A DNA stretch of 40,674 nucleotides, taken from a virus. Positions 1 through 40,674 of the stretch are shown here, in pieces; within the stretch, counting starts at the first letter, position 1; the number at the start of each line of letters is the position of its first letter. The stretch lies in IMG/VR virus record IMGVR_UViG_3300031963_000351, positions 1 through 40,674 of that record; one strand, given 5' to 3'. The notes beneath the pieces are model-generated. The model did no database searches. It saw only the letters and a list, made by a program, of their open reading frames with translations, and had not been told where the DNA came from. Made by a program: the position numbers and the translations under genes.

Positions 1-3000
1 AAAGAATTATTGTCCCAAGAGACCAAACCGTCTGGACAAAAATTAACCGTTGGAAGCAAAATTCAATGGGACGTATTCGGCAATGAATCAATGAATGAAT
101 GGACTGTTGCTGAAGAAACTACAACTAGAGGCGGACAACCAGCGGTAAGGCTTACTCGGTTTATAGAACAGGGCGTTGCCGAAGGCGGCGGAATTGCGGG
201 GTACACGCAAGAACACGTTGTACCAATCGTTGACTTGCAAGCCAAGCCAACCACCGAAAAGGCAACCGAAGGAACCAAGCCCGAACCTCAAAAGAAACAG
301 CCACTCAGAAAACGCGTTGCATCACTGTTTGAAACATCCGAAGGGGAGAAGTCAGCAGAGAAGGTTGGTGAGTTCTTAAAGGATGCCAACATCGATGTAG
401 AAGTACTGGACCCAAAAGATTTTGAGGAAAAGGGTTCACAAAGAAACTTCGAGGGAGATGCTGATGGTGTATTCTTAGTTGATAACAACACAGGCAAAAT
501 CTACCTGAACAGGGAGAAGATAAAGACCGCCGAAGGGAAGGTCATCGCGTTCCACGAGGGTATCCACCCGGTTATCAACATCATCCGCAACACTAATCCA
601 AAGCAGTACCAGGCGATCGTCCAAGGATTGAAGGCAGAGGCTGCAAAAAATAGCGCTGTGGCTCAGGCCGCTGCCGATGTTGCTGCTTCTGAATACTACC
701 AGGAGCAGGGTCCTTTGGCTATTGAAGACGAGACCGTTGTAGAAACCATGGCTCGTGTGGCTGCTGGAGATATTGACATCGACACGTTCGAGCCTACGTT
801 CCGTGAGAAGTTCATCGACTTCATGAATAAGTTGGCTAAGATGCTTGGCCTAGGCCCTATCGCGGTAAACTCTCCACGAGTTGAGGTGAAGCGTTTGGCT
901 GATCAGCTTAGCAAGGCGTTGAATGAGGGCGGTAAGATTAGCGATATTGTAGGGAAAAAGAATGTGGGTAAATTCCAGAACACTATTAGTGATGGACAAT
1001 ATTCTATAGATGCTAGAATAGCAGATAAAGGAGTTCAAGTTCCTCGAAGTGAAAAATTGCCATTGAAAATTGTGGCAAGCAAAGAGGAAGATGTTATGCG
1101 TAGGATAAATGAATTGTTAGACAAATATCCAAACGCATTAACTGATAAAGAGCAATGGAAAGAGTTGATGTCAAGAGTTTTCCCTATAACTGTTGATGGG
1201 GAAGTGTTTATACCAGCATTTCCAGAAGGACTCGCTAGAATGGCAGGAAGTGTGCAAGAGACTTTAAAAGAGATAAATAAAGTAAGCGACGAACAAAGAA
1301 AACTCGCTTCAGAAGGTTTGAAAAAAACCAAGGAGATTGGCGAGTTGTACAAGCAAGGAAAAATGGACGAGGTTGATACCGGTCTTTATTTCTTGTGGAA
1401 TATCATGTCAATAGGTATAAGTCCATATCCTCAAGAATCTGGATTTCTTCAGGCTGTTAATGGTGGTGTAGACAAGTATATAAAACTTGCAGCTGCGGGT
1501 AAATTTAATGAAAACACTCTTAAAGAATACTTGAATTGGGTAGACGGAGTGCTTCCTAAAGGAACTCCTGGAGCCGGCTCAAAATCTAACTTAAATTCAT
1601 TTGGTAAAAGTTTCTTATCAAAGGCGGCACAAGAAATTGAAAGTGGAGAATTTGAAGGGAAAACAAAACTGCAAGCTCTTCATGAAATTCTTTCTGATAG
1701 AAAAACACCAACCAACGAACTTAGAAGAAAATGGCAAGCAAATATGTCTGCCATGCAATTCAATAATAAGATTTTTGACTTTATCTTGCTTACTACTGGT
1801 CGTAGTGATTTGTTTGTTACAGACAGAGTTAGGGTAGATCACTTCTGGGACGGAAATAACTTTAAGAAGAAGCGTGGTTTAAAGGAGTCAACCTCTTTGT
1901 ATGACGGAAGCGACTTGACGTATGGTGCAGCAGCAGGTGCTGGATTTACTAAGATATTATCAGATGTGCCTGGATTAGTGTTTAATGAATTGGCAAACAG
2001 AACTATGACGCCCATAGTTGAAAAGGCTTACAAACAGATAGGAGTAAAAGATTATCCTGAAGTAGGCAGATTTCACTGGGAAACATGGGTAGCTGCTAGT
2101 TCTCAGGAAGTTTCTCACGGATCTATTGATGCTATTGTACAAAGAAAAGAGAAAGGAGAGATACAAGATGCCGGTATTCGTCAAGGTAAATATGGCGCAT
2201 GGGATTTTAATTTTGCGTACAAGAAAAGAGCGGGGAAAGATTTCGTTTATGAATTTGTAGACAATGACGGCAACACTTATGTGTTTGATAAGATTAATGA
2301 TATTCAAGACGAGATAGAGAAACAAAAGAAAAAAACATACGAAACAAATAATAGATTTTTATTACCAGATGAAAAAGGAAACATATCAAGGCCAACAAAA
2401 GGCTTATCGACCGCTTGGTACGATACAGAACTCGTCGATGCAGAAAAATATTTCGAATTCCTCAGAAGCAAAGCAAAGGAAATCATTCCAGCACCTGATG
2501 TCGTTGAAGATCAAGGCGTCGTAATTGAAAAGCCGAAATCTGAAAAGATTTCTAAGGGAAAGAAACCGACTGGCCAGCCATCCAAAGGCATCAAACGCGG
2601 ATCATACATCCCCAAAACACAACCACTAGCCGGCGCTCCAACCCCTCAAGGAGCGACCGGACCTATAGAAGAGCTTGTTAATGTGGCTGAGAGTTATGCT
2701 AAAAAGTTTAACATCCCTTACACCCGCCAGGCGGAATATGTTCCGATAGACGAAGATTTTTCAAAAGAACTTGCTGATGCCTACGAGGCGATGAAGCACG
2801 ACCCAAGCAACCCAAAGGTTAAAGAGAGTTATGAGGATTTGATTCGTCAAACAAAGGATCAGTACGATGCCCTTGTGGATGCTGGATATGAGTTTACATT
2901 TTTTGACAGCAAAACCGATCCGTACAAGGGTAATCCGGTAGACGCAATGCGTGACCTGAGGGCCAATAAGAAAATGGCTGTTTATGGAACGTATGATGGA

Positions 3001-4140
3001 TACGGAACTGGAAGTGAGTTAAATATTGGTCTTAAAGATCCAGCAGGAGGGCCAGACTTAAAGGTGAGTGACGTATTAAAGGCTGTTAAGGATGCTGGAG
3101 GAGAGGTTGTAAACAGCTCTGTTTACGAATCAAATACAGAGCCTACCTTAGTTGTTAAACTTAAAACAAAACTTGACGATAAGTCGGCAGACAAATTATC
3201 AAGCGATCTTGGTCAGGAGTCTATTGCCCAAAGGTTTGATGACGAAACAGGAAAACTTTATGGCCCTCAGGCCGAAAAGTGGGGTGACTTCAATCCTGAG
3301 TTTTTTGTAACACTGGACGGAAGAAGGGCTTCCGACACCTCAAATCCTATGCTTGCTGATACTGGACTTCAATGGCCTGATCAAAACGGGGTGATGCACA
3401 AGGTTACGGCTAATGACTTGTTCCGCGCAGTACACGACGCGTTTGGTCATGGATTAGAAGGGGCTGGGTTTAGAGCGAGGGGGGAGGAGAATGCATGGCA
3501 AGGTCATGTGCGTTTGTTTGTTGGTCCGGCCGTTGGAGCCATAACCACCGAAACTCGCGGTCAGAATAGTTGGTTGAACTACGGTCCTTATGGAGAAAAG
3601 AACAGGAAGGCCAAATTAGAGGACACTGTTTTTGCAGAACAGAAAACAGGGCTGATGCCTGAGTGGACGTGGACAGAAAATGTGGCTCCCGCTATGGATG
3701 AAGCTCCGCCAGAAACTGGCAAGCCAACCGCCCAACAATCCACCAAGATCCCCCGCACCCAGGCACAGGTTCGTGAGGCCGCTGAAAACGCAATAGACGC
3801 GGTAGAAGAAGCGATTGCTGACGGCATGAGTCCACAGCAGGCCATTGATGAAAACATCTCAAACCAGGAATGGTACGGTGATTTGAGTGCTGCCCAGAAG
3901 GAACAGCTGAATGAAATACTTCAAGACGAGTTCGGGGCCACTGCAAGTGAACCTAAACTACAGAACAACGCCCAGCGCGTAGCTGACCTGTGGGAGAAGG
4001 GTGGAAAAGAAGCCAAGGCAGAGATCAAGAACATTTTGGAGACTGACCCTGAACTTTCGTACATTTACAACAATTTCCCGAAGATAACTAAGCAGTTAGA
4101 AGAGCAGGGATTGTTGACTAAAACAGAGAATTGTCCATGA
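1..4140 (+). CDS. giant polyvalent-type phage protein (5' end outside window)
   Basis: The frame is open from base 1 and the first possible start is a TTG at 10, so the gene very probably begins upstream of the window; at least 1,376 residues are present. Around residue 180 there is a zinc-protease-like HEGIH motif followed by a hydrophobic stretch. Around residues 1135-1165 there is a conserved-looking block (RAVHDAFGHG, then RGEENAW) typical of large polyvalent phage proteins. Long low-complexity linkers rich in K, P, Q and T separate the modules. Proteins of this kind are often virion-carried and injected with the DNA, which is inference here. The stop overlaps the next start (ATGA), giving a tight late operon with the ferritin-like and second giant protein. 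Bases about 960-2480 are clearly more A+T rich than the flanks, suggesting a swapped module. Confidence 0.8.
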   Translation, partial: KELLSQETKPSGQKLTVGSKIQWDVFGNESMNEWTVAEETTTRGGQPAVRLTRFIEQGVAEGGGIAGYTQEHVVPIVDLQAKPTTEKATEGTKPEPQKKQPLRKRVASLFETSEGEKSAEKVGEFLKDANIDVEVLDPKDFEEKGSQRNFEGDADGVFLVDNNTGKIYLNREKIKTAEGKVIAFHEGIHPVINIIRNTNPKQYQAIVQGLKAEAAKNSAVAQAAADVAASEYYQEQGPLAIEDETVVETMARVAAGDIDIDTFEPTFREKFIDFMNKLAKMLGLGPIAVNSPRVEVKRLADQLSKALNEGGKISDIVGKKNVGKFQNTISDGQYSIDARIADKGVQVPRSEKLPLKIVASKEEDVMRRINELLDKYPNALTDKEQWKELMSRVFPITVDGEVFIPAFPEGLARMAGSVQETLKEINKVSDEQRKLASEGLKKTKEIGELYKQGKMDEVDTGLYFLWNIMSIGISPYPQESGFLQAVNGGVDKYIKLAAAGKFNENTLKEYLNWVDGVLPKGTPGAGSKSNLNSFGKSFLSKAAQEIESGEFEGKTKLQALHEILSDRKTPTNELRRKWQANMSAMQFNNKIFDFILLTTGRSDLFVTDRVRVDHFWDGNNFKKKRGLKESTSLYDGSDLTYGAAAGAGFTKILSDVPGLVFNELANRTMTPIVEKAYKQIGVKDYPEVGRFHWETWVAASSQEVSHGSIDAIVQRKEKGEIQDAGIRQGKYGAWDFNFAYKKRAGKDFVYEFVDNDGNTYVFDKINDIQDEIEKQKKKTYETNNRFLLPDEKGNISRPTKGLSTAWYDTELVDAEKYFEFLRSKAKEIIPAPDVVEDQGVVIEKPKSEKISKGKKPTGQPSKGIKRGSYIPKTQPLAGAPTPQGATGPIEELVNVAESYAKKFNIPYTRQAEYVPIDEDFSKELADAYEAMKHDPSNPKVKESYEDLIRQTKDQYDALVDAGYEFTFFDSKTDPYKGNPVDAMRDLRANKKMAVYGTYDGYGTGSELNIGLKDPAGGPDLKVSDVLKAVKDAGGEVVNSSVYESNTEPTLVVKLKTKLDDKSADKLSSDLGQESIAQRFDDETGKLYGPQAEKWGDFNPEFFVTLDGRRASDTSNPMLADTGLQWPDQNGVMHKVTANDLFRAVHDAFGHGLEGAGFRARGEENAWQGHVRLFVGPAVGAITTETRGQNSWLNYGPYGEKNRKAKLEDTVFAEQKTGLMPEWTWTENVAPAMDEAPPETGKPTAQQSTKIPRTQAQVREAAENAIDAVEEAIADGMSPQQAIDENISNQEWYGDLSAAQKEQLNEILQDEFGATASEPKLQNNAQRVADLWEKGGKEAKAEIKNILETDPELSYIYNNFPKITKQLEEQGLLTKTENCP

Positions 4141-4643
4141 TGACACCTAATAAACTCGATAAGAAAGCCGTTGACCTACTCATCCCGCGAATGAAGGATG
4201 AGTACAACGCATTTTACTTCTACCGTGCCGCCAGTAACTGGTGTCAGGGTGTTGGATTCTTCCAAGCCGCCAAGTTCTTTGCTGCCGAGTCGCAGGATGA
4301 GCTTGAACACGCAAAGAAGATTGAGGATTATATCACCGACTGGAATGTAATCCCAGAACTACCCACCGTGGCTCGTCCACAGCTTGAGTTCTCCAGCATC
4401 GTAGAGGTTTTGGAAGAGGCTTACAAGATCGAGTACGACTTGTACGAGGCTTACGAGGAGACTTCGAAGAAACTTTTCGAGATTGACCTGTGCGTGTTTG
4501 ACTTTTTACAACCACTGCGGTTGATACAGAACAAGTCTGTTGCTGAGTACAGCGACAAACTAAACCTGCTCGAAGGAGTAGAGGGTACTGACAAGTTCAA
4601 AGCACTGTTATTGGAAGAAAAGTTATTCCCCGTAAATGGCTAA
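4137..4643 (+). CDS. ferritin-like di-iron protein
   Basis: The 168-residue protein has the four-helix pattern of non-haem ferritins: an E-Y-x-A-x-Y helix at about 17-30, a second helix with E..ExxH (ESQDELEH) at about 48-58, and two further helices with acidic residues near YEAYEE and AEYSDK. Ferritins oxidise Fe(II) at a di-iron centre and store iron as a cage; Dps relatives also protect DNA. ATG 4137 is chosen over an upstream TTG because it gives the ATGA overlap with the preceding stop. The gene sits between two giant virion-type proteins, so it may be a virion component or an oxidative-stress gene. Fold call is good; role is inferred. Confidence 0.8.
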   Translation: MMTPNKLDKKAVDLLIPRMKDEYNAFYFYRAASNWCQGVGFFQAAKFFAAESQDELEHAKKIEDYITDWNVIPELPTVARPQLEFSSIVEVLEEAYKIEYDLYEAYEETSKKLFEIDLCVFDFLQPLRLIQNKSVAEYSDKLNLLEGVEGTDKFKALLLEEKLFPVNG

Positions 4644-7600
4644 TCCCTGTAAAATAACCTTTAAGAAGACCAAGGACGGAAAGGCGAAGGAGTACACCTA
4701 CGCTGAGTTCATGACTGCCCTGCAAGATGGATTGTTCCAAGAGCTTGTGGATGGCGGACTTTTGAATGCGAATAAGATTCCAGGAGAAAATCCGTTTGCG
4801 GCAGCTGCTCCAAAGGAACAGAAGGGTCCGTCGGTAAAGGAAAGGAAGACCATAACCACAATCAAGAATAATCCGGACATCTCTGACAAGGTAAAGAATG
4901 CGTTTTCATCTGATCGCATCAACTACAATCAGTTGCCTAACGATGTTTCTGTAGCAGAGGCCAACGCGATTATCGAATCACTTGGTATGGAAGAGGCAGA
5001 TAAATTGGCCAAGACTGGAAACAAGGATATGCCATCCGCGTTTAGAATTACCCTCGCTCAGATATTGATTAAGAAATACAACCAGGCGGGGGAATACGGA
5101 AAGGCTGTAGATGTTGCTCAAGACATCGCTGAACTTGCTACCGATTACGGTCAGGCGATTCAGGCTCTTTCTCTGTTCGCAAGACTTACTCCAGAAGGGG
5201 CATTGCTTGCAGCTACCCGCATGGTAAAGAAGAATAAGGACAGGGCGGTAAGCAAACATAAATCGAAGGCGACAGAGGTTAAAAACACGATCAACAAGAT
5301 TAACAAGGAGACCGCTAAACAAGTGGCTCAAGTGGCTCAAGCCGAGATGGAAAGGACCACAGCTAGTGTTAAGATGGTTGATCGTCCCAAGACTTATGGT
5401 AAAAAGAACAAACTAGTAACCTTAGAAAGATACGAGAAGGCTCGTGCCGCCCTAAAGGGTAAGATGTTCAGTGCGGTTGTTCCCCCTCCCGAACTCATTG
5501 AAATCGCTATGTTTCATATTGAGGCTGGGGCAAGGAATTTTGCCGACTTTGTGAAGCGAATGAAGGAGGATTTTGGAGAAAGGGCTAATGATTATTTACA
5601 GCCGGCTTATGATGAGGCGGTTTCAAGGCTTGATGCTTCTGAAAAGCAAAAGGCGATTACGTCTTCGGTGAATAAGTTTGGGAGATTGATCTCCGAGCAG
5701 TTGCCCCGTCAAGCAGATCGCAGGAGTAAGGTTGAAAAACTTCAAGAACTTGCCGATCAAATTGATGCGGAAACGGGGAACGATGCGTTCAACCAGATTC
5801 TTAATGATTACAAGGCCATCCTAGCCCAAGAGCAGGCGGATAACGATGCTGTAAAGGCTCAGAAGAAACTAGACAAACTCGTTGCCTTCATGGGGACTGA
5901 GGCTGGAATCAGAAAGGGACTCAAGGAAATGAATGTGAGAATAGGTGACTTGATTAAGCAGCACTATTCTGAGGTTGATGCGACAAAGGAAGACCTTATC
6001 AACAAACTCGTAAATGAGGCTGGATTGACTGGTGTTGAGGCCGATAACTTAGCTAACAAAATTCAGTCTGAGTTTGAGACCCTTGTTGCAGATAAAAAGA
6101 GAAAGGCCATCGAGAGATTAATGCCGAAAGGTCCACGCACAACTGCTCGTAAGGAGGCATTTGAAAAACTCGTAGAGGCATCCAACATTGGGGCCGTAGA
6201 CGAGGCGATGGTTAATGACGCAATAGCTGAGGCTCTTGGGGTTCCGTCAAGCCTAACGCCTGAACAGGCGGCTAAGATTACTGAACTGGCCAACGCGGTT
6301 CAAGAGGCAAAGACTGAGCGTGAAGAGCTACGTGCAATACAGAATTTACTATCTTATCAGCAGAACATTAATGGCATTTCTTGGTTTGAAGTAACTCAAG
6401 CCGTGTGGATGGCCAATATGTTGTCTGGATGGAAGACACAGACCATCAACATGATAGCCAACCTTTACAACACTGGAGCCCTGTTTGCTAATGCCGCCCT
6501 TCAGCGCAGCACAAGCAGAAGGTTATTAGTAAAGGGTTTGGCAGTTGGATGGAAACGCGGATTTTTTGAGGGTCTTGACAGCCTAAAAACGGGATACAGC
6601 CCGATTCGAGATAAGTCAGAAATCCCAAACATACTTGAGCGCGTAACATTTAAGGGCGGAAAGTTTAATCCAGTTAACTACGCCAAGTATGTTCGACGTC
6701 TTATGACGGCTGTTGATGTTTTATCCTTTGAGGGATTACGCCAGATGCGTTCATTCCAGATGGCGTACAAGAAGGCGGCTGCTGAAAACGAAGGATTTTC
6801 CAGCAAAGAATTAAGAGACAAAGCTCTTGAGATATTAAACAGGAAAGATGAGACATTGAATGCCGCAATTGATCAGGCAAAAGATGAAAGGGCAGTAAAA
6901 GAGGCGTTGCTCAAGGATGATTTTGAGGATGGAAAAATTACTAAGGAAGAGTTCATGAAGCAGATGGACTTTGCTAAAACTGACGAACGATTCCGAATCC
7001 ACGAATTGATTGAAGAAAAACGTGATAGTGATATAATGATTGAGGCAAAGGATTACGCTGCTCGCGGTACGTTCAATCACCCGCCAAACGGATTGCTTGG
7101 TCTTCTTTCTCAATACATGAACTCCGCGAAGAGGGAATGGCCAGCGTTGAATTTTGTAGTGCCATTCGTAAACGTAATCTCTAACGTAGCCAACGAAACG
7201 CTTAACTACACCCCTGTAGGTTTTGCTCGTGCAAGAAAGGAAGGTGGGACATTGACTGGACTCAAACCTATTCAGGATTGGGACGCTCAGAAGAGAACTG
7301 ATCTGATGATAAAGGCGACTATGGGAACAGGCCTTATGGCTTTGACCTACCTGTTGACTAAGTTAGACGATGATGACGAAGAACCAGTTCTTGAAATTAC
7401 GACTAATGGGTTCAATGACTTTGCTAAGAATAAAGAACTTATGGAGACCGGATGGCAACCATACTCTGTGAGGGTGAAGAATCCTGTTACCGGAGAGTAT
7501 TCGCCTTGGTTCTCTTACAAGACAAGCCCATTCATGCTTGGTCTTTCGTTCATTGGATCGCTTGGAGATGCTGAAAAGTATTTAGGGGAAGACATCTCTG

Positions 7601-8340
7601 CTGATGGATACAAGAAGATGTCTGTAGCGGCCACGGGGCTTACAAGGTCTTTCCTTGATCAAACATTCCTTTCATCTGGAGAAGACTTCTTATCAAGTGT
7701 GCTTGACTCAAGGGATAAGGACTTAGTTGACAATGTTCGTGATGCGGTTATTAAGACAGGAACTACTATTGTTGTTCCGGCCATCTACACTCAGACCGCT
7801 CAAAAGATTTCAGATATCATGGAAATCCCACAAAAAGAAATCCGTGATACGTACTTTGGTAGGGTGTTCAGGGACATCCCTGTTGCTCGGGATAGGTACA
7901 ATAATGTGATTAACGCCCTAGGAGATGAAGTTCCCTACGACTCTGACTTGCTAATTAGCTCTGACAAGGGTAAGCCAGAAGATAGGCTTTGGAACCTTGT
8001 TATTTCTAAAAAACAAACTATTGGCACACCTAAAGCGCCAGAAACGTATTTGGATAAGGATAATAACGAAGTTCAGTTAACCGAAGAGCAGACGTACAGT
8101 TTCATGAAAATCAGGGGTTCGTACATTAAAAAAGCGCTAGAAGAGAACTACGACGCCCTTAGCAAGTTAAGCAATGCCGATTTCTCCAAGTACTTAACAG
8201 GTTTAAAATCACAGGCTACAAGCATTGCTAAGTCTTCCTTCACCACAGAGCAAAAAGCGTTAGACAAGAAGATTGCTCGAGATCTAAAAGAACAAAAGTG
8301 GAAAATTGAAGATATACTAGAAAAAAACGAATCTGAATAA
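4636..8340 (+). CDS. second giant polyvalent/internal virion-type protein
   Basis: A 1,234-residue protein whose start overlaps the ferritin-like gene by 8 bases. The N-terminal half is charged and helical, with long K/E/A-rich coiled-coil-like stretches at about 190-560. Around residues 590-615 a segment (WMANMLSGWKTQ followed by N-rich residues) resembles the large polyvalent-protein-associated domain seen at the ends of such proteins. A hydrophobic segment near 890-905 precedes an acidic DDDDEE patch and could contact membrane. The C-terminus is again charged. No catalytic motif is recognised. Position and size suit an internal virion or ejection protein; this is inference. Confidence 0.75.
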   Translation: MANPCKITFKKTKDGKAKEYTYAEFMTALQDGLFQELVDGGLLNANKIPGENPFAAAAPKEQKGPSVKERKTITTIKNNPDISDKVKNAFSSDRINYNQLPNDVSVAEANAIIESLGMEEADKLAKTGNKDMPSAFRITLAQILIKKYNQAGEYGKAVDVAQDIAELATDYGQAIQALSLFARLTPEGALLAATRMVKKNKDRAVSKHKSKATEVKNTINKINKETAKQVAQVAQAEMERTTASVKMVDRPKTYGKKNKLVTLERYEKARAALKGKMFSAVVPPPELIEIAMFHIEAGARNFADFVKRMKEDFGERANDYLQPAYDEAVSRLDASEKQKAITSSVNKFGRLISEQLPRQADRRSKVEKLQELADQIDAETGNDAFNQILNDYKAILAQEQADNDAVKAQKKLDKLVAFMGTEAGIRKGLKEMNVRIGDLIKQHYSEVDATKEDLINKLVNEAGLTGVEADNLANKIQSEFETLVADKKRKAIERLMPKGPRTTARKEAFEKLVEASNIGAVDEAMVNDAIAEALGVPSSLTPEQAAKITELANAVQEAKTEREELRAIQNLLSYQQNINGISWFEVTQAVWMANMLSGWKTQTINMIANLYNTGALFANAALQRSTSRRLLVKGLAVGWKRGFFEGLDSLKTGYSPIRDKSEIPNILERVTFKGGKFNPVNYAKYVRRLMTAVDVLSFEGLRQMRSFQMAYKKAAAENEGFSSKELRDKALEILNRKDETLNAAIDQAKDERAVKEALLKDDFEDGKITKEEFMKQMDFAKTDERFRIHELIEEKRDSDIMIEAKDYAARGTFNHPPNGLLGLLSQYMNSAKREWPALNFVVPFVNVISNVANETLNYTPVGFARARKEGGTLTGLKPIQDWDAQKRTDLMIKATMGTGLMALTYLLTKLDDDDEEPVLEITTNGFNDFAKNKELMETGWQPYSVRVKNPVTGEYSPWFSYKTSPFMLGLSFIGSLGDAEKYLGEDISADGYKKMSVAATGLTRSFLDQTFLSSGEDFLSSVLDSRDKDLVDNVRDAVIKTGTTIVVPAIYTQTAQKISDIMEIPQKEIRDTYFGRVFRDIPVARDRYNNVINALGDEVPYDSDLLISSDKGKPEDRLWNLVISKKQTIGTPKAPETYLDKDNNEVQLTEEQTYSFMKIRGSYIKKALEENYDALSKLSNADFSKYLTGLKSQATSIAKSSFTTEQKALDKKIARDLKEQKWKIEDILEKNESE

Positions 8341-8351
8341 CTTTATCATCG

Positions 8352-8359
8352 TATATTTG
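8352..8359 (+). promoter_or_regulatory. Bacteroidota -7 box TATATTTG
   Basis: A perfect TAnnTTTG box lies 7 nt before the ATG at 8367. No clear -33 TTG is seen at the usual distance, so the promoter is weaker on paper than others in the window. The mRNA would have only a few leader bases. Confidence 0.5.
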
Positions 8360-8366
8360 CACCGCA

Positions 8367-8561
8367 ATGATAGTAGAGCACACTCAATCGTCTAACCCAA
8401 TAGATTCAATCATCGCCATAGTCCTTACGGCATTTGCTGCTGTTGTGTCCTGGCAAGAACAGGCCGAGTGGGCGTTCCGTATTCTGTCATTAATGTTGGC
8501 ATCTACAGTCTCTGTTGTTGTGCTTTTCGGCCACTACAAGAAGACAAAGAAGAAGAGGTAG
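8367..8561 (+). CDS. small two-TM membrane protein, holin-like
   Basis: A 64-residue protein with two hydrophobic segments (about residues 14-29 and 38-54) and a strongly basic tail, KKTKKKR. Size, two TM helices and a charged C-terminus are compatible with a class II holin or another small phage membrane protein, but no family is recognised. It has its own -7 box 7 nt upstream. The lysis-region membrane protein at 12415 is the other holin candidate. Confidence 0.65.
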   Translation: MIVEHTQSSNPIDSIIAIVLTAFAAVVSWQEQAEWAFRILSLMLASTVSVVVLFGHYKKTKKKR

Positions 8562-8587
8562 TCTGTCTCCCAGCTATAAATAACAAA

Positions 8588-8647
8588 GGGGGGCAGCGTT
8601 TACTGTCCCCCTCAAATGGTTTTGCCTCCCGGCATTTGCGCTAAACC
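8588..8647 (+). other. G-rich hairpin and adjoining stem-loop, 3' of 8367 gene
   Basis: Bases 8588-8596 and 8603-8611 form a 9-bp stem (one G-U pair) with loop CGTTTA. A second structure follows: GGTTT 8618-8622 can pair with AAACC 8643-8647 around an internal GCC/GGC hairpin. The first loop could also pair over 5 nt (GTTTA/TAAAC) with the second stem. There is no U-tract after the first hairpin, so it is not a classical terminator. It may be a transcript 3' end or a structured RNA. Confidence 0.4.
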
Positions 8648-8709
8648 GCGACAAATCTAATACAAAAAAGCTAAAAATCCTAATTAGCATTTATTTTAAC
8701 AAAATAAAT

Positions 8710-8740
8710 TTGACTAAGCATTAAATTGTGACTAATTTAG
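8710..8740 (+). promoter_or_regulatory. promoter-like TTG-N20-TAATTTAG
   Basis: TTG at 8710-8712, 20 bases, then TAATTTAG at 8733-8740, one mismatch from TAnnTTTG. A transcript would start near 8745 and run into the hairpin 8744-8763 and the terminator at 8784-8817. Confidence 0.4.
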
Positions 8741-8783
8741 CCGCATTGGAATAAAGTTCAATGTCAATGTTTTGGTAGGTGAT

Positions 8784-8817
8784 CAACTCCTGGGCAACGG
8801 CTCGGGAGTTGTTTTTT
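8784..8817 (+). terminator. intrinsic terminator just upstream of the 8830 gene
   Basis: A 12-bp stem (8784-8795 with 8800-8811, two G-U pairs) closes an AACG tetraloop and is followed by six T. It lies 12 nt before the ATG at 8830. A smaller hairpin, CATTGGA/TTCAATG (8744-8750, 8757-8763), precedes it. Either this ends upstream transcription or it attenuates the downstream operon. Confidence 0.75.
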
Positions 8818-8829
8818 AAATGAACAATT

Positions 8830-9480
8830 ATGATACGAATAAAGATAGCCGACCCACTGTTCCCCGAGCTTTCGGAGTACAACCGATTACTTAGTGAGTT
8901 TAAGGGGCTGTTCCCCCACGTTTCAGTTACGGTCACAAGAAGGAGTTCTGATTACGCAATGTCCACTGCCTGTTTTACCGACTCCAGCACCGGCCGTATC
9001 GAAAGCTTCTTCTCAATCTACCCGCACTCCCCCAACGCCGCAGTTGGACAGGTTAAGGCCGATATAATGTCTGTGGTGCAGGGGATAAGGTCGTTTGGAG
9101 TCCCTGTTGAGTACATTGATTCGGTTCAAGAGCCGAGGGAGAGCCTTCACATAACAAGGGCAAGGCTGTCAGGGTGCGTGTCCATCAAGCAGATGGTGTC
9201 TATGCTGGAGGACGCTAACCACGAAAGGCTTCCGGAGGTGCTTTCATTCATTGAATCTAAGAGGGCATCGGGCGGCAGGCCGAGCAAGAGGTCTGTAGTT
9301 GATCTGATATTTTCGGGGGCTAAGGAGGAAAAGCGGGCGCAGCCAATGAGAACGGGGCTAGAGTGGGCGCAGGTCAAGTCCAGGTGGAAGGACCGTTTTC
9401 ACGACTCTAAATTTGCTAAAACATACAAAAGTCTTGATGAATTTTGTACCTTTGCCACTGACCAGGAGTGTTCGCAATGA
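8830..9480 (+). CDS. hypothetical protein upstream of tail fibre
   Basis: A 216-residue soluble protein with no signal peptide, membrane segment or motif that I recognise. The C-terminal third is basic (RPSKRS, KSRWKDRFHDSKF). Its stop overlaps the ATG of the tail-fibre-like gene (ATGA), so the two are translationally coupled; a tail-associated or chaperone role is possible but unproven. An intrinsic terminator lies directly before its start. Confidence 0.75.
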   Translation: MIRIKIADPLFPELSEYNRLLSEFKGLFPHVSVTVTRRSSDYAMSTACFTDSSTGRIESFFSIYPHSPNAAVGQVKADIMSVVQGIRSFGVPVEYIDSVQEPRESLHITRARLSGCVSIKQMVSMLEDANHERLPEVLSFIESKRASGGRPSKRSVVDLIFSGAKEEKRAQPMRTGLEWAQVKSRWKDRFHDSKFAKTYKSLDEFCTFATDQECSQ

Positions 9481-12140
9481 TAACAATAGACTCGGTAAGC
9501 ACAATACAGATAGAGGGGAACGACATGGTGTCGTTTCTCGACGCGAATGGGGATTACATTCAAACGCTGAGTCAGGTTGTCCCAGACAACGCCCCGACAT
9601 ACATTTCATACAGGTACGATAAGATTACGATTGCACAGGACCCCGGGACTGGCATTACGTTCTCCGTGTACGCCATCACGGCAGTGGGCGGAAACTCGTT
9701 CCCTGCCCTGACTTTTAAGGATACATCAGACACCGTTCTTGCCAAAACAAGGGAGGTGTACAGGCTGCTTGTTACATCTGTCTTCAAGGGTTGCTGCGAC
9801 TGCGGGGATACAACCCCGGAGTGTGCGATTCAGTACGAGGTGGGGGATATAACCCAACCGGGCAAGTTCTCTTACGATGGGGCAACGATCAAGTTTTCAT
9901 ACACCACGGCGAACAATCAGGACTTCACAAACTTTTACCCAATAGTTCAGGACGGATCTTGGGTGTTTTTATTCAGCAAAACAGATCCAACGGTTTACGC
10001 CGTGGTTCAGCTGTCAGGGTATACCGACGGGGTAACCTGTGCGATATTTACAGCAACAGAGCTCGACTCCAACGGAACCCCGTTTGTTGAAGGGACTCAG
10101 TTCTGCGTGGATTTCACAAGCGTAGGGGGCAACCTTGTTCAGGGCTTCCAAGACGTTCTTGATATCGATTCTGTTTTGACATCAGACAATGATATTGATA
10201 CGTCTGGGTACAGATTTAAGTTCTCCAACACTTACGAGTTCAGTGCGGAGTCCACATCGGGGGAGGAGATAGCCGTTGGTGCTGGCTACGTAAGGGTTAA
10301 GACCCCTAACTACGGCACGGCAACTACGGGAATGGTGCTGGCCCTTGATGGGGCTGGGAATGTGGAGTACATCACCCCGCCGGCCGGAACGGGCACCGTT
10401 ACATCTATAGAGGTGAGCGGCGGAACGGGTATATCTGTGTCTCCTGCTGGTCCGATAACTACATCAGGTACATTTACAGTAACTAATACTGCTCCAGATC
10501 AGGTGGTTGTACTTACTGCAGGTACGGGTATATCTATTTCGGGTACATATCCCTCATTTACTATTGCGGGTACAGATTCACTTTTGTATGGTGTAGCATC
10601 AGGGACAAATAACTATACTGTAACTATTACTGGGGTTACAGCCTACACAGCTGGTGATGCCTATATAATTAAGTTTACAAATGGTAATGATAATGACTCT
10701 GATATTGACATTAACGGACTAGGTATCAAGACTTTAGTCAAAGAGTTTAATGTACAGCTTACTGGGGGAGACATTGTATCAGGGCAACAGTTAATCATCA
10801 TGTATGATGGTACTAACTTCCAGACTCTTGGAGTAGCTCCTAACCAACTATTTGCTTATGTAACTAATGATGATTCAGTTACTATAACCAAGGGTCAGCC
10901 AGTATATGCATTTGGCGCAGCTGGTAACAGGATGAGTGTTAAACTTGCTGCTAATACTTCAGATGCAACATCTGCTCAAACGGTTGGTGTAGTTTTTTCT
11001 AATTCTATTGCAGCCGGACAAAAAGGATTTATTATTACTCAGGGTGTTATATCAGGATTAAATACTAGTATGTATAGTCCTGGTAATCAGTTATACTTAG
11101 GTTCAACAGCAGGTTCTCTTACTAACGTCAAACCATATGCACCTAACCATCTTGTATATATAGGTATTGTAGAAAGGGCAAACGCAGGTAACGGTCAGAT
11201 TTACATTAAGCCTCAAAATGGATATGAGTTAGATGAACTTCATAATGTTCAGGCACAAACACCCACTGTAAATGATGTTTTATATTATTTTGGAGGAAGT
11301 CCTGGTCAGTGGAAGACAGCTTCTATATCCACTATTCTTGGTTATACACCATTAAGTGCTGCCATTACATCACTTAATGCTTTAACGGATGCTTCTCAAA
11401 CATTTGCTATAGGGACAACTGGTACAGACTTTAATATTAGCTCTGCCACCTCAACACATACCTTTAACCTTCCGACCGCTTCAGCAACCAACAGGGGGGC
11501 TCTTTCTTCAACCGACTGGTCCACGTTTAACTCTAAGGAGCCGGCGATATCTGCGGGCACGACCCTGCAGTATTGGAGAGGGGATAAGTCTTGGCAAACC
11601 CTTGACACCCTTGCTGTTCCAGAGAATTCGAATCTGTATTTTACCGACTCAAGGGCAAGATCGGCAATATCCCTCACCACAACCGGCACCAGCGGCGCGG
11701 CTACGTACAACAGTTCCACGGGGGTGCTGAATGTTCCCCAGTACACCGGAAGCGTCCCTTACATCTTTGGCACCCACGCGGTTAATGCTGTTATTGGGGC
11801 TGGAGCAACCCTGTATTGGACAAACCGGATCACGGGTGCAGGAGCCGGAACACTGGCTCAGAGGCAGTCATCCATGACCTTTAGCGGTACGGCGTCTCAT
11901 CTTCAGGTTCGAACCTCTACGACTCAGCCTGTTTCAGGAGCTTTGACGTTTACGGTTCAAAAAAACGGCGTAGACACCGCTCTTGTTCTTGTGATTGCCG
12001 CCGGATCAGCCGCCGGGGTGTACGATAACGTTATTAATACGTTTACCTTTGTAGACGGAGACCTGATCAGTTTCAAGGGCGTGAACAGCGCTACTGGAAA
12101 TAGCGCGGGTCTTTACGATATCCAATTCAACTGCAACTAA
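9477..12140 (+). CDS. tail fibre / receptor-binding-type structural protein
   Basis: An 887-residue protein rich in G, T, S and V with beta-structured repeats such as GTVTSIEVSGGTGISV and a region of T/S-rich strands near the C-terminus, typical of phage tail fibre and collar proteins. ATG 9477 is preferred over an upstream TTG because it overlaps the preceding stop. A Cys pair (CCDCG) lies near residue 105. The C-terminal ~130 residues look like a compact jelly-roll-like domain. Codon use changes inside the gene: about 10440-11460 is A+T rich while both flanks are G+C rich, suggesting exchange of the central part between phages. Confidence 0.75.
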   Translation: MITIDSVSTIQIEGNDMVSFLDANGDYIQTLSQVVPDNAPTYISYRYDKITIAQDPGTGITFSVYAITAVGGNSFPALTFKDTSDTVLAKTREVYRLLVTSVFKGCCDCGDTTPECAIQYEVGDITQPGKFSYDGATIKFSYTTANNQDFTNFYPIVQDGSWVFLFSKTDPTVYAVVQLSGYTDGVTCAIFTATELDSNGTPFVEGTQFCVDFTSVGGNLVQGFQDVLDIDSVLTSDNDIDTSGYRFKFSNTYEFSAESTSGEEIAVGAGYVRVKTPNYGTATTGMVLALDGAGNVEYITPPAGTGTVTSIEVSGGTGISVSPAGPITTSGTFTVTNTAPDQVVVLTAGTGISISGTYPSFTIAGTDSLLYGVASGTNNYTVTITGVTAYTAGDAYIIKFTNGNDNDSDIDINGLGIKTLVKEFNVQLTGGDIVSGQQLIIMYDGTNFQTLGVAPNQLFAYVTNDDSVTITKGQPVYAFGAAGNRMSVKLAANTSDATSAQTVGVVFSNSIAAGQKGFIITQGVISGLNTSMYSPGNQLYLGSTAGSLTNVKPYAPNHLVYIGIVERANAGNGQIYIKPQNGYELDELHNVQAQTPTVNDVLYYFGGSPGQWKTASISTILGYTPLSAAITSLNALTDASQTFAIGTTGTDFNISSATSTHTFNLPTASATNRGALSSTDWSTFNSKEPAISAGTTLQYWRGDKSWQTLDTLAVPENSNLYFTDSRARSAISLTTTGTSGAATYNSSTGVLNVPQYTGSVPYIFGTHAVNAVIGAGATLYWTNRITGAGAGTLAQRQSSMTFSGTASHLQVRTSTTQPVSGALTFTVQKNGVDTALVLVIAAGSAAGVYDNVINTFTFVDGDLISFKGVNSATGNSAGLYDIQFNCN

Positions 12141-12412
12141 TGGCTTATACATTCACAAAAACCGGATCTACATGGTCCTTCAGGGTCGGAACGATCACTC
12201 TTGGTCTTAACGAGAATCTGCCGTCTCACCTTGAGGTTATCAACCTTCTTAACGACGCCACAAACGGCACATCTTACCGGGATTACATGGAGAGTCTTTT
12301 GACTTGGGAAAACTCTGTATCCGGCTCCGCTCTGCAGGCCTTTCGGGACGTGTTCGGTCTGTACGCTATCGACCCTCCGGCTCCACCTATTGAAATTGAT
12401 CCAAATCAATAA
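12140..12412 (+). CDS. small hypothetical protein after tail fibre
   Basis: A 90-residue protein whose ATG overlaps the tail-fibre stop by one base. It has aromatic-rich strands at the N-terminus (YTFTKTGSTWSFRVG) and an acidic, proline-rich end (PPAPPIEIDPN). No family is recognised. Context suggests a tail-fibre accessory, chaperone or virion protein. Confidence 0.7.
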   Translation: MAYTFTKTGSTWSFRVGTITLGLNENLPSHLEVINLLNDATNGTSYRDYMESLLTWENSVSGSALQAFRDVFGLYAIDPPAPPIEIDPNQ

Positions 12413-12414
12413 TT

Positions 12415-12825
12415 ATGAACAAGAATCTCAAAAAGCTGATCTACAAGCTCAATCTTTATGACGGAGTGTGGTCGATCCCTCTTTCCTTCCTGATATTTTT
12501 TCTGGTCGGCAAATACTCTTACGAGTACTTCAATTCGCCCCTGATCTCCGTGGAGTATTATCAGGTGGTGTTTATGGCTGCTATGATCATGGTTTTCGGC
12601 AACTTCGTTGTATTTTTGGGCCTCAATCTCAACTTCAGAAGCTTGCAACGCTACTTCTATAGCAGAGAGATAAAAGACCACGTCCAATACTCATTAAGCA
12701 CATGGCAACGGATAAAGCTGTACGTTTTTGTTTACTCATTCTTTTTCTGTGCATTCCTGTTTTTGGTCTGGATGCTTCTGACGGTTACTGCGTCAGGGCT
12801 ACCGCAGACTATTATGTCGGAGTAA
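12415..12825 (+). CDS. holin-like three-TM membrane protein
   Basis: A 136-residue protein with hydrophobic segments at about residues 20-38, 48-70 and 98-122 and a basic N-terminus (NKNLKKLIYKLN). It starts 2 nt after the preceding gene and overlaps the endolysin by 124 nt. Size, three TM helices and position directly before a CHAP hydrolase fit a holin that releases or activates the lysin. No specific holin family is recognised. Confidence 0.7.
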   Translation: MNKNLKKLIYKLNLYDGVWSIPLSFLIFFLVGKYSYEYFNSPLISVEYYQVVFMAAMIMVFGNFVVFLGLNLNFRSLQRYFYSREIKDHVQYSLSTWQRIKLYVFVYSFFFCAFLFLVWMLLTVTASGLPQTIMSE

Positions 12826-13277
12826 CAGAAAAGGGAGGAAACAACCGGGGGTTTACAAGTAAGGCCCTTCAGGAAGAGCTCAAGAACGCGGGTTGGCAGC
12901 CCGGACACGCATGGTGCGCGTACTTTGTCAAGGCAATGCTTGACGATTGCGGTATTCCGAATACGGTTACCGGATGGTCTCCTACGGCATACAATCGAAA
13001 AGACGTCATCTACACCGATGGTCGGTTTCAGAAGTCATTCAGCGACAACGACGTTCTTGTTGCCACATACACTTATCAGAGTTTTGTCGGTAAGCGATTC
13101 AAAGGGATCGGTCATACCGGTGTTGTGGATAAAATCGGGAAGTATTCGATTCGAGCAATCGAGGGGAACACCAATGACCAAGGCATGCGGGACAGCAGGG
13201 CCGGAGACGGGGTTTACATAAAGATTCGTCCCCTGACCCGGAACGTCCATATCACTCGCTGGGGCAAGAGGCGTTAA
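12702..13277 (+). CDS. CHAP-type peptidoglycan hydrolase (endolysin) with signal peptide
   Basis: A 191-residue protein. Residues about 6-23 form a hydrophobic export or signal-arrest segment, followed by the CHAP catalytic region: Cys72 in HAWCAYF and His138 in GHTGVV, then AIEGNTND containing the third polar residue. CHAP domains cleave peptidoglycan amide bonds. The export segment suggests Sec-dependent delivery to the periplasm rather than only holin passage. The first 124 nt, which encode that segment, overlap in another frame with the last TM helix of the holin-like gene. The stop overlaps by a few bases with the convergent - strand gene. Confidence 0.82.
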   Translation: MATDKAVRFCLLILFLCIPVFGLDASDGYCVRATADYYVGVTEKGGNNRGFTSKALQEELKNAGWQPGHAWCAYFVKAMLDDCGIPNTVTGWSPTAYNRKDVIYTDGRFQKSFSDNDVLVATYTYQSFVGKRFKGIGHTGVVDKIGKYSIRAIEGNTNDQGMRDSRAGDGVYIKIRPLTRNVHITRWGKRR

Positions 13278-13714
13278 AGGAAGAAGTAGATGAATGCCGC
13301 TCCGGCGGTAGCTACCCCGGCATAGCATTTCCAGAAGATCTTTTTTCGGCGCTCTGACTTCATGGCGCTTGTTTCAGACTCAAGCCTCCTCTGTAGGTAC
13401 TCGATGTTCTTTTCCAGAGACTCAATGGTTGCCCGATCGTTCTCCAAGGACTCAGAGCACAGCTTGTTGTTTTCTAGCGCAAGTTCAAGAGCCACCTCTG
13501 CTGCACGCAACTGCTCTTTGTACATTCGAATTCTCTCAGACCTCGCATCCAAGCTGATCTTGTCCTGACGGATTGTTTCTGCGGCTGCAGACACAACCTC
13601 TTGAGCTTCCCTTGGAATCTTCGGAGCATCATTCACTTGGCTGAAGCCTGCCTGAGCGATACTCATTGAGAAGATAAGTCCAAGAATTGTTGTAAGTCTT
13701 CTGAAGTGAATCAT
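13274..13714 (-). CDS. coiled-coil protein with signal peptide and C-terminal TM
   Basis: From ATG 13714 the protein has 146 residues: a signal peptide (RRLTTILGLIFSMSIAQA, likely cut after AQA), a long charged coiled coil at about 45-120, and a C-terminal TM segment (YAGVATAGAAFIYFFL). Upstream in-frame starts would only add basic sequence shared with the overlapping gene. It overlaps the neighbouring - strand gene by 86 nt. Adjacent to the lysis cassette, it could be a spanin-like component bridging the envelope, but no family is recognised. Confidence 0.65.
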   Translation of the reverse strand: MIHFRRLTTILGLIFSMSIAQAGFSQVNDAPKIPREAQEVVSAAAETIRQDKISLDARSERIRMYKEQLRAAEVALELALENNKLCSESLENDRATIESLEKNIEYLQRRLESETSAMKSERRKKIFWKCYAGVATAGAAFIYFFL

Positions 13715-14027
13715 TGGATAGATGAGGTATTTGTGAAACAAATGTTCTGGAGTTCTTGATCCTGAGGAATTCCTGTTCCTCTCTCTGTTTATCGTAGACG
13801 ATAAAAGAGTCGATAGCAGCCTTGGTTTGGAGTACAACCTGAGTGTTTTGTTGCATCTCTTGGTAGTAGCCCTCATTGATTTCGCGGAGCCTTTCAATGG
13901 CAATCCTTTCGGTTTGGTTCTCAGTCCTCACCGATCCTATGTTGTAGACCAAGAAGAAGGTCCCAAACAGGACAGCCACAACCAGGGCAAGGATGATCAG
14001 TGTGTATATGTTTTTCGTCTTGTCCAT
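13629..14027 (-). CDS. N-terminally anchored coiled-coil protein (i-spanin-like candidate)
   Basis: A 132-residue protein with an N-terminal TM helix (about residues 8-29) and a charged, helical exported domain rich in E, Q and R. This N-in topology with a coiled coil is that of inner-membrane spanins. It has an excellent promoter with TAAATTTG ending 4 nt before ATG. Its 3' end overlaps the start of the next coiled-coil gene, as in Rz/Rz1 pairs, though here both lie opposite to the endolysin. Function is inferred from layout. Confidence 0.65.
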   Translation of the reverse strand: MDKTKNIYTLIILALVVAVLFGTFFLVYNIGSVRTENQTERIAIERLREINEGYYQEMQQNTQVVLQTKAAIDSFIVYDKQREEQEFLRIKNSRTFVSQIPHLSNDSLQKTYNNSWTYLLNEYRSGRLQPSE

Positions 14028-14031
14028 AGTA

Positions 14032-14060
14032 CAAATTTACTCAAAATTTGCATACCCCAA
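14032..14060 (-). promoter_or_regulatory. promoter TTG-N18-TAAATTTG, leaderless
   Basis: On the - strand TTG (14060-14058), 18 bases, TAAATTTG (14039-14032), then 4 nt to ATG 14027. Confidence 0.75.
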
Positions 14061-14145
14061 GTCTTCCCACACAGGAGATTCGTTCATTGTTTTTTTTCTT
14101 GCAAATTTAATGGTATTCCCGCAGGTATTCTTGCAAGAAGTTCAC

Positions 14146-14153
14146 TACCTTTG
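14146..14153 (+). promoter_or_regulatory. -7 box TACCTTTG
   Basis: Matches TAnnTTTG, 31 nt before ATG 14185. No TTG at the standard distance is seen. Confidence 0.45.
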
Positions 14154-14184
14154 ATGTAGCACATTCACAGTGCGTATAATTAAT

Positions 14185-14700
14185 ATGCCAAGACGGAACT
14201 CAAGAACGCGGTCTAACACGGTAAGGAAGGCCGGCCCCAAGAAGGGGAGCGGTGGGAAAATAAGATCCACACAAAAGATTGTTGATGGCATACAGTTCAA
14301 GTCAATGCTTGAGGTGTTCACTTACAGAAAGCTGCTTGAGTATGAACTCAGGTTTGAGTATGAAAAGAAACGGTTCGTGGTTATGCCTGGGTTTGACTAC
14401 CCTGAGTGTTCGTGGGAAAGCAAACCAAGTGGGGACTACGAGGACAAGGGGCATGGAAGGGTGAGGGACATTACCTACACCCCGGACTTTGTGGGGTATG
14501 ATTTGCACGGCAATATGCAGTGGGTTATAGAGTGCAAGGGCTTCGCCAACGAGCGCTTCCCCAACACGTGGAAGCTGTTTAAGCAGACCCTTATCCGGGA
14601 GGGGAATCCTGTTCCGCTGTACCTCCCAAAAAACCAAAAGCAGGTGCTTGAATCGATTGAGAAAATATTGCTCTTAGGCAATCCAACCCCTCTCCCTTGA
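14185..14700 (+). CDS. DUF1064-like phage nuclease (resolvase-like)
   Basis: From ATG 14185 (MPRRNS) the protein has 171 residues. After a basic tail, VDGIQFKSMLEVFTYRKLLE, then ITYTPDFVGYD and WVIECKGFA, follow the DUF1064 pattern: E in the first helix, D of the PDF motif and E-x-K of a PD-(D/E)XK fold. Such phage enzymes are thought to act on branched or nicked DNA. A GTG at 14170 would add five residues. The 3' end overlaps the convergent HNH gene by 27 nt. Confidence 0.75.
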   Translation: MPRRNSRTRSNTVRKAGPKKGSGGKIRSTQKIVDGIQFKSMLEVFTYRKLLEYELRFEYEKKRFVVMPGFDYPECSWESKPSGDYEDKGHGRVRDITYTPDFVGYDLHGNMQWVIECKGFANERFPNTWKLFKQTLIREGNPVPLYLPKNQKQVLESIEKILLLGNPTPLP

Positions 14701-15045
14701 TTCTTTAGGGTGTCGTTCTACATACTCGTGGCAGTTCCTACACAGGGCCATCCATGTTTTAACGTTTAAGTAGTTCTGACCCCTCCTGTGTACGTGGTGT
14801 ACGTCAGTGGACCTCAAGAAGCATCCTTGCAGATTTAGTTTGCACTGCGGGTGGTTTTTGAGGAACACATCACGAAGTGCGTAGTACGCCCTGTCTTCTT
14901 TCTTCTTCTTTTCGCTTACCTTGTTTATCCTGTTTTTAGTTCCATGGGCGATCTTGCACTCCGTGTTACCACAGGTGACTTCCATGGTGCTGTACTTTGG
15001 GGTAAATGGTGCTTTGCACACCCTACACAACTTTGCTTTTTTCAT
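14674..15045 (-). CDS. NinG/HNH-type nuclease
   Basis: A 123-residue protein with two zinc-binding parts: an N-terminal CRVCKAPF...CGNTEC knuckle as in NinG-like proteins, and an HNH core with DVHHVHRRGQ and CRNCHEYVERHP. HNH enzymes nick or cleave DNA with a His-metal site. Its upstream region is occupied by the left end of the TnpB element, whose terminal hairpin begins 20 nt before the ATG, so expression may now depend on sequence inside that element. Confidence 0.8.
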   Translation of the reverse strand: MKKAKLCRVCKAPFTPKYSTMEVTCGNTECKIAHGTKNRINKVSEKKKKEDRAYYALRDVFLKNHPQCKLNLQGCFLRSTDVHHVHRRGQNYLNVKTWMALCRNCHEYVERHPKESRERGWIA

Positions 15046-15118
15046 AGGTGTTTCGGCAAAGAAACTTATTCATCTTTAGTGAATGGGAGGAATTGCCGCC
15101 TCAAAGTTAAATTAAATT

Positions 15119-15148
15119 TTGGTATTTCAAACGAATGAACTATATTTG
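15119..15148 (+). promoter_or_regulatory. promoter TTG-N19-TATATTTG for tnpB
   Basis: TTG 15119-15121, 19 bases, TATATTTG 15141-15148, then 4 nt to a GTG at 15153. This geometry decides the start: an ATG at 15135 would lie upstream of the -7 box. Confidence 0.8.
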
Positions 15149-15152
15149 TTCC

Positions 15153-16235
15153 GTGAAACTGACATTGCAGATAAAATTGCTGCCTGATAATAAACAGGCA
15201 AATGCTCTCAAAGATACTTTGAAGGAGTGTAATACCGCCTGTAATGAAATTTCCAAACGGTGTTTTGAGAAAAAGATTTGGGGGCAATATAGAATCCATC
15301 ACGAAGTTTACTATTCTGTAAAATCCTCTTTCAATCTTTCCTCTCAAATGGTTGTAAGATGTATTTCTAAGGTTGCTGACAGCTACAAGTTGGATAAGAA
15401 GGTTCAACGAATATTTAAGCAGTTTGGCAGCATTGCTTATGATAGCAGGATTCTTACCTATAAACAATCCGAAGTATCTATTTGGACTGTTGAAGGTAGA
15501 TTGAAAATTCCTTTTGTTTGCCACAACCCCCAATACATTCCATACATTAAAGGCGAAGCGGATTTGGTTTACAAGAAGGGTAAATTTTACATTTTTCAAA
15601 CTGTTGAAGTTCCCGAAGAAGATATAAAAGATATTGAGGAATTTATCGGTTGCGATTTTGGACAAACAGATATTTGCACTCTGTCCGATGGCACTAATTT
15701 TAATTCTGAACAACTTAAAAAGATTCGTAAAAAATATTCTAAAGTAAGAGCTTCGGTTCAATCCAAAGGCACTAAAGGAAGCAAGAAACTTCTGAAACGG
15801 CTTGGCGGGAGAGAACGAAGATTCGCTACAATTTCTAACCATACAGTTAGTAAACAGATAGTAGCTAAAGCCAAAGAAGAAAATAAAGGCATAGCTATTG
15901 AGGATTTGAGTAAAATTAGATTTACCGCAAAGCCAAAAAGCAAAGCACAAAAGACAGAACTTAACCGTTGGAGCTTCTATCAGCTTCGTCGATTTCTGAC
16001 ATACAAAGCGTTGCTTAATGGCATTAAACTTGCGGTAATTCCACCTGCTTATACTTCTCAAACTTGCTCTGTTTGTTTGCATATTGGTAAAAGAGTAGCG
16101 AAAAAATTTACTTGTGAAAACTGCGGAAATATTTCTGATGCAGACGAAAACGCTGCTAAGAATATTTCTGCATGGGGTGTCGCTGTAAATACGCCCGAAA
16201 AGAATAATATGTTTTGCTCTCTGCATTCGTGTTAA
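15153..16235 (+). CDS. tnpB: TnpB RNA-guided nuclease (OrfB)
   Basis: A 360-residue protein, the usual TnpB size. The RuvC triad is intact: Asp168 in GCDFGQ, Glu250 in AIEDLSK and Asp331 in DADENAAKN. The zinc ribbon CSVC...CENC lies between the last two motifs. TnpB uses an omega RNA made from the 3' end of its own gene and the right end of the element to cleave DNA next to a target-adjacent motif, which helps keep the element. The start at GTG 15153 is set by the promoter and by the family N-terminus (KLTLQIKLLPD). A long open frame on the opposite strand is a shadow. Confidence 0.92.
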   Translation: MKLTLQIKLLPDNKQANALKDTLKECNTACNEISKRCFEKKIWGQYRIHHEVYYSVKSSFNLSSQMVVRCISKVADSYKLDKKVQRIFKQFGSIAYDSRILTYKQSEVSIWTVEGRLKIPFVCHNPQYIPYIKGEADLVYKKGKFYIFQTVEVPEEDIKDIEEFIGCDFGQTDICTLSDGTNFNSEQLKKIRKKYSKVRASVQSKGTKGSKKLLKRLGGRERRFATISNHTVSKQIVAKAKEENKGIAIEDLSKIRFTAKPKSKAQKTELNRWSFYQLRRFLTYKALLNGIKLAVIPPAYTSQTCSVCLHIGKRVAKKFTCENCGNISDADENAAKNISAWGVAVNTPEKNNMFCSLHSC

Positions 16236-16285
16236 TTCTTAAGCCTATTGGTCTTTAGCCAATGGGTAGTTTACTTCAGTTTTTT
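16130..16285 (+). ncRNA. probable omega RNA (reRNA) region
   Basis: In TnpB elements the guide RNA scaffold covers the 3' end of tnpB through the right-end hairpin, and the guide is the flanking DNA. The right-end hairpin is at 16244-16266. The 5' limit here is only an estimate from family knowledge. The guide would derive from sequence just past the element, the 3' end of the HExxH gene. Confidence 0.45.
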
Positions 16286-16707
16286 GGAAATTCAGTTCCT
16301 CCCCCCACAGGCTCTGGCTCATTAATTTTTTTGAAGTGCCTTGCGTAAATGGCGTTGGTGTACTCTTCCGCCCATGTGACCACGTCTTCTTCGTGGTTGT
16401 CTACATCCCAACTGTGTATCAGTAAAGACATATGGATCATTTCGTGGTTAATCAGGGTAACATCCCGGTAATCACCGTGCAGTGCGGATCTGTTAATAAA
16501 TACAAAGGGCAAAGGATCGGTATTCAACAGGGTGTCCTTAGGATCGTAGTTGGCAAAACCATCTATGTAGGTACCCCCCTCAGCTATCCTGTTAATACAT
16601 TCGATCTTGCTGACCCCGTGCATCTCCTGGACACTGTAGTAATCAAACAGTTCTACGGCATTATTCCCAATGAGTAGAACAAACTGTGCATAGTATATCA
16701 CTTCCAT
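16276..16707 (-). CDS. HExxH zinc metalloprotease-like protein
   Basis: A 143-residue protein. The motif NHEMIHMSLL at about residues 86-95 is a zinc-binding HExxH helix, followed by an acidic segment (DVDNHEEDVVTWAEEY) that could give a third ligand. The N-terminal residues are hydrophobic (YYAQFVLLIGNN). Such phage proteins may be peptidases, but the substrate is unknown. The C-terminal coding end lies against the right end of the TnpB element. It belongs to the accessory island. Confidence 0.7.
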   Translation of the reverse strand: MEVIYYAQFVLLIGNNAVELFDYYSVQEMHGVSKIECINRIAEGGTYIDGFANYDPKDTLLNTDPLPFVFINRSALHGDYRDVTLINHEMIHMSLLIHSWDVDNHEEDVVTWAEEYTNAIYARHFKKINEPEPVGGGTEFPKN

Positions 16708-16861
16708 TCTGTCAAGTTATATGTTTACTTTTTATAGCCCTATACTGAAATTTATATCCATCTCCACTCTGTCTATCTTGTATGAATTTAATTCTTCCTA
16801 TCTACTGTTTTTGGATATAGGAGGAAGGTTTTATTCGCCTATATGTAAGTTAGCGGTAATG

Positions 16862-17191
16862 CTACCACGCATCCATAACGACATCGCAACTGTCAAACTT
16901 TTGTTTAGTCCAATCTATTGAGCCATTATTATCTACCCATACCGCTTTTTGTTTACAATAAATCTTTATACCATCAACTCTCAACTGATGAACCACATCT
17001 TCCATTTCCTCATCACTCATATTATTTGCAGGTTTTATACTTTCCTTTACAAAAGTTTGAAGTTGCTTTTGTTCTTCGCAGTTACACACATATCTACTGC
17101 GTTGTTTGCTTCCACATCCTGAAAGCACTACCGCTAACAACAAACTTGCAAAAGCAAGGGTTAATCGGTTAATTGAAAATCTGTTTTTCAT
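16862..17191 (-). CDS. small lipoprotein
   Basis: From ATG 17191 (MKNRFSINRL) the 109-residue protein has a lipoprotein signal: basic N-terminus, hydrophobic core and the lipobox LSGC at about residues 25-28. The mature part is charged, with two Cys (YVCNC) just after the lipid anchor. Secreted lipoproteins are unusual phage cargo and may alter the host surface. The gene is A+T rich compared with the phage backbone and lies next to the repeat-bordered HNH gene, suggesting acquired DNA. No specific family is recognised. Confidence 0.75.
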   Translation of the reverse strand: MKNRFSINRLTLAFASLLLAVVLSGCGSKQRSRYVCNCEEQKQLQTFVKESIKPANNMSDEEMEDVVHQLRVDGIKIYCKQKAVWVDNNGSIDWTKQKFDSCDVVMDAW

Positions 17192-17249
17192 TTTGATATT
17201 TGTTTTTAAGTTAAAAATTTGTACTTCTAAATCCTTTCCTTCGCAAGTT

Positions 17250-17261
17250 TGCAAAACGTTA
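17250..17261. repeat. 12-bp direct repeat, left copy
   Basis: TGCAAAACGTTA here recurs at 17762-17773. The two copies bracket the HNH gene; the HNH stop codon lies inside this copy. Confidence 0.6.
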
Positions 17262-17699
17262 TAAGTAATTTTTTACAAATTCCGACATTTCAACCAAAGA
17301 GGCATCTCTCCTTCCTGTATTTGCAAATACTGTAGTTAAAACAATGTTATCTTTTTTATATCCAATACTATTATCTAATCTATCTAAACTTGGTTTTCTC
17401 AATTTGTCTTTTAATGTAAAGTCTATAGGTATATTTAACCAATAACACATACCGTTTTGTTTGTTTTTTAAGTGTTCTAAAAAAGCACCATTTATTTTAT
17501 CATCAACATCGTGTACTTTCTTATTCCTACCATCTGGCAATTTTTGATTTTTAGCCTTCCTTGATGATAATGTTGACATTAACCTATATTTCCAATTTGA
17601 ATTATAACAAACTTTACATTGCCCTCTTTGTTTGCCATTGCCTCTACTTGAATATTCAGCTAACGGTTTTAATACTTTACACTCTATACATTCTTTCAT
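17259..17699 (-). CDS. HNH-like endonuclease with N-terminal zinc knuckle
   Basis: A 146-residue protein. CIECKVLKP...CKVC at residues 4-31 forms a zinc knuckle, then NGMCYWLNIPID, PSLDRLDNSIGYKKDNIVLTT and a final N-rich segment follow the phage HNH pattern (C-x-x-T/S, SLDRxD, GY, N). It is A+T rich and bordered by identical 12-bp repeats, with an attC-like hairpin upstream of its start, so it looks like an inserted single-gene unit. DNA nicking or homing activity is inferred from the family. Confidence 0.75.
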   Translation of the reverse strand: MKECIECKVLKPLAEYSSRGNGKQRGQCKVCYNSNWKYRLMSTLSSRKAKNQKLPDGRNKKVHDVDDKINGAFLEHLKNKQNGMCYWLNIPIDFTLKDKLRKPSLDRLDNSIGYKKDNIVLTTVFANTGRRDASLVEMSEFVKNYL

Positions 17700-17724
17700 A
17701 ATTATATCAATTTAAAACTACTTA

Positions 17725-17773
17725 TAACAGCACATTGGCGGCATTAAAACGACCGCCAATCTGCAAAACGTTA
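17725..17773 (-). repeat. attC-like imperfect hairpin upstream of HNH gene
   Basis: TAAC and GTTA ends enclose unpaired spacers and a 12-bp stem with one mismatch (17730-17741 with 17753-17764), loop of 11 nt. This order, outer box, spacer, long stem with an extrahelical base, variable loop, resembles integron attC sites, but the outer boxes do not match the RYYYAAC/GTTRRRY consensus well. Confidence 0.35.
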
Positions 17774-17822
17774 GCTGCTATTTTGGGACAACCCCTCAAC
17801 TTTTCTTGTTGATTTAGATCAA

Positions 17823-18140
17823 TCAAAACGGCACCCCGTCGCTTTCGTAGACATACTCTCCCACAAGCTCTCTTCTGCCGGAATTATTGATCTTGGTTAA
17901 TATACTGTTTTCTGAGTCTGTTTCGTACCAGAACGCTACCGGCTCTCCCTGACTTTCATCCGGGTCAGGTAGCAATGTAATATTTTCCGGGATGTAGACA
18001 TACGACTTCCCGGCCTTTCTGCAGGCCAAGGCTTCCTTGCAAACAACTGTCAGGCTGTTCCCGGGAGGAGGAGTCCCTCCGCCAGAAAAGATAGCCATGA
18101 TGTCCTTGGTTTTGATTATTGGGACCGTGATTTTTGTCAT
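17823..18140 (-). CDS. hypothetical protein
   Basis: A 105-residue protein without membrane segment or recognised motif. There is a GGGTPPPG linker near residue 20 and acidic patches (PDPDESQGEP). Its start overlaps the stop of the upstream DnaA-domain-like gene (ATGA), so it is co-expressed with it. Confidence 0.7.
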   Translation of the reverse strand: MTKITVPIIKTKDIMAIFSGGGTPPPGNSLTVVCKEALACRKAGKSYVYIPENITLLPDPDESQGEPVAFWYETDSENSILTKINNSGRRELVGEYVYESDGVPF

Positions 18141-18646
18141 ACGATGATCTTGATTTTGCTGACGTGATCCATTATTGGATACCCCATATTGGTCAGGATT
18201 TCAAACACCTGATCGGCAACAGCCCGAAAAGCTTTTTCGACACTGTACTTCTTCACAAAGGTTTTGTTCTCCACATGACCGATGGTGCAGTACGCTTTCT
18301 TGTACTTGAATTTGTCCCCGAGTTTTTGTTGCGAGAACTTGGGGTACAGTTTTCTCATGGACCATATTGCAATGTGACGAGCCCTGACGTAATTCGCCTC
18401 ATTGGTTTTTCCATCGGTGATGTCTTCCTGCGGAATAAGGGTCACCAGACTGACTGCTGATAGCACGTCTGCCCATACGTTCATTGCCGGGATCTTTGAT
18501 ACGTCCTCGATTCTTTTCTGCACGATGTCGATCTGTTTGTATATCTCGAATTCGTACTCGGACTTTGCGATCTTCGCAAGGTCTGTCAACATTTCCATTC
18601 TGTGGTTGGGATGGCAGAAGGCCACCATTCTTTCGATCTCTCTCAT
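18137..18646 (-). CDS. stand-alone DnaA domain-IV-like DNA-binding protein (copy 2)
   Basis: A 169-residue protein paralogous to the one at 19172-19681. Both share the opening (E.E.(M/L)VAFC), an FEIYxQI segment, and a domain with (A)RARHIAIW.MRKL then CT(I/V)xHVENK. That matches the DnaA C-terminal domain IV pattern, in which a helix-turn-helix and the DH(S/T)TVxHA-like signature contact DnaA boxes. There is no AAA+ ATPase. It could bind a phage origin or compete with host DnaA at its boxes. Confidence 0.75.
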   Translation of the reverse strand: MREIERMVAFCHPNHRMEMLTDLAKIAKSEYEFEIYKQIDIVQKRIEDVSKIPAMNVWADVLSAVSLVTLIPQEDITDGKTNEANYVRARHIAIWSMRKLYPKFSQQKLGDKFKYKKAYCTIGHVENKTFVKKYSVEKAFRAVADQVFEILTNMGYPIMDHVSKIKIIV

Positions 18647-18647
18647 C

Positions 18648-18896
18648 TTATTCGATTGTTTTGTTGATTACCATTGATTTTGGAACCACGATCCCATTGG
18701 ACAGCATAAGCTCCCCGCGCATAGGGTAGGCTCTCCACACGGACAGCGTGTCTTTGTAGATCACGACTCTTTTGCCAACAAGAGGCTCCATGAATTCTCG
18801 TTCTGTCTTGATGCCATTTGAGATGTGATGGCAGATGAATATGACCCCTGCGAATATCATTCCGATTGTCAAAAATGCGATAAGTTTGAGTTTCAT
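18648..18896 (-). CDS. small membrane-anchored protein
   Basis: An 82-residue protein with an N-terminal TM helix (LKLIAFLTIGMIFAGVIFIC) and a short soluble domain rich in V, K and R. It ends 1 nt before the DnaA-domain-like gene. No family is recognised. Confidence 0.65.
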   Translation of the reverse strand: MKLKLIAFLTIGMIFAGVIFICHHISNGIKTEREFMEPLVGKRVVIYKDTLSVWRAYPMRGELMLSNGIVVPKSMVINKTIE

Positions 18897-18907
18897 ATTT
18901 GTGTGTT

Positions 18908-19168
18908 TTAATTTTCCATTTCAATCCAGTTCACCCGGTCCTTCTTAAGGCATTCGAGGATCGTGTTTCTCAGGCTGCGGGCGTTCGCTTCTCCCATGAT
19001 TGCGACATCACTTGGATGCAGAAGAATGTCGTCTACGACCGTCCCGTTCATTTGCCTGAGAAGCTCGAAGTCCCACTCACACTTTTCTTCTATGCCGTCA
19101 AAGCAAGCTATAACCTTGCCCTTGTGGTAGTCAGCCTTTTTGTAGGCTCTTTTATTCAGTTGTATCAT
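18908..19168 (-). CDS. hypothetical small protein
   Basis: An 86-residue soluble protein, basic at the N-terminus (LNKRAYKKADYHKG). It lies between the two DnaA-domain-like paralogues with short gaps, so it is part of the same - strand operon. Function unknown. Confidence 0.65.
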   Translation of the reverse strand: MIQLNKRAYKKADYHKGKVIACFDGIEEKCEWDFELLRQMNGTVVDDILLHPSDVAIMGEANARSLRNTILECLKKDRVNWIEMEN

Positions 19169-19171
19169 GTG

Positions 19172-19681
19172 TTAAATTATGATGTGCATTTTATTTACGT
19201 GAATAAGTATTGAGTAGCCCTTGGACTCAAGTATTTCGCAGGCCTGTAGCATGAGCGTTCTGAAGGATTTCTCTGTAGCGTAGAGGCTTGGCACGGACTT
19301 GTTCTCAACATGGCTGACGGTGCAGTGCTTTCGTGGGTGGTCAAACATATTCCCCAAGTTGGTCTGCGAGAAGTGCGGGGCCAGCTTCCTCATAATCCAA
19401 ATCGCGATGTGTCTTGGCCTTGCGTACTCCCTCTCGCGAGAGTGTGCCGACGTGATTAGATCCACAGGGACAAAGGTCACCTCACTGACCGCAGACAGTA
19501 TGTCGTTCCACACGTCTTTGGGGGACATGGATTCGGGGGGCGTCGGGGCCTGTTGATCAGCATTAATCTGCCGATAAATTTCAAACTCAAATTCGGGCTT
19601 GGCAACTTTCGCAAGTGTTGCCAGCATCTCGGCCCTGTGCGGGTATCGGCAAAAGGCTACTAAAGTTTCAATCTCGTTCAT
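19172..19681 (-). CDS. stand-alone DnaA domain-IV-like DNA-binding protein (copy 1)
   Basis: A 169-residue paralogue of 18137-18646. The core is ARPRHIAIWIMRKL, then FSQTNLGNMF and KHCTVSHVENK, the DnaA domain-IV signature. An N-terminal helical segment replaces domains I-III. Same length and collinear conservation with the second copy indicate duplication inside this operon. Role in origin recognition or control of host initiation is inference. Confidence 0.78.
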   Translation of the reverse strand: MNEIETLVAFCRYPHRAEMLATLAKVAKPEFEFEIYRQINADQQAPTPPESMSPKDVWNDILSAVSEVTFVPVDLITSAHSREREYARPRHIAIWIMRKLAPHFSQTNLGNMFDHPRKHCTVSHVENKSVPSLYATEKSFRTLMLQACEILESKGYSILIHVNKMHIII

Positions 19682-19780
19682 TTTTTTAGTGTTTAAAGTG
19701 TTTGTTTTTTAGGGTTGTACATTGCTGCGTAACGTTATGACTTTACAATTTTGTTTGTTTTGTCAAGGTTTTACTTGACT

Positions 19781-19884
19781 TGGTTACCGGGACAGGATTC
19801 GAACCTGTATGATAAGTAACTTTAAGACCCTGTTGTAAACTTATCTCATCTTGGGTCAGCGTCTACCAATTCCGCCACCCGGTA
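19781..19884 (-). tRNA. tRNA-Leu-like gene with enlarged anticodon loop
   Basis: Acceptor stem TACCGGG/CCCGGTA is perfect (7 bp), the D arm is canonical for Leu (GCGGAATTGGTAGACGC), the T arm ACAGG-TTCGAAT-CCTGT is perfect, and an encoded ACCA follows. The only 5-bp anticodon stem available is GACCC/GGGTC (19859-19855 with 19832-19828), which encloses 22 nt instead of 7, so no anticodon can be assigned. The ~17-nt variable region fits a class II tRNA. Confidence 0.65.
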
Positions 19885-19891
19885 AAATCAA

Positions 19892-19961
19892 CCCAGACCA
19901 ACAACGGAAGCAAGAGTGTTCAAGCCGCCTCTCGACTTATATTGTTGCGGTCCGGGTCGAG
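19892..19961 (-). other. strong hairpin upstream of the tRNA-Leu-like gene
   Basis: CCCAGACC-AACAA (19892-19904) pairs with TTGTT-GC-GGTCCGGG (19942-19956), 13 bp with a two-base bulge. An alternative 6-bp stem CTCGAC/GTCGAG (19931-19936 with 19956-19961) uses overlapping bases, so the two folds exclude each other. The sequence lies between the 19964 gene and the tRNA-like element. Confidence 0.5.
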
Positions 19962-19963
19962 AA

Positions 19964-20116
19964 TTAAATTTTGTACAACTCGTCTCCCGTTTCTTCGTAG
20001 AGCTTACTCATCAGTTGTCTCATTTTGGCGCTGTCTTCTATTGACGGACGAATCGACCTTCTTGCAGTCAACACAAACAGTTGCCGATGCATTTCTCTTA
20101 CCTCTTCTGATGCCAT
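19964..20116 (-). CDS. small hypothetical protein
   Basis: Starting at ATG 20116 the product is 50 residues, charged and helical (EEVREMHRQ, SAKMRQLMSKLYEETGDEL). Longer in-frame starts would run into the neighbouring gene and look unlike coding sequence. It follows the 20128 gene by 11 nt. Function unknown. Confidence 0.55.
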   Translation of the reverse strand: MASEEVREMHRQLFVLTARRSIRPSIEDSAKMRQLMSKLYEETGDELYKI

Positions 20117-20127
20117 TTGTTTTGTAA

Positions 20128-20319
20128 TTAAGGTTTCAAGTACTTCCAGGTCCCCGCAACGGCCGGAATCATCAGTACATAAATCGCGATCTTCATCGCT
20201 CCATCGGAGAGTTCGGCGAAAGAAAGGAAGAGGATTATCACCACTATACAGCAAAGTATGGTGAACATCCCCCTCCCAGCTTCCTTCATTCCTCTCCCGA
20301 AATCGTCAAGGTACGACAT
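20128..20319 (-). CDS. small two-TM membrane protein
   Basis: From ATG 20319 (MSYLDDFGRG) a 63-residue protein with two hydrophobic segments (about 18-36 and 43-59). It is the first gene after a good - strand promoter, with a ~38-nt leader. No family is recognised. Confidence 0.6.
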   Translation of the reverse strand: MSYLDDFGRGMKEAGRGMFTILCCIVVIILFLSFAELSDGAMKIAIYVLMIPAVAGTWKYLKP

Positions 20320-20358
20320 GGGTTTGATCTTTAATTCTAGATGTCTTGCAATTTTTTG

Positions 20359-20390
20359 CAAATATAAATCTATATGCGTTGTTTGTGCAA
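20359..20390 (-). promoter_or_regulatory. promoter TTG-N21-TATATTTG
   Basis: On the - strand TTG (20390-20388), 21 bases, TATATTTG (20366-20359). It would drive the leftward operon beginning at 20319. Confidence 0.6.
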
Positions 20391-20473
20391 ATTATTTAAC
20401 ATTTAATGTTAAGAACTCCTAGATAATTTTCGGATCAATTCAAAAAAAATATAGGTTTTTTCGGTTTTTGTTT

Positions 20474-20481
20474 TACATTTG
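20474..20481 (+). promoter_or_regulatory. -7 box TACATTTG of the structured leader
   Basis: Matches TAnnTTTG. No TTG is seen exactly 19-21 bases upstream. Transcription would start about 20486, just before the first stem-loop. Confidence 0.55.
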
Positions 20482-20485
20482 CTGC

Positions 20486-20583
20486 GTTCTCACATTGCAG
20501 TGTTTGACGGCAGTGCAATGCGGGATGTAAGATCAAAATCTTACCCTGAAATGCCCTTGGTCCGTCAAACAAGGGCTTTTTTT
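20486..20583 (+). ncRNA. structured leader or small RNA with kissing-loop potential (element A)
   Basis: Three stem-loops follow the -7 box. SL1 is CATTGCA/TGCAATG (20493-20499, 20514-20520) with a 14-nt loop. SL2 is GTAAGAT/ATCTTAC (20527-20533, 20538-20544). SL3 is the terminator. TGTTTGACGG (20501-20510, inside the SL1 loop) is perfectly complementary to CCGTCAAACA (20562-20571), of which 8 nt lie in the terminator loop. The gene at 20584 starts right after the U-tract. Confidence 0.65.
20553..20583 (+). terminator. intrinsic terminator directly before the 20584 start codon
   Basis: GCCCTTG/CAAGGGC (20553-20559, 20570-20576) with a 10-nt loop and seven T ending at 20583; ATG is at 20584. 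Expression of the gene therefore needs read-through or antitermination. Confidence 0.8.
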
Positions 20584-21303
20584 ATGCCTAAGCGCACAGA
20601 AATATCAAGTATAATCTCAAGCGACACACTGTTTTCGAACGTAGAAAACATAAAGTGGCTTGAGAGGTTCGTTGAGTTCAAGCGGGCATTCCCAAACTCC
20701 GTGATATATAAATACTCTGCCTACCGAGTTGAAAAACTTGGGAGGTTAAAAATGTCACGTAACACAATCAAGAACACGATAGACAAGTTCATCGAGCTTG
20801 GTTGGGCAACAAAGAATAAATCTCACCTCATTTTAATATCTAAAAACAAATTGTCTGCGCTCTATGGGGCAAAATCTCATAGAAAAATCAAATTAGACAC
20901 AACCCTATCCGTTAAGATTCAATTACAAGCAAAGGTGTTTAGCAGAGCCATCAATCGCTCTCGCTATGGTAAGTGCATGCAGGAAGTACAAGGTAAAAGC
21001 ATCAGGCGTAAATACGCTAAATCACTCAGTGGCACTCCGCAGGAACTTTCTAGCAAAAAGATTGGGAAAATTTTTAACTCATCACAAACTCAAGCTCTAA
21101 GGGTGGTAAGAAGTCTGGAGAACAATGGGTGGATCACTGTACAACGGCAAAAACTCAAACATTTGGGTAAGTGTTCAGCCAAGCAGTGGCAGTTCAGAAA
21201 GGCGTGGTGGAACAAGAAGGAAAGTGTCGACAACTGCTTTTGGCATTTGGGGCATTTCTTCCATCTTCCATCTAATTCTTACCTCATGAATAGCATACCC
21301 TAA
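20584..21303 (+). CDS. winged-helix/HTH DNA-binding protein candidate
   Basis: A 239-residue basic protein. Two helix-turn-helix-like segments are visible: KMSRNTIKNTIDKFIELGW at about 57-75 and a second with SSKKIGKIF...TQALRVVRSLENNGWI at about 158-183, both of the winged-helix look (recognition helix then N/LGW). The rest is rich in K, R and S. It could be a replication or regulatory protein. ATG 20584 sits on the U-tract of a terminator, suggesting control by attenuation. It is alone on the + strand within leftward operons. Confidence 0.7.
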   Translation: MPKRTEISSIISSDTLFSNVENIKWLERFVEFKRAFPNSVIYKYSAYRVEKLGRLKMSRNTIKNTIDKFIELGWATKNKSHLILISKNKLSALYGAKSHRKIKLDTTLSVKIQLQAKVFSRAINRSRYGKCMQEVQGKSIRRKYAKSLSGTPQELSSKKIGKIFNSSQTQALRVVRSLENNGWITVQRQKLKHLGKCSAKQWQFRKAWWNKKESVDNCFWHLGHFFHLPSNSYLMNSIP

Positions 21304-21353
21304 AGATGCTAGAATTCCTAACCATTTTTTGACCAAGCAAAAAAAATCATCAA

Positions 21354-21953
21354 TCAAATAAGGCTCATTTTACTGAGGTAATCACACTCCTCATTCATTT
21401 CCCTTGGAATCCATTCTATTTCAATGTTTGAGAACGCCCCAAACATTTTCTTACACTCTAAGCCGTAGGGCAGGTACAGTCCGTTTGCCCCGAACCCCCA
21501 CACCCCATTCATTTGATTGACAACTAGGCTGGAGTCCCCCCTGACAAGTATGTTGTGGTCAGAGAAACTGTTATCCATAAGCCAGCACAGGGCATCGTAG
21601 AGGGCTATGTACTCTGCTGTGTTGGCTGAGTTTTTTGTGCTGGCCTGCTGTCTTCCTGAGGATTGGTGTATCCACCTCCCCCCTTGTTCGACATAAAACC
21701 CCCACCCCATCTGCCCGTATGGGTTGACCGGTTCGCAGCATCCGTCAAAGTACACTATTAGGTCGCGATTAAAGTGTTTAAACGTCTCCGACTCTACCTC
21801 CGCCCAGTAGCGCTCGTAGTAGGCGGATACGGCAGGGTACTGACCCCCCTCCCACGTTTCTTTAATCCACCATGCGGGGGTGTCTATCATTCTTTTACCC
21901 TTGTGTACCCCGAACGGGAAGGTGTCGCTGTGTTTTGCATTTTTGTTAGTCAT
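21354..21953 (-). CDS. DUF3820-RNase HI fusion
   Basis: A 199-residue protein. The N-terminus PFGVHKGKRMIDTPAWWI resembles DUF3820. Then follows RNase HI: Asp in VYFDGCCEP, Glu in NTAEYIALYDAL, Asp in VRGDSSLVV and a final acidic residue in PREMNEECDYLSK. All four metal-binding positions appear present. RNase H removes RNA of RNA-DNA hybrids, for example primers. The start overlaps the NinB-like stop (ATGA). Confidence 0.85.
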   Translation of the reverse strand: MTNKNAKHSDTFPFGVHKGKRMIDTPAWWIKETWEGGQYPAVSAYYERYWAEVESETFKHFNRDLIVYFDGCCEPVNPYGQMGWGFYVEQGGRWIHQSSGRQQASTKNSANTAEYIALYDALCWLMDNSFSDHNILVRGDSSLVVNQMNGVWGFGANGLYLPYGLECKKMFGAFSNIEIEWIPREMNEECDYLSKMSLI

Positions 21954-22384
21954 AGTAACTCAAGTTGTTCGTTTGGATCGGGTATGTAGATGTCCAGGGT
22001 CTCAGCGGCAAACTGCTTGACCTGCTCAAGGTAGTCCATGAACTCCGAGGTTGTTAGGTCCCTTGTTTTTTTAGGGATCTTCATAACCTCTCCGGTCTTT
22101 TCGTCATTCAGTTCATTGAACAGGAATCGGGACTTGAGGAACTCGTGGGTCATTTCCTTGTCCACATCGTGTCCGAATTCCCTGAGTCTGTCACAGATCA
22201 TTTGAACGCACACCCCGAAGTAGTACGCGTTGTGGAACACGGACCTGTACCTTCTCTTTGGCCTGACCTCGACCTCGACCTCGTACTCCTTGTCCCTTGA
22301 CAGGGACCTCAGGTACTCGTCAAACAGGGCTCTGTTCTTAACCCTGAGTGTTCCGTCTGGATTCACTATTGCGTTGAATTTCAT
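21950..22384 (-). CDS. NinB-like recombination protein
   Basis: From ATG 22384 a 144-residue protein. RRYRSVFHNAYYFGVCVQMICDRL and the following HDVDKEMTHEFLKSRFL match the NinB (Orf) pattern, a recombination mediator that can replace RecFOR in lambda. The C-terminus EFMDYLEQVKQFAAETLDI also fits. It is coupled by ATGA overlaps on both sides with the 22381 gene and RNase H, forming a recombination/repair operon. Confidence 0.75.
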   Translation of the reverse strand: MKFNAIVNPDGTLRVKNRALFDEYLRSLSRDKEYEVEVEVRPKRRYRSVFHNAYYFGVCVQMICDRLREFGHDVDKEMTHEFLKSRFLFNELNDEKTGEVMKIPKKTRDLTTSEFMDYLEQVKQFAAETLDIYIPDPNEQLELL

Positions 22385-22608
22385 TTGACCCTCCACACTC
22401 TAAAGCCCCCGTCACACAGGGCTGATTTAAACTTCTTTTTTTCAGACTTGGTGTGGTAGAGTGCAAGGGCCATTGTTGATGCCCTGCGGCTTGATGAATT
22501 AAACTCATCACACTCAACGAAGAAGGAATCTCCGACCTCCATCTTGTCAAACGGGTACTTTGTTTCTTTCTTCTTCCTTTCAAAAGGCACGTTTTTTTCG
22601 ATGTCCAT
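22381..22608 (-). CDS. small phage protein of the PFDKMEVGDSF type
   Basis: From ATG 22608 (MDIEKN) a 75-residue protein: KYPFDKMEVGDSFFV, then a helix RRASTMALALYHTKS and a final GGFRVWRV. This layout is common in phage genomes as a small uncharacterised, possibly DNA-binding protein. The stop overlaps the NinB-like start. Confidence 0.7.
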   Translation of the reverse strand: MDIEKNVPFERKKKETKYPFDKMEVGDSFFVECDEFNSSSRRASTMALALYHTKSEKKKFKSALCDGGFRVWRVK

Positions 22609-22627
22609 AGTTGTTGTTTTTTTGTTG

Positions 22628-23632
22628 TTAGTCTTCTGTTTCTTCTTCTGTAACACCCACCCTCTTAGCGGTTTCTACAAGGCTCATGAAGTCGTAGCCG
22701 GCATTCTCAATCTCCTTACGCACCTCCTCGTTCTTAGCGGTAATCTTATCACCCTTTGCGTAGCGGGCGATGACCCGTGACCAACGTGCTACCTGAGACT
22801 TGACTGAGTCAGAGTAGTCGCGTGGCTCTTCGAAGTCGTACAGGAACTTGAGGTAGTTTGAATACTCGATGCCGAAGTTCTTCTTGAACTTGCCATCCTC
22901 GAACACAATCAGTTTCTCAAGCGGAGGGCGAGTATTGGACGTGTAGTAGTGCGATATGGCGGCAAGGTCTGCTAGGTACTCCTGCTCAAGTTCTTCGGTC
23001 GGCTCGTAGTCAAAGCACATCATGCGGAGGTCATCCTTGCAGATGTACACGAGTTCGCCGTTGAGGTTAAGTCCCTTCATGTAGTGGAATAGCTGAAGGC
23101 GGTGGTGCTTAATAGGCTTCTCGGTCTTCTCCATCATATCCATGACAAAGGATGAGCAAGACTTGATTTCAAGCACCTTGGTCTCTAGTTCCATATCCCC
23201 GAACCTTTCATACAGTTTCTCTGCGATGTACAGGGAGGATGCTTGGATGGATTCGGGAAGGTGTGACGAGGTGATGTCCTGCTTGGCACGTTCAAGGTCT
23301 ATCTTACCACCGGCTAGGAAGTCAAGGCGACCCGATACGCGCAGTTTATTCGGGTATTCGACCATTACCCTCTCCTGAGTCTCTTGGATCAATCCTGCGC
23401 GTTCTAAAACGTATCGCACCACCCACTCGACAAGGTTACCCGCCTCGAACTTGCGGAGGCTTCTCATGTTGGGGGGGTTGGTTGGTGTAACGGCTCTCAT
23501 CTTCAGATATCGATCGACAAGGGGCTGTCCGATTTCCGATGCGTAGCAGTAGTCACGTTCTTCGAGTGGTCTTTGTACTGAGTATACGCACTCGTTCCAT
23601 AAACTCGCTAAATTCCACGTTTGTTTATTCAT
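22628..23632 (-). CDS. PD-(D/E)XK phage exonuclease
   Basis: A 334-residue protein. Motifs in order: an N-terminal E in a helix, SGRLDFLAGG (D), KVLEIKSC (E-x-K) and HHRLQLFHYMKGLN (Q), the arrangement of the Cas4/RecB-like family of phage exonucleases. Such enzymes resect DNA ends in recombination or packaging and work with annealing or mediator proteins, here probably the NinB-like product. It is upstream in the same - strand operon. Confidence 0.82.
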   Translation of the reverse strand: MNKQTWNLASLWNECVYSVQRPLEERDYCYASEIGQPLVDRYLKMRAVTPTNPPNMRSLRKFEAGNLVEWVVRYVLERAGLIQETQERVMVEYPNKLRVSGRLDFLAGGKIDLERAKQDITSSHLPESIQASSLYIAEKLYERFGDMELETKVLEIKSCSSFVMDMMEKTEKPIKHHRLQLFHYMKGLNLNGELVYICKDDLRMMCFDYEPTEELEQEYLADLAAISHYYTSNTRPPLEKLIVFEDGKFKKNFGIEYSNYLKFLYDFEEPRDYSDSVKSQVARWSRVIARYAKGDKITAKNEEVRKEIENAGYDFMSLVETAKRVGVTEEETED

Positions 23633-23643
23633 TGTGTTTTGTT

Positions 23644-23859
23644 TTATGTTAGTATGATTACTACGTTCCCTTTTTTCATGTGGAAGTAGCCGCTGTTGTC
23701 TACTTCTACGGTGTATTCATCGGCATTGCACCGCTGTGATATTGGCGGTTGAAACTTGCCCTGAAGGACCACCTTGTCGTCCCACACGCTGATGTTGTAG
23801 AACGCACTCTCACCGAACAGGTCTAGGAGGTCGTTCGCAATTTTTAAGTTAGCTTTCAT
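23644..23859 (-). CDS. small hypothetical protein
   Basis: A 71-residue protein with alternating hydrophobic strands (ISVWDDKVVLQGKF, YTVEVDNSGYFHM). It overlaps the upstream gene by 11 nt. No family is recognised. Confidence 0.65.
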   Translation of the reverse strand: MKANLKIANDLLDLFGESAFYNISVWDDKVVLQGKFQPPISQRCNADEYTVEVDNSGYFHMKKGNVVIILT

Positions 23860-24043
23860 TTCGTTGGATGTTAAAGAAGATTGTTTTGATTTCGTTTGGT
23901 ATGTTCTTAAGCAGTCGACCGCTCGGTATGTAGCTCGGGGAAACCCTCCCGATGTACTTGACGTTCTTGCCTACGATTGCATATAGATCACGAGAGTGCT
24001 TCACGATTTCATAGCCGTCCTTGGTCTTGTATACCCTGCTCAT
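23849..24043 (-). CDS. small basic hypothetical protein
   Basis: A 64-residue protein, basic (RVYKTKDGYEIVKHSRDLY) with short predicted strands. It overlaps the following gene and is part of the exonuclease operon. Function unknown. Confidence 0.6.
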   Translation of the reverse strand: MSRVYKTKDGYEIVKHSRDLYAIVGKNVKYIGRVSPSYIPSGRLLKNIPNEIKTIFFNIQRNES

Positions 24044-24092
24044 TGCATTAACAGAATTAGTTGTACGTATTATTATTTCTACTAAATAGATA

Positions 24093-24398
24093 CTAATTAG
24101 TGTCTATTAGCACCTCCTCCAACGCCGCCCTGAGGTCATCCTCCTGCTCGTCGGTGAGTAGTTTCCTGAACAGTTCTATGGCTATGTACCACACGTTATC
24201 CCCCTTCTCAAAGTGCGTCCCGCAGTGGGTGCAGAGGGTGAACGGCCGGTTGGATCTAAGCCCCACGTCAACGATGGTTGCGCACCCGCACGGGAATGAT
24301 ACGACATCTCTCACGGTGTATATCTTCCCCTTGATGACAGCTCCTTGGGAGTGTGTTTTGATACAAATCACATCATCCCCTGATTTAATTGCGCTCAT
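24093..24398 (-). CDS. zinc-ribbon-like small phage protein
   Basis: A 101-residue protein. GKIYTVRDVVSFPCGC, then CTHCGTHFEKGDNVWYIAIELFRKL has a CxC...CxxC zinc-ribbon-like arrangement seen in many phage small proteins. The acidic C-terminus is helical. Function unknown. Confidence 0.7.
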   Translation of the reverse strand: MSAIKSGDDVICIKTHSQGAVIKGKIYTVRDVVSFPCGCATIVDVGLRSNRPFTLCTHCGTHFEKGDNVWYIAIELFRKLLTDEQEDDLRAALEEVLIDTN

Positions 24399-24448
24399 TG
24401 TTGTGGATAGATTTTGATAGTTGATACATTATGGCAAACACGATGTGT

Positions 24449-24649
24449 TCAATTATGTTCTTCATCCCCTATTGTGTTAAGTATTGATACGAAAAACTGC
24501 ATTTCCTGTTCGTAGTACTCAGCGGACGAGAGGGATATGTACTCATCGGTATCTGATTTGCTGTTGGATATCCTCCTTGCGCTCTCTGCTTGGAATGCGA
24601 GGACCATGATCCGCTGTTTGATTTGCTGTATGATTTGATCTCTTTCCAT
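24449..24649 (-). CDS. small helical hypothetical protein
   Basis: A 66-residue protein that is almost wholly helical and charged (RDQIIQQIKQRIMVLAFQ). The next gene ends 3 nt upstream. No motif is recognised. Confidence 0.6.
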   Translation of the reverse strand: MERDQIIQQIKQRIMVLAFQAESARRISNSKSDTDEYISLSSAEYYEQEMQFFVSILNTIGDEEHN

Positions 24650-24651
24650 GT

Positions 24652-24894
24652 TTACTGCTTTATGAATTCAATGTTGAAGTCCTGCTCTGCGGCTTTGATG
24701 TCCTCGGTGAACTCTTCCCTGTCGAAGTAGGTTAAGACCCTGAGGATTTCCTCGTTGATTGTCATGAGGGTTACGAAGTAGTAGCCGTCATCCCTGTCAT
24801 CTCTTCCCATCCAAAGCAGGGTTGGGTTGTCGTGGTGGGCTTCTTCGCACACCTCGGCGAGTTCCGGAAGGTGGTAGTTTGAGTTGTTTCTCAT
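24652..24894 (-). CDS. small acidic hypothetical protein
   Basis: From ATG 24894 (MRNNSN) an 80-residue acidic protein (DDRDDGYYFVTLMTINEE). The start shares its A with the stop of the 29-residue gene upstream (TGATG), supporting this start. Function unknown. Confidence 0.6.
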   Translation of the reverse strand: MRNNSNYHLPELAEVCEEAHHDNPTLLWMGRDDRDDGYYFVTLMTINEEILRVLTYFDREEFTEDIKAAEQDFNIEFIKQ

Positions 24895-24983
24895 CAGTTT
24901 ACGTTTATTAGAATTATTTCGATGCTGTGGTTTGGGTTGGAGCAGAGGATAACCTCTGTCACTTCGCATACTCTTACGTTCAT
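24894..24983 (-). CDS. 29-residue small ORF
   Basis: ATG 24983 to TGA 24894 encodes 29 residues, with Val/Ile-rich strands (VTEVILCSNPNHSIEIILINV). It fills the gap between two genes and is joined to the next by TGATG, which is why I accept it. Function unknown. Confidence 0.5.
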   Translation of the reverse strand: MNVRVCEVTEVILCSNPNHSIEIILINVN

Positions 24984-24996
24984 TGTGTTTTTTTTT

Positions 24997-25158
24997 TTAG
25001 TCTGAACTATCTACTGACCATTGGATGTTACAGGTGTCGCAGGTGTACCTGCTGTAGCACCTGCCGAGTTGTTCGTGCTTCACGGTGTGGAGCATTGACC
25101 GGCACGACTGAACCTCTGCGGGTGTCTTGCCGTAAATGTTGATGTCAAATGTTTTCAT
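24997..25158 (-). CDS. 53-residue protein with CxxC knuckle
   Basis: ATG 25158 to TAA 24997. The C-terminal half has RCYSRYTCDTCNIQW, a zinc-knuckle-like C...CxxC. It overlaps the upstream coiled-coil gene by 14 nt. Likely a small metal-binding phage protein; function unknown. Confidence 0.6.
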   Translation of the reverse strand: MKTFDINIYGKTPAEVQSCRSMLHTVKHEQLGRCYSRYTCDTCNIQWSVDSSD

Positions 25159-25441
25159 TGTCAATGTGTGTTTGTAGGTGAATTACTGAGTTGTGGGAGA
25201 GCGTCATCCTGTGCTTGGAGAAAACTGCCTCCGACAGGATGGCAATCTTAGACCTCAGCAGGGAGGATGTTCTCTTTGACTTCTCAACGAGTCGGGGGAA
25301 GCCCATGTCTTGGTACATTACCTCGTTGTGGATAGAGTTCTCAAGTTGGTTGACCCTGTCTTTGAGCCTCTCAAGCAGTTCTACCTGATGTTCAAGGGAC
25401 TCGATTGCCAGGTCAATTTGGTGTGTTGTGCTGTTCTGCAT
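25145..25441 (-). CDS. coiled-coil hypothetical protein
   Basis: A 98-residue protein with an N-terminal coiled coil (LAIESLEHQVELLERLKDRV). The rest is helical and basic. It starts 4 nt after the 25446 gene. Function unknown. Confidence 0.6.
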   Translation of the reverse strand: MQNSTTHQIDLAIESLEHQVELLERLKDRVNQLENSIHNEVMYQDMGFPRLVEKSKRTSSLLRSKIAILSEAVFSKHRMTLSHNSVIHLQTHIDNENI

Positions 25442-25445
25442 GGCG

Positions 25446-25670
25446 TTAGTTGTTAGAGTTAATGAATGCCACTACTTTATCTCTTGTTCCGATACTTCCA
25501 AGAGCATCGCAGCGGAAGCCGTAGGCGGTCATAACTGCTTGGATGCTTTCATCACTACCATCGGTAGTTCGTGCTGCGTTTACAGCTGCCCTGTAGTTGA
25601 TTTCAGACAGGAGCAGGACGATGACCGCGACAAAGGCAATCACCGAGAGTGCGGGGAGGTGTTTTTTCAT
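25446..25670 (-). CDS. small exported or membrane-anchored protein
   Basis: A 74-residue protein with an N-terminal hydrophobic helix (LSVIAFVAVIVLLL) and a short soluble domain. No lipobox is present. Function unknown. Confidence 0.6.
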   Translation of the reverse strand: MKKHLPALSVIAFVAVIVLLLSEINYRAAVNAARTTDGSDESIQAVMTAYGFRCDALGSIGTRDKVVAFINSNN

Positions 25671-25674
25671 GCTG

Positions 25675-25950
25675 TTACTTTTTGTCGATTAGTATCTTGA
25701 ATCCTTTGTAGATGCCGGCACGATATGACTTGCTCTCGTGCTTGAATATTTTACTGATCATGATAGAGCCTACAGAGATAAACTCGGTCTCTATCTGATC
25801 AATCACTCCGCTCAGTGTCTTGCCTGCTCTTAAGGCGTCAATCACCTCTTGCTTCGTGTGCACCACAGGGTCGTCGAAGTTGCCGGTCTTGAGCGCTTCC
25901 AAATGCCGGTCTGCGATTGCCTTTGCTTGTTTACTGATTCTGTTCTTCAT
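25675..25950 (-). CDS. hypothetical protein
   Basis: From ATG 25950 (MKNRISKQ) a 91-residue basic protein with helix TKQEVIDALRAGKTLSGVID. An upstream in-frame start would add low-complexity K/Q/N residues. Function unknown. Confidence 0.6.
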   Translation of the reverse strand: MKNRISKQAKAIADRHLEALKTGNFDDPVVHTKQEVIDALRAGKTLSGVIDQIETEFISVGSIMISKIFKHESKSYRAGIYKGFKILIDKK

Positions 25951-26047
25951 TTTATTTTGTTTGTTTTGTTTCTTAGATAAAGGGAGTGCGAGCCGTTGCC
26001 GCTCCTCCCTTCTTTGCATTTACGAGCATCAGGTTGAGCACCTGATA

Positions 26048-26106
26048 GAACAAGGGCGGGAGTCGAACCCGCCAATGAACCAAGCCGTGTGGCCGTATCA
26101 CTTGTT
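26048..26106 (-). tRNA. D-arm-less tRNA-like element
   Basis: Acceptor AACAAG/CTTGTT (6 bp plus a T-C mismatch), a 5-nt linker in place of the D arm, an anticodon arm GGCCA-CACGGCT-TGGTT (two G-U pairs), a 5-nt variable region, and a perfect T arm GCGGG-TTCGACT-CCCGC: 59 nt in all. The would-be anticodon is CGG but position 33 is A rather than U. No CCA is encoded. Its 5' acceptor strand overlaps the last codons and stop of the 26098 gene. Confidence 0.5.
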
Positions 26107-26562
26107 ATCTTCAGCTATTCGCTGAGATATAATTCTGATGTAGTCACGCTTCTGCGTTTCCGTGCCGTGTCCTTGGGGCATGGGGAGTTCTATCTCCCTG
26201 TCAAGGTCAATCGAGTAAATTGCCTTCTGATTGTTAAGCATCCCGAACTCTGCCGCATCCTGCACGCTATCGAAGCGGCGGGACAGGTCAAGGTACAGCT
26301 TGTTGTCACTCCACCACCCCCCGATGTACACGTCCTCCTGCTCCGCCTCAATGCCGTTCTTAGCGATGAAATTCAGGACGTGGTTAGCAATCATCTCGCG
26401 TTGCAATTCACGTTTATAACGAATGTATGCGGAGGGCAGTTCAGGGATGTACTCATGCCCCTGCATCGAAGCCATAACGCCTGTCGTTGGTTTACCCTGA
26501 GTGAGTGAGTAAGATGCCCCGTTACCCGTAACGAGGTCGTCAATAAATGTTTGTAGGTTCAT
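26098..26562 (-). CDS. hypothetical protein
   Basis: A 154-residue soluble protein of mixed composition with an acidic stretch (GIEAEQEDVYIGGWW). It has its own promoter 24 nt upstream. Its last three codons form the 5' strand of a tRNA-like acceptor stem. No family is recognised. Confidence 0.65.
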   Translation of the reverse strand: MNLQTFIDDLVTGNGASYSLTQGKPTTGVMASMQGHEYIPELPSAYIRYKRELQREMIANHVLNFIAKNGIEAEQEDVYIGGWWSDNKLYLDLSRRFDSVQDAAEFGMLNNQKAIYSIDLDREIELPMPQGHGTETQKRDYIRIISQRIAEDNK

Positions 26563-26585
26563 TCTGTTTGTCTGTTTGTTTTGTG

Positions 26586-26614
26586 CAAATATATGCAGTA
26601 AATTTAAGTTTCAA
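26586..26614 (-). promoter_or_regulatory. promoter TTG-N18-TATATTTG
   Basis: TTG (26614-26612), 18 bases, TATATTTG (26593-26586) on the - strand, serving the 26562 gene. It follows directly after the terminator at 26626-26665. Confidence 0.7.
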
Positions 26615-26625
26615 AATTTATTTTT

Positions 26626-26665
26626 AAAAAAAGCACACTTCATCAAGCCGTTCGTGGTTGATGCT
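26626..26665 (-). terminator. intrinsic terminator after the 26693 gene
   Basis: On the - strand CATCAACC/GGCTTGATG (one bulge) extended by AGCA/TGCT across a small bulge, then seven T (26632-26626). Confidence 0.6.
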
Positions 26666-26692
26666 CCCGGTTGTGAATCTCTAATTTGCTTT

Positions 26693-26923
26693 TCATACTT
26701 GTTGAGTTTTTAAGTTTGGATAAAATTGATTGAAGATCGTGTTGTACTCTTGCTCGGTGATTACCACAAAGCCATCCCACCCGTCATACATTTTAAGCAA
26801 ATCTTCGGGTGTGTTTTTTTCGGTATCGTAACAAATTACGTCACCTGTAAAGTGGTCAGTCAATTCGGCGATGTTTGGGTAAATTTCCACGGCCTGTTCG
26901 CCAACTAGAAAAAAGTGTTTCAT
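26693..26923 (-). CDS. small acidic hypothetical protein
   Basis: A 76-residue acidic protein with strands and a helix TPEDLLKMYDGWDGFVV. It ends ahead of an intrinsic terminator. Function unknown. Confidence 0.65.
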   Translation of the reverse strand: MKHFFLVGEQAVEIYPNIAELTDHFTGDVICYDTEKNTPEDLLKMYDGWDGFVVITEQEYNTIFNQFYPNLKTQQV

Positions 26924-26943
26924 GCTGTTGTGTATTAAGTTTA

Positions 26944-27021
26944 GAACAACGGGGAGACTCGAACTCCCTGCGAATGTGGTAACCTCAGTTAGTCACACTT
27001 GCCGCACCTTGCGTCGTTGCT
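26944..27021 (-). tRNA. tRNA-like element with 15-nt anticodon loop
   Basis: Acceptor AGCAACG/CGTTGTT (7 bp, one G-U), a shortened D arm with a GG, an anticodon stem GTGTG/CACAT enclosing 15 nt, variable TCGCA, and a perfect T arm GGGAG-TTCGAGT-CTCCC. No CCA is encoded. Inside the big loop TAAC/GTTA can pair, so no normal anticodon is presented. Confidence 0.5.
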
Positions 27022-27047
27022 GTGTTGTATTGCACGTTTGCTTCATT

Positions 27048-27078
27048 GAGCAGTTAAGACGCTACTCGTTAACTGCTC
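27048..27078. repeat. 10-bp perfect inverted repeat
   Basis: GAGCAGTTAA/TTAACTGCTC around an 11-nt loop, in the gap between the tRNA-like element and the 27160 ORF. No U-tract follows, so it is not a terminator by itself. Confidence 0.7.
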
Positions 27079-27159
27079 CCCACATTACTGCGGGACTTGT
27101 ATTGCGCTGTATTGCGCTTTTTTTCGGGCCATTGCGGTACTCCGTTTGTTACTCCCGTG

Positions 27160-27372
27160 CTATTGGCACGGCTCAGGCAAGTTTAACCTGTAACTCCTAA
27201 CCTTGTTACTGACAGGTTGCCGAATGTTGTCGGCCATTTGCGAGCTTGCTCTCGTCGCGTCGTTACCTTCGCGCTCACCCTCTTTTCTGTCAGGAGAGGG
27301 AATCAGAACCTGTTGCTGTCTTTCAATTCTAACTGATATCTCATCAGGTATACTTGCGGGTGACTTAAGCAC
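27160..27372 (-). CDS. possible small gene in a hairpin-rich transcript
   Basis: GTG 27372 opens a 70-residue, charged frame (KSPASIPDEISVRIERQQQ). It lies 22 nt after a good promoter. The same DNA holds GCCGA/TCGGC and CCGTGC/GCACGG hairpins, so it may instead be non-coding RNA. No homology is recognised. Confidence 0.4.
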   Translation of the reverse strand: MLKSPASIPDEISVRIERQQQVLIPSPDRKEGEREGNDATRASSQMADNIRQPVSNKVRSYRLNLPEPCQ

Positions 27373-27394
27373 TCCGTTGTTCCGTTGAACGGGG

Positions 27395-27422
27395 CAAATA
27401 TATGTTTAAGTGAAAGTTTCAA
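27395..27422 (-). promoter_or_regulatory. promoter TTG-N17-TATATTTG
   Basis: TATATTTG (27402-27395) with TTG at 27422-27420 on the - strand. It would start the leftward transcript carrying the hairpins and the tRNA-like element at 26944. Confidence 0.6.
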
Positions 27423-27487
27423 TGCAAATTTGAATGATCGTTTAAAACACCTGTATTATCAAGGCTTTCAGAAAATGTCATTTCTGA

Positions 27488-27566
27488 AACCCGCGTCAGA
27501 CGTGGCCGAAACCACATTCAAAATATTTTTTCAATTATTTTCAGTTTTGTAGGAATGACGCGGGTT
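27488..27566. repeat. 11-bp inverted repeat AACCCGCGTCA
   Basis: AACCCGCGTCA at 27488-27498 and its perfect complement TGACGCGGGTT at 27556-27566; AACCCGCATCA at 27652 differs at one base. Possible operator sites. Confidence 0.6.
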
Positions 27567-27604
27567 GTAGAGCGAAAAAAAAATGAAAAAAAGTTTGACT
27601 TTTC

Positions 27605-27635
27605 TTGGAAGCCGCGTAAACATTGACTATCTTTG
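27605..27635 (+). promoter_or_regulatory. promoter TTG-N20-TATCTTTG
   Basis: TTG 27605-27607, 20 bases, TATCTTTG 27628-27635. The transcript would begin with a GCATTG/CAATGC hairpin and no convincing gene follows, so a non-coding RNA is possible. Confidence 0.5.
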
Positions 27636-28308
27636 TAAGCAACAGCATTGAAACCCGCATCAATCAAGCAATGCAGCAAATCGCTGAATCGGTAAAAATG
27701 GCTCATTTCAGGCCGTTAGGTCACGTTCTCAGGTGATCCGGACACAGGGTAAAACGGGGCTAAAATCAGGTTAAAAAATGGGTGCATTTAAGGTCATCCG
27801 AAAATGGTCCGGAAAGGCCAAGGCCCGAGCGCGGATACACTGCACGCATAGCTCTCCCCTCTCCTCCTACTACACAAACACAAAAGAATAATAGTGTATT
27901 GCACAAGGTCTCCTCGTGTGCGCACGCGTTTGGGCTCTCCAATCTTGTTGTGGCCCAAACTAAAAATTTCCCACGCCCCACGCGGCTTTCAGCACAACTG
28001 CATGAAAAAACACGAAAAAAGGCATGATCCGGCAGCCCTTAAAACAGCCCCTCATTATTGTATTCTCAGAGGTTTTGGCCTCAAAGTTAAAGCACTGATA
28101 ATCAGGATCAGTTTATCTTCCTGCTCCGGCTGAAGACAATTTTATCGTTGGATTCCTATTATTAGACCTGTTTCTGGGCTGCTTTCGCCATGCCGCGCAG
28201 CGCTCCCCAGTTTATATGACCAGCGCCCAGTGTGCGCGATGAGCGGACGATTGCGCCTAGTTTATGCGGGCCAGTTCATATGATCCAGATTGTGGTCTGA
28301 CGTGATCA

Positions 28309-28412
28309 TATGCACGCATAGGATTGTAAGCTATGCACGCATAACACTGCACACTATGCACGCATAGCATCGCACCTTATGCACGCATAACACCATGTCC
28401 TATGCATGCATA
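28309..28412. repeat. five-copy iteron array, 23-bp period
   Basis: TATGCACGCATA at 28309, 28332, 28355 and 28378 and the variant TATGCATGCATA at 28401, each exactly 23 bp apart. The 12-mer is itself near-palindromic (TATGC/GCATA). An isolated 10-bp match occurs at 27841-27850. This is the look of protein-binding iterons. Confidence 0.85.
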
Positions 28413-28652
28413 ATACCGCGCCCAGTCCATGGGATATGGCCGCCGGTTTGTGGCTGATTATCAACGCTTTATACATAGCTGACTACCAAGTAGTTACCAC
28501 TATGTGCCGCTCCTTATGCCTCCTGCTTCCCCGCTCTATATGGTTGACAGCCAATGCGTTACCTGTTGGGGGATAATTAGCTGTGGATCAGCGACTTAGT
28601 GCACCCACCCCATTTGCTAATTCGACTTCGGGAGCGGCAGGCGGCAGTGGTG

Positions 28653-28674
28653 GTGGGGGGGGTGACCCCCACCG
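28653..28674. repeat. G-rich hairpin GGTGGGGG/CCCCCACC
   Basis: An 8-bp perfect stem around a 6-nt loop, just upstream of the tandem 38-bp repeats. Confidence 0.6.
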
Positions 28675-28677
28675 CAG

Positions 28678-28760
28678 TTGGTTTACGTTTTTCAATAAAA
28701 TCGCTTCACTACGCTTGGTTTACGTTTTTTCAATAAAATCCCTCCGCCACAGTTGGTTTA
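28678..28760. repeat. tandem ~37-bp repeats TTGGTTTACG...CAATAAAATC
   Basis: Copies start at 28678 and 28715 with nearly identical 25-26-bp cores, and a shortened third copy (TTGGTTTA) is at 28753. Each is preceded by a C-rich sequence. They lie directly before the promoter of the rightward operon and may be regulatory. Confidence 0.7.
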
Positions 28761-28795
28761 TGAGTTTTCGGGGTTTTCTATGGTTAATTAATTTT

Positions 28796-28825
28796 TTGTT
28801 GTAATTGATTGGTTGTGTATATTTG
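28796..28825 (+). promoter_or_regulatory. promoter TTG-N19-TATATTTG
   Basis: TTG 28796-28798, 19 bases, TATATTTG 28818-28825, then 13 nt to ATG 28839. It drives the rightward operon of basic proteins. Confidence 0.8.
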
Positions 28826-28838
28826 TAAAAAAAAAGTT

Positions 28839-29111
28839 ATGAGACTTGTAAAGAATGGGGATCCGAAGAATCGCAAGGTTTCTGAGGGTGCGAACTCGGG
28901 GATGTCTTGCAGCAAGGATGGCTGTGGGGCGGTTAAGACGAATTCAAGTGTTGGGACCAACCGTCAGAACGTTGGGGGTGCTAAGGGGCTCTCCAGCAAG
29001 CCTCAGTACGGATCAAAGACCATCACCAAGAAGCAGGCTGAAAAGAGGGCTGTGAAGATGGCTGAATACCGGGCGAAGGCTCAACCGAAGTCAAATCGAT
29101 CTAAATACTAA
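28839..29111 (+). CDS. small basic protein, first gene of rightward operon
   Basis: From ATG 28839, placed after the promoter, the product is 90 residues. It is Lys/Arg and Ser/Gly rich (TKKQAEKRAVKMAEYRAKAQPKSNRSKY) with CSKDGC in the middle. Likely disordered and nucleic-acid binding; no family recognised. Confidence 0.7.
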   Translation: MRLVKNGDPKNRKVSEGANSGMSCSKDGCGAVKTNSSVGTNRQNVGGAKGLSSKPQYGSKTITKKQAEKRAVKMAEYRAKAQPKSNRSKY

Positions 29112-29117
29112 TAAACA

Positions 29118-29396
29118 ATGAAAAAGGTAAACAGGGGTAACCCAGAAAAACGAGCTGCCAAGGTGGAGGCTCGTGCCGAAAAGAAGATGACCAAGGCTAA
29201 ATCGTCTTGGAACAAGGCTGAGGCCACGAGAAAGGCTGAGCCTCCAAAAAACAAGACGGTAACCTACGACGACTTCGGGGGCATGGCTCATCAGGCCAAG
29301 ACCAACAGGTTGTACGCAAGGTCTGCGAGACAGGCTGAGAAGGCCCGGGATCTCAAAACCAAGGCCGGTATCATTCGTTCCGGAGGTAAGAAATAA
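29118..29396 (+). CDS. small very basic protein
   Basis: A 92-residue protein, Lys/Ala rich (EKRAAKVEARAEKKMTKAKSS) and mostly helical. It starts 6 nt after the previous gene. Histone-like or virion DNA-associated roles are possible but unproven. Confidence 0.7.
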   Translation: MKKVNRGNPEKRAAKVEARAEKKMTKAKSSWNKAEATRKAEPPKNKTVTYDDFGGMAHQAKTNRLYARSARQAEKARDLKTKAGIIRSGGKK

Positions 29397-29415
29397 TCTT
29401 TTATCCTTATACGAC

Positions 29416-29757
29416 ATGGCAAAATCATCAAAACCAAATCCGCCTAAAAAGAAGGCGAACACTCAGGGTCCTTTGAAATCAGGACCAAGAATGGCTCCGG
29501 GAAGCGGGGTTAGAAAGCTTGATAAACAAAGCCCCGGAGGTTCTAAGCCAAGAACAGGATCTCAATTTGTCCCCAAAAGCATGCCCAAAAACGGACCGTC
29601 AAAGCCGAAACCGAAGCCTAAAAGCGCAGGTCAACAACTCAGGGAGGGCAACGAGGTTGTTCGCCAGACAGCAAAGAGGCTCTACAATGAGTTTGGAGAC
29701 AAGGTCATGGGAGCCCGTGAGTGGATCCGAAAGGATCTCGGCCTGCCCAAGAAGTAA
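29416..29757 (+). CDS. small basic Pro-rich protein
   Basis: A 113-residue protein with a Pro/Lys-rich disordered N-terminal two thirds (KPKPKPKS) and a C-terminal helix (LREGNEVVRQTAKRLYNEFGDKV). It ends with a stop that is in frame with the following small gene. Confidence 0.7.
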   Translation: MAKSSKPNPPKKKANTQGPLKSGPRMAPGSGVRKLDKQSPGGSKPRTGSQFVPKSMPKNGPSKPKPKPKSAGQQLREGNEVVRQTAKRLYNEFGDKVMGAREWIRKDLGLPKK

Positions 29758-29783
29758 GATCCTTCAGAGATATGGAAATCAAA

Positions 29784-29807
29784 AAGCCCCGATTGTAGTC
29801 GGGGTTT
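29784..29807. terminator. GC-rich hairpin CCCCGA/TCGGGG, terminator-like on both strands
   Basis: AAAAAGCCCCGA...TCGGGGTTTC: 6-bp stem with a 6-nt loop, T3 on the + side and A5 before the stem, so weak in both directions. It sits exactly where the start of the next small gene is expected. Confidence 0.5.
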
Positions 29808-29814
29808 CAAGGCC

Positions 29815-29955
29815 GTGCAGAGCAAGATTGCTAAGAAGCAGGGCATCAGTAAGGAGAGTTCCGGGGCTATTTTGGCCTCTGCTGCTCGTAAGGCGATTCC
29901 TGCTGCTAAGAAGGCCAACCCGAAGTTGAAGAACGTTAAAATGAAGAAGAAGTAA
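29815..29955 (+). CDS. small basic phage protein with doubtful start
   Basis: The frame encodes FKAVQSKIAKKQGISKESS and a KKANPKLKN tail, a pattern of small phage proteins usually starting M-x-F-K. No ATG is in frame: codons run open back to the stop at 29755. GTG 29815 is the best available start, giving 46 residues and losing the first few conserved ones. The start region coincides with the hairpin at 29784-29807. It may be a damaged gene. Confidence 0.5.
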   Translation: MQSKIAKKQGISKESSGAILASAARKAIPAAKKANPKLKNVKMKKK

Positions 29956-30074
29956 TGGCAAAGTCACTAGGAAACGGACTAAAAACAGTATTCGGGAAGC
30001 GCAAGGAGGGTAAAGCCTCCAAGCGCAAATCCCCGAAGGATAAGCACGTCAAATCTTCACGAGGACAGGGATGA
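29955..30074 (+). CDS. 39-residue basic protein
   Basis: ATG 29955 shares a base with the previous stop and its TGA overlaps the next start. The sequence is Lys/Ser/Gly rich (KRKEGKASKRKSPKDKHVK). Tight coupling is the main support. Confidence 0.6.
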   Translation: MAKSLGNGLKTVFGKRKEGKASKRKSPKDKHVKSSRGQG

Positions 30075-30451
30075 ATAAGCCTAAACCAAAAGTAAAACAA
30101 GGAATGGTGGTTAGCCAGCGTCGCAAGACCGCTCAAGCTATTCGCGATCCTAAAAAGCCCATGCCCGGAAGTAATTCAACTCACTTGATGCAGCATGGGG
30201 AATCGGGGAAAAAAAAGTACAAGTACGACGTTAACCCGACTATTTTCCCTAATAAAGATGGTTCATGGACTGATTACAGCAATGATCCAAAGGCTGCGTA
30301 TGCTGAAGCAAAAAAGAGAGGCGAGACGTTTGGTTTTAAGCGTGAGAAACGAGCAGAGAAGTTTGCTGCTGGGTCATGGAAAAAGGGCCAGGATCGCAAG
30401 GAGGCTATGAAGAACTATCGTCAAGATAAACGTCAAAACAAAAAGAAATAA
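30071..30451 (+). CDS. conserved-type small phage protein
   Basis: A 126-residue protein. THLMQHG, KYDVNPTIFPNKDGSWTDYS and AYAEAKKRGETFGFKREKRAEKF form an organised, conserved-looking pattern known to me from many phage genomes without a defined role. The C-terminus is highly basic. The start overlaps the preceding stop (ATGA). Confidence 0.75.
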   Translation: MNKPKPKVKQGMVVSQRRKTAQAIRDPKKPMPGSNSTHLMQHGESGKKKYKYDVNPTIFPNKDGSWTDYSNDPKAAYAEAKKRGETFGFKREKRAEKFAAGSWKKGQDRKEAMKNYRQDKRQNKKK

Positions 30452-30714
30452 TGGCAAAATCACCAGCATGGCAGAGGTCTGAGGGCAAGTCAAAAACAGG
30501 AGGCTTGAATGCCAAGGGCCGTGCATCGTACAAGCGTGAAACCGGAGGCACATTGAAGCCCCCAGTCTCTGCTAAGCAGGCCAAGAGGTCTCCAAAGGCC
30601 GCTGCAAGGCGTAAGTCATTTTGCGCTAGAATGAGCGGGATGGCTGGTCCGATGAAGAAGCCTAACGGGGAGCCGACAAGGAAGGCCCTGGCCCTAAGGA
30701 AGTGGGACTGCTAG
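30451..30714 (+). CDS. DUF6321-like small basic protein
   Basis: An 87-residue protein with PAWQRSEGKSKTGGLNAKGR, YKRETGGTLKPPV and KSFCARMSGM...KALALRKWDC, the pattern I associate with DUF6321 of phages. Function unknown. It starts on the last base of the previous gene. The stop overlaps that of the convergent 30711 gene. Confidence 0.75.
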   Translation: MAKSPAWQRSEGKSKTGGLNAKGRASYKRETGGTLKPPVSAKQAKRSPKAAARRKSFCARMSGMAGPMKKPNGEPTRKALALRKWDC

Positions 30715-30920
30715 TCCCAGAAGCACTTATTTTTTTGGTACACCCCATGAATGAATGACGTTGCCTCTTCTGTGGTGACCTCGTGGTAGAATGTTTTTGA
30801 GTACTTCCTCTTGTTCTTACACCAAACCGTACACGTTGTACCACCCCCATCCTTAATGACGGTCATCATGTCCTGTCCCACCACCAGTCTGTGGTAGTTG
30901 TTTGAGCTTGTCCACTCCAT
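30711..30920 (-). CDS. small hypothetical protein
   Basis: A 69-residue protein with strands and a helix (EVTTEEATSFIHGVYQK). Tail-to-tail with the rightward operon. Function unknown. Confidence 0.6.
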   Translation of the reverse strand: MEWTSSNNYHRLVVGQDMMTVIKDGGGTTCTVWCKNKRKYSKTFYHEVTTEEATSFIHGVYQKNKCFWD

Positions 30921-30934
30921 TTTGTAAGTATGTT

Positions 30935-31255
30935 TTAAATTTCGTTCTTCCCCTCAACCCCGCGCTTGATTCTGTTTGCGGTACGGGCGTTCTGCCAGTG
31001 GATAGCCTCTTCAATCTTTGTGATTGTCAAGGCATTTTCTCTGCACGGGAATGCATCGTTAAGGCTTTCGAATAAACACTTTACGTACTCGAGCATATCT
31101 GTTGCTTGAACTCCGTTTACCCCGACCTCGCTGACGGGGTCTGACTGGATTGTAAACTTTACAACTGGGGCAACCCCCCTCACATCCTCTGTGTTTTCGA
31201 GGGTGATGAATGGTGTTTCGCCGAACTTCAGCAGGGCCTTTTCTACGTGTCTCAT
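30935..31255 (-). CDS. Acb2/Tad1-like candidate
   Basis: A 106-residue protein. The C-terminal helix-hairpin FPCRENALTITKIEEAIHWQN followed by RTANRIKRGVEGKNE resembles the helical-hairpin domain of phage Acb2/Tad1-type proteins, which sequester cyclic nucleotide signals of CBASS or Thoeris defence. The N-terminal ~50 residues are beta-like. The family is recalled from pattern only; the function is inferred. Confidence 0.5.
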   Translation of the reverse strand: MRHVEKALLKFGETPFITLENTEDVRGVAPVVKFTIQSDPVSEVGVNGVQATDMLEYVKCLFESLNDAFPCRENALTITKIEEAIHWQNARTANRIKRGVEGKNEI

Positions 31256-31282
31256 TTATTTATTGTTTTTAGTGTTATTAAG

Positions 31283-31352
31283 GTTAGCCACGGGGACTCA
31301 TGCGGGGTCGGATCCACTACCGCAGGTATTGCCCCCGTGGATTGCCGTTAGC
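31283..31352 (-). other. two-tier hairpin bracketed by GTTAGC
   Basis: Outer stem CCACGGGG/CCCCGTGG (31288-31295, 31333-31340), inner stem TGCGG/CCGCA (31301-31305, 31320-31324), with GTTAGC on both flanks. It lies between the 31371 and 30935 genes. No U-tract follows; it may be a leader structure of the Acb2-like gene. Confidence 0.5.
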
Positions 31353-31370
31353 AAGTCGGCTACTTACGGG

Positions 31371-31469
31371 TTAGTTAAAGTCTGTTTTATCCCACCTCTC
31401 CACGAGCTTTACTACTGCATAAACAGTCAGGTAGAGGGCGAGGGCGACTACGATTGCTTCTTTCCACAT
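31371..31469 (-). CDS. 32-residue single-TM protein
   Basis: ATG 31469 to TAA 31371 encodes 32 residues, mostly one TM helix (EAIVVALALYLTVYAVVKLV) then a charged tail. It overlaps the upstream gene by 22 nt. Confidence 0.5.
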   Translation of the reverse strand: MWKEAIVVALALYLTVYAVVKLVERWDKTDFN

Positions 31470-31669
31470 CTTCTTTTCTGTTGGTTCTTTTTCTTTTCGT
31501 GGTTGCTGTTTATTGCGTTGAGCGCCTGCTCGATCTTATCGATACCGTAAGACCTTGACTGTAACTCAAGCTCAAACCTCTCCTTGAGGTCGTTCATTCG
31601 CCCCGTTGACCAAAGGGCAAGTATGATGATGGCTGATAGCTCAACCACGTGCACTACTGCGTGAATCAT
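31448..31669 (-). CDS. small membrane-anchored protein
   Basis: A 73-residue protein: N-terminal hydrophobic helix (VVELSAIIILALW), then a helix and a basic tail (KKKNQQKRRCGKK). It overlaps the MazG-like gene by 29 nt. Function unknown. Confidence 0.6.
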   Translation of the reverse strand: MIHAVVHVVELSAIIILALWSTGRMNDLKERFELELQSRSYGIDKIEQALNAINSNHEKKKNQQKRRCGKKQS

Positions 31670-31844
31670 GTATTGAAATTGTTTTTTTTAAGTACACGGC
31701 AAGGTCAAGGGCCTCTTCGTAAGCGTGTTGTAGCCACTCGATTTCGGAGAGGTCTGTCCTGTCTACGGTTGTCCCGTACTTGGACAGTCCCCTCTGCTCC
31801 CTTGACTCAAGGTCTTGTACTACCTGGTTTATTATTTCGCTCAT
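31641..31844 (-). CDS. MazG-like small protein
   Basis: A 67-residue protein with LESREQRGLSKYGT and WLQHAYEEALDLAVYLKK, the pattern of small phage proteins related to MazG-type NTP pyrophosphohydrolases (E-rich helix EEALDLAVYL). The full MazG metal site is not complete here, so activity is uncertain. It ends overlapping the next gene. Confidence 0.6.
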   Translation of the reverse strand: MSEIINQVVQDLESREQRGLSKYGTTVDRTDLSEIEWLQHAYEEALDLAVYLKKTISIHDSRSSARG

Positions 31845-31847
31845 GGT

Positions 31848-32882
31848 TTACCCCCAAATATCCTTAATACCCGTCTCCAGTCCGTACACCATCCCCGCGT
31901 TCTCGTTCTTACCCTGTGCTGGGAGGAACTCCGCGTAGGCCACAACCTGTGCGTTTGTTTCGAGGGACTGGTTAAACATCAGCTCCCTTTTAATTGGGTC
32001 GTACATGTCTTTAGCCCCTGCCACAATCGATACGGTGTTATCCTCATCGGAGGTGAAGCTTGCCGTGACTGAGGATCCGTATGGGGTCCTTCCCGCCTCG
32101 TTGTACAGGTTCCATCTAAATACAAACGACGGGCACGACTTACCGTATGAGGCCACTTTGCCTGGGGCGCCCGTGGCCGGCTCCCCGTTGATGTGGAACA
32201 CCCCACGGATTTTATTGTCGGGCAGCGTTTCGATGTCCATGGAGATGCTTGTAACGTGAGTTTCTGGGCTGACCGACACCGAGTTAAAGGTCACCCTTGT
32301 GTTGTAGGAGATCTCCTCGGCGGTCATCCCTGTAACCGAGCACAGCTGGCCGACCGTCCACCTAACGAACTGCTTCTTGCTTGTCCACGTCTTGGTTGTT
32401 CCGTCCGATGATCTCGTAATAGATTTCTGTACGCGGTAGAAAACACCACCCCTAACGAACGGGTTGTCCGGGTTTGATGGGGTTCCGTCAGTGTTGACGT
32501 TCATCCCTATGTCTGATATAACGTCAAAGGAGTGCCCCCCACCGGACTCGGATGGGTAAAGCTCAACCATTTGCCATGGCATCCACCTGCCGTTGTCCCC
32601 GTACACACGTGGTTTGTTTGTTGTCATAACGGACCCGTTAAACACAGGCATACCGTGACCGTAAGAGTGGATGTAGTTGGATATCATATTGAAGGTGTAC
32701 GCCCCAAACAGCTCCGTGGAGCTTGATACGTAAACCCTTGTGCTGATTTTTCTAGGGGAAACCGTAAAGTCATGGGTTTCCTCAACAATTAAGAACCGTG
32801 AGGTTTTGCTCTGTATTTGCCCCTCAAACTGCTGACACTCGTCGGGTAGTTGTAGCAGCTCTAACGCCTTTTGTGTGCTCAT
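31848..32882 (-). CDS. large hypothetical protein
   Basis: A 344-residue protein, beta-rich with many S, T, V and G, and no transmembrane segment. The middle (SDIGMNVNTDGTPSNPDN) is turn-rich. No family is recognised. It overlaps the 32879 gene by ATGA and lies in an early-side operon, so a virion role is not certain. Confidence 0.65.
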   Translation of the reverse strand: MSTQKALELLQLPDECQQFEGQIQSKTSRFLIVEETHDFTVSPRKISTRVYVSSSTELFGAYTFNMISNYIHSYGHGMPVFNGSVMTTNKPRVYGDNGRWMPWQMVELYPSESGGGHSFDVISDIGMNVNTDGTPSNPDNPFVRGGVFYRVQKSITRSSDGTTKTWTSKKQFVRWTVGQLCSVTGMTAEEISYNTRVTFNSVSVSPETHVTSISMDIETLPDNKIRGVFHINGEPATGAPGKVASYGKSCPSFVFRWNLYNEAGRTPYGSSVTASFTSDEDNTVSIVAGAKDMYDPIKRELMFNQSLETNAQVVAYAEFLPAQGKNENAGMVYGLETGIKDIWG

Positions 32883-33094
32883 TTATGTGTTTTTTTTGAT
32901 TTTTTAACCACTTGCGCCCCCTCAACCACCTCCCACGAGTACTTGTGCCACGGCCTGTCAAATCCCATTACCTTATCAAGCTTCCAGCAGTCTGAAAGGC
33001 ACTTCGACTTAGCCATTTCGGGGGACTTAGCGGTACACCTTGCGTGGTGAATCACGCTATCCCCATCAAGAACCATTACCGTGTATTCCCTCAT
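32879..33094 (-). CDS. small hypothetical protein
   Basis: A 71-residue basic protein (WKLDKVMGFDRPWHKYSWEVV). Start and stop both form ATGA overlaps with its neighbours. Function unknown. Confidence 0.65.
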   Translation of the reverse strand: MREYTVMVLDGDSVIHHARCTAKSPEMAKSKCLSDCWKLDKVMGFDRPWHKYSWEVVEGAQVVKKSKKTHK

Positions 33095-33486
33095 TCCTCG
33101 CCCTCCCCTGAGATTTCAACCTCAACCTCCTGGGGGAGCGGGGTTTTGTTACTTTCCGCCTCAATTACCACCTTTTTAATGTTTTTTACAGCCATTACCA
33201 CCGTTGGCCAGTACTCCAGAGGCAGACCAGACAGCTCGGCAATGGTGTTGTCAATTGTGGCAACGGCACGAACGTACTCGTCCCCGTCGTTTAGGTCCCC
33301 CAAGGTCTTGTACAGCTGCTTAAACTTGTTCTCCAGCTTAGAGACAAGGTTGTTTGAAGCCATTTTTAGGTCCTGTGTAAAAACCCCCGTGGCAACACTC
33401 TCGTCGTGACACTGGGCGTACACCTGCTGCGCGGCAAGGCCTGTGACAACCATCCTGTAGGCCCTGATTGCTTGTTCTTTCGTCAT
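33091..33486 (-). CDS. helical hypothetical protein
   Basis: A 131-residue helical protein with an acidic C-terminus (VEVEISGEGEE). No motif is recognised. Its stop overlaps the next start. Confidence 0.65.
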   Translation of the reverse strand: MTKEQAIRAYRMVVTGLAAQQVYAQCHDESVATGVFTQDLKMASNNLVSKLENKFKQLYKTLGDLNDGDEYVRAVATIDNTIAELSGLPLEYWPTVVMAVKNIKKVVIEAESNKTPLPQEVEVEISGEGEE

Positions 33487-33558
33487 TTTTCTGTTTGTTT
33501 TTGCAAGTGTACGACATTGTGAGTAGTATTTGCAAATAAATTACGCGATTTTAACAAA

Positions 33559-33816
33559 TTAGTTCTTAAAAAACAGGTACTTTGACTGAGTCTGATCATC
33601 TATTGCGTCAATCAGCTCGTCAAGCGTAGCCGCAACGACAAACTGTGCCCCCCCTGAACCAACGACACACAGGTTCTTAAAGGATGAGTATGGACCTATG
33701 TAGTCTATGTGGTAAAACCAAAACTCTTCGATGTGGAACATTTCGGGCATGGTTTCCAGCTCTTCGTACAAGCGAATTTGTAGATCATCAACCACTGACA
33801 GTTTAAGCTTTAGCAT
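33559..33816 (-). CDS. small acidic hypothetical protein
   Basis: An 85-residue acidic protein with a Gly-rich stretch (VVGSGGAQFVVAATLDELI). It has its own promoter with a 25-nt leader. Function unknown. Confidence 0.65.
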   Translation of the reverse strand: MLKLKLSVVDDLQIRLYEELETMPEMFHIEEFWFYHIDYIGPYSSFKNLCVVGSGGAQFVVAATLDELIDAIDDQTQSKYLFFKN

Positions 33817-33841
33817 AGAAGACTGTGATTTTGGTTTGTAA

Positions 33842-33872
33842 CAAATTTATTGTGTTTTTTGTCACGACTCAA
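33842..33872 (-). promoter_or_regulatory. promoter TTG-N20-TAAATTTG
   Basis: TAAATTTG (33849-33842) with TTG (33872-33870) on the - strand, upstream of the 33816 gene. Confidence 0.65.
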
Positions 33873-34098
33873 CTTTCCTGTAATGATTTTTCCAAAGAAA
33901 ATCCGATAAGCAGACCCCCGTCTCGGTGACCTTCTCCTCTGTCCACTCTGGGTGGAGGTGAAGGTACTCGTGAATCATAACCTCAAGGTGCTTCTTGCCC
34001 CTTAGCCTTGGGTCAATTTCTATAGTTCCGTTTGGCATATACTGCCCCCAGGCCTGTTGCCTCCCCAGTTTTTTCAGTATTACCTTCGGGTGTCTCAT
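33862..34098 (-). CDS. small HExxH zinc-binding protein
   Basis: A 78-residue protein with the motif MIHEYLHLHPEW at about 41-52 (HExxH plus a further His and Glu in TEEKV). This is the zinc site of small phage metallopeptidase-like proteins. TAAATTTG ends 4 nt before the ATG, so the mRNA would be leaderless. Substrate unknown. Confidence 0.7.
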   Translation of the reverse strand: MRHPKVILKKLGRQQAWGQYMPNGTIEIDPRLRGKKHLEVMIHEYLHLHPEWTEEKVTETGVCLSDFLWKNHYRKVES

Positions 34099-34102
34099 TA
34101 GT

Positions 34103-34110
34103 CAAATTTA
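34103..34110 (-). promoter_or_regulatory. -7 box TAAATTTG, 4 nt from ATG
   Basis: TAAATTTG (34110-34103), then ACTA and ATG 34098. No TTG at the usual distance. Confidence 0.5.
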
Positions 34111-34116
34111 CAAAAA

Positions 34117-35127
34117 CTACCGAACCCTTCCGTTTATAATTGTAAAATTTTGAACCTCAAAGGTCTCGTCCTCAAAGACCTTGATGTGGGCAAACCCGTG
34201 GTTGTATTTGTTGTACGGTGCGTAGTCCGGGTGCAGCTCCGACAGGCAACCAATAGACCAGCAGGCAACCACCCTCCCGTTAATGTTAGGCTCCGTGTGG
34301 TGAGATGTCTGGTGGCTGTGACCGCAGATTGCGTTGTCCTTTGCCCTTGTGTAAAGACCACGCGCCACGTTGACGGGGGAGAACGTGGACTTACCAAGCT
34401 CATGGCCGTGGAGTATCGTCAGTTTCCCCGCGTGGATAAGCTGCTTATCGGGGATCATTACGATGTTGTACCTCTCCAAGTGAAGCAGGGACTCTAAGTT
34501 AAACTCGTTTATCCCAAGCAGGTCGGGTGCCTTATTGATGATGTAGTGTTCGTACCTAATGTCGTGGTTGCCGAGTTTAAAGTAGATGTTCTGGGTTGGG
34601 AAGAGTTCCCTTAGGGTTGCAAGGAACTCCCTGGTAGACAGAATCTCGTTGGCAAAGTTCCTCTTCCTTGGGTCCTTGTCAAACCTGGAGACCGCGTAGA
34701 AGTCTATCAAGTCTCCATTGATAATGATTGTGTTAACCCCCTGCTCCATCCCGTACTTTAAAGCTGCAGTCAGAGCCTGAATGTTGTGGTACGGGATGTG
34801 AATATCGGAGATAAGGAGGATGTCGTTGTGCGAGACGGGGAGCTTGAACGCCTTGTGCTCGGGCTCTAAACTCTTGGGGAGGTTGAGCGGGTTGTCGTTC
34901 TTTGACAGCGCCTTGAGGTCTGCAAACTCTGATTTTTTATTCGTGGGGGCGGTTGGCTTTGGGTTGTCTTTCTTCATCCTCTTTGGGCTCCTCTTCCACC
35001 GGAAGTAGGCCGCTGAAAAGCATGAGTACGTCTCCCCCTGTTTTTTAGCGTACTCATTCAGCAGTTGCCTTTGGCTTTTTCCGCTTGTGTCAGAAATAAT
35101 TTGTTGAAACACTGTTCGTCTATCCAT
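34117..35127 (-). CDS. calcineurin-like metallophosphoesterase
   Basis: A 336-residue protein. Motifs in order: LLISDIHIPYHN (~105), IINGDLIDFY (~137), LGNHDIRYEH (~189), LHGHELGK (~240) and ICGHSHQTSH (~268), the full two-metal phosphoesterase set. The N-terminal ~90 residues are a basic, HTH-like region. Phage members may act on DNA ends or nucleotides; the substrate is not known. An intrinsic terminator with its own promoter lies 20 nt before the start. Confidence 0.85.
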   Translation of the reverse strand: MDRRTVFQQIISDTSGKSQRQLLNEYAKKQGETYSCFSAAYFRWKRSPKRMKKDNPKPTAPTNKKSEFADLKALSKNDNPLNLPKSLEPEHKAFKLPVSHNDILLISDIHIPYHNIQALTAALKYGMEQGVNTIIINGDLIDFYAVSRFDKDPRKRNFANEILSTREFLATLRELFPTQNIYFKLGNHDIRYEHYIINKAPDLLGINEFNLESLLHLERYNIVMIPDKQLIHAGKLTILHGHELGKSTFSPVNVARGLYTRAKDNAICGHSHQTSHHTEPNINGRVVACWSIGCLSELHPDYAPYNKYNHGFAHIKVFEDETFEVQNFTIINGRVR

Positions 35128-35147
35128 TGATTTTATTTTTTATGGAG

Positions 35148-35183
35148 AAAAAAAAACAAGCCGCCCCAACTATAGGGACGGCT
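35148..35183 (-). terminator. intrinsic terminator 20 nt before the phosphoesterase gene
   Basis: AGCCGTCCC/GGGGCGGCT on the - strand (35183-35175 with 35167-35159, one G-U) with a 7-nt loop, then nine T (35156-35148). An upstream hairpin GCACAC/GTGTGC (35228-35211) lies between it and the promoter. Confidence 0.75.
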
Positions 35184-35232
35184 GTCAAACAAAACGAAAA
35201 TTGAAACAAGGCACACAGATCAGTGTGCGGAA

Positions 35233-35263
35233 CAAATGTATTGAATATGTTCCATTGAAGCAA
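35233..35263 (-). promoter_or_regulatory. promoter TTG-N20-TACATTTG
   Basis: TTG (35263-35261), 20 bases, TACATTTG (35240-35233) on the - strand. The transcript would meet a hairpin and the terminator before the phosphoesterase start. Confidence 0.65.
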
Positions 35264-35264
35264 G

Positions 35265-35507
35265 TTAGTTGATTGTAATGCTAAACCTATTGGTCCCAGT
35301 CTGTTTTGATTTTGATTTCCACTGAATGAACTTGGTGACAAGCGCAAACGACATGGTTGTCGAACACGCTATTAAGTTCTTTGTATCAGACTGCGTAACA
35401 GACACTATCACCCCCACGAAAAAGGCAAAAACAAAGGCTAAAAAACCATGGTTTTCACCCGACACGAGGTGCTTGGCAAATAGGATTGCGGAGTTTGGTT
35501 TCTTCAT
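35265..35507 (-). CDS. small membrane protein
   Basis: An 80-residue protein with two hydrophobic segments (FLAFVFAFFVGVIVSV and LIACSTTMSFALV) and a basic tail. Overlaps the upstream gene by ATGA. Function unknown. Confidence 0.6.
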   Translation of the reverse strand: MKKPNSAILFAKHLVSGENHGFLAFVFAFFVGVIVSVTQSDTKNLIACSTTMSFALVTKFIQWKSKSKQTGTNRFSITIN

Positions 35508-35794
35508 ACTGCTTCTTGTATTTTCAGCTTACTTATGGGTACCTCAACAGAGACATCAAAGCTCGTCCCCTTCATTTTTTTGTCCTTTGTCATGTCGTAT
35601 ACGCTCGGTGCGTAAAACGATCTCCACGCCTCGCACATAGCGCATATGTGTTTTTTTACAGAGGACGCAGTGTTTAACACCTCCGATGTCTGTAGGATTT
35701 CGTTGTTAGAGGCCACTGTCTTCACCCTGAACCCCTTCATTTTTTTCCCATCAACAGTTCTTGTGGCGTCGTAAATTTCTATTCTGTTTGTCAT
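35504..35794 (-). CDS. DUF1508/YegP-like small protein
   Basis: A 96-residue protein. KKMKGFRVKTVASNNEILQT and the following helix resemble the DUF1508 (YegP) repeat, FRFRLKAxNGExIxxSExY. The match is partial. Function unknown. Confidence 0.5.
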   Translation of the reverse strand: MTNRIEIYDATRTVDGKKMKGFRVKTVASNNEILQTSEVLNTASSVKKHICAMCEAWRSFYAPSVYDMTKDKKMKGTSFDVSVEVPISKLKIQEAV

Positions 35795-35877
35795 CTTGTT
35801 TATTGTGTTTGTTGTGTCAAATGTAACAATTAATTGCTAAATGCCCGTGGTGGTTTTGTTTTTCTAACAAAAATCAA

Positions 35878-36267
35878 TCATCTCAAGTACGTTTGAGAAA
35901 ACCCAAGCCACCTTAGCACGGAAAAGAACACCATTAAAAAAAATGTGTTTAATAGGCTGTTAGTGAAGCTGTAGGCTATCAAGAAATCCGTTATTCTGTA
36001 CTGAAAGAAGTTGGACAGGTGCCACCAGTCAGTAAAAAACACCAGCGCCGTTGAACTGAACGGGAACCTTTCAGAGTACTTCGGTAAGTGAGTCCCAAAG
36101 TACCACCAATGCCTTGTTTCAGAGCCCGGGACAAGCGATCCGTTGGGGTTTGTTTTCCACTTACCCTTCCACCCATTGATTATGTAGTCTGGATCGTGGG
36201 CAATCCTATCTGATATACCCTTGAACGCCCCAACAAAAAATATCCCTATAATAATTATCGCTATCAT
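35878..36267 (-). CDS. multi-TM membrane protein
   Basis: A 129-residue protein with an N-terminal hydrophobic segment (AIIIIGIFFVGAF) and one or two near the C-terminus (ITDFLIAYSF, FLMVFFSVL). The middle is Trp-rich. Overlaps the next gene by ATGA. Function unknown. Confidence 0.6.
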   Translation of the reverse strand: MIAIIIIGIFFVGAFKGISDRIAHDPDYIINGWKGKWKTNPNGSLVPGSETRHWWYFGTHLPKYSERFPFSSTALVFFTDWWHLSNFFQYRITDFLIAYSFTNSLLNTFFLMVFFSVLRWLGFSQTYLR

Positions 36268-36500
36268 TTTTTTCTTTTTTTTCGGTAGTCAGGCCTTGGT
36301 TCGCGCATCTCTTTGATATACTGGTAGGCCATGACGGCCAGAACAAGGCTTGCCGTTACCATACACCCAATGGCTGTTGTCATGTCCCCCACAAAGTAGC
36401 TTGACACTCCGTACACGACAAAAAGAATCAAGAACGTGCTTACAATCTTGCTGTCGTATGCCACCAAGTAGTACCAAAATGTTGTTCTGTACTTTTTCAT
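36264..36500 (-). CDS. small two-TM membrane protein
   Basis: From ATG 36500 (MKKYRTTF) a 78-residue protein with TM segments near 16-36 and 40-58 and a basic C-terminus (RPDYRKKRKK). Function unknown. Confidence 0.6.
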   Translation of the reverse strand: MKKYRTTFWYYLVAYDSKIVSTFLILFVVYGVSSYFVGDMTTAIGCMVTASLVLAVMAYQYIKEMREPRPDYRKKRKK

Positions 36501-36567
36501 TTTTGTTTGTTTTAGGCGGGAGGGGGGAAACCAAAAACCCCCCTTTCCGCCGTACTTCAAATCAACT

Positions 36568-36774
36568 CTAACCACTGGTTTTTTCGTCTATCTTGTATGT
36601 TGCGTTCTTCCAAATCCGTACCTGGTCACTTGTGAAGTGCTTTATCTCCCCGCCGTTCTCAAGAACAACGGTTATTTCATCGTTCTCAAGGAATCCAGAC
36701 GCGGTTATGTAAAGTATGTAGCCATCCCCAAGGGGCGTAATTACTGGTATCGGTCTGTCTACAAAGGTTATCAT
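36568..36774 (-). CDS. small hypothetical protein
   Basis: A 68-residue beta-rich protein (ILYITASGF, EITVVLENGG). Function unknown. Confidence 0.6.
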   Translation of the reverse strand: MITFVDRPIPVITPLGDGYILYITASGFLENDEITVVLENGGEIKHFTSDQVRIWKNATYKIDEKTSG

Positions 36775-36797
36775 TTTAAAACGGTAAAATCAAAATT

Positions 36798-37433
36798 TTA
36801 AAATGGCAATCCATCATCCTCGGGAGGCGATCCTGCAGGCTGCCACCCCGTTGCCTGTTGTTTCTCCTCCGGCTTTGACTCATAAACCCTTGGCAAGAAC
36901 GTGTCCTTTAGGTAAGACTCAAAAAACTCTTGTCTCTCCGTGTCGTCCCAAACAATCTGCCCCTTGACCTTCATCTGCTTCATTTCTGGCATATCGCCTG
37001 GGTTCTCCCTTGTCCACGCCCACTCAACGTTGTCTTTATCCTGTCGGATGTAAAGCATTGTTTTTTTCTTTCCGTCAACCTCCTTTGCCCACGGGGATAG
37101 CGTTACTGGCTTTTCCGGGTTGATGTTCGGCATACACAAAAAGAAACCTGATGAGTACCGTGAAGACCATGGCATTTGTACCTGAAAGGTCTCATCCCCG
37201 TCCTTCAACACAATGCAGAGCTGATCGCCGTACCCCTGCTCGGACACCCTCTTAAAGGCATCAACGATGTTCCCCGTAACGGACGGGTAACGCTTTTCGT
37301 ACCAAACCTTGGTACCGTCCTTTGAGTTGCACTTTACAGCACCGTCGGTGCCCTCTTGAACTCGTTTTGCAATACGTCCATCAGAAATACTGAGGTACGT
37401 TCTGTTTGATGAACCACCTGTGTCTAATCCCAT
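36798..37433 (-). CDS. SSB-like ssDNA-binding protein
   Basis: A 211-residue protein. The middle has OB-fold-like strands (GQIVWDD, FQVQMPWSS) and the C-terminus is an acidic, Pro/Gly-rich tail ending DDGLPF, the typical partner-docking tail of single-stranded DNA-binding proteins. It lies just downstream of the primase-helicase, fitting a replication role. The fold call rests mainly on the tail and context. Confidence 0.65.
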   Translation of the reverse strand: MGLDTGGSSNRTYLSISDGRIAKRVQEGTDGAVKCNSKDGTKVWYEKRYPSVTGNIVDAFKRVSEQGYGDQLCIVLKDGDETFQVQMPWSSRYSSGFFLCMPNINPEKPVTLSPWAKEVDGKKKTMLYIRQDKDNVEWAWTRENPGDMPEMKQMKVKGQIVWDDTERQEFFESYLKDTFLPRVYESKPEEKQQATGWQPAGSPPEDDGLPF

Positions 37434-37473
37434 AGTTTAATTGATTAATGATTGATTGATTAATTATTGTGTG

Positions 37474-37504
37474 CAAATGTAACATACACGACTTGTTTGT
37501 GCAA
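37474..37504 (-). promoter_or_regulatory. promoter TTG-N20-TACATTTG
   Basis: TTG (37504-37502), 20 bases, TACATTTG (37481-37474) on the - strand, serving the SSB-like gene with a 40-nt, TGATT-repeat leader. Confidence 0.7.
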
Positions 37505-37519
37505 ATTTAATTTGTTAAA

Positions 37520-39460
37520 TTATTCCCAGGCTTCCTTGTACCCGTTTGGGTGCGCTATGTCTTCGTTCCATTCTTTTGCTTCTTTTGAATCCGTCCAGTT
37601 TCTGTTAGGACTTACTGCGCTTGGTGTTTCTTGCTTAATTTCAATCTGGACAGCCCTCCCGTCTATTGCCTGTTGAAGGTAGTCTACACCGTCAAAGGTA
37701 AACCTCCTCGTGTTCCTCTGTAGTTGAAATTCAAACGACCCCTTTAGTCCAACTATCTTCTGTCTTCTGATCTTCTTACTGTGAAACTCGCACACGGGGC
37801 TGTCTGGGGCTGTCTGAGCGAATGGACGGTGGTATATGATGATGTTATCCGCCTTGTTGTTCCACATCGCACCATCTGCAAGGTCAAACACCTCTGGACA
37901 AGGATAATTCCCATCCTCTCCTTTTCTCATTTTGTGCGGGTGAACCACGATGTCGAAGTACACGTTGTTCTTCCTCGCAAACCGTGTGCAGTCAGAAAGG
38001 AAAGTTTCGAGGTACTTGTCGCTGCGTCCCGCACCCTTTGAGTAATCGTTTGCCATTTGGTTGAACGGATCAATAACCACCCTGTCAACTCCGTGCTTGA
38101 TGATCAGGCTCAGGAACACCTCCTTCACGTAATCTGGTGTGGGGGCTACGTTCTTCGGGTACACCATGAAAATATGGTCTCCAATCATCTTGTACACCTT
38201 CATGTACGCATCGTATGATGGGCGTGTTGGGTTACTTGGTGTGCAGTCTCTCCCAAAGTAAATCTCTACAAGGTCGTGGTAGAACTGTTCGGCAGGCAGT
38301 TCCTCAGGAGTAAAGATGGCAACCCTCTCCCCAAACCTAACCATACGCATTATCATCTCCCACTTCATGAATGATGACTTTCCGTAGTTTCCTATTCCGG
38401 AAACAATTGTTAATTCGCCTTTAACTCTTTTGAAGTGCCTATCGAGCAATGGGACGCCGACGGGCATTGCTGCTTGATAACCCTTGAGGTAAATTTCCCC
38501 AGCCCTATCCATCACCTCCTCGGCATAGATTACGTCCTCCTTAGACATTTCATCGAGGTCCTCTTCGGTTAGCTCAATCTTAACCTCCTTGTGGCTACTC
38601 TTTGTAACTAACTGATCCTTAGTGAACTCGGCAGTATTCCACTGGCTCATGTTCGCCCTGTACGCACTACGGATGGCCTGGCGACACTCCTTCTGACTGA
38701 AGCTTGCATCAGGAACGACGTAGGTCATCATCATGCTGTAGCACGTCTCCTCGAGCATCCCGAACCTACAGCAGCTTGCGGCCAGCTTAAAAACGAAGTG
38801 ATTCCTTTCCCCCTCACGGAACGCATCCCCCTTGGATGTCATCCACGTCAGCAGGTTGTTGAATATCTTGTCGTCATCGTTAATCGTTTCAGTGGTTGTC
38901 TGTTGGGGCAACCTTCTATCGGCCTTTTTTACAGGCAGTTTGTTGTACGTCTCGGCGTTCTCGTTGTACCAAAGATTGGGATCATACGACTCAAAGCAGA
39001 GTCGGGACAGGTTCTTTCCGGTCTTGTCAATGTCTGGAAAGTCATTCATTAAGGCCTCAAAGTGCTCTTTGTGCATGGTTTTCCATTCAATTTGGACGAG
39101 CGCCTTCAATCCCTTGCCAGATGGGGAAGTCCAAACAGCTGTTATGTACCCTAAAGAGCACAGTTCTCTGCGTTTTTCGGCCATGTCTGACACGTTATCG
39201 AAGTCCAAAACAATGTACCCGGAATGTTCGACAAGTTCAGAGTCCTTTCGCTTTGAGAACGTGCCGCTGAAACAAACGGCAGGGAGTTTCTTTTTTAACT
39301 CGTCCGCCTCCTTCTTGGTTTTTGCTTGCCTCGCCTTGTTAACAAGCTCCTTTGACTTCCCATTCCTAATTCGTTCAAGTGCGCCCAACACACTAATTGT
39401 GTGTCCCTGCAGGTCGTTGAAGTCTTGGTAGATTGATACTTTACCATCTATTGGTCTCAT
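37520..39460 (-). CDS. primase-helicase fusion (VirE-N/BT4734-like + DnaB-like)
   Basis: A 646-residue protein. Residues ~60-170 hold the VirE N-terminal/BT4734 pattern (LPAVCFSGTF, HSGYIVLDFDN, PSGKGLKALV, DIDKTGKNLSRLCFESYDP), a primase-type fold of Bacteroidota phages and elements. A linker follows, then a RecA-like SF4 helicase: Walker A GIGNYGKSS near 353-361 and Walker B RVVIDPFN near 460, then a KADNIIIY arginine-finger-like region. It would prime and unwind DNA at the fork. It overlaps the initiator gene by 20 nt. Confidence 0.85.
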   Translation of the reverse strand: MRPIDGKVSIYQDFNDLQGHTISVLGALERIRNGKSKELVNKARQAKTKKEADELKKKLPAVCFSGTFSKRKDSELVEHSGYIVLDFDNVSDMAEKRRELCSLGYITAVWTSPSGKGLKALVQIEWKTMHKEHFEALMNDFPDIDKTGKNLSRLCFESYDPNLWYNENAETYNKLPVKKADRRLPQQTTTETINDDDKIFNNLLTWMTSKGDAFREGERNHFVFKLAASCCRFGMLEETCYSMMMTYVVPDASFSQKECRQAIRSAYRANMSQWNTAEFTKDQLVTKSSHKEVKIELTEEDLDEMSKEDVIYAEEVMDRAGEIYLKGYQAAMPVGVPLLDRHFKRVKGELTIVSGIGNYGKSSFMKWEMIMRMVRFGERVAIFTPEELPAEQFYHDLVEIYFGRDCTPSNPTRPSYDAYMKVYKMIGDHIFMVYPKNVAPTPDYVKEVFLSLIIKHGVDRVVIDPFNQMANDYSKGAGRSDKYLETFLSDCTRFARKNNVYFDIVVHPHKMRKGEDGNYPCPEVFDLADGAMWNNKADNIIIYHRPFAQTAPDSPVCEFHSKKIRRQKIVGLKGSFEFQLQRNTRRFTFDGVDYLQQAIDGRAVQIEIKQETPSAVSPNRNWTDSKEAKEWNEDIAHPNGYKEAWE

Positions 39461-40148
39461 CTGTAGTAGGTGTTTGTTTTATCGTTTGTTTTGTTTGTGT
39501 TTCATCCTCCCATCTCCTGTCGCGAAGGTATCGCACAGGATCCTTCCAGTACTTGCGTTCGCGCCCCGATTTGTGGTTCCCCATGCACTCCACGGCAAGT
39601 ATGCGATCTTTTTCATGCAGTTTGTTCCATGCAGCTTCTGCTTGTTTCTTGTCCACTTTCTTGTCGTAAGCCATCCAAAACTGCTCGAAAGAATACTTAT
39701 TTTCTTCTTTTACTTTATTCTTTTTATTATGTGAGCATTCCTGAGCAGGGGTATGCTCATTTTTGAGCAGGGGGTATGCAGGTTTTTGAGCAGGGGTATG
39801 CTCAAAAAAATCATCTTCCTCATTTTCAGACACTGGTATCTCGGGGGTAACTGTTCTGCTTAAAATGTCGGCATCTGGATTTATAGTTAAACATCTAACC
39901 TCAACCTCATTTCTGGTATTGAGTTTCACAATTCTCCCCAAAACACCTTTCTGTTCGAGATCAGCAATTATCCGTCTCACACTGTGCTTGGATATCCCAA
40001 GGCATTCACCCAGATAATGATTTGAGGCAAAGCAATAGCCCCTGATGTTTGATAAATTCGAAATAACCCCTATAAGGAGTTTTTCCGTGGATGATAATTC
40101 CTTGCTAAGCAACACACTTGCAGGGATAATTGAATATTGATTGTGCAT
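39441..40148 (-). CDS. HTH replication initiator with internal iterons
   Basis: From ATG 40148 (MHNQYSIIP) a 235-residue protein. The N-terminus (SSTEKLLIGVISNL, LGISKHSVRRIIADLEQKGVL) is a winged HTH of the DnaD/replication-protein type. The C-terminus (FEQFWMAYDKKVDKKQAEAAWNKL and YWKDPVRYLRDRRWEDE) is the helicase-loader-like domain common to phage replication proteins. The middle is disordered and encoded by repeated DNA (39742-39804). It overlaps the primase-helicase. A terminator leader lies directly before the start. A longer start at 40178 would begin inside the terminator. Confidence 0.78.
   Translation of the reverse strand: MHNQYSIIPASVLLSKELSSTEKLLIGVISNLSNIRGYCFASNHYLGECLGISKHSVRRIIADLEQKGVLGRIVKLNTRNEVEVRCLTINPDADILSRTVTPEIPVSENEEDDFFEHTPAQKPAYPLLKNEHTPAQECSHNKKNKVKEENKYSFEQFWMAYDKKVDKKQAEAAWNKLHEKDRILAVECMGNHKSGRERKYWKDPVRYLRDRRWEDETQTKQTIKQTPTTDETNRW
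39742..39804. repeat. three iterons inside the initiator gene
   Basis: TGAGCAGGGGTATGCTCA at 39742-39759 and 39787-39804, and a near copy TGAGCAGGGGGTATGCA at 39764-39780, spaced 22 and 23 bp. The outer copies have palindromic arms TGAGCA/TGCTCA. The spacing is not a multiple of three, so the repeats are read in different frames and are conserved as DNA. An A+T-rich stretch at about 39700-39732 adjoins them. Confidence 0.8.
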
Positions 40149-40149
40149 G

Positions 40150-40268
40150 ATAAAATAAAAAAGCCCCGTGTAAGGCACCGGGGCTTGGGTTGGTCAAACT
40201 TGCGTTCAACTTGCCAAACCCTTCTTTTCGGCCTTACTCAAAAAGAAGGAATTGGCACAAATACATCG
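40150..40268 (-). ncRNA. structured leader or small RNA with kissing-loop potential (element B)
   Basis: After TTG-N19-TATCTTTG, the first stem-loop SL1 (40257-40212: TGCCAA/TTGGCA plus CCTTCTTTT/AAAAGAAGG) has a 12-nt loop containing GTAAGGC. The terminator loop contains GCCTTAC, its exact complement. The initiator ATG is at 40148, just after the U-tract. Confidence 0.65.
40153..40186 (-). terminator. intrinsic terminator directly before the initiator start codon
   Basis: AAGCCCCG/CGGGGCTT, 8 bp, 10-nt loop, then TTTTATTTT on the - strand (40186-40153). Confidence 0.8.
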
Positions 40269-40298
40269 CAAAGATAATCCTGTTTTTTCACTTGTCAA
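40269..40298 (-). promoter_or_regulatory. promoter TTG-N19-TATCTTTG
   Basis: TTG (40298-40296, within TTGACA), 19 bases, TATCTTTG (40276-40269) on the - strand. Divergent from the promoter at 40326. Confidence 0.8.
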
Positions 40299-40325
40299 GA
40301 CTTTACTCATATTTTTTTCAGTCTA

Positions 40326-40355
40326 TTGACACAGTGCATATTATTTGTATATTTG
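40326..40355 (+). promoter_or_regulatory. promoter TTG-N19-TATATTTG, leaderless
   Basis: TTGACA 40326-40331 with TATATTTG 40348-40355 (TTG to -7 spacing 19), then 4 nt to ATG 40360. The 9-mer TTTACTCAT upstream (40302-40310) is inverted relative to the start region (40360-40368). Confidence 0.8.
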
Positions 40356-40359
40356 CCGC

Positions 40360-40575
40360 ATGAGTAAACTTATTCCGCCAGACCACACGGTCTTTGTAAA
40401 CATAGAATCGCGCTCAAAGGGGAGCGTGAAGGCTGTGATAACCGATGTTGGGAGCGGCGTTGACTATGAGGTTGGTCAGCGCGTCGGCATTATTGGAAAG
40501 ATAGACAACCTTGAAATACAGGGGGACTCAAGGTTCTCCGTTCACGAAAAATACATTGCGTTTTTATATGAGTAA
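40360..40575 (+). CDS. GroES-like small protein
   Basis: From ATG 40360, set by the promoter, 71 residues: KGSVKAVITDVGSGVDYEVGQRVGII, then EKYIAFLYE. The order, Gly turn, VxxVGxGV, VGxxV, final EKYI.A.., is that of GroES-type co-chaperonins, but the mobile loop is short. A GroES partner or another small barrel is possible. It overlaps the next gene by 8 nt. Confidence 0.45.
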   Translation: MSKLIPPDHTVFVNIESRSKGSVKAVITDVGSGVDYEVGQRVGIIGKIDNLEIQGDSRFSVHEKYIAFLYE

Positions 40576-40674
40576 CAAGAAGACGTGGGAAAGGGCTAAG
40601 ACTGTTTTACAGCGCCTTATTGATGATCGTGTCGAAATATACGAGGTTACAAGGATATTTAACCCAATGGCAAA
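40568..40674 (+). CDS. partial gene at right edge
   Basis: ATG 40568 opens a frame of at least 35 residues to the window end (KKTWERAKTVLQRLIDDRVE), overlapping the previous stop. The helical start and tight spacing support it. No function can be given. Confidence 0.55.
   Translation, partial: MSNKKTWERAKTVLQRLIDDRVEIYEVTRIFNPMA

Follow-up and report, generated by a model that had tools for sequence, protein, structure and literature searches.

The initiator gene of an uncultured phage is preceded by a structured leader, element B, in the stretch of DNA that was analysed (IMG/VR record IMGVR_UViG_3300031963_000351, positions 1 to 40,674; 40,674 nucleotides, hereafter the window). Element B spans 40298-40157 (minus strand) and consists of a promoter, a first hairpin (SL1), a second hairpin (SL2) and an intrinsic terminator with a U tract. 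The promoter (40298..40269, minus strand) is TTG-N19-TATCTTTG, with TTG at 40298-40296, a 19-nt spacer and TATCTTTG at 40276-40269, and we take it to be of the Bacteroidota type. TTG-N17-23-TAnnTTTG is present in 32/37 distinct B elements. SL1 (40257..40212, minus strand) carries GTAAGGC in its loop (40237-40231). SL2, a spacer hairpin, was found in the fold of the element (40210..40193, minus strand), and the spacer forms a single hairpin by minimum free energy in 36/36 B relatives. The terminator and its U tract occupy 40186..40157 (minus strand); its hairpin (40186-40161) has a 10-nt loop, GTGCCTTACA, in which GCCTTAC (40176-40170) is complementary to GTAAGGC of the SL1 loop. The fold of the leader has z = -4.76. 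The initiator (39441..40148, minus strand; HTH_36, E = 2.7e-10; phrog_270, replication initiation, E = 8e-30) begins with its ATG at 40148, 12 nt past the terminator stem. A first-pass annotation of this DNA had described the promoter, SL1 with GTAAGGC, the 10-nt terminator loop with GCCTTAC and the initiator ATG behind it, and all of these were confirmed on the minus strand; SL2 was missing from that description. The next gene encodes a primase/helicase (37520..39460, minus strand; BT4734-like N terminus; phrog_18375) in the leftward gene cluster behind B. Since this gene follows on the same strand, B stands at the head of leftward replication genes, a position in line with a role in setting replication timing or copy number.

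B has a G+C-rich hairpin and a U tract between promoter and gene, as an attenuator has. Judged by the promoter motif, the RNA should start near SL1. Leader-peptide attenuation, which depends on a ribosome, was rejected, since a closed ATG ORF of at least 4 codons, counted from 3 nt after the -7 box, occurs in the leader of 0/53 distinct elements. In the window alone, a 10-codon ORF that ends in SL1 would start at an ATG 2 nt downstream of the -7 box of B; this ATG falls outside the 53-element count and lies upstream of the probable transcription start. Inspection by eye also revealed an inverted repeat, AACC-TCGCG-TGGTT, between the -33 and -7 boxes of many B relatives (e.g., L061, ~6620-6655), which is absent from the window and is possibly a candidate operator. 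On the plus strand, a promoter-like sequence (TTGACA-16-TATATT, 40326-40353) lies divergent and back to back with the B promoter, and precedes a 71-aa ORF at 40360.

Both strands of the window were scanned for a hairpin loop complementary over at least 7 bases to the loop of a following terminator. The scan found two sites, B and a second element, A, at 20488-20576 on the plus strand, of which the scan reported 20493-20576. Complementary SL1 and terminator loops in both elements had been proposed in the first-pass annotation, and a check against shuffled sequence had been set beforehand. The whole-window scan bears the proposal out, and random complementarity does not arise at a similar rate, as the mean over 739 dinucleotide shuffles is 0.032 sites versus the 2 found. 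When only the loop letters were shuffled, 7 bp for B was reached in 467/200,000 and 8 bp for A in 112/200,000. The shuffles, together with the relatives described below, rule out a chance origin of the loop complementarity. Pairing of whole arms rather than loops was dismissed by eye.

All features of element A lie on the plus strand. Its likely promoter has the -7 element TACATTTG at 20474..20481, and the promoter motif is matched in 15/16 distinct A elements. SL1 (20488..20525), which shows covariation, has the loop TTTGACGG at 20503-20510, and the terminator with its U tract (20553..20583) has the loop CCGTCAAA at 20562-20569. SL2 (20527..20544) changed on both sides in 3/5 pairs, with 82.5% of cells paired (16 rows). 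Going by its sequence, A would be a second such device, built to the plan of B at another site in the phage. The gene after A (20584..21303, 239 aa) resembles MarR weakly, at a score under the Pfam cut-off, and matches phrog_270 (E = 0.0013). An HTH gene had been expected next in this plan. This is true of B and of A in the window, but not of A generally: an HTH gene lies downstream in 2 of the 16 distinct A elements, an ORF of 82-84 aa in 3, and an ORF of at least 41 aa beginning MLD in 11. The last starts 68-72 nt on and is putatively coding (11/16 distinct A elements). A block 60-130 nt downstream of A is conserved, for instance in L088, L092 and L250, with a putative small protein beginning MLD. 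Because 11/16 elements are followed only by this uncertain ORF, it is not evident that A would attenuate a gene behind it.

A loop-loop (kissing) contact could also act by stabilising a large-loop terminator or 3' end, so that the product would be a stable stand-alone small RNA and the downstream ATG would be incidental. The long U tracts behind the A terminators and the lack of a gene directly behind 11/16 distinct A elements are in line with this explanation, as is the fact that loops of 10 nt are long for plain terminators. Nevertheless, we think it rather unlikely, as in B relatives the initiator ATG lies only 7-14 nt behind the terminator stem. Data on the guanidine-IV RNA also point the opposite way (PMC11611296).

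Relatives were collected from IMG/VR with the initiator, the B promoter, the A SL1 stem and model R2 of B, in which the contact is not modelled; none of these searches requires the contact, and the sets overlap. The contact is present in 30/31 initiator relatives, and the exception, L028, starts inside the gene. Of 37 stretches retrieved with the B promoter, 36 have the contact and the other (L045) ends inside the leader, and the search by the A SL1 stem gave it in 17/17. In a wider initiator search, 80/112 relatives were kept and the contact was found in 63/80. The other 17 are 2 that start inside the gene and 15 distant relatives, and model R2 found a leader in none of these 17. In these collections, L028, L125 and L163 begin within the gene and L045 ends within the leader. 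L024, L027, L029, L142 and L143 all have the contact. Model R2 matched 13/23 further records, all of them already known as contact carriers. Furthermore, a contact scan of 1.0 Mb, made up of pieces from 16 related phage records, gave 21 strict hits, all of them A or B; blastn with known elements found B in 15/16 and A in 12/16 of the related phage records. In G001, the spacing between A and B is as in the window and B occurs close to each end, an arrangement suggestive of a circular genome of ~65.6 kb.

A relaxed scan yielded 37 distinct B and 16 distinct A elements (53 in total). It requires at least 6 complementary letters, so pairing among the 53 is partly built in, and 5/16 A rows (L180, L186, L190, L222 and L226) came solely from contact-requiring scans. 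Relaxed-scan matches scoring 34 and 30 were left out, being neither A nor B. A covariance model of A in which the loops are unpaired recovered a divergent element in G026 (E = 5.8e-7). Its loops, GCGCAG and CTGCGC, are a previously unseen pair, for which, taken alone, chance pairing was reached in 1,453/200,000. The first-pass annotation had proposed a real RNA class and had asked for a search among relatives; the relatives strongly support such a class, with a conserved contact between the SL1 loop and the terminator loop. The family is so far known only from one group of uncultured IMG/VR phages. A DNA match in isolate phages was not found, with 12 isolate records carrying distant initiators, and a scan of parts of 6 isolate Bacteroidota phages (269 kb) gave 0 matches. 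In genome contigs, 268 stretches fit a short pattern of the initiator and none was a relative. The window also encodes a TnpB/OrfB_IS605-like protein (15135-16235, plus strand; Cas12f1-like_TNB, E = 2.7e-22), for which one relative, 45% identical, was found in genome contigs, in an Anaerolineaceae bin. A 1234-aa protein (4636-8340, plus strand) matches a DarB-like antirestriction protein (phrog_10089, E = 4.9e-14).

The contact letters covary in both families. In A (16 rows), 97.3% of cells in the kissing helix are paired and 7/10 pairs changed on both sides. In B (36 rows), all 7 pairs of the kissing core are formed in 36/36 and 3 changed on both sides, and of the outer contact pairs, 24/107 fails in 9/36 rows and 25/106 in 12/36. 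B of the window was omitted from this alignment (A4), in which its loops align 2 columns off, and was counted by hand. In SL1 of B, 5/15 pairs changed on both sides among the 36 relatives. The covariation score of the whole structure was reached by 0/500 shuffles for A and for B, and slid structures drop to 34-50% paired. One measure for B, the number of further pair types, is not above shuffles (496/500 reach its value). The pairing letters differ between phages and yet change together, which indicates that the contact between SL1 and the terminator matters. Moreover, in all rows of the two main types (35/35), the letters in B loop columns 28 and 30 go with those in terminator columns 92, 101, 103 and 111 without exception, and the other variable B columns tested reach at most 0.47 of full association. 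This linkage means that the two loop partners of B are co-inherited over ~65 nt, unlike the spacer between them.

B has four loop types (GAGCAAC, GAACCAC, GAGTCAC and GTAAGGC), A at least nine. Between cognate loops, pairing extends over 6-10 bp in A (10 distinct loop pairs) and 7-9 bp in B (22 distinct), and A loops pair with B loops over at most 6 bp. Within a family, non-cognate loops pair over at least 7 bp in 9/90 combinations for A and 182/462 for B; such pairing is frequent because loop types recur. Among the relatives that were examined, B is followed by an initiator gene, whose N-terminal domain is of three different kinds. It was observed in L042-L077 that these three N-terminal regions are fused to one conserved C-terminal domain (FEQFW...RRWEDE). 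Instead of an RNA contact, the loop letters might form an inverted repeat in the DNA to which the initiator or a repressor binds. Complementary loops are an inverted repeat by definition, and replication initiators often bind close to their own gene. This reading is very improbable, however, as the repeats are located in hairpin loops in both families, the same B loop types accompany all three N-terminal domains, which speaks against a binding site of the initiator in the DNA, and closely similar proteins carry different types. The position in hairpin loops and the independence from the initiator N terminus led us to reject a protein operator.

Are A and B related to each other? The first-pass annotation had regarded them as unrelated in sequence and as two independent cases of one plan. 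The shared plan stands. The lack of relationship is less secure, as there is some likeness between them, at scores that reverse strands also reach. Model R1 of A matched B of the window with E = 0.0033 in a search that found 1/7 B elements, and a second search found 2/6 (E < 0.001). Model R2, trained without the window, gave E = 2e-5 for B of the window and only E = 0.18 for A of the window; it found none of the other A elements searched. Reverse strands of B elements reach E = 1.4e-5, so these cross-model scores prove little. In addition, the terminator of one A element (L222, ~2666-2700) resembles the B terminator of the window (40157-40190; blastn E = 1.3e-4), which perhaps reflects an exchange between the two loci. 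A common origin of A and B is plausible.

Does the contact have a partner outside the element? Outside matches to the loops number 38 and 39 for A versus 49 expected, and 78 and 76 for B versus 75.5, and none of the 231 outside matches in pieces of 16 records covaries with the loops. A third partner site in the phage was rejected, since the matches are near or below expectation and none covaries. Together with the lack of a counted leader ORF, this places the contact within the element, either in cis or between copies.

For a contact in cis, a coarse model was used, with 6 A per nucleotide and the rise of an A-form helix as assumptions. Its mean lengths are ~77-80 A for the rod that SL1, the kissing helix and the terminator make up and, for the linker, ~83-87 A when SL2 is folded or ~171-184 A when it is open. 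The linker estimate is shorter than the rod in 8/16 A and 11/36 B elements, a borderline and model-dependent result. In guanidine-IV RNAs, a contact with the terminator loop has been proposed, with single-molecule support, to oppose the full terminator, with the linker as the limiting factor (PMC7736828, PMC11611296, PMC9788692). By this likeness, we favour kissing as the read-through state with moderate confidence. B may well be a kissing-controlled transcription attenuator of the replication operon in which kissing in cis lets polymerase through. The attenuator, SL1-SL2-terminator, would measure ~100 nt and open the replication gene cluster. Just ahead of the initiator ATG, RNA polymerase would run into the terminator, and how often it gets past would depend on the contact between the loops. 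Cis kissing would most likely oppose the full terminator stem, because a linker shortened by SL2 barely spans the kissing rod. Where the contact is lost, a terminated RNA of ~100 nt would be made and no initiator. The arrangement suggests that phage replication has a switch which works without protein.

Feedback by the RNA in trans is possible as well. The terminated ~100-nt RNA from other copies of the genome might pair with the nascent SL1 or terminator loop and force termination, which would control copy number and make phages of the same loop type incompatible; we regard this antisense scheme as a tentative alternative. The two main B types occupy 16 and 15 of 32 rows and are scattered over the initiator tree, which fits the scheme, and feedback with incompatibility would explain loop types that are balanced and orthogonal. 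On this tree the B types require 12 changes versus a shuffled mean of 11.6, with at least 5 forced by well-supported branches. The tree has 180 columns and many open forks, and 5/37 B rows without the C-terminal stretch were left out, including the sole GAGTCAC row. Recombination alone could scatter the types, however. The SL1 loops of A are more divergent than their own stems, with a mean pairwise difference of 0.284 versus 0.062 in 14/16 rows and 0.347 versus 0.155 in all 16, but the SL2 stem of A varies about as fast as the loop (0.259), and the B loop is no more variable than its stem (0.154 versus 0.176). P4 CI RNA is a precedent, as a leader RNA that shuts off replication genes by termination (PMC4825925). 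There is no sign of lysogeny or plasmid life, which weighs against the scheme: integrase was found in 0/23 records and a resolvase or ParA-type ATPase in 0/14, many records being fragments. A more elaborate and somewhat more doubtful scheme joins the two modes into an allelic recognition code without protein. Kissing in cis would let polymerase through, and RNA of a sister genome would take the loops in trans without linker strain and cause termination. The RNA would then sense copy number, phages of the same type would shut off each other's replication, frequency-dependent selection would keep the types balanced, and A and B would be orthogonal channels.

These uncultured phages carry an RNA family that has no Rfam match and was not met in the literature searched, and at the head of the replication genes its loop and terminator kiss through changing letters. 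The elements would be natural attenuators that are orthogonal by loop type, with a code that can be read and swapped. If the contact acts in trans, they would make phages that lack known lysogeny genes incompatible by means of RNA alone. In the literature searched, which covered few subscription papers, no kissing terminator loop was found in phages. No Rfam match at gathering scores was obtained in the window, L088, L061 or L092, and a known Rfam family was rejected, the best matches being sub-threshold (E = 0.07-0.39).

RNA-RNA contacts limit expression of the replication initiator in pT181-type plasmids, and the antisense RNAs of plasmids of the pMV158 and pT181 types come from the opposite strand. 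In A and B, unlike these, both pairing partners lie in one transcript. RNAII of pMV158 is likewise reported to limit initiator expression by RNA-RNA contact (PMC4485353).

Among phages, complementary segments within a leader RNA have precedents. One is the c4 antisense RNA of P1/P7. The c4 RNA is listed as Rfam family RF01695 in PMC2864571, and the window, L088, L061 and L092 gave no match to it, on the assumption that the Rfam set used holds the c4 model. The other is P4 CI RNA, a phage leader RNA with complementary segments in which premature termination controls replication genes; a processed RNA is reported to pair with seqA and seqC (PMC4825925). In A and B, by contrast, SL1 pairs with the loop of the terminator. 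Outside target sites, which c4 and P4 CI have, would be a covarying third site, and none stood out among the outside matches counted above.

The nearest known plan is that of guanidine-IV (mepA/GGAM-1) and its Gd4v variant, in which a 5' hairpin loop contacts the terminator loop, a U tract and a start codon follow, and contact and full terminator compete via a short linker (PMC7736828, PMC11611296, PMC9788692). A and B have the same order, with a hairpin loop that pairs with the terminator loop, a U tract and a start codon close behind (as defined in PMC7736828 and PMC9788692), and this order is what favours reading them as a metabolite riboswitch of the guanidine-IV kind. Such a riboswitch is nevertheless highly unlikely. 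The guanidine-IV contact is conserved and binds ligand, but that of A and B is 6-10 bp long, variable and covarying, as the numbers of loop types show. Replication genes, with the initiator first, lie behind B in place of guanidine transporters or related genes, and no Rfam match was obtained, although the Rfam set possibly lacks a guanidine-IV model. A and B further differ from guanidine-IV in having an additional SL2 in the linker and in showing no conserved ligand pocket. They would show that the guanidine-IV architecture is workable without a ligand.
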